Shown one piece after another: positions 1 through 49,390 of a DNA stretch of 49,390 nt. The DNA comes from Balneolaceae bacterium (GTDB taxonomy: Bacteria; Bacteroidota; Rhodothermia; Balneolales; Balneolaceae). Numbering within the stretch: the stretch's first letter is position 1; each line of letters opens with the position of its first letter. The position numbers were made by a program, and so were the translations under genes. The DNA is taken from the NCBI GenBank assembly GCA_007693295.1, contig REDT01000182.1:1-49390 (forward strand), written 5' to 3'. Below the pieces are notes generated by a model. It was given only the letters and a program-made list of their open reading frames with translations. It ran no database searches and was not told the origin of the DNA.

Positions 1-6
1 TTTTTT

Positions 7-3000
7 TTATCCCAGAGCGTCTTCGATTAATTTATTCTGCTCAGCCTCATGAATCTTCTTCTGCCCGGCTGCAGGGGATGCCGATGCGAGGCGCCCGGCA
101 TAGGTGAGCGACTGGGTTTTGCTTAGAATGTTGTTAAGCCGTGGAGCGGCAAACGACCAGGCACCCATGTTTCTGGGTTCTTCCTGGCACCAAACAACAT
201 TCTTAACATGGCTGAATTTCTTGAGATATCCGGATATATCCTTGTCGGGAAACGGATAGATTTGCTCAAGCCTGGTAAGCGCCACATTGCTCTTGCCGCT
301 CTCTTCGCGAGCTTTGTAGAGGTCATAATAGACCTTACCTGAACAGATTACAATTCTGTCGATAGACTTTGGATCTTCAACTTCAAGATCTTCAATATAA
401 GGGTGGAATTTTCCGGTACCCAGCTCTTCAACACTGCATACGGCAAGCGGGTGCCGCAGCAGGCTTTTGGGTGACATAATGATGAGAGGCTTTTTGCTCT
501 CCTGCAGCACTTGCTTTCTCAAAGCGTGAAAGTACTGTGTTGGGGTCGTAAAGTTAGCTACCTGCATATTATCTTCGGCACAAAGCTGAAGAAATCGCTC
601 AAGACGGGCCGAGGAGTGTTCAGGTCCCTGTCCCTCATAACCATGAGGAAGCGTCATAACCAATGCAGTGCGCTGATTCCACTTCGCCTTGGATGAGGAG
701 ATGAACTGATCAATGATGACCTGTGCACCGTTTGCGAAATCGCCAAACTGGGCCTCCCAAATTACCAGCGCATCCAGTTCTGTTGCTGAGTAGCCAAATT
801 CAAATCCGAGTGCGGCAAATTCACTTAACAGACTGTTATAAGGGTAAAACACACCCTGATCATCAGATAAATTATTTAGCGGTGTAAAGCGCTGTGCTGT
901 TACTGTACCATGGAGCACAGCATGACGGTGCGAAAACGTTCCGCGTTCAACATCCTGGCCGGTTAGCCTTATTGTTCTGCCACTCTTCAAAAGCGACCCG
1001 AAAGCGAGTGCTTCAGCAAAACCCCAGTCAATACTCTTTTCATTTTTCTCTGCAGCTTCAGCCCGTTTGGCAAGCTGTCTCAGCAGCTTTGGATTTGCAT
1101 CGAAATCTTTGGGAACCGTATTCAGCTTAACGGCTATCTCTTTCAGTTCATCAACCGGATAGGTGGTATCGGGGAAGGTGTCTCGCTCTTTTTGAGGCTC
1201 CTCATGGCGGTCAAGCATTTTGTCGGTTACTTCAAATGCAGGTGAGCTTTTAGCATCTTCAAACGCCTGTTGCAGAAGTTCATCAAACTCATTAAAAATG
1301 GCTTCGGTCTCCTCTTTATCAAACTCACCTTTTCGAACCAGCTCTTTAACATAGATATCGCGAACCGGAGAGTGGTTTTCAATCTCTTTGTATAAACCCG
1401 GTTGTGTGAAAGCAGGTTCATCACCTTCGTTGTGTCCATGCTTTCTGTAGCAAACCAGGTCAATAACCACATCTTTGCCAAATTTCTGCCTGTAATCCAG
1501 GGCCAGCTTAACGGCATGAACTGCAGACTCGGGATCGTCGCCGTTTACATGAAAAATAGGGGCTAAAATCATTTTAGCCAGATCTGAGGCGTACTCTGTA
1601 GACCGGGCATCCTCGGGCAGTGTTGTAAATCCGATCTGATTGTTTATGATTATATGAATGGAGCCACCGGTCTCGTATCCCCGCAGCTGCGACATATTCA
1701 AAGTCTCTGCTACAACACCCTGCCCGGCAAATGCGGCGTCGCCGTGCATCAGCAGGGGCACTATCTTGCTCTTAGCATCGTCCGATTCGTGATGGTCTTG
1801 CGTTGCACGTGCCGCGCCCTCAACAACAGGGTTAACCGCTTCAAGATGGCTGGGATTAGGAAGTAATTCCAATTCAATATCTTTACCCGAGCTGGTATGG
1901 TAAGTGCCTTTCGATCCCAGATGATATTTCACATCACCTGATCCCTGAATAGTGCTGGGATCAATATTGCCTTCGAAATCGGCAAATACTTTTCTGTAAG
2001 GCTTATTCATGATGTTCACCAGAATATTGAGCCTTCCACGGTGCGCCATTCCAAGAAAGAATTTTTCTATATTTTTTTCACCCGCCTTCTCCATTAGAAA
2101 ATGCATCATGGGAATCAGCGTATCAGCTCCCTCAAGGGAGAACCGTTTATGGCCCACATATTTTTTGTGCAGAAACTGTTCAAATGCCATCGCCTGATTC
2201 AGTTTATGCAGGATGCCCTCTTTTTCATCCTTGCTGAGATCCGGTGTATTTGTTGTCGACTCCATCGATTCACGCAACCATTTGCGCTCATCCAGGTCGA
2301 GCAGATGCATGTACTCTGCACCTATTTTCCCACAATAGGTATTTCTGAGCAGCTGTATAATATCGCGTAAACTGGCAATATCTTTGCCGCCCAATCCTTC
2401 ACAATAAAACTCCCTGTCGAGATCCCAAAGCGTGAGCCCGTAATATTCAAGATCGAGCTCCGGGCTGTGTCCCGGTCCGGCACCCAGTGGATCCAGATCG
2501 GCAAGCACATGCCCGCGCATCCTGTACATATTGATAAGCCTCCAAACGGCAATGGCTCTGCGGTCCTGCTCAAGGGTATTTGCTTTGCCGCTGAGCTGTC
2601 CCTCATATTTGTCCTCTCCATAGGGAAGAGGCTGATATGGAATTTCCAGATCTTTAAAGATCACATCGTAAAAGTCTTCTTCACCATTCAGAAGCTGGTG
2701 AATTTTTTGAAGAAACATTCCTGATTCTGCACCCTGAATAATGCGGTGATCGTAGGTGCAGGTTACTGTCATAACCTTGCTTACCCCAAGCTGGTTCAGA
2801 ACATCCTGAGCCATGGATTGATACTCTGCCGGATAGTTGATGGCCCCTGTTGCGATGATGGCTCCCTGGCCTTTCATTAGCCGTGGAACGGACGAAACGG
2901 TTCCAATTGTGCCCGGATTGGTAATACTGATTGTGGTTTCCTGGAAGTCGGAAATTTCAAGTTTGCCATTTCTTGCTTTGTCAATTAATTCGGCAAAAGC

Positions 3001-3648
3001 ATAGAGAAACTCCTTAAAGTTCATCTTGTCGACACCCTTGATATTGGGTACTACAAGGTTTCTTGAGCCGTCTTTACTCTTAAGGTCTACCGCAATGCCG
3101 AGGTTTACCTGTTCCGGTTTAACCTTGTAATGCGAGTTGTCTTTTTTCGCGTAGTAAGAGTTGATATTTGGAAAATCTTTAAGCCCCTGGATAACGGCCC
3201 AGGCAATGAAATGTGTAAATGATGCTTTGGGCTCTCCCCGCTTTAACAGATGGGTATTTACAATAGCCCGGTCTTCTGCAAGCATCTTAACCGGTAGTAC
3301 CCGCAATGAAGTAGCCGTAGGCACTTCAATGCTCTGATCCATATTCTCTACGATTTTTGAGGCAACACCTTTAATCTTCTCAAGTTCAGCATTATCAGGA
3401 ATGGAGACTTCCGGTTTCTCTTTTTTCACCTCTTTCGGCGGCTCCTTCTCCCTGGGCACGACTTTAGGTTCGGCTGTAACAGGCGCACCATTGGTGTCCG
3501 GTTCCGGTGCATCAACCTCCCTGCCCTCTATCTCGTCAAAATATTTTTTCCAGTGTTTGGGTACGGAGTTGGGGTTTTCCTGATATTGGTCATAGAGCTC
3601 TTCAACAAGAGCGGAGTTGGGTCCAAAGACGGCTTCAAGTGATTTCAA
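7..3648 (-). CDS. kgd: multifunctional 2-oxoglutarate decarboxylase/dehydrogenase (fused E2-like and E1 domains)
   Basis: The 1213-residue protein matches the fused 2-oxoglutarate dehydrogenase of mycobacteria and corynebacteria in length and domain order. Residues 1-42 form the E1-type N-terminal helix segment. Residues 43-100 are a Pro/Lys/Glu-rich linker. Residues 105-330 are a lipoate-acyltransferase catalytic domain with the active-site motif DHRIIQGAESG (His301). Residues 355-1213 are the thiamine-diphosphate E1 domain, with GMAHRGRLN at 533-541, GDAAFAGQG at 636-644 and NNQIGFTT at 669-676. No lipoyl domain is present, so by family precedent it should use a lipoyl domain supplied in trans. 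Role: TCA-cycle conversion of 2-oxoglutarate to succinyl-CoA (or succinic semialdehyde). It is transcribed alone, divergent from the peptidase gene. Start is the first Met at the N-terminal motif. Confidence 0.95.
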   Translation of the reverse strand: MKSLEAVFGPNSALVEELYDQYQENPNSVPKHWKKYFDEIEGREVDAPEPDTNGAPVTAEPKVVPREKEPPKEVKKEKPEVSIPDNAELEKIKGVASKIVENMDQSIEVPTATSLRVLPVKMLAEDRAIVNTHLLKRGEPKASFTHFIAWAVIQGLKDFPNINSYYAKKDNSHYKVKPEQVNLGIAVDLKSKDGSRNLVVPNIKGVDKMNFKEFLYAFAELIDKARNGKLEISDFQETTISITNPGTIGTVSSVPRLMKGQGAIIATGAINYPAEYQSMAQDVLNQLGVSKVMTVTCTYDHRIIQGAESGMFLQKIHQLLNGEEDFYDVIFKDLEIPYQPLPYGEDKYEGQLSGKANTLEQDRRAIAVWRLINMYRMRGHVLADLDPLGAGPGHSPELDLEYYGLTLWDLDREFYCEGLGGKDIASLRDIIQLLRNTYCGKIGAEYMHLLDLDERKWLRESMESTTNTPDLSKDEKEGILHKLNQAMAFEQFLHKKYVGHKRFSLEGADTLIPMMHFLMEKAGEKNIEKFFLGMAHRGRLNILVNIMNKPYRKVFADFEGNIDPSTIQGSGDVKYHLGSKGTYHTSSGKDIELELLPNPSHLEAVNPVVEGAARATQDHHESDDAKSKIVPLLMHGDAAFAGQGVVAETLNMSQLRGYETGGSIHIIINNQIGFTTLPEDARSTEYASDLAKMILAPIFHVNGDDPESAVHAVKLALDYRQKFGKDVVIDLVCYRKHGHNEGDEPAFTQPGLYKEIENHSPVRDIYVKELVRKGEFDKEETEAIFNEFDELLQQAFEDAKSSPAFEVTDKMLDRHEEPQKERDTFPDTTYPVDELKEIAVKLNTVPKDFDANPKLLRQLAKRAEAAEKNEKSIDWGFAEALAFGSLLKSGRTIRLTGQDVERGTFSHRHAVLHGTVTAQRFTPLNNLSDDQGVFYPYNSLLSEFAALGFEFGYSATELDALVIWEAQFGDFANGAQVIIDQFISSSKAKWNQRTALVMTLPHGYEGQGPEHSSARLERFLQLCAEDNMQVANFTTPTQYFHALRKQVLQESKKPLIIMSPKSLLRHPLAVCSVEELGTGKFHPYIEDLEVEDPKSIDRIVICSGKVYYDLYKAREESGKSNVALTRLEQIYPFPDKDISGYLKKFSHVKNVVWCQEEPRNMGAWSFAAPRLNNILSKTQSLTYAGRLASASPAAGQKKIHEAEQNKLIEDALG

Positions 3649-3966
3649 AACGACAGGGTATTCGTTAAAATGAGTTATGAATGTTATGGCAGAAAATTGG
3701 AATCAGTAACAGTGTAAACCTTATGATATTCTATATTTCGCGACAGTTATAACGGCAATCTGTAAAACCGGTGTTTAAGGCTAATTGGTTTACAATGTGT
3801 TGATTCATTTACATAAATGTTAAATTAACCATTATTGTATTAAAAAACGACGATAATTCGTGTAATTACAAAGTGAAAGAAGTTGAAATTCTAAGTTCAT
3901 AGATGCCGTTTCATTCTTTATATTCACACAAAGTTTGATATAATTAACTTCTGATAAATTTGATGT
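3649..3966. promoter_or_regulatory. divergent promoter region between kgd and pepF
   Basis: This 318-base AT-rich spacer separates two divergent genes and holds no convincing ORF. It contains a short dyad ACATAAATGT near 3812-3821. A Bacteroidota-like promoter candidate for the peptidase is TTTG at 3934-3937 and TAAATTTG at 3955-3962, but the 17-nt spacing is shorter than the usual 19-21 and it would make the transcript almost leaderless, so it is only a suggestion. Confidence 0.35.
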
Positions 3967-5763
3967 ATGAGCAGTAAAAAAGATATGGATAAAAGCGGTG
4001 CTGAAGCGGTTAAATGGGATCTTTCAGATCTGTATAAATCACCGGATGATCCGGCACTGAAAAAGGATAAAGAGTTACTTTTAAAAAAGGCCGATCAATT
4101 CGCCTCAAATTACAGGGAGCGTGTAGCTGAATTGTCTGAAGCAGAGTTTGCCGAAGCCATGGGGCATTACGAAGAGTTGGTTCAGCAATCCGGTAAAATC
4201 GGGTCTTATGCTCATCTCATTTGGTCTACCAATACAGAGGATCCGGCTTTGGGTAAACTGCTGCAGGAGGCCAGCGAAATGGGTTCTGAGCTGAGCCAGA
4301 AGCTGGTTTTCTTTAATGTGGAGTGGCTTCAAGTTGAGGATGAAAAAGCCGAACGGCTCATCCATTCAAAAGAGCTGATTAAATGGCAGCACTACCTGGA
4401 AGTTTCGCGAATGTATAAAGACCATATCCTTTCAGAGGATGCCGAAAAAGTAATGAGCGCGAAGTCGGTTACCGGAAGGGCGGCATGGAACCGGTATTTT
4501 GACGAAACTCTCGGAGCAGCCCGTTTTGAACTCGATGGGGAAGAGCTCACCGAACAGGAGGTGCTCAGTAAACTGCACAATCCGGACCGGGAGCTTCGAA
4601 AAAAAGCACATCAATCACTTACCGATACATTCACTGACCACTCCCGATCGCTCACATTTATTTTTAATACACTGCTTGCCGATAAATATACCAACGACAA
4701 GCTTCGAAACTATGAGAGCTGGATCTCATCACGAAATTTGTCCAATCAAACCGACAGTGACACGGTAAATGCACTGATTGATTCTGTTACCGGTCACTAT
4801 CATCTTGTACAGAGATACTACAAACTAAAGCGAAAATTGCTGAAGGTAGATGAACTGTTCGATTATGATCGATACGCGCCGATATTGCAGACCACCAAAA
4901 AAGTGAAGTGGGAAGAGGCTAAAGGGATGGTCTTGGGCGCATATAGCGATTTCCACCCGCAGATGGGGTCAATTGCGTCAGAGTTTTTTGAAAAAAAGTG
5001 GATAGATGCGGCAATCAAACCCGGAAAGAGGGGAGGGGCTTATTCTGCAAGTACGGTAACTTCAGTTCACCCTTATGTATTTATGAACTACGACGGTCAG
5101 CTCAGGGATGTGCAGACTCTCGCCCACGAATTGGGCCACGGGGTCCATCAATACCTCTCCAGAAAGCAGGGAGAACTGCAGTCGTCTACCCCGTTAACCA
5201 CTGCGGAAACCGCTTCTGTTTTTGGTGAGATGCTGGTTTTTAACAAATTGCTTCAGAAAATAGACGATCCGAAGGAGAAACTGGCGCTGTTAATCAGCAA
5301 GATTGATGACACTATTGCAACGGTATTCAGGCAGATATCAATGAACCGTTTTGAAGACCGGATACATACTGCCAGAAGAGAGGAGGGGGAGCTGACAACC
5401 GAACAGTTCTCACAGCACTGGATTGAAACCCAGCGTGAACTCTACGGCGACTCCATTACATTAACAGAAGAGTATAAGCTGTGGTGGTGCTATATACCTC
5501 ATTTCTTGCACACGCCCGGCTATGTTTACGCTTACGCTTTTGGTGAGCTGCTTGTATTGGCTCTTTACGATGCATATAAATCTCAAACAAATGGGTTTTC
5601 AGATCGTTATATTCAGCTTTTGGAAGCTGGGGGTTCCGACTGGCCACATAATCTGATTGCCAAAATGGATATCGACATCCGGGATCCTCAATTTTGGTCG
5701 AGGGGACTAAACCTGTTTGAATCTATGATTGAAGAGGCAGAAGAACTCGCATCCCATTTGTAA
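3967..5763 (+). CDS. pepF: M3-family oligoendopeptidase F
   Basis: This 598-residue protein is a cytoplasmic zinc oligopeptidase of family M3B, which cleaves short peptides. The zinc motif HELGH is at residues 387-391, followed by the helix TTAETASVFGE that supplies the third zinc ligand (Glu). The C-terminal segment with HFLHTPGYVYAYAFGELL is typical of PepF and contains the substrate-binding His/Tyr residues. Length is the usual 560-610. There is no signal peptide. It is followed after 18 bases by the GAF-type gene in the same direction, so the two may be cotranscribed. Confidence 0.95.
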   Translation: MSSKKDMDKSGAEAVKWDLSDLYKSPDDPALKKDKELLLKKADQFASNYRERVAELSEAEFAEAMGHYEELVQQSGKIGSYAHLIWSTNTEDPALGKLLQEASEMGSELSQKLVFFNVEWLQVEDEKAERLIHSKELIKWQHYLEVSRMYKDHILSEDAEKVMSAKSVTGRAAWNRYFDETLGAARFELDGEELTEQEVLSKLHNPDRELRKKAHQSLTDTFTDHSRSLTFIFNTLLADKYTNDKLRNYESWISSRNLSNQTDSDTVNALIDSVTGHYHLVQRYYKLKRKLLKVDELFDYDRYAPILQTTKKVKWEEAKGMVLGAYSDFHPQMGSIASEFFEKKWIDAAIKPGKRGGAYSASTVTSVHPYVFMNYDGQLRDVQTLAHELGHGVHQYLSRKQGELQSSTPLTTAETASVFGEMLVFNKLLQKIDDPKEKLALLISKIDDTIATVFRQISMNRFEDRIHTARREEGELTTEQFSQHWIETQRELYGDSITLTEEYKLWWCYIPHFLHTPGYVYAYAFGELLVLALYDAYKSQTNGFSDRYIQLLEAGGSDWPHNLIAKMDIDIRDPQFWSRGLNLFESMIEEAEELASHL

Positions 5764-5781
5764 TTTATCTACGACCTACTT

Positions 5782-7242
5782 ATGACCAAACGACGCGAAG
5801 AAAAAGCGCTTCTTGAATTTAAACATGTTTTAGATGATGTAGTTCAGCTGCTGAGGAAATCCACAGAAGCCGATACGGTTTACATGTATTGGGTGAACCG
5901 TTCCCGTGAGCAGTTTGTGCTTGAGAGCAGCTCAACCATCCTGCCAAATGTGATGTTCTCTGACCGAGTCGAATTTGGAGAGCTGTATCTCAACAGCTAT
6001 AAAGAGATTGAACAGGTAATGCAGCTGAAGGTAGGTGATGACGTTGACGGGCAACTTTTAAAACATTATTACGATTTTGTGCCCGTGCGTTTTTTGACCC
6101 TTATTCCGTTTATAAATAATGGGGAGACAGTGGCCATCACGGTTGTTGAGACAGAGTACCAGTTGAATGTGTTGGATTACGAAGAGGTGCTTTCGGCTTA
6201 CAGGAATGCACTTTTAAACGTGTTGAACACTTATCTTGAACTGACGGACCTGTACGAGCAACAGCAGGAGTGGGTAGACTATGAACATTCGATTAACTCT
6301 CTTTCTGCAAAAATGCATAAAGTAGATATACTCGATCAGCTGGTTCAGGAAATGGACAAGCTTTTGCCAACCGGAGGGATTACGGTTGTTGCACGGGGAA
6401 TGAACAGATGGGTTTCTGTACTTAGTTCCGTTAAAGCTCCGGACTCTCCCTCACTTGGATTGATGGTGGAAGAGAAGTCGATGGCGTATGATGCGCTGCA
6501 AAAAGGAGAAGCTCAGTTTTCCATTCATTTCAACCAGAATCCGAAACGCATTTCATCTTCTGAAAACCTCACCGAAGGGGCCACGCTGGCAATTCCGCTG
6601 AAAATCAACGACCGGCGCCATGCTGTAATTCTGGCTTACGATAAAAATCCTCTGGTTTTTAAAGAGTCGTCAAAACACAAGCTCAATAATCTAGTTCGAA
6701 TTGCTGCACTGGCCATTCAGGTAAACCTTGGTAAAGTGCCCATAGACGAAGATATCTTTACAAGTGAGTATGGTAGCTTTATTCCCGATTTATGGGAGAG
6801 AAGTCTGAAAACTCAAATAATAAGGTCAGAAACCGCTAGTAACATTACATGGTTTGGTTTTATAACCATCGACAACATTGCAGAACTTCGTTCATCTGTA
6901 AGGCTTGAATCATTGAAACACCTTCAAAAAACCATGGTCAATTTACTGAGTCCATCCGGTATGGGCTTTAACGGGTTGATCGGGTTCAATTCAGATTATA
7001 TCTATTCATATTTGCTGGTGGGTGAGAGAAACAAGGAGTTTGAAGAGTGGAAAAACAAAGTTTTGAAAACCTTTGAAAAACCGATAGAACTGGTTAACGG
7101 ACAGAGTATTTCTGTAGATATAAGAATTGGTTCAGTTCATGTCGACTCCGCCCGGATTGAGGTACATGAACTTATTTCTCAGGCAAAACAGGCGCTCTCT
7201 TTAGCAGTGAAAGAGAGTGTAAAAACAGCCGGGAACTATTAA
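5782..7242 (+). CDS. GAF-GAF-degenerate GGDEF signalling-type protein
   Basis: This 486-residue soluble protein shows no strong single-family signature. Two GAF-like segments are visible (about 10-150 and 175-315), joined by a helix rich in Glu/Gln. The C-terminal 150 residues look like a diguanylate cyclase fold that has lost its catalytic motif: IDNIAELRSS resembles the IDNFK strand/helix, the GGDEF hairpin is replaced by GFNSDYIYSYLL, and the end (ISQAKQALSLAVKESVKTAGNY, read in two parts) resembles the ADKALYEAKKSGRN terminal helix. It is therefore unlikely to make c-di-GMP and may be a ligand sensor or scaffold. Its stop codon abuts the deoB start with no gap, implying translational coupling. 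Domain calls are by eye. Confidence 0.6.
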   Translation: MTKRREEKALLEFKHVLDDVVQLLRKSTEADTVYMYWVNRSREQFVLESSSTILPNVMFSDRVEFGELYLNSYKEIEQVMQLKVGDDVDGQLLKHYYDFVPVRFLTLIPFINNGETVAITVVETEYQLNVLDYEEVLSAYRNALLNVLNTYLELTDLYEQQQEWVDYEHSINSLSAKMHKVDILDQLVQEMDKLLPTGGITVVARGMNRWVSVLSSVKAPDSPSLGLMVEEKSMAYDALQKGEAQFSIHFNQNPKRISSSENLTEGATLAIPLKINDRRHAVILAYDKNPLVFKESSKHKLNNLVRIAALAIQVNLGKVPIDEDIFTSEYGSFIPDLWERSLKTQIIRSETASNITWFGFITIDNIAELRSSVRLESLKHLQKTMVNLLSPSGMGFNGLIGFNSDYIYSYLLVGERNKEFEEWKNKVLKTFEKPIELVNGQSISVDIRIGSVHVDSARIEVHELISQAKQALSLAVKESVKTAGNY

Positions 7243-8415
7243 ATGGGTCGTTTTTTTGCAATCATCATCGATGGGCTGGGAATAGGCGCACAGGAAGACG
7301 CCGATCAATACGGGGATGAAAATGCCAATACCCTTGCGGGAGTTTGTCGCGTTACCGATTGCAAACTGCCAAACTTTGAAGCGCTTGGCCTTGGTAATAT
7401 TGAGCCTCTCCAATCTGTGAATAGGGTTAATAACCCCCTGGCCTCGTACGGTAAAATGAGGGAGGTTTCGGCAGGAAAAGACTCAACAACCGGGCATTGG
7501 GAACTGGCAGGCCTGCAGCTCGAAACACCTTTTCCGACCTACCCCAAAGGGTTTCCGGAGACACTTCTAAAAAAATATTGTGAGGGTACAGGTGTTCAGG
7601 CAGTTCTCTGTAACAAGCCCTACTCAGGAACGGATGTGATACGCGATTATGGAAGAGAGCATATCTCAACCGGGCGCCCAATCGTTTACACCTCAGCCGA
7701 CAGTGTATTCCAGGTAGCCTGCCATGTGGATGTAACTCCGCTGGAAAAACTATACGAATGGTGCGCTTACGCACGAGAACAAATTCTTGTGGGTGATCAC
7801 ACTGTGGGCCGGGTTATTGCGCGCCCATTTCACGGCAAGCCGGGATCATTTGAGAGGTTGTCTGACCATCGAAAAGACTTCTCCCTGGTGCCGCCTACTC
7901 CAAATCTGCTCACGTTATTACAGGATGAGGGTGTAAAAACCTATTCCGTTGGAAAAATTGCAGATCTTTTTGCCGGTGCAGGATTTACTCAATACAGGAA
8001 AACAAACAGCAACGCTGAAGGGATTTCACAGCTGCTAAGCCTTATGAGTGCAAATATTGATAACAGCTTCGTTTTTGTAAACCTGATTGATACAGACCAG
8101 TTATATGGCCACAGGCAAGATCCCGGGGGATTTGCTGAAGCACTGCAGGAGATAGACAGAGCCTTGCCGGCAATATTGGGTAAACTAAATGAAAATGATT
8201 ACCTGGTGATAACGGCAGATCATGGTAACGACCCCACTGATAACAGTACCGATCATACACGGGAATTTGTTCCCCTGTTGGCGCTTCAGGCCGGAAAGAG
8301 TTCAGCAAACTTCCTGGGAATACGCGAAACGTTTTCGGATCTGTCAGCAACGGTTTTGGATGCATTTGAAATTGAGAATCCACTGGCTGGGACTTCATTT
8401 CTATCGGAGATTTGA
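7243..8415 (+). CDS. deoB: phosphopentomutase
   Basis: The 390-residue alkaline-phosphatase-superfamily enzyme interconverts (deoxy)ribose 1- and 5-phosphates in nucleoside salvage. Metal-site motifs are visible: IIIDGLG with Asp10, GKDSTTGHWE with the expected phospho-threonine at Thr83, LIDTDQLYGHR, and ADHGNDPTDNSTDHTRE near the C-terminus. Length matches the family (about 390-400). Its ATG follows the previous stop TAA immediately. No other deoxynucleoside catabolism gene lies nearby. Confidence 0.96.
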   Translation: MGRFFAIIIDGLGIGAQEDADQYGDENANTLAGVCRVTDCKLPNFEALGLGNIEPLQSVNRVNNPLASYGKMREVSAGKDSTTGHWELAGLQLETPFPTYPKGFPETLLKKYCEGTGVQAVLCNKPYSGTDVIRDYGREHISTGRPIVYTSADSVFQVACHVDVTPLEKLYEWCAYAREQILVGDHTVGRVIARPFHGKPGSFERLSDHRKDFSLVPPTPNLLTLLQDEGVKTYSVGKIADLFAGAGFTQYRKTNSNAEGISQLLSLMSANIDNSFVFVNLIDTDQLYGHRQDPGGFAEALQEIDRALPAILGKLNENDYLVITADHGNDPTDNSTDHTREFVPLLALQAGKSSANFLGIRETFSDLSATVLDAFEIENPLAGTSFLSEI

Positions 8416-8566
8416 AAAGAAGTAATCCGGACTACAAATTTTACGCAACATTTCTTATATTGTACAGTTCGATTATAAATAGGTCAGGCAACATAAGCGG
8501 GTAACATACGTTTTTCAAGCTGTCCATTACGGCTATTAGCAATAACATCAAAGAAATAGATTAAAA

Positions 8567-9421
8567 GTGGCAAAAAGCTCAGGAATTTCTACACGCGAGT
8601 CTGAATCACTAGACCGCTACCTTCACGAAATTGGAAAAGAGAAACTGATAACCCCCGACGATGAAGTTCGTCTTGCAAAAGAGATTCAAAAAGGATCTCA
8701 ACGTGCACTTGAAGAGTTAACCAAGGCAAATCTCCGTTTTGTGGTATCTGTTGCAAAACAGTATCAAAATCAGGGGCTTTCCCTTGGCGATCTGATTAAT
8801 GAGGGTAACCTCGGCCTTATCAAAGCTGCCAAAAGATTTGATGAAACGCGTGGGTTTAAATTTATCTCCTATGCTGTATGGTGGATTCGTCAGTCTATTC
8901 TCCAGGCACTTGCCGAGCAGAGCAGGATTGTACGTCTACCGCTAAACCGTGTAGGTGCGCTTAACAAAATCGGTAAGGAGCTCTCCAAGCTTGAACAGGA
9001 GTATGAGCGTGTGCCTTCGGCTGCAGAACTCGCCGAAAGCCTTGATATGACCGTATCTGAAGTAGCCGATACGCTGAAGATCTCGGGCCGGCATCTCTCC
9101 ATGGATGCGCCATTTGCGCAGGGAGAAGACAATCGTTTGTTGGATGTACTCGAAAACGAAGAGATTCCAAACCCTGATAATGAATTGATGGGTGAATCGC
9201 TCAAGGTTGAAATTGAGCGTGCACTATCCAAGCTTACCAAACGTGAAGCGGAAGTAATCAGGCTCTATTTTGGAATTGGCCGTGAACACTCACTCACGCT
9301 CGAAGAGATCGGTGAACGCTTCGATCTTACACGCGAACGTGTACGGCAGATCAAAGAGAAGGCGTTACGAAAATTACGCCATCACAATCGAAGTGCCGCT
9401 CTCAGAGCCTACCTCGGTTAA
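8567..9421 (+). CDS. rpoD: primary RNA polymerase sigma factor (RpoD/SigA, short Bacteroidota type)
   Basis: The 284-residue sigma-70 factor carries region 1.2 ([16 protein letters not shown]), region 2 with [15 protein letters not shown] for -10 recognition and melting, region 3, and region 4 with the helix-turn-helix [19 protein letters not shown]. Region 1.1 and the long non-conserved insert are absent, as is usual for the primary sigma factor of Bacteroidota and relatives. The start is GTG at 8567, which fits the conserved N-terminus [19 protein letters not shown]. It is transcribed after deoB with a 151-base gap, probably from its own promoter, and ends at a clear terminator. Confidence 0.95.
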
Positions 9422-9453
9422 TCAGATCTGCATTAATTATTTTGATATTTTGA

Positions 9454-9481
9454 AGCCACGCCCAATAGCGTGGCTTTTTTT
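9454..9481 (+). terminator. rho-independent terminator of rpoD
   Basis: An 8-bp perfect stem AGCCACGC/GCGTGGCT with a 6-base loop is followed by a run of seven T residues. It begins 33 bases after the sigma-factor stop codon. Confidence 0.93.
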
Positions 9482-9490
9482 ATTCCCGCT

Positions 9491-9506
9491 TCACATGAAC
9501 ATGTGA
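9491..9506. promoter_or_regulatory. palindromic operator candidate, copy 1 (upstream of sensor kinase)
   Basis: A perfect inverted repeat TCACAT-GAAC-ATGTGA lies 35 bases before the sensor-kinase start codon. The extended sequence TCACATGAACATGTGATAT matches the second copy at 13069 at 17 of 19 positions. Its position after a terminator and before the operon suggests an operator, possibly for the LuxR-type regulator of the same operon. Confidence 0.6.
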
Positions 9507-9541
9507 TATGCTCTAAAACCTGAACCAATTAGATTGCAGAG

Positions 9542-12421
9542 ATGTCGAAACCACTAAATCATATTGCATTTCTGTTTATCCTGTTTTTTTGTGCAGAAAC
9601 TGCACTCTCTCAACTGCTTCCATTTCGAAATTACTCCATTGAAATTGGGTTGAGCGAATCGGTAGCTCACGACATGATTCAGGATGAAAGAGGGTATATA
9701 TGGGTAGGTACCGGCTATGGACTGAACCGGTTTGATGGGAAATACTTTCAGCAGTTTTATGAAGAGGATGGGCTTGCAAATAACAGGGTAAATTCTCTTT
9801 ACCAGGATTCTGAATTAAAGATATGGGTAGGTACAGAAACGGGTGTTTCGCTTCTCCGCAGCGATTCACTCTATACCCCAAGAAATCTCATCGGGCTAAA
9901 TCACTTCTCCATCCTTGCCATTTTTGAAGACCGTGACGGTAATTTTTGGTTCGGAACAGATGGTGACGGGATATGGAAAATAGACACAAATGGTGAGCTC
10001 TATTCAGTTTCCGGTCTGTTTGATATCGATGTGCGTTCGGTCAGGGCAATCGATCAATCGAAGGATGGAACCATCTGGGTTGCTTCAAGAGAGGGCGTGG
10101 TTCGCATTCTTGGAGATGAAGTTCGCCACTATTTTGATGAAGACGGACTGCCCGAACTGAGAACCAGAGATATCAAAGTAGACGACTGGGATCGGGTCTG
10201 GATCGGATCCAGGTCAGGCCTTGTACTTTATGATAATGGGGGGTTTAAGGTTTATAATCAGCTGCAGGGATTAAATGATAATCGTATTCAAACCATAACG
10301 GTTCAGGACCAAAACCGGATTTGGCTGGGAACCGAGAATGGTGTAGCGTTATTTAATGGAGTTGAGTTTACCAACTACTCACGCGAACACGGCCTTCCGG
10401 CAACCATTATCTATACCTCTATTATCGACCGTGAGGGAGGGTTGTGGTTTGGTACACTCGGTGGGGGGATCAGCATTTTTGCCGGGGATATTTTTCGCAG
10501 CTACAATATTGATAACGGCCTTACCAATAACGTAGTAACCGGATTTATGGAAGATTCGGAGAATAATATCTGGATTGCCACATATGGCGGTGGTGTTTTG
10601 CGATATGATGATGGCAAGATGACCGTGTACAGTGAAGCAGATGGATTGGTAGACAACAAGGTGTATACCCTCTATCAGGCCTCCGATGGCCGTATATGGA
10701 TTGGAACCCGGGAAGGGGTAAGCATTTACGAGGATGGAAGATTTATCACGCTTGATCTGGATGAATATCCATTCACCGTTGTTAGGAAATTTTACGAAGA
10801 TGAAGAGACCGGCGACCTCTGGATAGCCACCTATAATGATGGTGTTTTCAGGCTTAATAATGGAGAGTACAAACAATATACTACGTCAAACGTACTGCTC
10901 AATAATACGGTGATGGACATCAAGAAAGACCATACCGGAAATATTTGGTTTGCAACCTATGGTGGCGCAGTGAAGTATGATGGTGTAGACTTTAGCACAA
11001 TAACGATTGCCGACAATCTTCCAAGCAATGGTGTGATTCACATTCATGTAGATCACAATAATGATATTTGGTTCTCAACATTTAACGGGCCGGCTATTTA
11101 TAGTGATGGGAGTGTGGAACGGTTTATCAGGTCGGAAAGGGTAGAGACGATTTTCTATTTTACGGAGCAGGATGCTCAAAACCGCTATTGGTTTGGTACT
11201 AATCGTGGGATTTATCTGTTTCGTAAAGATCTCTTTGACACACATACCACAGAGCTTGAGAGAATGCTTTCGTACAGGCTTTATACGGTTAAGCAGGGTT
11301 TAATAGCCAATGAGCTGAATGCGGGCGGGTCACTTTTAGCAAGTGATGGTAGCATGTGGCTGGGTACAGTTGAAGGATTGAGTCATTTTTTCCCTGATCG
11401 GGTTACTGAAAACAGAGCTTCTCCCGGCCTGGAATTCGAAGAAATTCTAATGAGCGGAAAACCTATTCGTCCCGACAGGCAATACCGCTTTGAACACGAT
11501 CAAAACTTTCTTCAGGTTACCTATTCGGGGCTAACTTATGAAGCACCTGATCAAATTATATATCAATACAGGCTATCCGGTGTTGATGATGACTGGCAGC
11601 TGACCAGGGAAAACACGCTAAGTTACCCTGCCCTTTCATCCGGAGAGTATAAACTCGAAATACGTGCTTATAATGCTGACGGAGCCGTAAGTTCAAAGAC
11701 AGCAAGCCTCTCATTCGTTATCCTGCCTCCTTTCTACTTCCAGGTGTGGTTTATTGCACTGATTATTTTGGTGGTAATTGGCATGATACTGTTTGCGCTG
11801 CGTTATTTCCGCGTTACCAAGCAGGTGGATATTGAAAAGATGCGGGTTCAGATTGCTAGTGACCTCCACGACGATGTAGGCTCTTCGCTTACCGAACTTG
11901 CCCTGCAAACCGACTTTCTTCAGGCCGGAGAACTTGATGCCGAAGTGAGAGAAACGTTAAGGCAGATCGGTGCGCATAGCCGGAAAATTGTAACAAGCCT
12001 GGATGACATTGTCTGGTCGATCGATTCAAGAAATGATACAGCCGGTGACCTTACCGATAGAATGCAGGATTATGTGAACCAGATCTTCGTGAACGGGAAA
12101 ACGGAAGTTTTCTATCATTTTGATGACCTGAAGATGGATCAGAAACTTCCTGTGGATGTGAAAGAGAATATCTACCTGATTTTCAAAGAATCCGTGAATA
12201 ATGTCGTTAAACACTCAAACGCTACAAAAGTTGATATCCGGTTCTCCTTTAACGGTAAAGCGTATGAACTGATGATTCGTGATAACGGCAACGGCAGTGA
12301 TAAAAACAGGAAAACAGGTCAAGGCCTTAGAAACATTAAAATGAGGGCCGAACGAATTGGAGCCAAGGTTGAAATAGATTCAGAAAATGGATTTAAAGTA
12401 GAGACAAAAGGTTTAATTTAA
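9542..12421 (+). CDS. two-component sensor histidine kinase with periplasmic beta-propeller repeats
   Basis: The 959-residue protein has a signal peptide (about 1-24), then repeated two-component-regulator propeller units with the pattern D..G.IWxGT..GV (about 50-600). A Y_Y_Y-type beta-sandwich follows (about 650-725), then one membrane helix near 737-757. The kinase core is the HisKA_3 class: ASDLHDDVGSSL with phospho-acceptor His776, then an HATPase domain with KESVNNVVKHSNA, IRDNGNG and GQGLRNIKMRAERIG. It should sense an envelope or extracellular signal and phosphorylate the regulator encoded next door. Unlike SusR-type hybrids of Bacteroides, it lacks receiver and AraC domains of its own. 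The ligand cannot be told. Confidence 0.9.
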   Translation: MSKPLNHIAFLFILFFCAETALSQLLPFRNYSIEIGLSESVAHDMIQDERGYIWVGTGYGLNRFDGKYFQQFYEEDGLANNRVNSLYQDSELKIWVGTETGVSLLRSDSLYTPRNLIGLNHFSILAIFEDRDGNFWFGTDGDGIWKIDTNGELYSVSGLFDIDVRSVRAIDQSKDGTIWVASREGVVRILGDEVRHYFDEDGLPELRTRDIKVDDWDRVWIGSRSGLVLYDNGGFKVYNQLQGLNDNRIQTITVQDQNRIWLGTENGVALFNGVEFTNYSREHGLPATIIYTSIIDREGGLWFGTLGGGISIFAGDIFRSYNIDNGLTNNVVTGFMEDSENNIWIATYGGGVLRYDDGKMTVYSEADGLVDNKVYTLYQASDGRIWIGTREGVSIYEDGRFITLDLDEYPFTVVRKFYEDEETGDLWIATYNDGVFRLNNGEYKQYTTSNVLLNNTVMDIKKDHTGNIWFATYGGAVKYDGVDFSTITIADNLPSNGVIHIHVDHNNDIWFSTFNGPAIYSDGSVERFIRSERVETIFYFTEQDAQNRYWFGTNRGIYLFRKDLFDTHTTELERMLSYRLYTVKQGLIANELNAGGSLLASDGSMWLGTVEGLSHFFPDRVTENRASPGLEFEEILMSGKPIRPDRQYRFEHDQNFLQVTYSGLTYEAPDQIIYQYRLSGVDDDWQLTRENTLSYPALSSGEYKLEIRAYNADGAVSSKTASLSFVILPPFYFQVWFIALIILVVIGMILFALRYFRVTKQVDIEKMRVQIASDLHDDVGSSLTELALQTDFLQAGELDAEVRETLRQIGAHSRKIVTSLDDIVWSIDSRNDTAGDLTDRMQDYVNQIFVNGKTEVFYHFDDLKMDQKLPVDVKENIYLIFKESVNNVVKHSNATKVDIRFSFNGKAYELMIRDNGNGSDKNRKTGQGLRNIKMRAERIGAKVEIDSENGFKVETKGLI

Positions 12422-12436
12422 ATAGCGGTGGAAATT

Positions 12437-13066
12437 ATGATTACAATTGGGATAGTTGAAGACAATGTAAAAATCAGAAACCTGATTCAGCGATATCTGG
12501 ATATGCAGGAGAATATGAGCTGTAAGGCTGCCATGGATTCGGTAGAAGAGATGCTTGATTATCTGAAAGAGTATGACCCGCCCGATGTGATGCTGATGGA
12601 TATTCAGCTTCCCGGTATGTCGGGCATTGAGGGAATCGGAATTATTAAAAAGGAGTATCCCGGTATAGAGATACTTATGCTCACGGTGTATCACGATTCA
12701 CATAAAATATTTGATTCACTGGTTGCCGGCGCTTCAGGCTATCTTTTGAAGCACACATCGCTGCCTGAAATTAAGGATGCGGTTGAGAACCTGGTCGAAG
12801 GCGGGGCGCCCATGTCGCCTCAAATAGCGCGTAAGGTAATTCAGCATTTTAATAAACCTGTGGCTGAAAAACCCGAAAGCGACCTTACAGCACGCGAACA
12901 GGATATTGTAAACGGTCTTGTTGACGGTTTAAGCTACAAGATGATTGCTGACCGATACGATATCTCAATAGATACCGTTAGGGCCCATATAAGGAACATT
13001 TATAAGAAACTCCACGTTAACTCTAAAGCAGAAGTGATCGCAAAGTCACTTCGGGGCGAAATTTAG
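12437..13066 (+). CDS. LuxR/NarL-family response regulator
   Basis: This is a 209-residue cytoplasmic transcription factor. The receiver domain (1-120) has acidic residues Glu8/Asp9, phospho-acceptor Asp55 in MLMDIQLPGMSG and the conserved Lys near 105. The C-terminal LuxR helix-turn-helix is LTAREQDIVNGLVDGLSYKM followed by DTVRAHIRNIYKKL. An in-frame GTG at 12428 would add three residues. I prefer the ATG at 12437 because it begins the canonical MITIGIVEDN strand and has GGTGGA six bases upstream. It follows the kinase by 15 bases, so the two form a cognate pair. Confidence 0.93.
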   Translation: MITIGIVEDNVKIRNLIQRYLDMQENMSCKAAMDSVEEMLDYLKEYDPPDVMLMDIQLPGMSGIEGIGIIKKEYPGIEILMLTVYHDSHKIFDSLVAGASGYLLKHTSLPEIKDAVENLVEGGAPMSPQIARKVIQHFNKPVAEKPESDLTAREQDIVNGLVDGLSYKMIADRYDISIDTVRAHIRNIYKKLHVNSKAEVIAKSLRGEI

Positions 13067-13067
13067 C

Positions 13068-13085
13068 ATCACATGGATATGTGAT
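13068..13085. promoter_or_regulatory. palindromic operator candidate, copy 2 (upstream of lipoprotein operon)
   Basis: A perfect 7+4+7 inverted repeat ATCACAT-GGAT-ATGTGAT starts two bases after the regulator stop codon and 68 bases before the lipoprotein start. It shares half-sites and the right flank (ATGTGATAT) with the copy before the kinase gene. Confidence 0.6.
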
Positions 13086-13153
13086 ATTGTATTATTAAAG
13101 AAAGAGTTATTTTTCTATTGTAAACTTGTTAACGACCGAAGCCGGAGGCTGCT

Positions 13154-14767
13154 ATGAAAACTTCACTACTAACCAACATACTACTATTTGTAACTGCAGG
13201 ATTGCTTACAACCGGATGCTATACCCAGTTGAAAACTACTGAAAGAGCGCCTGCGGGGTATACAACCACCTCTGCTGAGAGAGTGGCTCCGGAGAGAAGA
13301 GCGCCTGTAGAGGAGCGGGAAGGAGAAATTGTAAGCGAGGAAGATTACGTACTCGGTTACGAAGATGGATGGGAGGATGCAGAAGCCTACTATTTTAAAG
13401 ATTATGAGGCAAAAGAGTGGTATTTAAACTATGGTGCAACACTAGCTCATAGCCATACCCGTGCAGCAAGAACTTCGCACGTACATCACTATCACCACTA
13501 CTACAGCCCATGGCACTACTCGCCCTTTGCCGTAAGCCACTACTACGGATATCCGCGATGGCGCACCCACTTAGCCTTTTCATTCCACTATGGATGGCAT
13601 AGGCCTTACTATAGCAGTTTTTACGGATTTTATCGATATCCGCACTACAGCCCATACTACGGAGGTTACTGGGGTTGGGCAGGCAGTGGATACTACGGAC
13701 GTCCGATCGTGATCTATACAGATCGTTCAGTAACCAGGCGGTCATATCAGCCCAGAAGCACAGGCCTTGCCACAAGAGGAAATGTACGTGGAAACAGAAG
13801 CAGCGCTGTTACTACACAGAATACCCGAAGTGCAGTCCGGTCTAATGCCCGTACAACGAGAGTCAACAGCAGAAGTGCCGTAAACCGAACCAACAGCGGC
13901 ACGGTTAACAGAACCAGGGGTACATCTTCAGTAGGCAACAGATCTACCGGACGAACCACAAATCGTGGAACTGTAAACCGGGGAAGCAGCAATAATCGTT
14001 CAAGCGGATCGGTTAACAGGAATCGCTCAAATAATAACCGCAGCAGCGGCACAGTGAATCGCAGTAACAACTCTAATCGGTCGAGTAGCGGCACAGTGAA
14101 TCGCAGTAACAACTCTAACCGGTCGAGCAGCGGTGCTGTGAATCGAAGCAACAGCAATAATAACCGTTCAAGCGGATCGGTTAACAGAAGCAGTTCAAAC
14201 CGCTCCAGCGGATCTTCCGCGAATAGAAACAGATCTAATAATGAGCAAGCATCAGCTGTTTCAGTTCAGGACAATAGTAACAGAAGTCAAACTGCTGTTT
14301 CTTCTTCAAGAACCTTTATACAGACACCGAGAACCAGCTCTATCATCAGCAGAAGCTCGCTGACAGACAGAAGCACAGAAAACCGGGATAATGCAGTTCG
14401 CGTAAACCGAACCACTACTGTAGATAATCGGATTACACCTCCGGCAGCTAACAGCGTGTCGGTAAATGCCCGAAATACTGTAGAAGCTTTAAGAAATCAA
14501 TCTCAGAGCTCATCAACCGGAGACAGAATTCGGGGGGTACTGAGCAATTCTAATGTCAACTTGAGCCCGGGCTCAAACCGAAGCTCTACTACATCTGCTA
14601 CAGTAAACAGAAACAGGTCTGCCTCGAATACAGGTTCAACAGTAAACAGAAGCACTTCTTCCAGAAGTAGTTCATCGGGAACTGTGAACCGGTCATCAAG
14701 CAGTAACAACGACAGATCATCATCTTCATCAAGAAACAGGTCGTCTTCCAACAGAGGCAGTAACTGA
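13154..14767 (+). CDS. His/Tyr-rich lipoprotein with long Ser-Asn-Arg repeat tail
   Basis: The 537-residue protein has a lipoprotein signal peptide with lipobox LTTGC (Cys23). Residues 55-95 are acidic (EEDYVLGYEDGWEDAEAYYF). Residues 100-195 are extremely rich in His, Tyr, Trp and Gly (HVHHYHHYYSPWHYSP, PHYSPYYGGYWGWAGSGYYG). Residues 200-537 are low complexity Ser/Asn/Arg/Thr with recurring SSGTVNRSN units, partly encoded by a 42-bp DNA tandem repeat. A GGAGG ribosome site lies 5 bases before the ATG. I do not recognise a characterised family. The tail looks disordered and strongly basic, suggesting a cell-wall or surface polymer-binding role, while the His-rich segment could bind metal. 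It sits between the two-component pair and a porin and probably shares an operon with the porin. Confidence 0.7.
   Translation: MKTSLLTNILLFVTAGLLTTGCYTQLKTTERAPAGYTTTSAERVAPERRAPVEEREGEIVSEEDYVLGYEDGWEDAEAYYFKDYEAKEWYLNYGATLAHSHTRAARTSHVHHYHHYYSPWHYSPFAVSHYYGYPRWRTHLAFSFHYGWHRPYYSSFYGFYRYPHYSPYYGGYWGWAGSGYYGRPIVIYTDRSVTRRSYQPRSTGLATRGNVRGNRSSAVTTQNTRSAVRSNARTTRVNSRSAVNRTNSGTVNRTRGTSSVGNRSTGRTTNRGTVNRGSSNNRSSGSVNRNRSNNNRSSGTVNRSNNSNRSSSGTVNRSNNSNRSSSGAVNRSNSNNNRSSGSVNRSSSNRSSGSSANRNRSNNEQASAVSVQDNSNRSQTAVSSSRTFIQTPRTSSIISRSSLTDRSTENRDNAVRVNRTTTVDNRITPPAANSVSVNARNTVEALRNQSQSSSTGDRIRGVLSNSNVNLSPGSNRSSTTSATVNRNRSASNTGSTVNRSTSSRSSSSGTVNRSSSSNNDRSSSSSRNRSSSNRGSN
14042..14125 (+). repeat. 42-bp tandem repeat inside the lipoprotein gene
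   Basis: Two adjacent 42-bp units (14042-14083 and 14084-14125) are almost identical, and a third degenerate unit follows. Each encodes 14 residues of the SSGTVNRSNNSNRS type and keeps the reading frame, so copy number could vary without a frameshift. Confidence 0.8.
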
Positions 14768-14840
14768 TAGTTACTGCCGGCATGGCCGGGCTGCTTGTGA
14801 ACAATTAATCAATTTATAAACCTCATTTCTCAGGAGAACT

Positions 14841-16394
14841 ATGTGCAGATTATTCAAAAGTTTATTTACCGTTGTACTTTTGACGTTTGTAGCGGGCTTG
14901 CAATATTCCATCGCACAGAACCCAAACAATGTGCTTCTCTACAGCAACCAGGCCAACATGTTCGGTGACCAGGGCAGTGCATTTGATCCGATTTCGATAA
15001 CCATGCCGGGAACGGCTTTTGCAGCAGGGTTCGGTTCTTTTATAGACAACCCTGCAAATGCGGCACTGTTTAATCAAAGTTTCGGGGAAATCGGGCTCTC
15101 TTATCGTCTTGTTGAGGAGGAAGGTGACTTTCTTGGCAACAACAGAATGTTGGATGACAATCAAACCAATTTGTCAAATTTTGGTATGGTCTATGCGTTT
15201 CCAACCATAACGGGCAGTTTCGTAGTCGGTGCCGGTTACACTCAACACTCCTCATTTAATCGGGCATTCTCTTTCAGAGGCAGAAATAACAACTCAACGA
15301 TAACCGACAATTTCAAAGCCCCCGGTTCCAGCTACGCTGATATCGCATTCAATACGTTTGCTACCGATTTTGGCGATGAATTTGAAGACTGGGATGAATC
15401 GATTTTCAGAATTGGTTTTGATCAGTTTGGCGACTATTTGGGCATACGGCAGCAGGGTGAGATCTTTCAAAGAGGGTATGGTGGCGAATACTCTATTTTC
15501 CTGGCAACAGAATTTCAGGAAAACCTGATGTTTGGAGTAAGTGCAGGTATTTTAAGCGGCAGGTTTTCGTATGACAGGCTCTTTCAGGAGGTAGATGAAT
15601 TTAACGACTATGATGGCGAGTTCATCGACAGTAACGACGATGGGTTTGGAGATACCGACATCGACAACATCTTGCTTGAAGACCGGATAAGCAGCCGATT
15701 CAACGGTTTCAGGGCCAGGGCTGGCATGATTTACCGGTTAGGTGATAACTTTAATATTGGAGCAAGCTATACCCTTGGAACCCGTATTAATGTTGATGAA
15801 GAGTTTGATGCCAATTTACTTACAACCTTTAATAATGGGGTTCAGTTTGAGGATGATGTCAATACTGAATTTTCATACCGCGTAGAATTCCCATCCAGAA
15901 CGTCGCTGGGTGCGGCTATTGTTGATCTAAACGGGCTTTCAGCTTCATTTTCTGCTGAATATGTGAACTATTCGAACACAAGGGTCGATTTCAGAGACGC
16001 CAGTCTTTTTGAGGATGAGTTGGTTGAGAATGAATTCATTTCAGAGACATTCCGGCCCGTGTGGAACCTGCGCGGAGGTATTGCATACGATTTCTCTCCT
16101 GATTTCACGATGCGTGCAGGATACAGCTTTTTACCAAGCAGGTTTGAAAACGGCACAGATGATCGCACTATTTATGCACTGGGTGCCGGCTTTTCAATAA
16201 CCAGAGATCTGCGACTGGAGCTGGCAGCACAGTATGCCTTCTGGGAAGAGGTGTCATCTGTTTATGACTATGCAGATTATAACTACGCACCACTACCTGA
16301 GAGCCCTCCCACATTTACATTCAGGTCTGAGGAAGCTACCCGGAAAGTTGACCGGTTCAATGTTTTGGCTACCCTTAGGTTTAATATCTATTGA
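14841..16394 (+). CDS. FadL/OmpP1-like outer-membrane beta-barrel protein
   Basis: The 517-residue protein has a signal peptide ending at about SIAQ (residue 26). The mature N-terminus includes FIDNPANAALFNQS, resembling the NPA motif of OmpP1/FadL-type proteins, then many alternating amphipathic strands ending in a C-terminal strand (VLATLRFNIY) with aromatic Tyr as last residue, typical of outer-membrane barrels. It probably transports hydrophobic compounds, but the substrate is not visible. An AGGAG ribosome site precedes the ATG. It lies 73 bases after the lipoprotein gene in the same direction and is likely in the same operon. Confidence 0.75.
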   Translation: MCRLFKSLFTVVLLTFVAGLQYSIAQNPNNVLLYSNQANMFGDQGSAFDPISITMPGTAFAAGFGSFIDNPANAALFNQSFGEIGLSYRLVEEEGDFLGNNRMLDDNQTNLSNFGMVYAFPTITGSFVVGAGYTQHSSFNRAFSFRGRNNNSTITDNFKAPGSSYADIAFNTFATDFGDEFEDWDESIFRIGFDQFGDYLGIRQQGEIFQRGYGGEYSIFLATEFQENLMFGVSAGILSGRFSYDRLFQEVDEFNDYDGEFIDSNDDGFGDTDIDNILLEDRISSRFNGFRARAGMIYRLGDNFNIGASYTLGTRINVDEEFDANLLTTFNNGVQFEDDVNTEFSYRVEFPSRTSLGAAIVDLNGLSASFSAEYVNYSNTRVDFRDASLFEDELVENEFISETFRPVWNLRGGIAYDFSPDFTMRAGYSFLPSRFENGTDDRTIYALGAGFSITRDLRLELAAQYAFWEEVSSVYDYADYNYAPLPESPPTFTFRSEEATRKVDRFNVLATLRFNIY

Positions 16395-16717
16395 TCCTAC
16401 AAACTTATTAAGCTGAGTTCGACTAATAATAGTCGATTGAGGCCCTGAAAATCCCCTCCTTCTCAAGGAGGGGTTGGGGGTGGTTCACTACACTATTTCA
16501 AGGCTATAGATTAAAAAATTGACTCATAGCCTTTTCCCCCAGCGGATACCCATGGCACAATCACCCCTTCTCATAGGGATCCCCACGGGGAAATCACTCC
16601 GTGGTAATCGTTTCGCTTCGCGTTCAAAAAATAAGCTTGGTGAGTTCCGAGTGCAGCGATTCCCGCGAAATGAAATGCGGGCTATCCCGGCAATCTCAGA
16701 GTTCGGAGGATAGCTAC
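16395..16717. other. repeat-bearing intergenic region
   Basis: This 323-base gap between the porin gene and the convergent stress-protein gene has no convincing gene. It holds a CCCCTCC-type repeat (16415-16485) and several small hairpins, for example TCCCC-AC-GGGGA near 16579 and CCCGC...GCGGG near 16662-16681. The hairpins could end transcription from both sides. Confidence 0.6.
16415..16485 (+). repeat. CCCCTCC palindromic intergenic repeat, copy A
   Basis: About 70 bases starting GAGTTCGACTAATAATA and containing the palindrome CCCCTCCTTCTCAAGGAGGGG followed by GGGTGGTT. The same sequence recurs in inverted orientation at 26454-26528 with conserved arms (GTCGATTGAGG, CCCTGAAA). Confidence 0.8.
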
Positions 16718-17587
16718 TCAATTATCCATTTTGGGGTTCACGCTTAAAACAGCGGTCTTTACATGACGCACAACGTTTGCTGTGGTGCTTCCCATCATCA
16801 TATAGTTGATGCCGGTACGCCCCACAGTCGACATCACAATCAGGTTGAATGAGTTATCCTTAACATATTTATAAATGGCTTCGTGAGGAGAATCGGCCGA
16901 AACAATTACTTTGGATGATACCTTGTCGCCAAATTTGTGAAAGTGCTCTTTTTCAACCAGTTTAATTCTTTTTTCCCTCAGGCTTGTTAGCGAGAGATCC
17001 TGCTCGTCTTTATCAAATTGAGCAAAACTGAGGATGTGAATAAGCACAATTTCTGCATCAGCAGCCTCCGCTATGGCCTTGGCATAGGGAAAGGCAACGG
17101 TTGCATTATCAGAAAAATCGGTAGTGACCAGAATCTTTTTAAATCGTTCTACATTCGATTCGTCTTCAACAACCAAAACCGGTGTATGAGCAAGCCGAAG
17201 AACTTTTTCTGCCACAGAACCCAGCAGAAAACGGGAAAATCCGGTGCGCCCGTGCGTGCTCATAATAATATAGTCGAAATCATTGGATGCGTCGATAATG
17301 CTTTGAGCAGGGTTCCCAACGGAAATCATGGGATCTTCCATCAATTCATCTTTAATCTTGCTTTTTGAGATCTTCAACAGCCTCTCCCTGAGTGACTTTT
17401 CAATCGCATCAAAATCCTGGAATGTACTTGAACTCATGCCTAAGGCGTAGGGTTCGTCAAGCTCTGCAATTGGAATGTGTGAATGGAAGGGTGTTATTTT
17501 GCCATCCATCAATTCGGCAAGTGTGTTTGCAACTTCAAGTGCTTTTTCGCTCAGTTCTGAGAAGTCAACAGGGACCAGTATTTTCAT
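16718..17587 (-). CDS. uspA: tandem-domain universal stress protein
   Basis: The 289-residue cytoplasmic protein consists of two UspA domains (1-142 and 150-289). The first starts MKILVPVDFSELSEKAL and ends with the ATP-binding loop GRTGFSRFLLGSVAEKV followed by PVLVV. The second has ILVTTDFSDNA and GRTGINYMMMGSTTANVV. Both loops keep the G-2x-G-x-GS/T nucleotide pattern, so ATP binding is plausible. Family members act in stress survival. It is a single-gene unit, convergent with the porin and divergent from the antitoxin-like gene. Confidence 0.93.
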   Translation of the reverse strand: MKILVPVDFSELSEKALEVANTLAELMDGKITPFHSHIPIAELDEPYALGMSSSTFQDFDAIEKSLRERLLKISKSKIKDELMEDPMISVGNPAQSIIDASNDFDYIIMSTHGRTGFSRFLLGSVAEKVLRLAHTPVLVVEDESNVERFKKILVTTDFSDNATVAFPYAKAIAEAADAEIVLIHILSFAQFDKDEQDLSLTSLREKRIKLVEKEHFHKFGDKVSSKVIVSADSPHEAIYKYVKDNSFNLIVMSTVGRTGINYMMMGSTTANVVRHVKTAVLSVNPKMDN

Positions 17588-17745
17588 AACTTCCGGATAT
17601 AGTGTGTGAGGGTTAATTGTGTTTCACTGTAAATTCACGAAAAAAGATGAGAACGCAAAGAAACAGTATCACTTATAAACGGATATAGCATTCAATCCAC
17701 AATTTTCGTTGTTTAATTAAGTCTGATTATCAAACCAAAAACATC

Positions 17746-17940
17746 ATGAGCAACAGGGATATACTTATCAAAGAAATCAATGAGCTTCCTGATGAAAAAA
17801 TACAGGAAGTGATAAACTTTGTGCAATTTTTGAAATCCAAACATCTGGATGATGAATTAGGTATCACCCTTGTTAGTGAACCTTCACTAGCCAGAGATTG
17901 GAACAAACCTGAAGAGGATGAGGCGTGGCGCGATTTGTAA
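17746..17940 (+). CDS. small DUF2281-like antitoxin
   Basis: This 64-residue protein starts with a short helix pair (LIKEINELPDEKIQEVINFV, then FLKSK) and ends SLARDWNKPEEDEAWRDL. That layout, including the EDEAW terminus, is typical of small antitoxins that sit directly before MazF/PemK-like toxins. Here the following toxin frame is cut off after 23 residues (see 17925-17996). The antitoxin itself looks intact and has the usual length. Family assignment is by pattern memory. Confidence 0.65.
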   Translation: MSNRDILIKEINELPDEKIQEVINFVQFLKSKHLDDELGITLVSEPSLARDWNKPEEDEAWRDL

Positions 17941-17996
17941 AAGAAGAGGTGGTGGTAGTGCCTTATTCCAGTCCATTGGAATATGGATATTCTTAG
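17925..17996 (+). pseudogene. truncated MazF/PemK-like toxin remnant
   Basis: In the +1 frame relative to the antitoxin, a GTG at 17925 opens a 23-residue frame reading VARFVKEEVVVVPYSSP and then GYS before a TAG. The start strongly resembles MazF/PemK-type toxins (consensus M..F.KGDIVVVPFPFSD), which normally run to about 110 residues. It overlaps the antitoxin gene by 16 bases, as intact pairs do. The rest of the toxin is missing, so this is a decayed partner. Confidence 0.6.
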
Positions 17997-18034
17997 TCTA
18001 ATAGATGGGGAAAATTATAATACAACTGTGATTT

Positions 18035-18105
18035 CTGTGATGGGTAAGATACACTGTAATGAAAGCGGTTCATCTTGAACATCCTGTAAATCATATCCAT
18101 CACAG
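18035..18105. repeat. degenerate inverted repeat
   Basis: CTGTGATGG (18035-18043) and CCATCACAG (18097-18105) form a perfect 9-bp inverted repeat around 53 bases that include the phrase ATCCTGTAAATCAT. This resembles a widespread degenerate intergenic repeat. It lies between the toxin remnant and the end of the ABC-transporter operon. Confidence 0.5.
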
Positions 18106-18145
18106 TCAAAAAAAATTTCGGCTGCGAAGAGATCATCAGAACAGC

Positions 18146-18316
18146 TCAATACTCACTCTCTCTGTTTCTTCTCTTCAGTATCCAGTGCACTATTGGCGGG
18201 GCAACAATCAGGGCCAGTACAAAATGGCCGGTATAGATATAGATCAGCAATGCTGCCAGCAGGCAAACCAGCAGAACAATCATCGAAATAAGCCAGACGG
18301 TCTGATTTGTGGTCAT
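18146..18316 (-). CDS. small membrane protein of the YbbA/YbbP-like operon
   Basis: This 56-residue ORF starts with ATG 7 bases after the permease stop codon. It reads MTTNQTVWLISMIVLL at the N-terminus and ends in a basic tail RRNRESEY. Two hydrophobic stretches (about 7-28 and 31-46) suggest one long or two short membrane helices. Close spacing and the same strand make it the last gene of the exporter operon. It has no recognised family. The coding call rests on the clean hydrophobic/basic layout and position. Confidence 0.6.
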   Translation of the reverse strand: MTTNQTVWLISMIVLLVCLLAALLIYIYTGHFVLALIVAPPIVHWILKRRNRESEY

Positions 18317-18323
18317 GGATCAA

Positions 18324-20876
18324 TCAGGAGGTTTCCAATCGCAATACTTCAATGGGTGAATGTTTGAAAATGTGACGGCTGCCGGTCCACCCAATCAGTA
18401 TGGCAGATAGTGTAATAATTGATGAAATCACGAGCAGGGTAAAGAGGTTTGGCACAAATGCCAAATCGAACCAGAAGAAAGCGAGGCCCCAGCTTGCCAC
18501 AAGGGCAAGCAGCAGGCCCGTTAAGCTTGCCAGCAGGCCCAGCAGCGCATACTCAATCGTTTGAATGGTGCTGATCTGGGTTTTGTCTGCACCAAGTGTG
18601 CGCAGCAATACAGCTTCGCGGCTGCGCTGTTTACGGCTGATGGATATGGAACTGGCCAGGACGATAAAGCCGGTAAAAATACTAAAGAGCGCCATGAACT
18701 GAACAGCCATGGAGATCTTATCCAAAAACTCTTGTACGCTTTGCAGTGCCAGGCTGATATCAATTGCGGAGATGTTGGGAAATTCTTGAACAACTGACTG
18801 CTGGAGAGCCTCTGAGTGCTGATCACTGTCTGTTTTAACAATGCTTGCGAAAAACTGTGGTGCGGGTTCCAGAACCCCGACAGGGAATACCACGAAAAAA
18901 TTTGGCTCCGGCCTCTGAAAATCAACCTCTCTGATACTGGCAACCCGGGTCCGAACAGGCACACCCTGCACGTTGAACGTGAGAGAGTCACCAACAGACA
19001 GCTTCAGCTCCTCTTCGATTTGTGTGGCAATCGATATTGGAACTACAGAATTTATGCCATCTCCGGTCCCAATCCACTCACCGTCGATTATGGTCTCTGC
19101 TTCATTCAGGTTCTCCCTGTAGGTAACACGATACTCCCGGTTCAGTGCCCAGCGGCGAATGTCGAGGGTTGTATCCTGCCTGATTTCTGAAATGGTTTGG
19201 CCTTTTCTGCTTTCCAGGCGCATTGAAACGATCGGCACATTCTGCAGTACCCGGCCTCCCATTTCAGACACCTTTGCGTTAAGCGGATCATTTTGATCCG
19301 TCTGGATATCGTAAAAAACAAGGTCGGGTGTATCAACGCCTGTCTGCATATCAATGCGCTGAAGCAGCATATCCTGCGATAAGTAGAGTGTGCCTATCAG
19401 AAGCATACCCATGCCAAGAGTGGTCATCAGCATGGATGTTTGATTGTTGGGCCTGAAAAGGTTTGCGGTACCCTGGCGCCACACATAGGCAAACGATTTT
19501 AAGCGGAGTCCCTTCACCGTAGCCATTAAAAATCCTGCAGTGATCCACAGCAGTGCGACAAAGAAGATCAGGCTGAAAGTAAATATCACTGCAGCAATGA
19601 AGCTTTCAGTCAAAAATCCAATGATCAGTATCAGAATGAGCAGAGTAAAAGATAGCGTGATCGCTTTTACACGTCCTGAGAGAGCTTTAACCGGCGAGAA
19701 GTCTGTATTCCTAAGGGTTAGCATGGGCGACACCGTGCTGATGCCGGCCAGCGGCAATAGCGAAAAGGCTACGCTGATTAATACCCCCGTAAACAGACCC
19801 AGGCCAATAGCCTGCCATGAGATCGCCTGAACAATTTCAAACGGCAGAAAGTCGGTAAAAAGAATGGGAAGATACGACTGTATAACAAGTCCGATTAAGG
19901 TGCCGACAGCAGCACCGAAGAACCCCAGTGCCGTTACCTGGATTGCAATAGAGGCCAGTATTTTTTCTGAGGGCATTCCCAGGCAGCGAAGTGTGGCAAC
20001 CATGGAGGTTTTCCGTTTTATATAAACGTAGATTGCACTTGCCACACCCAGTCCGCCAAGCAAAAGGGCGATAAAGGCAATCAATCCGAGAAATTTGCTC
20101 AGGTTGTCTACAATCTGGTCAAAATCCTGTTTTCGAGACTCCACAGTATCGTAGCGCACCTGGTTTTCGCGCGCGAGTGGACGGAGGAGCTCAACAATTT
20201 CCGCTGTTTTTGCCGCCGTAGCGAATTGGAAGTACTCTTTATAGGTAACCCGGCTGCCCCGGTCGAGCAGTCCGGATCCTTCCAGGAAGGGTAGAGGCAG
20301 ATACACCCTTGGCCCTACCAGTGAGAATGCAGCAGCCTCACCCGGCACACTTACCAGCTCGCCGCCGATCACAATTCTTTGAGTTCCAACCTGGATGCTG
20401 TCGCCCACCTGCAGTTCGAACTGCCTCATCGCCGATTGTTCAACCAGAGCCGATGTTTCAGACTGATAACTGAAGGAAGCTTCTTCAGGCAGGGTTTTAA
20501 TGGTGCCATAAACAGGAAAAGGCCCGCCAATTGCGCGTACCTGTGAGAGCCGGTTTTGCCCTGCATCTCCAAATATTACCATGGAGTTAAACTCGACGGC
20601 TTCTGCGACACTGCCTCCTATCGAGTCGATAAACGCGGTAATTGGCTCAGGGAAGGGTTGTGTTGAGCGTATTTCCAGATCTGCACCCAGCAGTTCACGC
20701 GATTGGTCATCAACTGTAAGCAGAACATCATTTCTGAAAGAGATGATGGCCACCAGCGCTGCCACACCTGCAATAACGGCCGAGGTGTACAGAAAAAGAC
20801 TTCTCCATTGCGGCCGGGCATCCCTGAAAGCCAATCGCCAGCTGAATGGATTTAAAAATTCTCTTATAAAATTCAT
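18324..20876 (-). CDS. ybbP: FtsX-family ABC transporter permease (YbbP-like)
   Basis: The 850-residue inner-membrane protein has the YbbP layout. A cytoplasmic start (NPFSWRLAFRDARPQWRSL) precedes a first membrane helix, then a large periplasmic domain. Three helices follow from about 265, with the FtsX core LGGLGVASAIYVYIKRKTSM, then a second periplasmic domain and a second FtsX module at about 745-850 ending LGWTGSRHIF-like sequence before SPIEVLR. Length fits YbbP (about 800-850). With the ATPase encoded immediately upstream it should form a type VII ABC system acting on lipids or lipoproteins in the envelope. The stop-start junction with the ATPase gene overlaps by one base. Confidence 0.9.
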   Translation of the reverse strand: MNFIREFLNPFSWRLAFRDARPQWRSLFLYTSAVIAGVAALVAIISFRNDVLLTVDDQSRELLGADLEIRSTQPFPEPITAFIDSIGGSVAEAVEFNSMVIFGDAGQNRLSQVRAIGGPFPVYGTIKTLPEEASFSYQSETSALVEQSAMRQFELQVGDSIQVGTQRIVIGGELVSVPGEAAAFSLVGPRVYLPLPFLEGSGLLDRGSRVTYKEYFQFATAAKTAEIVELLRPLARENQVRYDTVESRKQDFDQIVDNLSKFLGLIAFIALLLGGLGVASAIYVYIKRKTSMVATLRCLGMPSEKILASIAIQVTALGFFGAAVGTLIGLVIQSYLPILFTDFLPFEIVQAISWQAIGLGLFTGVLISVAFSLLPLAGISTVSPMLTLRNTDFSPVKALSGRVKAITLSFTLLILILIIGFLTESFIAAVIFTFSLIFFVALLWITAGFLMATVKGLRLKSFAYVWRQGTANLFRPNNQTSMLMTTLGMGMLLIGTLYLSQDMLLQRIDMQTGVDTPDLVFYDIQTDQNDPLNAKVSEMGGRVLQNVPIVSMRLESRKGQTISEIRQDTTLDIRRWALNREYRVTYRENLNEAETIIDGEWIGTGDGINSVVPISIATQIEEELKLSVGDSLTFNVQGVPVRTRVASIREVDFQRPEPNFFVVFPVGVLEPAPQFFASIVKTDSDQHSEALQQSVVQEFPNISAIDISLALQSVQEFLDKISMAVQFMALFSIFTGFIVLASSISISRKQRSREAVLLRTLGADKTQISTIQTIEYALLGLLASLTGLLLALVASWGLAFFWFDLAFVPNLFTLLVISSIITLSAILIGWTGSRHIFKHSPIEVLRLETS

Positions 20877-21607
20877 CAGGCGAATTTGGCTTCTTGGTTC
20901 GCTGTTTCCTGTATTATCGGATCAGAATCGTAAATCACTTCCCCGCTTTTTAACTCTATGATGCGATCGCACTTTTGTGCCAGCTCTCTGTCGTGTGTTA
21001 CAATAATCAGGGTGGTACCCTTGTCACGGTTCAAATCAAACAGGAGCTGTTCAATTTGCAAGCCTGTTTCACCGTCCAGGTTACCCGTGGGTTCATCGGC
21101 GAACAAAATTTTGGGCTGATGGATAAATGCCCTCGCAATTCCAACCCGCTGCTGCTCTCCGCCCGAAAGCTGGTTGGGATAGTGATGAACCCGGTCTTTT
21201 AGTCCAACCTGGTTCAGCAGATCGAGAGCCAGTTTCTCTACATCTTTGTAGGGAACACCCCGTAATTCAATGGGGACCATTACATTTTCAAGGGCTGTTA
21301 ACGTGCTGATAAGCTGGAATGTTTGAAATACAAAGCCAATCTGTTCGTTACGAACTCTTGAAAGATCCTTCTCATTCATTTCTGAAATCTTGCTATCGTT
21401 CAGCAGTACATTTCCGGAGCTGGGCTTATCCAGCCCTGCGCACAAACCAAGCAGCGTGGTTTTGCCGCTTCCGGAAGGACCAATGATTGCACAGGATGTG
21501 CCTCTTTGAATGGAGAAAGTCACATTATCGAGTACGGTCAGTAAATATTCACCGCTCTTGAAAGATTTTGTAAGATTTTGGACCGTTAAGATGGAACTGT
21601 TATTCAT
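20876..21607 (-). CDS. ybbA: ABC transporter ATP-binding protein (YbbA/LolD-like)
   Basis: The 243-residue ATPase has Walker A GPSGSGKTT at 43-51, a Q-loop near 95, signature LSGGEQ at 147-152, Walker B with FADEPTGNLD at 169-178 and a switch His in VTHD. The motif set is that of the LolD/MacB/YbbA group that drives FtsX-type permeases. It is the first gene of the operon with the permease and lies divergent from a TesA-like esterase gene, as in the ybbAP-tesA arrangement of enterobacteria. Confidence 0.93.
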   Translation of the reverse strand: MNNSSILTVQNLTKSFKSGEYLLTVLDNVTFSIQRGTSCAIIGPSGSGKTTLLGLCAGLDKPSSGNVLLNDSKISEMNEKDLSRVRNEQIGFVFQTFQLISTLTALENVMVPIELRGVPYKDVEKLALDLLNQVGLKDRVHHYPNQLSGGEQQRVGIARAFIHQPKILFADEPTGNLDGETGLQIEQLLFDLNRDKGTTLIIVTHDRELAQKCDRIIELKSGEVIYDSDPIIQETANQEAKFA

Positions 21608-21686
21608 TAGAAGTAAGTTGGTTAGGGAACAATGAGTTTAACAAAATGGTAATCATAAACCATTCCCCGAAAATAAATTCATTTAG

Positions 21687-22319
21687 ATGAAGCAATATAA
21701 ACGTACCACAGCATTAAAGGTTGCACTGATTTTACTCTCATTTACGGCTGCTGCTGCCATTTCAGCCCAGGATAAAAACGTGCTATTTTTTGGTGACAGC
21801 ATTACAGCCGGTTATGGATTAGATCCCGAGGATGCCTTTCCTGCAATTATCCAGCAAAAAATTGACTCTTTGGGACTTTCGTACAGGGTAACCAATGCAG
21901 GGTTAAGCGGCGAGACGTCGGCAGGCGGTCTGCGAAGGGTAGACTGGGTTCTTCAGCAGCATGTGGATATTTTTGTGCTGGAGCTGGGTGGCAATGATGG
22001 ATTGAGGGGGATTGATCCTTCTTCCACCAAAGAGAATCTTCAGGGAATCATTGACAAAGTGAATCAGAGATACCCGGAGGCGAAAATTATTTTAACCGGA
22101 ATGGAAGCTCCCCCAAATATGGGGCAATCCTATACCGAGGAGTTCAAGTCGATATTCGGCGAGCTCGCTAATGAGAATGATGTGATCTACCTGCCGTTTA
22201 TACTTGAAGGTGTGGCCGGCGATCCGGAATTGAACCTGCCCGACGGCATTCATCCTACAGAAGAGGGCCACAAGATACTTGCAAGGAATGTTTGGGAAGT
22301 TTTGGAGCCGGTTCTTTGA
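21687..22319 (+). CDS. tesA: secreted SGNH-hydrolase, arylesterase/lysophospholipase (TesA-like)
   Basis: The 210-residue protein has a cleavable signal peptide (about 1-28, ending AAAISAQ) and the SGNH blocks: FFGDSITAGYG (Ser38), a Gly block at GLSGETSAGG, LGGNDGLRG and DGIHPTEEGH with Asp186/His189. These residues give the Ser-Asp-His catalytic set. It should hydrolyse acyl esters or lysophospholipids in the periplasm. Divergent placement next to the YbbA/YbbP-like exporter supports a shared envelope-lipid function. Confidence 0.93.
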   Translation: MKQYKRTTALKVALILLSFTAAAAISAQDKNVLFFGDSITAGYGLDPEDAFPAIIQQKIDSLGLSYRVTNAGLSGETSAGGLRRVDWVLQQHVDIFVLELGGNDGLRGIDPSSTKENLQGIIDKVNQRYPEAKIILTGMEAPPNMGQSYTEEFKSIFGELANENDVIYLPFILEGVAGDPELNLPDGIHPTEEGHKILARNVWEVLEPVL

Positions 22320-22415
22320 GTAAGTGGAGGCACTAATTTTGGCCAATACACATTTTATGATCACTGTCCAGAGGGGACTTTTACTAAGCCTGACGGTGGT
22401 TTTGCAGTCACCGAT

Positions 22416-23111
22416 CTATAAATCTGTCAGTAAAAACCTTACCCTGATTTTTTCTTGAACGGTGATTTTTGTTTCAAACTGCAGTAAACCGCCATCGGAA
22501 GCGACCGGCGTGGAGAGTGCCATCGCCTCCCTGTAAACAGGCCCGTGAGAGGATGTGTATTCAATATTAATTACGTCACCCACTCTTTTGCCGGAAGCGG
22601 CTGCGAGAATTGCTGCACTCCTTCGTGCCTTTACAACGGCGTCCTCAAGGGCTTTCTCTCTGGCCTCTTTCTGCATAGACGTGCTAAAACTCCCGGAAAA
22701 GTTGTCAAAACCATTCTTTATGAGTTCTACCTGCATCTGTTCGAACTGTGAAATATCAGTCAACTTTACCGATACCCGCTGGCTGGTTTCGAATCCCCTC
22801 TCGTTGGAATATCTTCTGGGTGAAATACTAACCGGATTTGCATTGATATCATCATCGGTAAATCCTTTTTCAATTAAAAAGTCAGTCAGATACCGTTCCA
22901 GGCGCTTGTGATCATTAAAAGCTATTTCAGCATCCTCATTAAACCGGTTCAAATTGATGTGGAAGTAGATGATATCTGCCGGTGAATGGTACTCACCGGT
23001 TGCATCGATCAAAATCGTTGCCGGATCAGAAGCCTCACGCTCAGCAGATTGCGCAATGCTGGCGCAAGCAGCTAGAGGGAAAAATAAAATTAAAAAGAGA
23101 AATTTATACAT
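22416..23111 (-). CDS. SIMPL-domain (DUF541) envelope protein
   Basis: The 231-residue protein has a hydrophobic N-terminal signal (MYKFLFLILFFPLAACASIA) with a lipobox-like LAAC, then the SIMPL domain: an N-terminal strand, the INxNPVSISPR-type segment (INANPVSISPRRY), and the C-terminal AREKALEDAVVKARRSAAILA helix with GKRVGDV. An in-frame ATG 60 bases upstream (23171) exists but would bury the signal peptide, so I chose 23111. Family members are periplasmic or outer-membrane proteins of uncertain function, linked to stress in some bacteria. It is divergent from the TonB receptor. Confidence 0.85.
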   Translation of the reverse strand: MYKFLFLILFFPLAACASIAQSAEREASDPATILIDATGEYHSPADIIYFHINLNRFNEDAEIAFNDHKRLERYLTDFLIEKGFTDDDINANPVSISPRRYSNERGFETSQRVSVKLTDISQFEQMQVELIKNGFDNFSGSFSTSMQKEAREKALEDAVVKARRSAAILAAASGKRVGDVINIEYTSSHGPVYREAMALSTPVASDGGLLQFETKITVQEKIRVRFLLTDL

Positions 23112-23229
23112 ATTTGTGATTGAACGGTTTAGGGTATCTGTCAGGATGCCTTGAATGAACGCTTTTTTCAACCTTAAGTTGCTCTATCCCATAAATATTT
23201 ATTGATTATGGATACGCAAAAAAATATTG

Positions 23230-23243
23230 TGAAAGCGCTTGCA
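23230..23243. promoter_or_regulatory. LacI-family operator-like (cre-like) palindrome
   Basis: TGAAAGCGCTTGCA matches the LacI-family consensus TGWAANCGNTNWCA at 13 of 14 positions, with central palindrome AAGCGCTT. It lies 110 bases before the TonB receptor ATG. A possible Bacteroidota-type -7 box TATTTACG (23263-23270) is spaced 21 bases from the TTG inside the site, so a repressor here would cover the -33 region. Confidence 0.45.
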
Positions 23244-23352
23244 TATACCAAAAAATGGGTATTATTTACGTGTGATACAAAAAGCGTTATACAGACAACC
23301 ATGGGCGCTTTAAATTTTGCAGTCCGCAACCAATAACATAATCAATCCATCT

Positions 23353-26304
23353 ATGAAAGACTTGATACGGAAAACTTCTATTTCGCTGATGACATTTATG
23401 TTTCTATTGGCCTTAACCGGTATGGTAAAGGCAGCATCAGCTGAAATGTTGCAATCTTCAGATAGAATTACAGTTTCGGGAACAGTGGTTGATGCCGCTA
23501 CCGGCGAAACTTTAGCCGGGGTTAACGTCTCGGTAGTAGGAAGGGTAGTTGGTGTAGCTACAAATGCAAGAGGCGAGTTTACATTGCGGGTTAATGAAGC
23601 ACCTCCGATAACTTTACGGATCTCCATAATCGGGTACAGATCTCAGGAGATTCAAATTGATGAGATGAACGTATCGGATTTGAGGATTGAGTTGCGTGAA
23701 GAGACCATTCTGGGGGCCGATATCGTCGTTTCTGCTTCAAGAGTTGAGGAGACCATTTTGGACGCACCGGTCTCTGTTGAGAAGATGGACATGATTGCCA
23801 TAAATCAAACCGCAGCCCCCAACTACTACCAGGGAATTGCAAACCTGAAAGGCGTAGATATTTCTACCAGCAGTATCAACTTTCAGATTATCAATGCACG
23901 AGGATTTAATTCAACCGGTAATACCCGAATGGTACAGTTGACGGATGGAATGGATACACAGGCACCGGCGCTTAACTTTCCGATCGGAAACCTGAACGGC
24001 CCGTCTGAACTTGACGTAGAGAGCCTTGAATTTTTACCGGGGGCATCTTCGGCACTTTATGGCCCTAACGCTTTTAACGGTATACTTCTGGTGAACAGCA
24101 AGAGCCCATTCCAATATCCGGGCTTGAGTGTATTTATTCGCAACGGTGTGAACCACATGGACAGCAACGCAGCTGCCGGAGAGCCTAACAATCCCCGGCC
24201 GATGTTTGAGTTTTCAGGCCGGTACGCCGATGTAATTGGCGACCGCTTTGCCTATAAAGTTAACCTGACCTACTCCCGGGCCGATGACTGGAGAGGTATC
24301 AATTACAATGATAAAAACGCAGGCCTGCAGGGTGGATTAGATCACAATCCGGCATATGACGGCGTTCACCTGTATGGAGATGACGGTACGTTTAACATTG
24401 GTTTATTAAGTCTGAACTCGAATTTTGTTACAGCTGTAGCACAGGGTTTAAACCAGGCGGGTGTACCCATGCAGGATGCCGTACAATTTGCTCAAAGTTT
24501 ACCATCGCAGCCTGTGGCAAGAACCGGCTACAGAGAGCAGCATCTGGTAGATTTTGATGCTGAAAACCTGAAGGTAAATACGTCGCTTCACTACAGGATT
24601 ACAGATAATGTTGAGGCAAGCTATACACTGAATTATGGATATGGCACATCCATCTACAGTGGTGCCCAGCGATACAGCCTGAAAGACTTCAGTATTGCCC
24701 AGCACAAACTGCAGCTTGATGGAGACAACTTCATGGTGCGTGCCTACGGTACATTCGAAGACTCCGGGGATTCCTATATAGCCGACTTTGTGGGTTTCGC
24801 AGTCAATGACGCATACATGAATACTCAAGACTGGTTCGCAGGATATGGTGCAAATTTTGTTCAAGGATTAGTTGGAGCATATGTTCAAACTTTTGGTACA
24901 CCTCAATATGATGCAAACAATGTTCAGGCACTGTTATCAAATACTGAATTACTGAGTAATCTGCATAACTGGTCAAGAAACGGAAATGCACAAGTTGGGA
25001 TTACAGGGGTAGATGCCAACCGCTTTGAACCCGGAACTCAGGCGTTTGAGGATGCAAAGAATGCAGCTCTTGAGAGTGTTGTCCCCGATGGCGCCCGGTT
25101 TAACGACAAGTCCCGTTTTCTGCATACCGAAGGGATTTATAATTTCAAAAATGAGATCGATTTTGTAGACCTTCAGGCCGGATTGAGTTTTCGCCAGTAT
25201 CAGCTTCGCTCAAACGGGACAATTTTTGCTGATGGTGACGGCGGTGTGAATATCAATGAGTTTGGTGGATTTCTCCAGGCTTCGAGGTCTCTTTTAGAAG
25301 ACCGGCTCAGATTAACCGGTTCAATCCGATATGATAAAAATGAGAATTTCGACGGGCAGTTTAACCCGCGCCTCTCGTCTGTGATCCGTTTAACCGACAG
25401 CCAGAATTTGCGCGCTTCCTATCAGACCGGTTTCAGAAACCCGACGACTCAAGGCCAGTATATCGACCTGAACGTGCTCACAGCGCGCCTTCTGGGTGGT
25501 TTACCGGAGATCGTAGCTCCATACAACGTAACAACCAACGCGTTCACTATGGAATCTGTTGAGCGTTTCACGAATCAGGTTCTGGCAGGAAACCCTGCTG
25601 CTGCACAAGAGCTGGTTCCATATACCGAGTTTAATGCAGTAAAACCCGAGCAGATTCAAAGTTTTGAGGTTGGATACAAAGGCATATTGGGTGGCCGTTT
25701 GTTTATAGATGCTGCATATTATTACAATATTTATGACGATTTCATCGCTCAATTCAGAGTAAGACGTGCAGCGGGGCCATTTACGGGTGATCCGGCAAAT
25801 GACCAGGCAGTAGCAGGTTCTCTGCTCTCCGGTGATGCATCCAATACCTTCCAGCTCTACACAAACCTGGATGAGACCGTGAAGTCGCAGGGTGCTGTAT
25901 TCGGGTTCGACTACAGTTTACCCAGAAACTTCCTGCTCACTGCAAATTACAACTGGAATCAGCTCATCACTGATGAACAGGATGATTTCATCTTCGATTT
26001 CAACACCCCCGAGCACAAAGTAAATGTCTCATTCGGAAATCGCAGGTTAACGGATGTACTTGGATTTAACCTTACCTGGAGATGGCAGGAAGAGTTCAAC
26101 TGGACATCATCCTTTGCGAACGGAACGGTGCCTGCAGTATCAACTTTTGATGCACAGGTTAGCTACAGGATTCCGGACCTTCGTTCAGTTGTGAAAGTGG
26201 GTGGGTCAAACCTGTTTAACAACCGGCACTTCCTAAACTATGGCGGGCCAAATCTTGGAGCGATCTACTACGTATCGTTTACGTTTGATCAATTCCTGAA
26301 TTAA
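23353..26304 (+). CDS. TonB-dependent outer-membrane receptor
   Basis: This 983-residue receptor has a signal peptide (MKDLIRKTSISL start, cleavage near VKAASA). A carboxypeptidase-regulatory-like domain follows (about 40-115; VSGTVVDAATGETLAGVNV and GEFTLRV), then a plug domain with SRVEETILDAPVSVEKM, INARGFNS and LPGASSALYGPNAFNGI. A long 22-strand barrel ends YYVSFTFDQFLN. Upstream in-frame TTG at 23317 is rejected in favour of ATG 23353. No SusD-like partner follows, so this is not a SusCD pair. The barrel contains a large insertion (about 490-570). The ligand is unknown. The LacI-like operator upstream hints at a carbohydrate or nucleoside ligand. Confidence 0.92.
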   Translation: MKDLIRKTSISLMTFMFLLALTGMVKAASAEMLQSSDRITVSGTVVDAATGETLAGVNVSVVGRVVGVATNARGEFTLRVNEAPPITLRISIIGYRSQEIQIDEMNVSDLRIELREETILGADIVVSASRVEETILDAPVSVEKMDMIAINQTAAPNYYQGIANLKGVDISTSSINFQIINARGFNSTGNTRMVQLTDGMDTQAPALNFPIGNLNGPSELDVESLEFLPGASSALYGPNAFNGILLVNSKSPFQYPGLSVFIRNGVNHMDSNAAAGEPNNPRPMFEFSGRYADVIGDRFAYKVNLTYSRADDWRGINYNDKNAGLQGGLDHNPAYDGVHLYGDDGTFNIGLLSLNSNFVTAVAQGLNQAGVPMQDAVQFAQSLPSQPVARTGYREQHLVDFDAENLKVNTSLHYRITDNVEASYTLNYGYGTSIYSGAQRYSLKDFSIAQHKLQLDGDNFMVRAYGTFEDSGDSYIADFVGFAVNDAYMNTQDWFAGYGANFVQGLVGAYVQTFGTPQYDANNVQALLSNTELLSNLHNWSRNGNAQVGITGVDANRFEPGTQAFEDAKNAALESVVPDGARFNDKSRFLHTEGIYNFKNEIDFVDLQAGLSFRQYQLRSNGTIFADGDGGVNINEFGGFLQASRSLLEDRLRLTGSIRYDKNENFDGQFNPRLSSVIRLTDSQNLRASYQTGFRNPTTQGQYIDLNVLTARLLGGLPEIVAPYNVTTNAFTMESVERFTNQVLAGNPAAAQELVPYTEFNAVKPEQIQSFEVGYKGILGGRLFIDAAYYYNIYDDFIAQFRVRRAAGPFTGDPANDQAVAGSLLSGDASNTFQLYTNLDETVKSQGAVFGFDYSLPRNFLLTANYNWNQLITDEQDDFIFDFNTPEHKVNVSFGNRRLTDVLGFNLTWRWQEEFNWTSSFANGTVPAVSTFDAQVSYRIPDLRSVVKVGGSNLFNNRHFLNYGGPNLGAIYYVSFTFDQFLN

Positions 26305-26384
26305 GGGTCTTACATCGATCGTTCTAGATAGACTTCAAAGCATGAAAAACCTTAAATCGATTCTTAAATGCTGATAATTGCGTT

Positions 26385-26418
26385 CCCCTCCTGTGTAAGG
26401 AGGGGACAGGGGAGGTAG
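26385..26418 (+). repeat. CCCCTCC palindromic repeat, partial copy C
   Basis: CCCCTCCT-GTGTA-AGGAGGGG followed by ACAGGGGAGGT lies in the same orientation as copy A. It faces copy B at 26454, so together they can fold into a long hairpin after the TonB receptor gene. Confidence 0.6.
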
Positions 26419-26453
26419 CCATAGGATTTGAGTTATACTGAACTCACCGATTT

Positions 26454-26528
26454 AACCACCCCTAAATCCCCTCCTTGGAAAGGAGGGGACTTTCAGGACC
26501 TCAATCGACATATTATTAATCGAACTTA
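26454..26528 (-). repeat. CCCCTCC palindromic intergenic repeat, copy B
   Basis: On the minus strand it reads TAAGTTCGATTAATAATATG, then GTCGATTGAGGTCCTGAAAG, the palindrome CCCCTCCTTTCCAAGGAGGGG and GGGGTGGTT. It is the inverted partner of copy A, roughly 10 kb away, and shares nearly all positions with it. Confidence 0.8.
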
Positions 26529-26540
26529 CGTTACAAATTA

Positions 26541-26566
26541 AAGAGGCCTTCGGGCCTCTTTTTTTA
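26541..26566. terminator. bidirectional terminator between TonB receptor and Smr gene
   Basis: The stem AAGAGGCC/GGCCTCTT with loop TTCG is followed by T6-7 on the plus strand and by TTTAATTT on the minus strand. It can therefore end the receptor transcript and, less well, the convergent CHAD-Smr transcript. It overlaps the Smr stop codon by a few bases. Confidence 0.88.
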
Positions 26567-26851
26567 TGACTTTGGTTCAGGCGAAAGATTGGCAATGGTA
26601 GCACCCCAGCCGCCGCCCGATTGGTCGGCAAGCTGGTATCCGGTAACATGTGGATTTCTGTCGAGCAGGGCATGTACGCCCCGGCGAATATTGCCGATTC
26701 CTTTACCATGAATGAACCTGACCTGATAGATCTCTTTCTCGAGGCAGGCATCGATGTACTCATCTATGAGGGTAGAGAGATCTTTAGGGGAGAAATAGTG
26801 AAGGTCTAAAACTCCGTCAATGGGGATTCTGTGGGCGTCTTCATCACTCAT
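26564..26851 (-). CDS. Smr-domain protein
   Basis: The 95-residue protein is a single stand-alone Smr domain. LDLHYFSPKDL carries the DLH motif, VRFIHGKGIGNIRRGV is the HGKG loop and the end has GGGWGATIANL. These match the C-terminal domain of MutS2 and small Smr proteins, which have nicking endonuclease activity on DNA or RNA. It overlaps the CHAD gene by four bases (ATGA), so the two are cotranscribed and coupled. Confidence 0.92.
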   Translation of the reverse strand: MSDEDAHRIPIDGVLDLHYFSPKDLSTLIDEYIDACLEKEIYQVRFIHGKGIGNIRRGVHALLDRNPHVTGYQLADQSGGGWGATIANLSPEPKS

Positions 26852-27747
26852 AAGCCGGAATGGTTGTACAGTTTTTCTTTAAATGGTACCGGAGCTTCAA
26901 GATAAAGTGTTTTTCCAAGGTGTTCTAGCGAACTCCTGAGCCTGTTCCTTCTGCTTTTCAATAAACTTGTCAAACCGCTACAATCTCCAACTGCAGACAG
27001 CCCCGGAGTTTCGTGAATCCAGTTGATGAAATTGATTAAATCCTGGTCTTTGCCTAATAGGTCACTCAGCTGATTAATCTCATTATGAATTGCGATGTAG
27101 CCGGAGGGTAAATGATTGAGCATAAACCCAAACTGGTACTGCTGGTCTTTTACACATTTTCTCCAATCATGAAGCGTATCTGCTGAAGGGTGCAGGCTAC
27201 TGAAATGGTAAGCATTGTAAGCTTTTTCATAGCTGTGAGCAATTCCGGCTAAGAGGCATGTTTTATCCAAACATGCGCTATTCAGGTAAGAAGCGATGCT
27301 TTTATCGGCCTTTATGGATTGATCCAGCTTTACAAAAGCGAGCTCATCCTTCAAGAGCTTATTTTCAATAGAATCGACAACCTTTTGATTTACCTGGTGC
27401 AGCTCGTTTATCGTCTCCAAAAAGCTCCTGAAAAAAGAATCCTGAGCCATCTCTTCAAGCATCAGGTTTCTCACATGAGCATCTCTCAGGTCAGAGAATT
27501 TTCTGCCCCAATCGCGCACTGTTCTGTTTGCCTGTTTATACGCATTATGGTCACCACTGCAGGGTTGAATCAGTTTCAGAAAAGATCTGAAGAGCTTTAA
27601 TTTTTTCCTGAGTTGGTGTGTTGACTCAACCGTGTTTTGCCCTGATAAGCTAATTAACAGGTGTAAGTCTTGATAAATCGTTTTTACAACATCCTGAAAG
27701 TCATTAGCCGGGGAAGATGAATCATTTAAAGTGAGGGGTGTAATCAT
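26848..27747 (-). CDS. CHAD-domain protein
   Basis: The 299-residue, mainly helical protein contains a CHAD domain: an N-terminal helix with STHQLRKKLKLFRSFLKL, then NRTVRDWGRKFSDLRDAHV and a later HDWRKCVKDQQYQ. The conserved basic and His residues of these helices bind inorganic polyphosphate in characterised CHAD proteins. There is no CYTH/triphosphatase domain attached. It is the first gene of a two-gene unit with Smr. It could target polyphosphate granules, which is family knowledge rather than something visible here. Confidence 0.88.
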   Translation of the reverse strand: MITPLTLNDSSSPANDFQDVVKTIYQDLHLLISLSGQNTVESTHQLRKKLKLFRSFLKLIQPCSGDHNAYKQANRTVRDWGRKFSDLRDAHVRNLMLEEMAQDSFFRSFLETINELHQVNQKVVDSIENKLLKDELAFVKLDQSIKADKSIASYLNSACLDKTCLLAGIAHSYEKAYNAYHFSSLHPSADTLHDWRKCVKDQQYQFGFMLNHLPSGYIAIHNEINQLSDLLGKDQDLINFINWIHETPGLSAVGDCSGLTSLLKSRRNRLRSSLEHLGKTLYLEAPVPFKEKLYNHSGL

Positions 27748-28108
27748 ATAAATAACGTGAGTTCGAGCTATGAGTTAATTTTTCCCGAAAGCATTCGGGA
27801 CTCCACCGGCCGGCGGAGGGCAATGGGGGATGAGAAGTAGTGAATTAGAAGCCAAATAATAAATATTCAAGTCTTGCCAGCACTCAGATGGGCATCCTTC
27901 TAACCACGCCGCGGGCGTGGCTCTTCCCACTTCCAGGTGGGAGTTGATCTGAATGGGTTCATTTCTTGCACCCCGAGAATCCGGGGAAACTCATCACAAA
28001 TAACATCCTCTCACGTACGCAATACTGTTTTATAAATTTACCGGAACACAGGTATGAACTGAAAAACATGAATAACCACTTGAGGTGAATTCATATTCAT
28101 AAAATCAC
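27748..28108. other. intergenic cluster of short palindromes (REP-like)
   Basis: Between the Dabb and CHAD genes there is no gene. Five palindromes occur within about 200 bases: CCCGAA-AGCA-TTCGGG (27784-27799), CTCCACCGGCCGGCGGAG (27801-27818, one mismatch pair), CCACGCC-GCG-GGCGTGG (27904-27920), TCCCAC-TTCCAG-GTGGGA (27925-27942) and CCCCG...CGGGG (27971-27986). The local GC is well above the flanks. Confidence 0.75.
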
Positions 28109-28420
28109 TTACAAGTCTACCTTATAGTCGACGAAAATGCGCTGTTCAGTCACGGTTTCAATAAAGTCAACGGCCTTCTTATGATGAGGGCTTCGCGTGT
28201 ACATCTTGAAATCGAGATCGGTTTCAAAGTCGCATATTAAGACAACATCGAAGGCCTCGTTTTGATCGGGAGAGATTTGAATACCCACTTCCACAGCCTT
28301 AATTTCGTCAATAGTGGTACGAAGACCTTCCAGAATCAGTTTAAGTTTCTCGGCATTCTTCTTTTTGGTTGCACCTTCTGCTTCATCTTTTAGTTTCCAC
28401 ATTACAATATGGCGTATCAT
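28109..28420 (-). CDS. Dabb (stress-responsive A/B barrel) family protein
   Basis: The 103-residue protein matches the dimeric alpha-beta barrel family. It opens MIRHIVMWKLKDEAEG, with the family His after the first strand, continues through a helix and strand to VGIQISPDQNEAFDVVLICD, and ends with YTRSPHHKKAVDFIE and a terminal strand IFVDYKVDL. Members are small cytoplasmic proteins, some with enzyme activity, many stress-induced. No substrate can be inferred. It is 34 bases downstream of the HU-LysM gene and could be its operon partner. Confidence 0.85.
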   Translation of the reverse strand: MIRHIVMWKLKDEAEGATKKKNAEKLKLILEGLRTTIDEIKAVEVGIQISPDQNEAFDVVLICDFETDLDFKMYTRSPHHKKAVDFIETVTEQRIFVDYKVDL

Positions 28421-28454
28421 AACGACTCCTTTGTGTTTGAAATTTCAGGTTTGA

Positions 28455-29765
28455 TTACCGTCTTAAGGCAAATTCCCAATCATTGGCATCTACTTCATTT
28501 TCTACACTGTAGAGAATATCCATAGAATATACACCAACTGCCCATAAAAAATATTTGGCATTTTCGGGACGATTTTCAGCGGTCCATCTGTAAACAGACA
28601 AATACCCAAGGGCTACCTGTTCAAGCTGGGGATCTGAGAGTTGATCCGGGTCGGCATCTGAGGGGATAGTAAGGTTTTCCTGGGCCCGGATAAAATCCGG
28701 ATTATTGTACTGCTCTTTATTCAGTTCATAAATAACCGGCCACAAAAGCGGATCGCCCATTTGTGTATCTGCAATTGTCCAGTGCGATTCACCGGAACGT
28801 ACCAAATGGGATTGCAGTTCAAAAGGGAATGGATCGTCGTCCGGTTGCGGTACAGCTTCAGGCTCTACGGTAACTTCTTCTTCAGGTTCCGGGTCAGGTA
28901 CGGCAGGCGGCTCCGGCGTTACCACCTCTTCATTTTGCGTTGTGGCAACTTCTGTAGGGACCTCAGTTCGCTGCATCATTAAAAAGATGATCAAAATTGC
29001 GATGGCTACAATCACGGCGGCCGCTGCATAGGTCCAGTTCATTCCCGATGATTTCTGAGCTTTTTTCTTAAGCGGGGCTCTCTTTTTTTCTTCCTTCTTT
29101 ATCGGTTCAGTAGGGATTTCAAGGGGCTTCTCCTTAAAGATATCTTCAGGTAATAAATCAGCCTCTTCGCGACTCTCTTTCGGCTCCATTACCTGTACCG
29201 GCACCGGTACAGGCCTTTCGATAAGCATATCTTCACCATCATCAATCTCCTGCTCATCTTCAACTTTCTCCTTCTCCTTAACTACATCTCGATCCTCTTT
29301 TGGCGGCTCTTTTTTTGGTGAGAATTTTAGTTTGGGTACGGGTATGATAAGCTTCCCGGTTCCTCTTTCATCCTTTGGCTTCTCCGTTACTTTTATTTGA
29401 ACGTCATCCGGTAGAGTCTCTTTCTTCTGCTTCTTAACAGGGGTGTCATCGAGGACTTTGGTTTTTAATTTCGCATAAGGCCGGTTAACCTGTTCCCTAA
29501 GGTCTTTGTACGGCTTAAATACAATCTTATTTTGGCCGGGTATGGTAATCTCCTCCCCGGTTTGTGGATTTACGCCTTCACGTTCGTTCATCCACCTGAG
29601 TTCGAATTTTCCGAAACCGGAGATACTTACAGATCCGCTCTTCTTCAGGCCCGATTCAATGATCTGGACGAGTTCACCGATAAAGCTGTTGGTCGCGTTT
29701 TGACTCTGTTCCGACTGCTTTGCAATCAGTTCAACCAACTCTTTAAAAGTAATTTTTTCACTCAT
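28455..29765 (-). CDS. membrane-anchored HU-like protein with periplasmic LysM domain
   Basis: The 436-residue fusion has a bacterial HU/IHF domain at residues 1-95 (SEKITFKELVELIAKQ, GFGKFEL, and the DNA-binding arm GVNPQTGEEITIPGQNKIVF followed by KPYKDLR). A long charged Pro/Lys/Glu linker follows (96-240). It has one membrane helix at about 245-265 (YAAAAVIVAIAILIIFLMM) preceded by KKKAQK, placing the HU end in the cytoplasm. An acidic Pro/Glu-rich periplasmic stretch leads to a LysM-like motif at about 320-368 (HLVRSGESHWTIA, LLWPVIYELN, NLTIPS). An upstream in-frame start at 29792 is possible, but ATG 29765 begins the HU fold directly. It overlaps the preceding HU gene by 8 bases. Topology suggests a DNA-to-peptidoglycan link (inference). 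Confidence 0.88.
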   Translation of the reverse strand: MSEKITFKELVELIAKQSEQSQNATNSFIGELVQIIESGLKKSGSVSISGFGKFELRWMNEREGVNPQTGEEITIPGQNKIVFKPYKDLREQVNRPYAKLKTKVLDDTPVKKQKKETLPDDVQIKVTEKPKDERGTGKLIIPVPKLKFSPKKEPPKEDRDVVKEKEKVEDEQEIDDGEDMLIERPVPVPVQVMEPKESREEADLLPEDIFKEKPLEIPTEPIKKEEKKRAPLKKKAQKSSGMNWTYAAAAVIVAIAILIIFLMMQRTEVPTEVATTQNEEVVTPEPPAVPDPEPEEEVTVEPEAVPQPDDDPFPFELQSHLVRSGESHWTIADTQMGDPLLWPVIYELNKEQYNNPDFIRAQENLTIPSDADPDQLSDPQLEQVALGYLSVYRWTAENRPENAKYFLWAVGVYSMDILYSVENEVDANDWEFALRR

Positions 29766-30051
29766 CTTCGCGGCCTGTAAACTTAAGTTCACTTTTCAGG
29801 CCACTTGCCGGCGAAAACTCTACAACACGTTTAGGGGGTACCATTAGATAGGCATCATGATGCGGGTTGTAGACTTTTTGTACCTCTTTAACTTTTACAG
29901 TAAAGGTGCCCAATTCGGGTATGGAAACACCGGTACCTTTACTTAATTGATCTGATAAGACGGAGATAGCATCTCCAAGTAATTCTTTAGTTTTTACTTT
30001 TGAATTACCCGTAGCCTCGGCTAGCTGATCAATCAAATCGCTGTAGTTCAT
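29758..30051 (-). CDS. HU-family DNA-binding protein
   Basis: The 97-residue HU/IHF-type protein starts MNYSDLIDQLAEATGNSKVK and has the signature segment IPELGTFTVKVKE. The arm region YNPHHDAYLMVPPKRVVEFSP is less basic than canonical HU and carries His/Asp residues. It might differ in DNA binding or pair with the HU domain of the next gene. It is the first gene of the minus-strand unit HU, HU-LysM, Dabb, and it lies divergent from aconitase. Confidence 0.9.
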   Translation of the reverse strand: MNYSDLIDQLAEATGNSKVKTKELLGDAISVLSDQLSKGTGVSIPELGTFTVKVKEVQKVYNPHHDAYLMVPPKRVVEFSPASGLKSELKFTGREDE

Positions 30052-30238
30052 AAGTAGATGATTTCTTTATTGGAATAAACGAAAAAAAAGCCGAAAAATC
30101 CTAAATAACCCTGTTAATCAATTGTTTTCGGGCAAGTTTTCGTAAATATACTGTAAATACTTCACACATACGCGCAATTTGAACGAATTTTTGACTGTTA
30201 ACCTTTTATAAGACAAACAGTTAATAAAAAAAATAGTT

Positions 30239-32194
30239 ATGGACAGGTTAAATGTAACTCAGAAACTGATTAAATCTCACCTGGTAGATGGTGAGATGAG
30301 ATCCGGCGCAGAAATTGGCCTAAAAATTGACCAGACCCTCACCCAGGATGCTACCGGAACAATGGTCATGCTGGAGCTGGAGGCGATGGGGTTGGATAAG
30401 GCTCAAACTGAGATATCCTGCCAGTATGTGGATCACAATCTGCTTCAAACGGATAATAAAAATCCGGACGATCATCTCTTTCTAAAATCGGCCGCAGATC
30501 GATTTGGAATCTGGTTTAGCAGGCCTGGAAATGGAGTGAGCCATCCGGTACATACCGAACATTTTGCACGGCCCGGAAAAACCCTGGCCGGATCCGACAG
30601 CCACACCCCCGCATCAGGTTGTATGGGTATGTTTGCACTGGGTGCAGGTGGCCTGGATGTTGCATTTGCCATTGCAGGCGAGCCAATGTACCTGAAGATG
30701 CCTAAAGTTCTTGGAGTGAAGCTAACCGGAAAATTGCCCGATTGGGTAAGTGCCAAAGATGTGGTACTGGAGATGCTGAGAAGATACGACGTAAAGGGAG
30801 CAAGGGGTTTTGTTATTGAATATTATGGGCCCGGTTTGAAAGAGCTGGATACGATGGACCGTCACGTGATTGCAAATATGGGTACTGAGATGGGTGCCAC
30901 TACCACCGTATTCCCATCCGATGATGAGGTTCGCCGCTTTATGAGGCAGAACGATCGTGAGGATGAGTGGGAAGAGCTTGTAGCCGATGAAGGTGCTGAA
31001 TATGATGAGCACGACGAGATCGTTCTTGATGAAATTGAGCCCCTGATTGCGCTGCCGAGCAGCCCTGGAAACGTGGTTCCGGTGAGCGAGGTTGAAGGTG
31101 AGCCGATTTATCAGTCGTACATCGGGTCGTCGGCCAATCCCGGATTCCGCGATTTTTGGATCACTTCTGAAATCGTAAAAAACCGAAGAGTTCATGATGA
31201 TGTAAGCCTGGATGTAAATCCCACATCCCGTCAAATTATTGAGAATATGGTGAAGAGTGGTGTGATGCTGTACCTGGTACAGTCGGGTGCCCGAATTCAT
31301 CAGGCCGGATGCAACGGATGTATTGGAATGGGACAGGCTCCGGCAAGCGGCCGTAACAGCCTCAGAACGGTGCCCAGAAACTTCCCCGACCGATCGGGCA
31401 CCAAAGAAGACTCGGTATTTCTCTGCAGCCCGGAGACAGCGGCAGCATCAGCACTTACCGGAAAGATCACTGATCCAAGAAACCTTGAGAAACTCTTCGG
31501 TATGAAGTATCCGAAATACAGGGAGCCCGAAGATTACATCATCAATAAAGAGATGCTTTTAAAGCCTTCTTCAAATGGCGAAAAGAGAGAATTGGTGAAA
31601 GGCCCCAACATTTCAACACTGCCTGAGTTTGAAGAGCTCAGTGATTTTAAGGTTCCGGTAATTCTTAAAATGGGGGATGATATCTCTACCGATGAAATTC
31701 TAAAAGCCGGGGCTGAGGTATTACCCTTCAGGAGCAATATTCCCGAGATCAGCAAATTTTCATTTACAGTTATCGATGAGCAATTTTATGACCGGGCACA
31801 GGAAGTAAAGGATAAACATGGTGGCCATATTGTTGTAGCCGGCGACAATTATGCGCAGGGATCGAGCAGGGAACATGCGGCCATTGCACCGCGGTATTTG
31901 GTCCAGCGAGCGGTAATTGCCAAAAGCTATGCACGCATCGGCTGGCAAAATCTCTCCAACTTTGGAATTGCCCCCCTGGAGTTTACGAGCGACGAAGATT
32001 ATGATGCTATTGAACAGGGCGATATTCTGCAAATTGAGAATATCCGCGAGCAGCTTAAAAGCGGTGAAGAAGTAGTGGTTACGAATATCTCGAAAGGAAC
32101 AGAATTTAAAACCAGACACACGCTGAGCGGCCGCCAGCTTAAAGCTCTTTTGGATGGCGGAATTATCAATACGTTTAAAAAAGAGTTAGAGTAG
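30239..32194 (+). CDS. acn: aconitate hydratase (short, Aquifex/archaeal-like type)
   Basis: The 651-residue iron-sulfur hydro-lyase converts citrate to isocitrate in the TCA cycle. Visible blocks are GSDSHTPASG, QAGCNGCIGMGQAPASG with cluster cysteines Cys358 and Cys361, and the swivel-domain block GDNYAQGSSREHAAIAPRYL. Length fits the short aconitase subfamily (about 640-660). Oddity: the segment aligned with the GSCTN motif of other aconitases reads IGSSANPG (Ser298), so the usual first cluster cysteine is missing, while an extra Cys128 lies in the SHTPASGCMG block. This may be a subfamily feature. It stands alone and is divergent from the HU operon. Confidence 0.92.
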   Translation: MDRLNVTQKLIKSHLVDGEMRSGAEIGLKIDQTLTQDATGTMVMLELEAMGLDKAQTEISCQYVDHNLLQTDNKNPDDHLFLKSAADRFGIWFSRPGNGVSHPVHTEHFARPGKTLAGSDSHTPASGCMGMFALGAGGLDVAFAIAGEPMYLKMPKVLGVKLTGKLPDWVSAKDVVLEMLRRYDVKGARGFVIEYYGPGLKELDTMDRHVIANMGTEMGATTTVFPSDDEVRRFMRQNDREDEWEELVADEGAEYDEHDEIVLDEIEPLIALPSSPGNVVPVSEVEGEPIYQSYIGSSANPGFRDFWITSEIVKNRRVHDDVSLDVNPTSRQIIENMVKSGVMLYLVQSGARIHQAGCNGCIGMGQAPASGRNSLRTVPRNFPDRSGTKEDSVFLCSPETAAASALTGKITDPRNLEKLFGMKYPKYREPEDYIINKEMLLKPSSNGEKRELVKGPNISTLPEFEELSDFKVPVILKMGDDISTDEILKAGAEVLPFRSNIPEISKFSFTVIDEQFYDRAQEVKDKHGGHIVVAGDNYAQGSSREHAAIAPRYLVQRAVIAKSYARIGWQNLSNFGIAPLEFTSDEDYDAIEQGDILQIENIREQLKSGEEVVVTNISKGTEFKTRHTLSGRQLKALLDGGIINTFKKELE

Positions 32195-32210
32195 TGTTAT
32201 GTCAATACTC

Positions 32211-32426
32211 AATTGTCGGATAAAGACCTGCCCCGCAGGGATTCCTTCGGAAACAGCATTCCCGGTGCTTTTCCGGGCTTCTGTCAGCGTCGTATAGGGG
32301 CTCGGATTCAACTTCAGATGCACGAGCCTTTTCGCCCAACGCTGACAGAACCGCCTGCAGTCGGACACGGTCCGGCAGGTGTGCCGCTAAAGCTGCACCT
32401 GCGACTGACAGGTTTTGGCCGAAATT
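32211..32426. mobile_element. MITE-like repeat element, full copy
   Basis: This 216-bp element has imperfect terminal inverted repeats: left AATTGTCGGATAAAGACCTG and right end (complement) AATTTCGGCCAAAACCTG. Inside is a perfect 12-bp inverted repeat TTCTGTCAGCGT (32279-32290)/ACGCTGACAGAA (32339-32350), plus smaller hairpins CCCGG...CCGGG, CGGAC-ACG-GTCCG and CAGGTG...CACCTG. Its left 82 bases recur at 49317-49390, where they interrupt a toxin gene. A 75-codon minus-strand frame across it is probably not a gene. It encodes no transposase. Confidence 0.7.
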
Positions 32427-32579
32427 CATATATGATATGACACTAGAAGCATATTTAATTTAACTGCACATCATAAAAAGCTATAACCTCAAAAGGATGC
32501 CTCTATTATGATATTGGGGCAGGAACCCGTAACTTTATAATCTTGATTAATTTTTAAAATAGTACCAGATCTTGTATCG
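32427..32579. promoter_or_regulatory. leader region of folE
   Basis: After the repeat element, about 150 AT-rich bases precede the FolE start. I see no riboswitch-like fold and no clear promoter. With the element, the whole acn-folE gap is 385 bases. Confidence 0.3.
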
Positions 32580-33281
32580 ATGAGTAAAGAAAAAAATGTA
32601 TTGGATTCTATTCAGGTGAATCACAATGATGCAGTTGATATGGGAGATAACCATCTCTCTTCGTCTGTAAAGACCCCGCTTAGAAGCGACGCTTTTGAGC
32701 TTTCCGATAAGGAGAAAATTGAGATCATCCAGAAGAATTTTGCTGAAATTATGCACGCCCTTGGTCTCGATCTAAATGATGAGAGTCTGAAAGGTACGCC
32801 CTATCGAGTCGCCAAAATGTATGTTGAGGAGATTTTTCATGGCCTCAATCCGAAAAACAGACCGGATGCCAAGAAGTTCGACAACAAGTATGAGTATGGC
32901 GACATGGTGGTTGTGAAGAATATCAACGTTACCTCATTTTGCGAACACCACTTTTTGCCCTTTATTGGAAAGGCGCACGTAGCCTATTTCAGCAGCGGCA
33001 GGGTTATAGGCCTGTCAAAAATTAACCGAATTGTGGATTTTTACGCAAGAAGGCCCCAGGTACAGGAGCGCCTGACACTTCAGATTGCAGACGAGCTTCA
33101 GACTGCGTTGGAAACAGAAAATGTTGCCGTATTTATTGAGAGCAAACATTTTTGTGTGTCAACACGTGGAATTCAGGATCGTGAAAGCAGTACGGTAACC
33201 ACAGAGTACAGGGGAGAGTTTAAAAAGAAGTTGGTTCAGCAGAGATTTATCGATTATATGAAGACGAATACGGAGATGTAG
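32580..33281 (+). CDS. folE: GTP cyclohydrolase I
   Basis: The 233-residue enzyme makes 7,8-dihydroneopterin triphosphate from GTP, the first step of folate and pterin synthesis. Zinc ligands Cys121, His124 (SFCEHHFLPF) and Cys192 (KHFCVSTRG) are present, as is the GLSKINRIVDFYARRPQVQE block. The first 45 residues are a non-conserved hydrophilic extension. The ATG follows TGTATCG directly with little ribosome-site character. It is a single-gene unit. Confidence 0.95.
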   Translation: MSKEKNVLDSIQVNHNDAVDMGDNHLSSSVKTPLRSDAFELSDKEKIEIIQKNFAEIMHALGLDLNDESLKGTPYRVAKMYVEEIFHGLNPKNRPDAKKFDNKYEYGDMVVVKNINVTSFCEHHFLPFIGKAHVAYFSSGRVIGLSKINRIVDFYARRPQVQERLTLQIADELQTALETENVAVFIESKHFCVSTRGIQDRESSTVTTEYRGEFKKKLVQQRFIDYMKTNTEM

Positions 33282-33588
33282 ATCGCCATATATTGTGCTT
33301 TAGGCTCCTATTGTCGTATCAGGTAAAAAATTGCAGAGCAGCCCGATAAGTTAATCTCGATCATATTATTTAGTGTGCATATATACTGCTTTTTGAAAAG
33401 TGTGTTAACAGGGTTTTTTTCCTGGGGCAGGCTTCGATATTTGATTAAAGGCTGTGAAACAGCGATGCTAAAAGCTTAGTCATCTATCCATTTAAATTTA
33501 AGCGTATTTTACCTGTTAGCGTTATTAAGCAAAATATCTACTTACAAAATCACATTTTCCAACCAGTACTAACCAATCTTAACCTTCA
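33282..33588. other. intergenic region folE-cysS
   Basis: This 307-base AT-rich spacer between two genes on the same strand shows no ORF, repeat or strong terminator that I can recognise. It presumably carries the cysS promoter. Confidence 0.3.
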
Positions 33589-35094
33589 ATGGCCACCCCG
33601 GAGAAATCCCAGCTTTATCTATACAACAGTTTTACAAGAAAGAAGGAAGAGTTCAAACCTATCAATCCTCCTTTCGTGGGTTTGTATGTGTGTGGTCCTA
33701 CGGTTTATGGAGATCCGCATTTGGGGCATGCACGTTCTGCCGTAAGTTTTGATGTGATCTATCGTTATTTAAAGCACATGGGTTATAAGGTACGCTACGT
33801 GAGAAATATAACGGACGTTGGTCATCTTGAAAATGAGGAGTTGGAGCAGGGCGAGGATAAAATCGCCAAAAAAGCCCGGCTGGAGCAGATTGAGCCGATG
33901 GAAGTGGTCCAAACCTACACGATTAGATATCATCGGGGGATGGATGCCCTGAACTGCCTTCGGCCCAGTATCGAGCCCACCGCATCAGGGCACATCATTG
34001 AACAGATTGAACTTGTTGAAAAGCTCCTGCAGAACGGTTTTGCGTACGAAGTAAACGGGAATGTCTATTTTGACCTGGAGAAGTATCGTAAAGATAACAG
34101 CTATGGTGATCTCTCCGGTAAAGTTCTTGAAGATCTGCAGGCCGGCAGCCGCGATACAGAGGGAATGGAGGAGAAGAAGAGTCCGCACGATTTTGCCCTC
34201 TGGAAAAGAGCTACTCCCGAACACATCATGAGGTGGAGATCTCCCTGGGGTGAAGGATTCCCGGGATGGCACCTGGAGTGCACCACGATGAGCACGAAAT
34301 ATCTTGGCAATAAATTTGATATCCATGGCGGAGGCCTCGATCTGCAGTTTCCTCATCATGAAGCTGAAATTGCGCAGTGCCGCGGAGCGCATGGCCACGA
34401 TCCTGTGAATTACTGGCTTCATAACAACATGATTACCATCGATGGCGCCAAGATGAGTAAAAGTGCCGGCAATTTTATAAACCTGGAAGCTTTGTTTACA
34501 GGCGAACATGAGAAACTGGAAAAAGCATTTAACCCGATGGTTGCCCGGTTTTTGATGCTTCAAAGCCACTATCGAAGTAAAATCGACTTCTCCAATGAGG
34601 CGCTTACAGCCGCTGAGAAAGGGTATAACCGGCTAATGAATGCAATTGATCTTCTCAGAAAGATGGATCCTCCATCAAAAGATTCGGGCGGTGCTCTCGA
34701 CAGCGAGATTTTGGAGCAGTGCGACCGGTGTCATGAAATGATGAACGACGATTTTAACACAGCCCGTACACTGGCGGCACTGTTCGACCTGGTATCGAAA
34801 ATTAATGCGCTCCATAATAATCAGATAAGCAGGGACGATATCTCAGTGTCAGCTTTTACCACCCTGTCGAAAACAATGGATGATTTTGTTTTTGATGTTC
34901 TGGGTTTAAAAGAGGACCCCACTTCAGGCGACAGCAAAACTGAAGATCTGGTTCAATTGTTGATTGAGATCAGGGCTGAAGCGCGTGAAAGGAGAGATTT
35001 CGCCACATCCGACAAAATACGCGACGATTTACTAAAAATTGGTATTCAGCTTAAAGATGATAAAAGCGGAGAGACCACTTTTGAGATTCTTTAG
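33589..35094 (+). CDS. cysS: cysteinyl-tRNA synthetase
   Basis: The 501-residue class I synthetase charges tRNA-Cys. Motifs: YVCGPTVYGDPHLGHARS with zinc-ligand Cys35 and the HIGH-type HLGH at 44-47, the HGGGLDLQFPHHEAEIAQ zinc/cysteine block, and KMSKS at 288-292. The C-terminal DALR-type helical domain contains MNDDFNTARTLAAL. Length is slightly above the usual 460-490. It heads a run of plus-strand genes (yidD, carbonic anhydrase, pseudouridine synthase, hydrolase). Confidence 0.97.
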   Translation: MATPEKSQLYLYNSFTRKKEEFKPINPPFVGLYVCGPTVYGDPHLGHARSAVSFDVIYRYLKHMGYKVRYVRNITDVGHLENEELEQGEDKIAKKARLEQIEPMEVVQTYTIRYHRGMDALNCLRPSIEPTASGHIIEQIELVEKLLQNGFAYEVNGNVYFDLEKYRKDNSYGDLSGKVLEDLQAGSRDTEGMEEKKSPHDFALWKRATPEHIMRWRSPWGEGFPGWHLECTTMSTKYLGNKFDIHGGGLDLQFPHHEAEIAQCRGAHGHDPVNYWLHNNMITIDGAKMSKSAGNFINLEALFTGEHEKLEKAFNPMVARFLMLQSHYRSKIDFSNEALTAAEKGYNRLMNAIDLLRKMDPPSKDSGGALDSEILEQCDRCHEMMNDDFNTARTLAALFDLVSKINALHNNQISRDDISVSAFTTLSKTMDDFVFDVLGLKEDPTSGDSKTEDLVQLLIEIRAEARERRDFATSDKIRDDLLKIGIQLKDDKSGETTFEIL

Positions 35095-35181
35095 TAAAAT
35101 CGTACCAATGCTATACTTCAGACGTTCAGGTTATGGATGCCAACTTAAAAAATCTGAAAATGAAATTAAATCGTATTTAGG

Positions 35182-35433
35182 GTGATCAACAAAGCTTTCA
35201 GCCGGATTATTATCTTTATTGTGAGAGCCTACCAGCTGGTTATCTCGCCATGGCTGGGGCCATCTTGCAGGCACTCCCCAACCTGTTCTTCATACATGAT
35301 AGAGGCGATAAGAGAATGGGGCGCTTTTAAGGGAGCCTGGCTTGGATTAAAACGTATTGGCAAATGTCATCCATGGGGCACTTCGGGCTATGATCCGGTG
35401 CCCGGCAAGAGTGGGGAGACAAATTCAAATTAG
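35182..35433 (+). CDS. yidD: membrane protein insertion efficiency factor YidD
   Basis: The 83-residue protein has an N-terminal amphipathic/hydrophobic helix ([19 protein letters not shown]) and the conserved cysteine block [16 protein letters not shown] followed by [15 protein letters not shown]. It assists YidC/Sec in inserting membrane proteins and sits on the inner membrane face. The start is GTG at 35182. The upstream 87-base gap after cysS holds a 15-codon frame that I do not call. Confidence 0.95.
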
Positions 35434-35551
35434 GTTTATAAATTCATCAGCAGCGGTGAATGGGTGTAAACGGATTGAATAAAATCGATATAATGGATCG
35501 TGCTCAATTTATTGTATGTTTAAGGTTACCTTTTGAAATAATATTTGCGAA

Positions 35552-36247
35552 ATGGAACGGGTTATAAAAAAGTATTATCCGAATGCTGAAACGGGTCGTG
35601 AGATCACGCGTTCGTGTATTAATAAACTTATTGATAAACATGGGTTTGATACTCAAAAAACAATTCTTGGAACGTCGGTTTGCAGCGATGAGATTGTTCG
35701 CACGTCAACGAATTTCAGGGATTACATAGATCATAAAAACCCTTTTTCGCTGGGTGGGCTGGGAGGCTTTCCGTTCACAGGAACCACCGGTTTTGGCGCC
35801 TTTGCCGCACATATTCCCGATAACGGGTATGCAATTATCGAATATGGCCCTCATATCGGGGTGTCGAAAACAGGTGCCGTTGGTAATGTGCAGCGCATGG
35901 GGCAAACACTTGAAACCACCTGTTGCGGCGCATTAAAAGCTTCGGTTAACGACATCCTGAAGAAGCAGGCCGGAACAAAAGACAGTGACCTGGATTATCA
36001 GCAGTGGAAACTGGAGGAGCAGCTATTACCCGCAGCAGAAGATATTGGTAAACACGAAGTGCCTCTTGTTGCGGCAACAGATGTAATGTATCAGCAAATT
36101 GATAAACGCATTAAAGAATTGCTGAAGAAGAGTGCCGGGAGTTTTAAGAACACTACCGTTGTACTAATTGGCGGTATAATTATAAACACAGATTTTGAAC
36201 TGCCTGATTGGTTCGACCTCAGGGAGTTTTCAGTAGAGATATTTTAA
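35552..36247 (+). CDS. LCIB/C-family beta-type carbonic anhydrase
   Basis: The 231-residue protein resembles the limiting-CO2-inducible LCIB/LCIC proteins of algae and their bacterial homologues. Conserved blocks are GTSVCSDEIVR (Cys44, Asp46, Arg50), FSLGGLGGFPFTGTTGFGAF, HIPDNGYAIIEYGPHIGVS (His101) and TTCCGALKAS (Cys124/Cys125). A Cys-His-Cys zinc site with an Asp-Arg dyad is the beta-carbonic-anhydrase pattern, so CO2/bicarbonate interconversion is likely. There is no signal peptide, so it is cytoplasmic. No carboxysome, Rubisco or bicarbonate transporter gene is nearby, so the role is probably supplying bicarbonate to carboxylases or pH control. Confidence 0.8.
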   Translation: MERVIKKYYPNAETGREITRSCINKLIDKHGFDTQKTILGTSVCSDEIVRTSTNFRDYIDHKNPFSLGGLGGFPFTGTTGFGAFAAHIPDNGYAIIEYGPHIGVSKTGAVGNVQRMGQTLETTCCGALKASVNDILKKQAGTKDSDLDYQQWKLEEQLLPAAEDIGKHEVPLVAATDVMYQQIDKRIKELLKKSAGSFKNTTVVLIGGIIINTDFELPDWFDLREFSVEIF

Positions 36248-36270
36248 ATAAATATATAAACACAGTAGTA

Positions 36271-37443
36271 ATGGATAAGAAACGAAACGATAACAGACCG
36301 AACGCAGAACGAGAGGAGTCTTCGGGCCAGACACAATGGCCATGGGACAAAAAGAAGTCAGCTTCATCGAAGAAGGAAATCAAACCACCGAAAAGAAGCG
36401 ATGAGAAGGTGGGAAAAAAGGAGCGCAGCGAGGATAAGCCTAAATTCGAGGATAAGAAGAGGCCTTCTGTAAGAACAGAGAGAGAAGAAACCTCATCCGG
36501 TGAGAAAAAGCCACGCGGCGGGCAGCGTCCCATGAAGTCAAAACAGATGCCCAAGAGTTTTGAAAATGTTGGCAAGCGTCGAAGCGACAGCAAAAGCGAT
36601 AAAGATGGTAATCGTAAGACCCGTTCCTACCCCAAGGGACGCAAGTCATCCTCATCACCGGCCACATCAAACCGGGCTGACCAGGAACCCTATCTTAAAG
36701 ATGAGATTCGGCTAAATAAGTTTATGGCTCATGCCGGACTCTGTTCGCGAAGAGAAGCGGATCAATATATTGAGGCGGGTAAAGTGAGGGTAAATGGAGT
36801 AGTTGTGACCGAGTTGGGTGTAAAAGTGAAGCCCACCGACAATGTAGAAGTTGAAAAGCAAAAACTGTCGCTGGAACCTTTTGTTTACATTCTGTTGAAT
36901 AAAGGTAAAGATACCATCAGTACCACTGATGATGAGAAAGACAGGAACACGGTAATGAATGCTATTGAAGACGCAACCGGTTACAGAGTCTATCCGGTGG
37001 GAAGGCTCGATCGCAATACAATGGGCCTGTTACTGCTCAGCAATGATGGAGATCTTGCCTATAGATTGATGCATCCGAGTTACCAGGTAAAGAAAACCTA
37101 TGAAGTGACAGCTAACCGTCCATTGACCGAACAGGAGGTGGCGAACCTGAGTGGTACTCTTGAACTTGAAGACGGGCCGGTTCAGGCTAAAAGTGTAAAG
37201 CAGGATCCTCTTAATCCGGCCGTTGTAGTCATTTCCGTATTTGAAGGGCGTAATCACCTCATTCGCAGAATGATTGCCCAGATCGGAGCTGACGTTGACC
37301 GGTTAAAGAGAATCCGTTATGCAGGCCTCACTGATAATGATTTGCGCGTAGGCCGATGGCGATATTTAAAACAGAAAGAGATTAATGATCTTCGCAAGCT
37401 TGTTAAACTTGATACACTTGATTTTAACAGGGACGCATCATGA
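36271..37443 (+). CDS. rluB: ribosomal RNA pseudouridine synthase (RluB/RsuA family) with long basic N-terminal extension
   Basis: The 390-residue protein has a 140-residue N-terminal extension rich in Lys, Ser, Arg and Glu, surely disordered. An S4 RNA-binding domain follows at 146-194 (IRLNKFMAHAGLCSRREAD), then the RsuA-type catalytic domain with GRLDRNTMGLLLLSNDGDL (catalytic Asp247) and GRNHLIRRMIAQIG. It modifies uridine in ribosomal RNA. An ATG at 36208 would overlap the carbonic anhydrase gene by 40 bases. I chose ATG 36271, which starts the MDKKRNDNRPN lysine-rich tail. It overlaps the following hydrolase gene by four bases. Confidence 0.9.
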   Translation: MDKKRNDNRPNAEREESSGQTQWPWDKKKSASSKKEIKPPKRSDEKVGKKERSEDKPKFEDKKRPSVRTEREETSSGEKKPRGGQRPMKSKQMPKSFENVGKRRSDSKSDKDGNRKTRSYPKGRKSSSSPATSNRADQEPYLKDEIRLNKFMAHAGLCSRREADQYIEAGKVRVNGVVVTELGVKVKPTDNVEVEKQKLSLEPFVYILLNKGKDTISTTDDEKDRNTVMNAIEDATGYRVYPVGRLDRNTMGLLLLSNDGDLAYRLMHPSYQVKKTYEVTANRPLTEQEVANLSGTLELEDGPVQAKSVKQDPLNPAVVVISVFEGRNHLIRRMIAQIGADVDRLKRIRYAGLTDNDLRVGRWRYLKQKEINDLRKLVKLDTLDFNRDAS

Positions 37444-38315
37444 GTTATAACAGTATTACAAAACAGGTGGGTTCTATCCCATCAACTGAAAACCTGCCGA
37501 TTTATTACGATCTCTACGCACCTGTAACAACCCCGGGTTCTATTCTCCCGGTAATATTGTTTTTGCACGGTTTTAAAGGCTTTAAAGATTGGGGGGCATT
37601 TCCCGACGCATGCGAAGAGCTTGCAAGGGCAGGGTTCGCCGTGATATCCTTCAATTTCTCGCTGAATGGCATTGGTAAGAATATGCTGGAATTTGATGAA
37701 CCTGAGCATTTTGCACGAGAGACACTTAGCCAGGATCTAAATGATGTTGGCTCGATAATTGAAGCGATCAAAAACAAAGATATCAAAAGTGATAAGATTG
37801 TTCTGGATACCGACCGGATCGGTATTATTGGCCACTCGAGAGGTGGGCACACTGCCGTAACTGCCGCAGCTGATTACTCAGAGATTCATTGTCTTGTGAC
37901 CTGGAGTGCCGTTTCTGACTACAACTCCCGCTGGAGCAAGAAGATGATTAAGGATTGGGAGACCAACGGGTTTACTGAAATTGAAAATTCCCGAACCGGT
38001 CAGATATTAAAGGTCGATAAGGTCGTATATGAAGACGCTCTTAAAAATGCCGACCATTTAATGGCTATTCGGCGGGTACAGGAACTTCACATACCATCGA
38101 TGTTTATTGCCGGCAAGGATGATGAGTCCGTTCCGTTTAGGGATACGGAGAAGTTGTACCGTAAATCCCCCTCTGACGATAAAGAAATACGACTGATTCA
38201 GGGAGCCGGACATACCTTTGGTGTTTCTCATCCGTTTGAAGAGGAAGATTTTCCATCTGAATTTGCTGAGGTACTCGATTTTACAGAAGGCTGGTTTCTT
38301 GAGTATCTAAGATAA
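37440..38315 (+). CDS. alpha/beta hydrolase (dienelactone-hydrolase-like)
   Basis: This is a 291-residue cytoplasmic alpha/beta hydrolase without signal peptide. The oxyanion-strand motif is LFLHGFKGFKDWG, the nucleophile elbow GHSRGGH, the acid is in GKDDESVPF, and the catalytic His is in QGAGHTFG. The fold is clear but the substrate is not. The ATGA overlap with the pseudouridine synthase gene shows translational coupling. A TPR protein follows after 10 bases. Confidence 0.85.
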   Translation: MSYNSITKQVGSIPSTENLPIYYDLYAPVTTPGSILPVILFLHGFKGFKDWGAFPDACEELARAGFAVISFNFSLNGIGKNMLEFDEPEHFARETLSQDLNDVGSIIEAIKNKDIKSDKIVLDTDRIGIIGHSRGGHTAVTAAADYSEIHCLVTWSAVSDYNSRWSKKMIKDWETNGFTEIENSRTGQILKVDKVVYEDALKNADHLMAIRRVQELHIPSMFIAGKDDESVPFRDTEKLYRKSPSDDKEIRLIQGAGHTFGVSHPFEEEDFPSEFAEVLDFTEGWFLEYLR

Positions 38316-38325
38316 ATGAAACTTC

Positions 38326-39492
38326 ATGAAGCGGTTACTAAGCATTATAGTTGTTCTGAGCCTGGGGGCTGTCGGCCCGGTTATATCTACTGTACAGGCT
38401 CAAACATTTAAACTGATCGAAGATCCACTGTTCCGGGATCATGCGCGTTCTGCAATCGATTCGCTTTACAATCGCAATAACGAAGCGGCGCGTGATATTC
38501 TGGAGCCATGGCGGGAGACGTTTAGCGATCACCCTATTTGGTCGCTTTGGGATGGAATGGAGCTCTGGTGGGATATTCTGGAAGATTTGACCGACCGGCA
38601 AAACGACGAAGAGTTTTTTCACAGGATGAAGAAGGCCGATTATGATGCCGCACAGGTCCTGAGAAGAGAATCGGACCATCCGGATGCACTCATAATCCGG
38701 GCTGTGGCCAATGGCTATACTGCCCGCCATCACTCTAACCGTGGAGATTGGCTCACCAGCGTAAACATTGGCCGGCGCGCTTACCAGGCATATACGCGCC
38801 TTATGGAAGTGACCCCCGATTTGCCCGATAATGATTTCGCTGAGGGTATGAAGCGCTATTATGCCGCATACCTACCCGAAAACTTTCCTGTTGTGAGAGC
38901 TGTGTCGTGGTTCCTTCCCGACGGAGATAAAGAGGGGGGATTAAACTCACTGAGAAAAGCGTCAGATCATGGGATTTTTGCCCGGCCGGAAGCCACCTAC
39001 TTTTTAGGAAATATCCTGTTGAATTACGAGGGGCGCACTTCAGAAGCCGCGGTCTATTTCAGAACCCTCGTAGAGCGATATCCGAATAATGGCTATTATC
39101 GAAGACTTTATGTGAGGTCTCTTACCCAGATGCGTAATTATGATGAGGCACTCAAAGCGGCTGAGGAGGCTCTGGCACATTGGGAGGAACTGCATCCGGG
39201 TGAGCGAGATGTGTTTCATGAGGAGATTTACCACTGGCTGGGAAGGGCACAGTACTATTCGGATTTACCGGAACAGGCTTTAGATTCATTCACCAAGTCG
39301 TATGAAATCAGTTCTGAACTGCCCAATAACAGAGATCGGGAGTTCAGAACGCTCTCGGCATACTTCGCAGGAATCGCCTATGAGAGCATAGATAACAGGC
39401 AAGAGGCTCGAAGGTATTACGAGTATGTACTGAACCAGAGAGTGGGAGATGAAGCAAAAAAAAGAGCCCGGGAACGTCTTCAGAGTTTATAA
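38326..39492 (+). CDS. exported tetratricopeptide-repeat protein
   Basis: The 388-residue protein has a signal peptide (MKRLLSIIVVLSLG..., cleavage near VQAQ) followed by helical repeats. TPR-type helices are clear in the C-terminal half (for example NYDEALKAAEEALAHWEEL, PEQALDSFTKSYEISSE, NRQEARRYYEYVLNQ). Such proteins are scaffolds in the periplasm or at the outer membrane. No partner can be named. It is the last gene of the plus-strand run and is convergent with the HTTM-like gene, 6 bases away. The palindrome AACCCGGGTT spans both stop codons. Confidence 0.8.
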   Translation: MKRLLSIIVVLSLGAVGPVISTVQAQTFKLIEDPLFRDHARSAIDSLYNRNNEAARDILEPWRETFSDHPIWSLWDGMELWWDILEDLTDRQNDEEFFHRMKKADYDAAQVLRRESDHPDALIIRAVANGYTARHHSNRGDWLTSVNIGRRAYQAYTRLMEVTPDLPDNDFAEGMKRYYAAYLPENFPVVRAVSWFLPDGDKEGGLNSLRKASDHGIFARPEATYFLGNILLNYEGRTSEAAVYFRTLVERYPNNGYYRRLYVRSLTQMRNYDEALKAAEEALAHWEELHPGERDVFHEEIYHWLGRAQYYSDLPEQALDSFTKSYEISSELPNNRDREFRTLSAYFAGIAYESIDNRQEARRYYEYVLNQRVGDEAKKRARERLQSL

Positions 39493-39498
39493 CCCGGG

Positions 39499-40389
39499 TT
39501 AAGCCCATCTTTTTATCATCTCGGGTGTCGTTTTTAAGTAGGTATCAATAACTCTGTACCAGGGGTATCCAACCAGGATAAGCTGAATTACAAAAGCGTC
39601 GAAACGTATATTCATCGTCAGGGTAATTCCAAAATGCATACCAATCAGCAGGGTTACGGTATAGGGGCGTAATTTTTTCCACCACATGGTAAAGCCAATA
39701 AATTCCGTCAACCAGCCGATGAGCAGAATTATTGATGCAACAGCAGTACTCCCCAGAGCCATTTGCTGCAGAAGATTCGGGTTATAAACTCCCTCTCTTG
39801 AGAGAATGTCGATACTCTTTTCACTGATCCACAGCCAGAGATGCCGGCCATCATACCAGTTAATTCCCGTTCCGATCAATTTTGCGAAGAAAGCAGACGT
39901 ATAGCCCAGGCCGATGAAAAAGATAATTGAACCCATTACAAATCGAGGCATCTGTTTCTGCCCCGGGAAAAATATGGCGCCAATAGCCAGGCAGAATACC
40001 GACATTCCGATCAGGTTTTGGCTGTGAGGTATTTCACCCTGTGAAAAGCGAATAACATATTGGAGATGGAAAAGTAAAATGATAACCATATAGAGCCACC
40101 TGGGCCCCATCCGGAAGAAGGCAATCACGATAAGCAGCGTGATCAAAGATGCATTAATCAGTGCCAGGTTATAATCAAAGAAAAGAGATACGTCAAAATA
40201 GTTTGCAATCCCCAGCGGCAACACTACTTCCATATTGCGAATCTGAGAGTAGATACCCCACTCCCAAACGAATTTAATGGTGTAGAAAACGATAAACGCC
40301 TCAAAGAGTTTGAAGAAGATCAGCTCTCCGGGTGTCTGCTCTCTGTCGGGTTCAAAAAGTTCTGCTCCTATTTTATGATACCATTTCAT
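39499..40389 (-). CDS. polytopic membrane protein, HTTM-like
   Basis: The 296-residue protein has about seven hydrophobic helices and a hydrophilic N-terminus with a conserved-looking ELFFEP-type start (IGAELFEPDREQTPGEL). The arrangement and motifs such as WYDGRHLWLW and EFIGFTMWW recall HTTM (vitamin-K-dependent-carboxylase-like) membrane proteins, but I cannot confirm catalytic residues. Its start overlaps the stop of the preceding 171-residue gene by four bases. The two form one unit. Confidence 0.6.
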   Translation of the reverse strand: MKWYHKIGAELFEPDREQTPGELIFFKLFEAFIVFYTIKFVWEWGIYSQIRNMEVVLPLGIANYFDVSLFFDYNLALINASLITLLIVIAFFRMGPRWLYMVIILLFHLQYVIRFSQGEIPHSQNLIGMSVFCLAIGAIFFPGQKQMPRFVMGSIIFFIGLGYTSAFFAKLIGTGINWYDGRHLWLWISEKSIDILSREGVYNPNLLQQMALGSTAVASIILLIGWLTEFIGFTMWWKKLRPYTVTLLIGMHFGITLTMNIRFDAFVIQLILVGYPWYRVIDTYLKTTPEMIKRWA

Positions 40390-40901
40390 TGCTGCCCCCC
40401 GCCAATATATCGTGAAGGGTCGAGATTTGGATTCTCAAAAACACCATCTTCGGTAACAAGGAGCCAGGGGACAATTTCAACGGCTACAGAATCTTTACCA
40501 ACCAGCTGTCCGTGAACTTTCACCGTCATCCACTTCATTCCATCTTTTGGATATGAGCCAAACATGTTGTTCAGCGCTGCTTTTCGGGGTTCAGTCCAGT
40601 GTTCTGTTTTGGAGATAAAATTGGAGAAATCGATTTGGTCTACCCCGTATTCTCTCACCGGAACAGGTGGCCACTGCCGGTTTTCAAGCGAGTGTTTCTC
40701 CCAGATCAGCTCTTCGGGCTGATCGGTTACATCCAGTACCATAGCCCGTGTCCATGGATTGCCGGCTTGTGAAAACATGGGATAGATGCTGAATGGCCAA
40801 AACTCACCCTCGTGAGTTGCAACCAGCAGTGCGTACACCAGAAGGATAATGCCTATCACCCTTATCCCTTTTTTTGTGGCTGTAATTTCCATAGAAATCA
40901 T
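40386..40901 (-). CDS. single-pass membrane protein, partner of the HTTM-like protein
   Basis: The 171-residue protein starts with a basic segment, has one membrane helix (about 13-28; VIGIILLVYALLVA) and a short HEGEFWPFSIYPMFSQ motif just outside the membrane, followed by a soluble domain of about 120 residues that is probably periplasmic. The WPFSxYPMFS motif recurs in small proteins next to HTTM-like genes, as I recall. Function unknown. It is coupled by an ATGA overlap to the next gene. Confidence 0.6.
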   Translation of the reverse strand: MISMEITATKKGIRVIGIILLVYALLVATHEGEFWPFSIYPMFSQAGNPWTRAMVLDVTDQPEELIWEKHSLENRQWPPVPVREYGVDQIDFSNFISKTEHWTEPRKAALNNMFGSYPKDGMKWMTVKVHGQLVGKDSVAVEIVPWLLVTEDGVFENPNLDPSRYIGGGQQ

Positions 40902-41267
40902 TGAATAAAAAGGTTTTAGACAACTTAAGAAATTCCATAAAAAAAGAAATAGTGTTTTCTGCTTTTCACACTGTAAATAATTTAAGTGTAGGTAAATTTA
41001 TTACAGTAAAGTGTAAATCAAACTTACTGTAACAAAGTTACGGTTTTAACAAATTTATAAATACGCCTTCGAATGTTGAGTCGTTTAAAATTAAATAATC
41101 TGACGGCACCGGGAGGCAGGGCGGTAATAACTTTTATGATATGATGTAAATTCCTGTCAAAAGCATATACTATCTGCTGTTTTATTTTAATGCAGCAGAT
41201 GACTGACTTAACTTTCATCGAAATTCCTTATTTTAGCCGACTTATATAGCGACCGTAAAATCGATAG
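40902..41267. other. divergent intergenic region with operator-like dyads
   Basis: This 366-base, AT-rich region separates the HTTM pair from the RND transporter gene. It contains the perfect inverted repeat TTACAGTAA (41001-41009)/TTACTGTAA (41024-41032) and, overlapping it, GTAAC-AAA-GTTAC (41029-41041). No gene is supported. The dyads may be operators for either flanking unit. Confidence 0.5.
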
Positions 41268-43778
41268 ATGCAAAAATTTATTCAATTCCTTAGACCACTT
41301 GTTGAACTTAATATCCGGCACCCCTACTGGGTACTGTCTATATCCGTAGTGCTTGCAATTGTAGCCGGCAGTTTCGCTTCAAATTTAACTGTGGATACCG
41401 ATATAGCAAACCTGCTGCCTTCAACCAATAAAAATGTGCAGGCACTTGAAAAGCTTCAGGATACTGCCGGTGGTGAAACCGAGATGCAGGTTGCAATAAA
41501 ATCGCCCGATTTTGAGGCAAATCTCAGGTTCGCAGAAATTTTGGCCGAAGAGAGTTTGAATCTCTACTACCCGCGGCATGGAAATAATTACTTTAGCCGG
41601 GCAGAGCTTCGAAGGGATACTGAAATTCTAAAAGATAACTCACTCTACCTGGCCACGATTCCGGAGCTGAGAGATATCATCCAATATCTCGAAGATGAAA
41701 TAGAGCAGGCCCGGCAGGAAGCCAATCCTTTCTTTATTGATTTCACAGACGATTTTGAAGATGATGAGGAGGCTGATGATCCGGATATTGATCGCTTCAG
41801 GGAGAGTTATGATGCGCTTATACCTTCAGAATACCCTGTTAATCAAGACAGTACAATCATAATCCTCACCCTCTATCCAACAGGTTCACAAAGCGATATC
41901 CGATATCTGGAGGATATGTTTAACGCGTATGGAGAGTTAATTGCATCCTACGATATTGCATCGTTTCATCCCGAAATGGAGGTGCAGTTTGGAGGCAGGC
42001 TTAAGAGACATCTCAATGAGTTTGAGTCTATCATGAATGATGTCTTTAACAGTTTCGGGCTTGGTATTTCAAGTGTGATTCTGCTCGTGATGTTCTATTT
42101 CTTCTTTAAAAAGTATATCAATTACAGGCGCGCTGACAAGAGAATTCAAAAACACCCTTTTCTTGCCCATGTAATACGAATGCCTGTTCCGGTATTGGTA
42201 ATTGGTATTCCTCTGCTTATCAGTTTGATGTGGACCTTTGGATTAACCTATCTGCAGCTTGGAGTTCTTAATACGATGACTTCGGTGCTGTTTGTGATCC
42301 TTTTTGGCCTGGGCATTGATTATGGAATTCACTACTACGCAAGGTATATAGAGTACCGTTCTGATGGGGAATCGATTAGAGATAGTGTTCTTCAGGCATA
42401 TGAACGTACCGGATCTGCAATTCTCGTGAGCGCCATTACAACGGCAATGGCACTATTTGTGTTAATTTTTGCAGATTTCAGAGGCTTTTCTGAATTTGGT
42501 TTTATCGCCGGTACCGGGATTCTGTTTGCAGTATTCTGTATGCTCTTTATACTTCCTTCAATTTTGGTCATTTTTGAAAAATGGAACTGGATTATCCTCA
42601 ATCCCAAGGCAGAATCGTATGTAAAAACCTCACGGATAAAGCGTTATCCCTATGCCCGTTCGATCGTTTTTTCAGGACTGCTTTTGTCGGCAGTGGTCAT
42701 TCTTTTTTCCGGTAATCTGCGATTTGAATACCAATTTGGAAATCTAGAGCCTACTTTTCCCGAATATGAACAATTCCGTGAGTTTGTGCGCGGTGTGGAT
42801 GAAACGGGGCGCAGAAATCCGGCATATATTATTGCGGATACAGATGATGATGTTTTTGAAATCATTGAAATTCTGAGAGAACGAAAAAGAGACAATCCGG
42901 AAACCTTGATCCGCGAAGTTGAAGCTCTTCAGGAGCGATTTCCACCCACTCGTGATCTTGCAGAAGTTAAACTGGAATACATTTCAGAAGTTCGCAGATT
43001 ACTTCAAAACGATTTTATAGTAGATCAGGAAAGTGAGAATCTGGATATCTTGCGAAGGGGTTCACAAACCACAGAACCACTGGATGAAGATAAGATACCC
43101 GACTTTCTGAAAAACCGATTTATGACGCGTGATGGTGAAATTGGAAGGTTTGTCATTATCTATCCAAATGAGAGCCTTGCAGATGGCCTGAAGTCGATCG
43201 CCTTTAAAGAGGAGATAGGTGAAGTTACCCTTGAAAGCGGAAAAACCTACCATGCCGGGAGCACATCAATTGTGGCAGCATCCATGCTTGATCTGATGAG
43301 GACTGAAAGTCCATATATGGTTATTGCTACTTTTATTGTAGTATTTTTCCTGATATGGTTCTCATTTAGAAACCTGAAGTGGGCTCTCATAGCGCTAATC
43401 CCTTTAATTATCGGATTGACATGGCTTTTCGGAATTATGCTGATTTTCGGACTTAAGTTTAACTTCTATAACCTGGTGGTACTGCCGGCAATTTTAGGAA
43501 TTGGATGTGACAATGGTGTTCACCTTGCCCATCGCTACAGAGACGAGGGCCGAAAGAGCATGTGGGATGTGCTTTCAAGTACAGGGCAGCATATAAGTAT
43601 AGGTTCGCTTACCACCATGATGGGATTTGCAGGCCTGCTCTTTACCAATCACCCCGGCCTTCAGTCTATTGGAATAATGGCCGTGGTGGGAATAGGCATG
43701 ACGCTGATTTCTGCTCTCACGTTCCTGCCCTCGATGGTGCAGTACCTCGAAGACAAAAATAAGCTACACGACTCTTAA
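41268..43778 (+). CDS. RND/MMPL-family transporter
   Basis: The 836-residue inner-membrane protein has two repeated halves. Each starts with one membrane helix, then a large periplasmic loop, then five helices (helix 1 at about 20-40; first helix bundle about 255-425; second half from about 460 with its bundle at about 690-825). Sequence blocks such as FGLGIDYGIHYYARYIEYR and ILGIGCDNGVHLAHRYRDEG carry the acidic proton-relay positions typical of MMPL/HpnN-type RND exporters. These export lipids or other hydrophobic compounds, and no adaptor or outer-membrane partner is nearby. Substrate unknown. Confidence 0.88.
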   Translation: MQKFIQFLRPLVELNIRHPYWVLSISVVLAIVAGSFASNLTVDTDIANLLPSTNKNVQALEKLQDTAGGETEMQVAIKSPDFEANLRFAEILAEESLNLYYPRHGNNYFSRAELRRDTEILKDNSLYLATIPELRDIIQYLEDEIEQARQEANPFFIDFTDDFEDDEEADDPDIDRFRESYDALIPSEYPVNQDSTIIILTLYPTGSQSDIRYLEDMFNAYGELIASYDIASFHPEMEVQFGGRLKRHLNEFESIMNDVFNSFGLGISSVILLVMFYFFFKKYINYRRADKRIQKHPFLAHVIRMPVPVLVIGIPLLISLMWTFGLTYLQLGVLNTMTSVLFVILFGLGIDYGIHYYARYIEYRSDGESIRDSVLQAYERTGSAILVSAITTAMALFVLIFADFRGFSEFGFIAGTGILFAVFCMLFILPSILVIFEKWNWIILNPKAESYVKTSRIKRYPYARSIVFSGLLLSAVVILFSGNLRFEYQFGNLEPTFPEYEQFREFVRGVDETGRRNPAYIIADTDDDVFEIIEILRERKRDNPETLIREVEALQERFPPTRDLAEVKLEYISEVRRLLQNDFIVDQESENLDILRRGSQTTEPLDEDKIPDFLKNRFMTRDGEIGRFVIIYPNESLADGLKSIAFKEEIGEVTLESGKTYHAGSTSIVAASMLDLMRTESPYMVIATFIVVFFLIWFSFRNLKWALIALIPLIIGLTWLFGIMLIFGLKFNFYNLVVLPAILGIGCDNGVHLAHRYRDEGRKSMWDVLSSTGQHISIGSLTTMMGFAGLLFTNHPGLQSIGIMAVVGIGMTLISALTFLPSMVQYLEDKNKLHDS

Positions 43779-43805
43779 CACGGTACACGGTACACGGTGC
43801 ACGGT
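43778..43805 (+). repeat. heptad repeat array, forward arm
   Basis: Four tandem 7-bp units ACACGGT, ACACGGT, ACACGGT, GCACGGT begin inside the last base of the transporter stop codon. The array is matched by a degenerate inverted array at 43858-43913. Confidence 0.85.
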
Positions 43806-43857
43806 GGATGCATACCGTTATTTGAATAGATCAGCTATTTTAAGGCAGTAGGCTTGA

Positions 43858-43913
43858 AACGTTAAACGTAGCGCCGTGTCCCGTGAACCCTGCACCTTGT
43901 GCCTTGAAACATG
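43858..43913 (-). repeat. heptad repeat array, reverse arm reaching the recO start codon
   Basis: Eight consecutive 7-bp units are visible on the plus strand: AACGTTA, AACGTAG, CGCCGTG, TCCCGTG, AACCCTG, CACCTTG, TGCCTTG and AAACATG. The last contains the recO ATG. Read on the minus strand they resemble CACGGTG, the unit of the forward arm, so transcript pairing between the arms is possible. Confidence 0.65.
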
Positions 43914-44651
43914 ATTACAAAAACAGAAGCCATTGTATTGAGAGCCATAGACTACCAGGAGTCGAGCCTGATAGCTACTCTGTTTACCCGGAAGCACGGG
44001 AAGATTGCGGTGATCGCCAAGGGTGCCAGAAAGCCAAAAAGTAAATTTGCGGCATTTCTCGTGCCGGGCCAGATTCTGGAAGTGATCTATTACATGAAGA
44101 CCAGCCGGTCTGTTCAAACTCTTTCAGATGCATCCTATCTTGAAAAGCTGGATCAGCTGCGTGTTGATCTTGAAAAGATGGCACTCACCGTAACAACGCT
44201 CGAACTTACCTCACAGCTGCTGCACGATAATGAGGTGAACGAACCTGTCTTCAATTTCTTTTTGAAAATGCTGCCGTGGTTAAACAATCGGGAAAAGGTG
44301 AACAGGGCAATTTTTCCCTACATTCAGATACGTTTGGCCCAATTATTGGGTATAGGACTTCAATTTGATGAGCAGCCGGGAACGGAATCGGGAAATGGGT
44401 ATATAAATATTGTATCGGGTACGTTATCACATGAAGCACTGGAGAGTGAGGCGATACTTTTAACACCTCTTCAATTTGCGTTTGTCCGTGAATCGCTGCA
44501 TTCTATGAATTCAGCCATTTTTGAAAAAGATTTTAAAAAAAATGAACTAACGAAGCTGATTGAGTATTTAGATAGATACTTTCGGTACCATATTGAAGGC
44601 ATCAGGCCAAGAAAGTCGGATGCTGTATTTGAGCAGATTTTAAAAGACTGA
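43911..44651 (+). CDS. recO: DNA repair protein RecO
   Basis: The 246-residue protein has the RecO N-terminal OB fold (ITKTEAIVLRAIDYQESSLIATLFTR with KHGKIAVIAKGARKPKSK) and the helical C-terminal domain. RecO acts with RecR to load RecA at gaps covered by SSB. The four-cysteine zinc motif of some RecO proteins is absent. It is followed by the protease gene after one base, so they are cotranscribed. Its start lies within a heptad repeat array that may form a hairpin over the translation start. Confidence 0.92.
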   Translation: MITKTEAIVLRAIDYQESSLIATLFTRKHGKIAVIAKGARKPKSKFAAFLVPGQILEVIYYMKTSRSVQTLSDASYLEKLDQLRVDLEKMALTVTTLELTSQLLHDNEVNEPVFNFFLKMLPWLNNREKVNRAIFPYIQIRLAQLLGIGLQFDEQPGTESGNGYINIVSGTLSHEALESEAILLTPLQFAFVRESLHSMNSAIFEKDFKKNELTKLIEYLDRYFRYHIEGIRPRKSDAVFEQILKD

Positions 44652-44652
44652 C

Positions 44653-46194
44653 ATGAAAATTCGAGATAAAATTCTTTCCGGTGTACTACTTGTCCTGATC
44701 GGTATTCTTTTAGGGATGATCCTGATGTTCTTCAGGCAGGGCTCTTTCTCTTTCGACCTGGCTGAAGTTCGGGTAACTGAGGTGAACCGAAGCGACATGC
44801 CGTTTTGGAGTGAAGAGGATCTCAGTAAAATTGATGACCGGTTTGTGTTTCGAAGTGCAGCAAAAGCAGTGACCCCAACGGTAGTTTATGTTGAAACTAC
44901 GGTTTCTACACGAAATCAGCGATTTGAGGAGGATGAAGATGGCGACAATGAATTTTGGCGGCGGTTTATGCCCCCAAGAGCCAGAACAGTGGGGTCAGGG
45001 GTTGTGATTTCTGATGACGGATACATCCTAACGAATAATCATGTGATTGAAGATGCGGTTCGTGACGGTATTACAATTACACTGGATAATAAACGCACCT
45101 ACGATGCGCGGGTAGTTGGGCGCGACCCCAGCACCGATCTTGCCGTTTTAAAGATTGATGCCAATGGCCTTCAATCAGCTATCATTGGAAACTCTGATCG
45201 CATTGAGGTGGGTGAGTGGGTACTTGCTGTAGGCAATCCTTTCAGGTTGCGCTCTACGGTAACCGCCGGTATTGTAAGCGCACTAAGCAGAGATGTACAG
45301 ATCATAAATGATGCCCTTCGAATTGAGAGCTTTATTCAGACCGATGCGGCCATTAACAGGGGTAACAGCGGTGGTGCACTGGTCAATACCAGCGGCGAAC
45401 TGATCGGTATCAATACAGCCATTGCAACTCAAAGCGGTAACTACCAGGGATACGGTTTTGCAGTACCAAGCAACCTGGCACTGAAAGTGGCCCGCGACCT
45501 TATTGAATTTGGAGAAGTAAAGCGGGGAATGATGCAGGTATCCATTCAATCTGTTGATTATGAAATTGCGCGAAATGCAGGTTTGGACCAGGTTGCCGGG
45601 GTTATGATTATGAATGTAACCGAAGGCGGTGCGGCAGCAAAAGCCGGAGTTAAGCCGTCGGATATTGTCTTAAAAGTGAACGGTGAACCGGTTTTTGAAT
45701 CCAATCAGCTCCAGGAAAAAGTAGCCATGTTTCGCCCTGCCGACAGCGTAACCCTCACAATCTGGAGGGATAAGCAGGAGATTGAACGAACTATAATACT
45801 CGATAAGCTGCAGCGGCCTGAGCCGGCGCCTGAACTCTTTGATGAGCAACAGATCGAACCGGGTCCGGATGATTGGGATGAAATACCTGAAAATGGACGT
45901 GACAGAGGCATAGAGCAGCAGCGGTTTGAAGAGCTTGGCTTTACCATACGCGCGCTTGCAACACCTGAAGATCCCAATCAATTTAACCTCTATCTGTTCA
46001 GAGTGGAGCGCAATTCCGAAGCCTGGAACCGGGGTCTGCGCGAAGGGTTTGAAATTGAAGAGATCAATGGACAACAGTTTACCGATATGACATCAGCTAA
46101 AAAAGAGATTACCGATTCATTGAAAAAGAACCGATCTTTGTCACTGAAAATTATAACTGAAGAAGGAGCCGTCGGCTACTTCAAGCTTAATTGA
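44653..46194 (+). CDS. degQ: DegQ/HtrA-family serine protease with two PDZ domains
   Basis: The 513-residue envelope protease has an N-terminal membrane anchor (about 10-28). The trypsin-like domain has catalytic His130 (TNNHVIED), Asp162 (STDLAVLKI) and Ser239 (RGNSGGALVN). A first PDZ domain (about 290-380) has VMIMNVTEGGAAAKAGVKPSDI, and a second (about 425-510) has a degenerate carboxylate loop. An acidic region 80-110 precedes the protease core. It degrades or senses misfolded periplasmic proteins. It lies between recO and a small lipoprotein gene. Confidence 0.93.
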   Translation: MKIRDKILSGVLLVLIGILLGMILMFFRQGSFSFDLAEVRVTEVNRSDMPFWSEEDLSKIDDRFVFRSAAKAVTPTVVYVETTVSTRNQRFEEDEDGDNEFWRRFMPPRARTVGSGVVISDDGYILTNNHVIEDAVRDGITITLDNKRTYDARVVGRDPSTDLAVLKIDANGLQSAIIGNSDRIEVGEWVLAVGNPFRLRSTVTAGIVSALSRDVQIINDALRIESFIQTDAAINRGNSGGALVNTSGELIGINTAIATQSGNYQGYGFAVPSNLALKVARDLIEFGEVKRGMMQVSIQSVDYEIARNAGLDQVAGVMIMNVTEGGAAAKAGVKPSDIVLKVNGEPVFESNQLQEKVAMFRPADSVTLTIWRDKQEIERTIILDKLQRPEPAPELFDEQQIEPGPDDWDEIPENGRDRGIEQQRFEELGFTIRALATPEDPNQFNLYLFRVERNSEAWNRGLREGFEIEEINGQQFTDMTSAKKEITDSLKKNRSLSLKIITEEGAVGYFKLN

Positions 46195-46199
46195 ATTCA

Positions 46200-46730
46200 A
46201 TGAAATATTTTATTGGATTAATTCTGATCCTGAGTATGATTTCCGCCTGTGCAACTACCGAACCTGCACTAAACGATGAAATCGATGATACTATTGAAAC
46301 AGAGCGAATTGAAGAGAAAAGACCCGATTGGTATGATCATACCATAGCATCAGCATCAGATACTACAGCTTTTCATGGGTATTCGCACGCAACGGCTACT
46401 GAGCATGCCGACGCCGTCAGGATTTCTGAAAATATGGCGATGGCAAATCTCCGTTTTGAAATTGACAAATTTGCGGAGCAAGTACGGCGTGGACTGGAGG
46501 AGGATTCAGCAGCGGATCGTTACAGCTCAGGCAGGTTTATTATTACACTGAGAAATAGTGTTCAAGAGCTCTCCCTGGATGATGCTGAACTCACAACTGA
46601 AGTTCATGATCAAAACGGGGGTGTATATGCTTTTACGCGCGCCTCACTTTTCAGAGACGTTGTGATCTCTAAGCTTTCCGGCCTGATTGATGATTCCGGC
46701 TATAATGCTGCCCTGAATGAACATAATTAA
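46200..46730 (+). CDS. small LPP20-like lipoprotein
   Basis: The 176-residue protein has a lipoprotein signal MKYFIGLILILSMISACA (lipobox ISAC, Cys17). An acidic spacer follows, then RPDWYDHT and a domain of about 110 residues with alternating helices and strands. The arrangement ('PDWY' then 'AxxxAxxMAMANL') is that of LPP20-type lipoproteins. A TTG at 46191 is also open but ATG 46200 fits the signal peptide. It sits 5 bases after the protease stop, so it is likely a partner of the protease unit. Confidence 0.7.
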   Translation: MKYFIGLILILSMISACATTEPALNDEIDDTIETERIEEKRPDWYDHTIASASDTTAFHGYSHATATEHADAVRISENMAMANLRFEIDKFAEQVRRGLEEDSAADRYSSGRFIITLRNSVQELSLDDAELTTEVHDQNGGVYAFTRASLFRDVVISKLSGLIDDSGYNAALNEHN

Positions 46731-46743
46731 TTAATCGATCCAT

Positions 46744-46774
46744 ATTTGCTGATTTCTAAATACATTCAGCAAAT
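46744..46774 (+). terminator. hairpin after the protease-lipoprotein unit
   Basis: The perfect 9-bp stem ATTTGCTGA/TCAGCAAAT with a 13-base loop lies 14 bases after the lipoprotein stop. No T-run follows, so it may stabilise the mRNA end or be a weak terminator. Confidence 0.4.
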
Positions 46775-46816
46775 CAAATTACACTCTGTCAACTTTTAAC
46801 ACTTACCAGAAAAAAT

Positions 46817-47254
46817 ATGAGCAAAGCCACAATCCGAACTGAAAAAGGTGATATGGAAGTCAAGTTTTTTGAGGAGGATGCACCGGGTACGGTAGAAAAC
46901 TTCGTCAAACTCTCAAAAGACGGTTTTTATGACGGACTTACGTTTCACCGTGTTATCCCCGATTTTGTAGTTCAGGCAGGTTGTCCCAAGGGAGATGGAA
47001 CGGGTGGTCCCGGCTATCAGATCGATTGTGAACTTGACGGTGAGAACCAGTACCACGATCGGGGAGTGTTATCTATGGCTCATGCCGGGCGCAATACCGG
47101 AGGATCGCAGTTCTTTATTTGCCACAGCAGAAATAATACCTCTCATCTCGATCGCAATCACACAGTTTTCGGTAAAGTGGTGGAAGGTCTGGATGTAATC
47201 GACCAGATTCGCCAGGGCGATGTGATCGAGAAGATCGAAATTACTGAAGAGTAA
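46817..47254 (+). CDS. ppiB: cyclophilin-type peptidyl-prolyl cis-trans isomerase
   Basis: The 145-residue single-domain cytoplasmic cyclophilin catalyses proline isomerisation. It shows [25 protein letters not shown] (read as two blocks), [18 protein letters not shown] and [15 protein letters not shown]. The catalytic Arg of FHRV and Gln/Phe of SQFFI are present. No signal peptide. It is probably transcribed from its own promoter, and is convergent with the DUF4236 gene 43 bases away. Confidence 0.95.
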
Positions 47255-47297
47255 ACAGAAGCACCCTGTTTAACCCCCCGTTAAGTAGCTTCCTGTG

Positions 47298-48578
47298 CTA
47301 TTCTTGTCCTTGCCTGATCTTCTCCAGCCGGGAGGATATCAGCATCGGTATGGGATTCGTTATGAAAACGGGGTTTTTCCGGTCTGAAATCACCAGCTCT
47401 ATGATATTGGTTTCCAGGTCGGTTATAACATCGAGGATCTGGTTCATTCTGTACTCACGGGAGCCATGGCCCACAATTACCAGCCTGCGGTCGGTCAAGA
47501 TCAGTTTACCCTCGAGTTGAACTTCATATCCAATTTTTCGGTACTGAACCCGGTCTCGCTGAAATCGCTCTATGACACGCTCTTCCAGCAGCCTTGTATT
47601 ATCAAATTCAGCGTAGCACACCTCGCCCCGAACCATGGGTATGGACGCTTCAGTCTCTTCAAGCATCGACTCCATCTCTTTCCGTATCGTTGATGCCAGG
47701 TCGAGGTATTGAAGCTCTTCAAAAATGAATTGATCGTCGAGGTACAGCTTTTTGATAAGTTCGCGGATCTCCTGTTCCTCCTCACTGCTCAGAAGTTGGT
47801 CCTGGAGAGCAGCGTCCATTCTGCGCGTCAGGATGGCTTTTTTGGTCAGGTCAATGAATTCGTCCGAAACCGGTATCTGTTTTTCAAATTTATTGAAGGC
47901 AAAAACATGAGCATTATCGTTCTCTTCAAGAATAATTTGAAGCATCACGATATAGAGGTCGGGGAGAAAACGGTTGATGTATTTTGCCGGCGCCTTATCA
48001 ACAAAAGAGTGCATGCGGTTAAGCGACAACTCTCCGGGAGCTTTCTCAAATTGAGATGACAGCTCTTCAACCATCTCTTTTCCAACTCCTCTCCATTTAC
48101 GGTCTTTAGAAAACAGGTATAAAATAATCAGAAGAATCACGCCCGGAATAATCCAGAGCAGGGGTACTTCCTGAAATGCGAAGGGGATGAGTGAAGAAAG
48201 TATAAGTAAAATCCATAACAGGGGATTTTTATACGCCGTTGAAATCTCTTTCAGATCAGGGAAAGGGTGAGGCTCGATCAGATCATAGACTGAGGGATAC
48301 GTAACTCCTGTATCCACAAATATGTCAGTAGTACCGGACGGGCTTCTTAGGGGTTGGTTTGCTGCTTCCTCTACAGTTCCGGCTTTGGAGGCACTCTTTT
48401 TAGCGCTATTCAACTGTTCACGATAGTATATGCCATGACGCCCGCCATAAACGTACGCTCCGTTGCGGTTGAGCCCCAGTCGTGCTCCGGTAACGCCGGC
48501 CGATACACCCACACCCCCTTTCGAGAGGTTAAATCGGATTGGGCCCGCTTTAAATGCTTTTCGTATAAAAAATCCCAT
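47298..48578 (-). CDS. DUF4236 protein with membrane segment and C-terminal PH-like domain
   Basis: The 426-residue protein starts with the DUF4236 domain (1-55; MGFFIRKAFKAGPIRFNLSK, VSAGVTGARLGLN). Two membrane helices lie at about 128-168 (LLWILLILSSLIPFAF and PLLWIIPGVILLIILYLF), followed by a helical region at about 175-320. A C-terminal segment (about 330-426) with GKLILTDRRLVIVG and a repeated beta pattern looks like a bacterial PH/GRAM domain. Its function is unknown. DUF4236 genes occur in many bacteria, some near defence or phage genes, but nothing of that kind is visible here. Confidence 0.75.
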   Translation of the reverse strand: MGFFIRKAFKAGPIRFNLSKGGVGVSAGVTGARLGLNRNGAYVYGGRHGIYYREQLNSAKKSASKAGTVEEAANQPLRSPSGTTDIFVDTGVTYPSVYDLIEPHPFPDLKEISTAYKNPLLWILLILSSLIPFAFQEVPLLWIIPGVILLIILYLFSKDRKWRGVGKEMVEELSSQFEKAPGELSLNRMHSFVDKAPAKYINRFLPDLYIVMLQIILEENDNAHVFAFNKFEKQIPVSDEFIDLTKKAILTRRMDAALQDQLLSSEEEQEIRELIKKLYLDDQFIFEELQYLDLASTIRKEMESMLEETEASIPMVRGEVCYAEFDNTRLLEERVIERFQRDRVQYRKIGYEVQLEGKLILTDRRLVIVGHGSREYRMNQILDVITDLETNIIELVISDRKNPVFITNPIPMLISSRLEKIRQGQE

Positions 48579-48896
48579 GTCGGAAGCTCCGAAAGTTTTG
48601 CACGAGGAGCAAGAAAATGATGAGCTTAAGATTACAGTATTGAAATAGTTTCATTATCGGTAAATATTCCAGGAGTAGTTGAGCAGAGATTTTGACTATT
48701 CAGTATTTAAATTTCACGAAAAATATCTCGATTTTATATGTTCGATTTCATGCTGGCCTAATGTTATGACCCGGAGTTTGGGATTTTATTGGTGGTGAGT
48801 CACTTTGCTTATCTAGGCGGATTGGCACAGTATCCGGCATCCATTGTAAGTAGATGGCGGGTATTGTACATTAAAGAACCTACAAACGATAGATTC
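48579..48896. other. intergenic region upstream of toxin-antitoxin pair
   Basis: This 318-base gap holds the divergent promoters of the DUF4236 and antitoxin genes. I see no repeat or RNA gene in it. Confidence 0.3.
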
Positions 48897-49103
48897 ATGA
48901 CCATGGAAGCACTTATCATCAAAAGCAAAAACCGCAGCGATCTGGAGCTGATCAAAGAACTGGTCAAAAAAATGGGCCTTGAATCTAAAAGCCTTTCTGA
49001 AGAAGATGTTGAGGATTTGGGACTAACTATTCTGATGAAGCAGACTGACCGATCCAAAACCGTAACAAGAGAAACGGTGATGAGAAAACTGGATGGTGAA
49101 TGA
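48897..49103 (+). CDS. RelB-like antitoxin
   Basis: The 68-residue protein (MTMEALIIKSKNRSDLELIK start) is mostly helical, with a central segment LSEEDVEDLGLTILMKQTDR and an acidic C-terminus. Size, position and ATGA overlap with the RelE-like gene identify it as the antitoxin of that pair. An in-frame GTG/ATG start further upstream (48789) would add a non-conserved 36-residue lead and is rejected. It looks complete. Confidence 0.75.
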   Translation: MTMEALIIKSKNRSDLELIKELVKKMGLESKSLSEEDVEDLGLTILMKQTDRSKTVTRETVMRKLDGE

Positions 49104-49330
49104 ATGTTATTTTTCTTGAAAATTTCAGTAAAGATCTGGACAAATTAAAAGACAAGAAGGTCCGCCAAGCCATTAAGAATGCTATTCTCAAGATTGAAAA
49201 CGCATCTTCATTGGAAAAAGTTACCGGCTTGAAGCGCCTCAAGGGTGAGAAAGGAGCATACCGCTTGCGTGTGGGAAATTATCGAATTGGTCTTTATATA
49301 CAGGGGGATACAGTTGAATTGTCGGATTAA
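49100..49330 (+). pseudogene. RelE/ParE-type toxin, 3' end replaced by a repeat element
   Basis: The 76-residue frame begins MNVIFLENFSKDLDKLKDKK and has the RelE core blocks (LKRLKGEKGAYRLRVGNYRIG). Intact members run to about 85-90 residues and end with a block like VEFVRFLHRKDIYKYFP. Here the sequence stops at GDTVEL-SD just where the repeat AATTGTCGGAT (49317) begins. The C-terminal strand and catalytic tail are missing. It is therefore probably inactive, though the fold may persist. The antitoxin upstream is intact. Confidence 0.7.
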
Positions 49331-49390
49331 GACCTGACAGCATTCCCGGTGCTTTTCCGGGTTTCTGTCAGCGTCGAAAATCAACGCTGT
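49317..49390. mobile_element. MITE-like repeat element, second copy (cut by window end)
   Basis: It starts AATTGTCGGATTAAGACCTG, matching the left end of the element at 32211 with one mismatch, then skips 22 bases present in copy 1. It continues with ACAGCATTCCCGGTGC...TCTGTCAGCGTCG (40 bases, one mismatch). The internal inverted repeat has a 9-base loop here (TTCTGTCAGCGT, then ACGCTGT at the edge) instead of 48 in copy 1. The right end lies beyond the window. Confidence 0.7.

Follow-up and report, generated by a model that had tools for sequence, protein, structure and literature searches.

In a 49,390-nucleotide stretch of DNA from a Balneolaceae bacterium (contig REDT01000182.1; hereafter, the window), two overlapping genes encode a small soluble HU protein and a long membrane protein that joins an HU domain to a LysM domain (HU-LysM). 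The domains, the pairing of the two genes, their overlapping layout and their deep conservation were all computed directly. The most likely function of HU-LysM, to which we give about an even chance, is to tether DNA to the cell wall, a reading that presumes DNA binding at one end, wall binding at the other and a membrane crossing in between.

Domain architecture of HU-LysM

The HU-LysM reading frame (ATG at 29765, stop at 28455-28457) and its coordinates were confirmed; a GTG at 29792 is an unlikely start, since relatives keep MSEKITF as the start. The gene pair comprises the following features.

28455-29765, minus strand: HU-linker-TM-LysM-tail gene, 436 aa (ORF, Pfam, homologue survey, AlphaFold)
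29475-29765, minus strand: HU domain, residues 1-97 (PF00216, E 2.5e-24; pLDDT about 90; Z 9.6 to 1p71)
29532-29591, minus strand: predicted DNA-binding beta-arm, residues about 59-78, which contains N-P-Q-T-G and resembles the HU/IHF arm
29037-29474, minus strand: disordered charged linker, predicted cytoplasmic, residues 98-243 (pLDDT mostly <50 over about 108-232)
28968-29036, minus strand: single transmembrane helix, residues 244-266 (hydropathy peak in the protein and its relatives; helix in the model)
28827-28967, minus strand: Pro/Glu-rich linker, predicted periplasmic, residues 267-313 (pLDDT mostly low; net acidic flank)
28653-28826, minus strand: LysM domain, residues about 314-371 (profile to Kbp/TsaP/phage LysM; Z 10.1, rmsd 1.2)
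28458-28652, minus strand: conserved helical tail, residues 372-436 (four helices at 378-435, pLDDT 93-98)
29758-30051, minus strand: small soluble HU gene, likely partner subunit, 97 aa (PF00216, 2.8e-19)
29758-29765, minus strand: 8-base overlap ATGAGTGA, with the HU-LysM start within the partner's last codons

An AlphaFold run on the alignment of 40 homologues also used for profile searches produced an HU fold that includes both strands of the arm; a linker without ordered structure and a single helix follow, and then a LysM fold with a tail of four helices. The architecture claimed in the first-pass annotation (HU, linker, one helix, LysM) is borne out by this model and, for both end domains, by the profile searches; the structure prediction proposed there as a check indeed recovered the HU and LysM folds at the two ends with helix 244-266 between them, and the length given for the charged linker (about 145 residues) agrees with residues 98-243, which are disordered in the model. 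The placement of HU on the cytoplasmic side by the positive-inside rule holds as a prediction, with basic residues before and acidic residues after the helix in most homologues, and these flank charges suggest an N-in topology.

The HU domain is matched by PF00216 over residues 7-94 (85.8 bits vs. a cut-off of 22.4), and Pfam reported nothing strong outside this region. PF18175 stayed below its cut-off (15.8 vs. 35 bits), and the domain is not of the PF18174/PF18175 type; Pfam gave no SPOR match either, the C-terminus consisting of LysM and the helical tail. The 40-homologue profile picks up HU/IHF structures at 3e-26, and the modelled domain was compared with a DNA-bound HU structure (1p71, with the Z score listed above). 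Residues P67, T69, I75 and P76 are invariant across 40 Balneolaceae HU-LysM proteins, in which the arm retains (in E. coli HU-beta numbering) P63 in 14/14, R58 in 13/14 and T65 in 14/14 of the sequences compared. Retention of an arm with its intercalating proline favours DNA contact in this family. In HU-LysM proteins of a second order, presumably Bacteroidales, the arm proline is replaced in 13/14 (mostly by Val), with the partners keeping it in 14/14, so that DNA contact there would lean more on the arm of the partner. The net charge of the window HU is +1 (weakly basic) and that of the partner is -2, as compared with +4 for E. coli HU-beta.

The LysM assignment comes from the family profile and from modelling. 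The Pfam LysM model (PF01476) gave no reported match to the window protein itself; among 14 close family members it finds 8 at E <= 0.1 (lowest E 8e-4), and its cut-off is exceeded by one homologue, L116 (22.6 vs. 20.9 bits). The C-terminal part of the family profile finds solved LysM structures (Kbp/TsaP/phage) at about 1e-6 to 2e-10. Modelled alone, LysM plus tail reaches a pLDDT of 95.1 and has its best structural match in the LysM of E. coli Kbp (YgaU; in GINKO1; Z 10.1, rmsd 1.2 over 54 residues), a small protein that binds potassium and, unlike HU-LysM, has neither an HU domain nor a membrane helix. The fold, a beta-alpha-alpha-beta LysM fold, also resembles glycan-bound LysM structures; LysM and tail together would form a periplasmic, peptidoglycan-binding module. 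The tail (378-435), absent from the first-pass annotation, is highly conserved in close relatives and displays a weak TPR-like similarity (Foldseek, VIA-align; Z 5.6 to FimV TPR3). A similar-looking C-terminal stretch is seen in L144, a member from the second order.

A conserved pair of overlapping HU genes

In nearly all relatives, the gene immediately before HU-LysM encodes a small HU. The 8-base overlap described in the first-pass annotation is exact and has the same length in 14/14 loci first checked; it measures 8 bases in 29 and 4 bases in 8 of 46 Balneolaceae pairs, and 4, 8 or 11 bases in 25/27 pairs of the second order, the two genes overlapping in 67 of the 73 pairs measured over both orders. 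Such a layout would allow translational coupling. Relative to the closest relative (L005), no amino-acid change is found in either HU, with 6 synonymous changes in the partner and 6-7 each overall, and dN/dS is 0.20 over the whole long HU-LysM gene; by this comparison both HUs are under purifying selection.

In a tree of 63 HU domains, all HU-LysM HUs form one clade (98/91) and all partners form another (support 100/97), both spanning two orders and lying apart from soluble HU and IHF. Since this tree is based on 101 columns and includes few soluble HUs, it supports, without proving, a single ancient pair. Two separate clades over two orders are the pattern expected of fixed heterodimer subunits and, combined with fixed pairing and overlapping genes, indicate a heterodimer like IHF. 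Thus, the soluble HU, treated in the first-pass annotation as a mere neighbour, is most likely an obligate partner, and the evidence points to an obligate HU heterodimer at the inner membrane. Like IHF alpha/beta and HU alpha/beta, the pair consists of two distinct HU subunits with a common fold and an arm with N-P-x-T-G; it differs in that the HU-LysM subunit is membrane-fixed, with linker, TM and LysM, and in that its gene overlaps that of the partner.

The two HU genes stay together even where flanking genes differ completely. Their neighbours in the window are aconitase, Dabb, CHAD and Smr genes, and those in other genera include radical SAM/HemN, FAA hydrolase and aminotransferase genes; no chromosome-segregation gene was seen beside the pair. 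Neighbouring genes were discarded as a functional clue, being unrelated and changing between genera. Elsewhere in the window, we noted a protein with an LCIB/C-type beta carbonic anhydrase domain (35552-36247; PF18599, E 8e-59) and two overlapping minus-strand ORFs of 296 and 171 aa at 39499-40901 without a Pfam match at 1e-6.

Distribution of HU-LysM

A scan of genome contigs yielded 14 full-length relatives, 13 titled Balneolaceae and one Chitinophagaceae. The latter (L006, 'Chitinophagaceae bacterium') carries genes up to 83% identical to those of the window in the same order, and is probably a mislabelled Balneolaceae bin. A class-wide survey at 1e-12 matched 77/245 genomes, including 74/92 Balneolaceae, the three matches outside this family being short soluble HUs. 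Among the Balneolaceae matches are 49 distinct proteins with HU and one clear membrane helix, 48 of them with an in-frame LysM after the helix and the sole exception (L065) having its C-terminus in another frame. Basic residues before and acidic residues after the helix are the rule in this set, and the length of the cytoplasmic linker ranges from 44 to 261 residues across the family. A full-length match was absent from some near-complete Balneolaceae genomes (e.g., G013, G044), which implies that HU-LysM is not universally required.

Beyond the family, a sample of 394 genomes of the phylum contributed a full-length match from another family (G505) as well as partial matches from a further one. 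A search of the second order, queried with an alignment of four HU-LysM proteins from outside Balneolaceae, found matches in 26/198 genomes from about 20 families; of 27 distinct proteins with HU and helix, 26 have a LysM match, and a small HU gene on the same strand adjoins each of the 27. The architecture search suggested in the first-pass annotation, where the combination of HU with LysM was called less familiar, has thus revealed a two-gene family that is widespread in the phylum and parallel to HU-SPOR. A one-off fusion or assembly error is ruled out by the 49 and 27 distinct homologues. A phage origin was likewise rejected: among the matches listed, those from phages cover the HU part alone, and none reach 80% of the query. 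Our literature searches, which did not reach the HU-clade survey of Burroughs 2017 (Cell Cycle), found no paper on HU-LysM.

A parallel HU-SPOR system

The genome that contains the window also encodes an HU-TM-SPOR protein of 447 aa (L110:5130-6473, minus strand; G000:C46), whose gene has an FtsK gene in its vicinity and sits immediately upstream of ExbB/TolQ-, ExbD/TolR- and TonB-like genes. HU-SPOR proteins of Bacteroidota (PF18174 and PF18175, HU-CCDC81_bac_1/2, followed by TM and PF05036 SPOR) share with HU-LysM the predicted plan of a cytoplasmic HU, a long linker, one TM and a periplasmic wall-binding domain. They differ in ending in SPOR rather than LysM and, in the same genome, in an HU from which the beta-arm is wholly absent, whereas the Balneolaceae HU-LysM carries a PF00216-type HU with the full arm.

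Searches with the CCDC81-type HU models (PF18174, PF18175) identified, in other Rhodothermia families, a small CCDC81-type HU gene followed by an HU-linker-TM-SPOR gene, the same order as in the HU-LysM pair; this two-gene split form was seen in L083, L090, L093, L096, L098, L099 and similar loci. In members of the second order, a single HU-HU-SPOR gene encodes one protein with both HU domains and SPOR. A PF18174 protein (open frame of 314-428 residues) occurs in 22 of the 27 HU-pair genomes outside the class, and of five such proteins tested, SPOR was matched in 4/5 and both HU domains in 5/5. A swap of LysM for SPOR at one locus is ruled out, as the two systems occupy separate places in the window genome and in others. 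The LysM and SPOR versions, which coexist in one genome, are parallel systems and not alternatives; HU-LysM can be placed beside the known HU-SPOR proteins as their sister, with an arm and a LysM anchor.

Proposed function and alternative explanations

A DNA-wall tether is the simplest reading because arm residues and a fixed HU pair are joined here to a membrane helix and LysM. In the cytoplasm, the product of the small gene would pair with the N-terminal HU domain of HU-LysM in an IHF-like heterodimer that binds DNA via its arms; the long disordered linker would let this dimer reach from the inner membrane into the nucleoid; and the single helix would cross the membrane, with LysM and the helical tail gripping, on the periplasmic side, either peptidoglycan or a protein bound to the wall. 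So assembled, the complex would tether DNA to the wall, as a distributed nucleoid-envelope anchor or for chromosome positioning.

A functional precedent, by analogy, may be found in the LysM anchoring of a chromosome-positioning protein: HubP of Vibrio requires its LysM to reach the pole, for which LysM also suffices, and once there HubP positions a chromosome origin through ParA1 (PMC8789113). The polar landmark proteins HubP/FimV/TspA resemble the predicted layout of HU-LysM in having a periplasmic LysM, one TM and a long charged cytoplasmic part. They differ from it in lacking a DNA-binding domain, HubP acting through ParA1, and in having LysM and the cytoplasmic part at opposite ends relative to HU-LysM; an acidic repeat array with cytoplasmic TPR, a feature of these proteins, was not seen in HU-LysM, which carries HU. 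Points against a tether are the weakly basic HU, the loss of the arm proline in the second order, the absence from some near-complete genomes and the lack of an adjoining segregation gene. LysM of this subtype is also found in Kbp and phage baseplates, where wall binding is not required, and this too counts against a tether.

Low net charge and the missing arm proline of the second-order membrane subunit would also suit HU domains that serve as a protein-protein interface alone and have lost contact with DNA, as has been proposed for the CCDC81-type HU. The retained arm residues of the Balneolaceae proteins, the strong PF00216 scores and the weak scores of CCDC81-type models argue against such a loss of DNA contact, which we regard as improbable. 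Similarly low is the probability we assign to a division-linked factor that, together with HU-SPOR, would hold DNA in place or shift it with respect to the septum, in nucleoid occlusion or in segregation during division. The location of the HU-SPOR gene of the same genome, near FtsK and upstream of Tol/Ton-like genes, and the co-occurrence of PF18174 proteins with HU pairs outside the class both speak for it; HU-LysM genes, however, do not adjoin division genes, and septum specificity is known for SPOR, not for LysM.

Slightly more plausible than either of these, albeit still unlikely, is a membrane-bound regulator, in which LysM would sense the state of the wall and the HU pair would change DNA structure and transcription at particular loci. 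Its topology class would be that of ToxR/CadC-type proteins, which use other DNA-binding domains; site-specificity is possible for IHF-like heterodimers, and the helical tail could serve as a sensor or protein-binding module. Yet HU domains are architectural, not regulatory, the pair has no constant neighbour that could be its target, and a linker so long, disordered and variable in length is poorly suited to passing a conformational signal.

Overall, it is the evolutionary conservation that makes a link between wall, membrane and nucleoid the leading idea. Only tentatively, and with less confidence than in the tether as such, we envisage an ancient two-subunit HU complex that links DNA to peptidoglycan along the wall, with the armless HU-SPOR acting in parallel at the septum. 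To our knowledge, the positioning of the chromosome relative to the envelope is poorly understood in this phylum, and a single polypeptide that directly joins DNA, membrane and wall would, if true, provide a simple physical tether. Being small, conserved and found in many genomes, the HU pair opens the tether idea to testing, and a cell that has HU proteins of both kinds, ending in LysM or in SPOR, offers an internal comparison.
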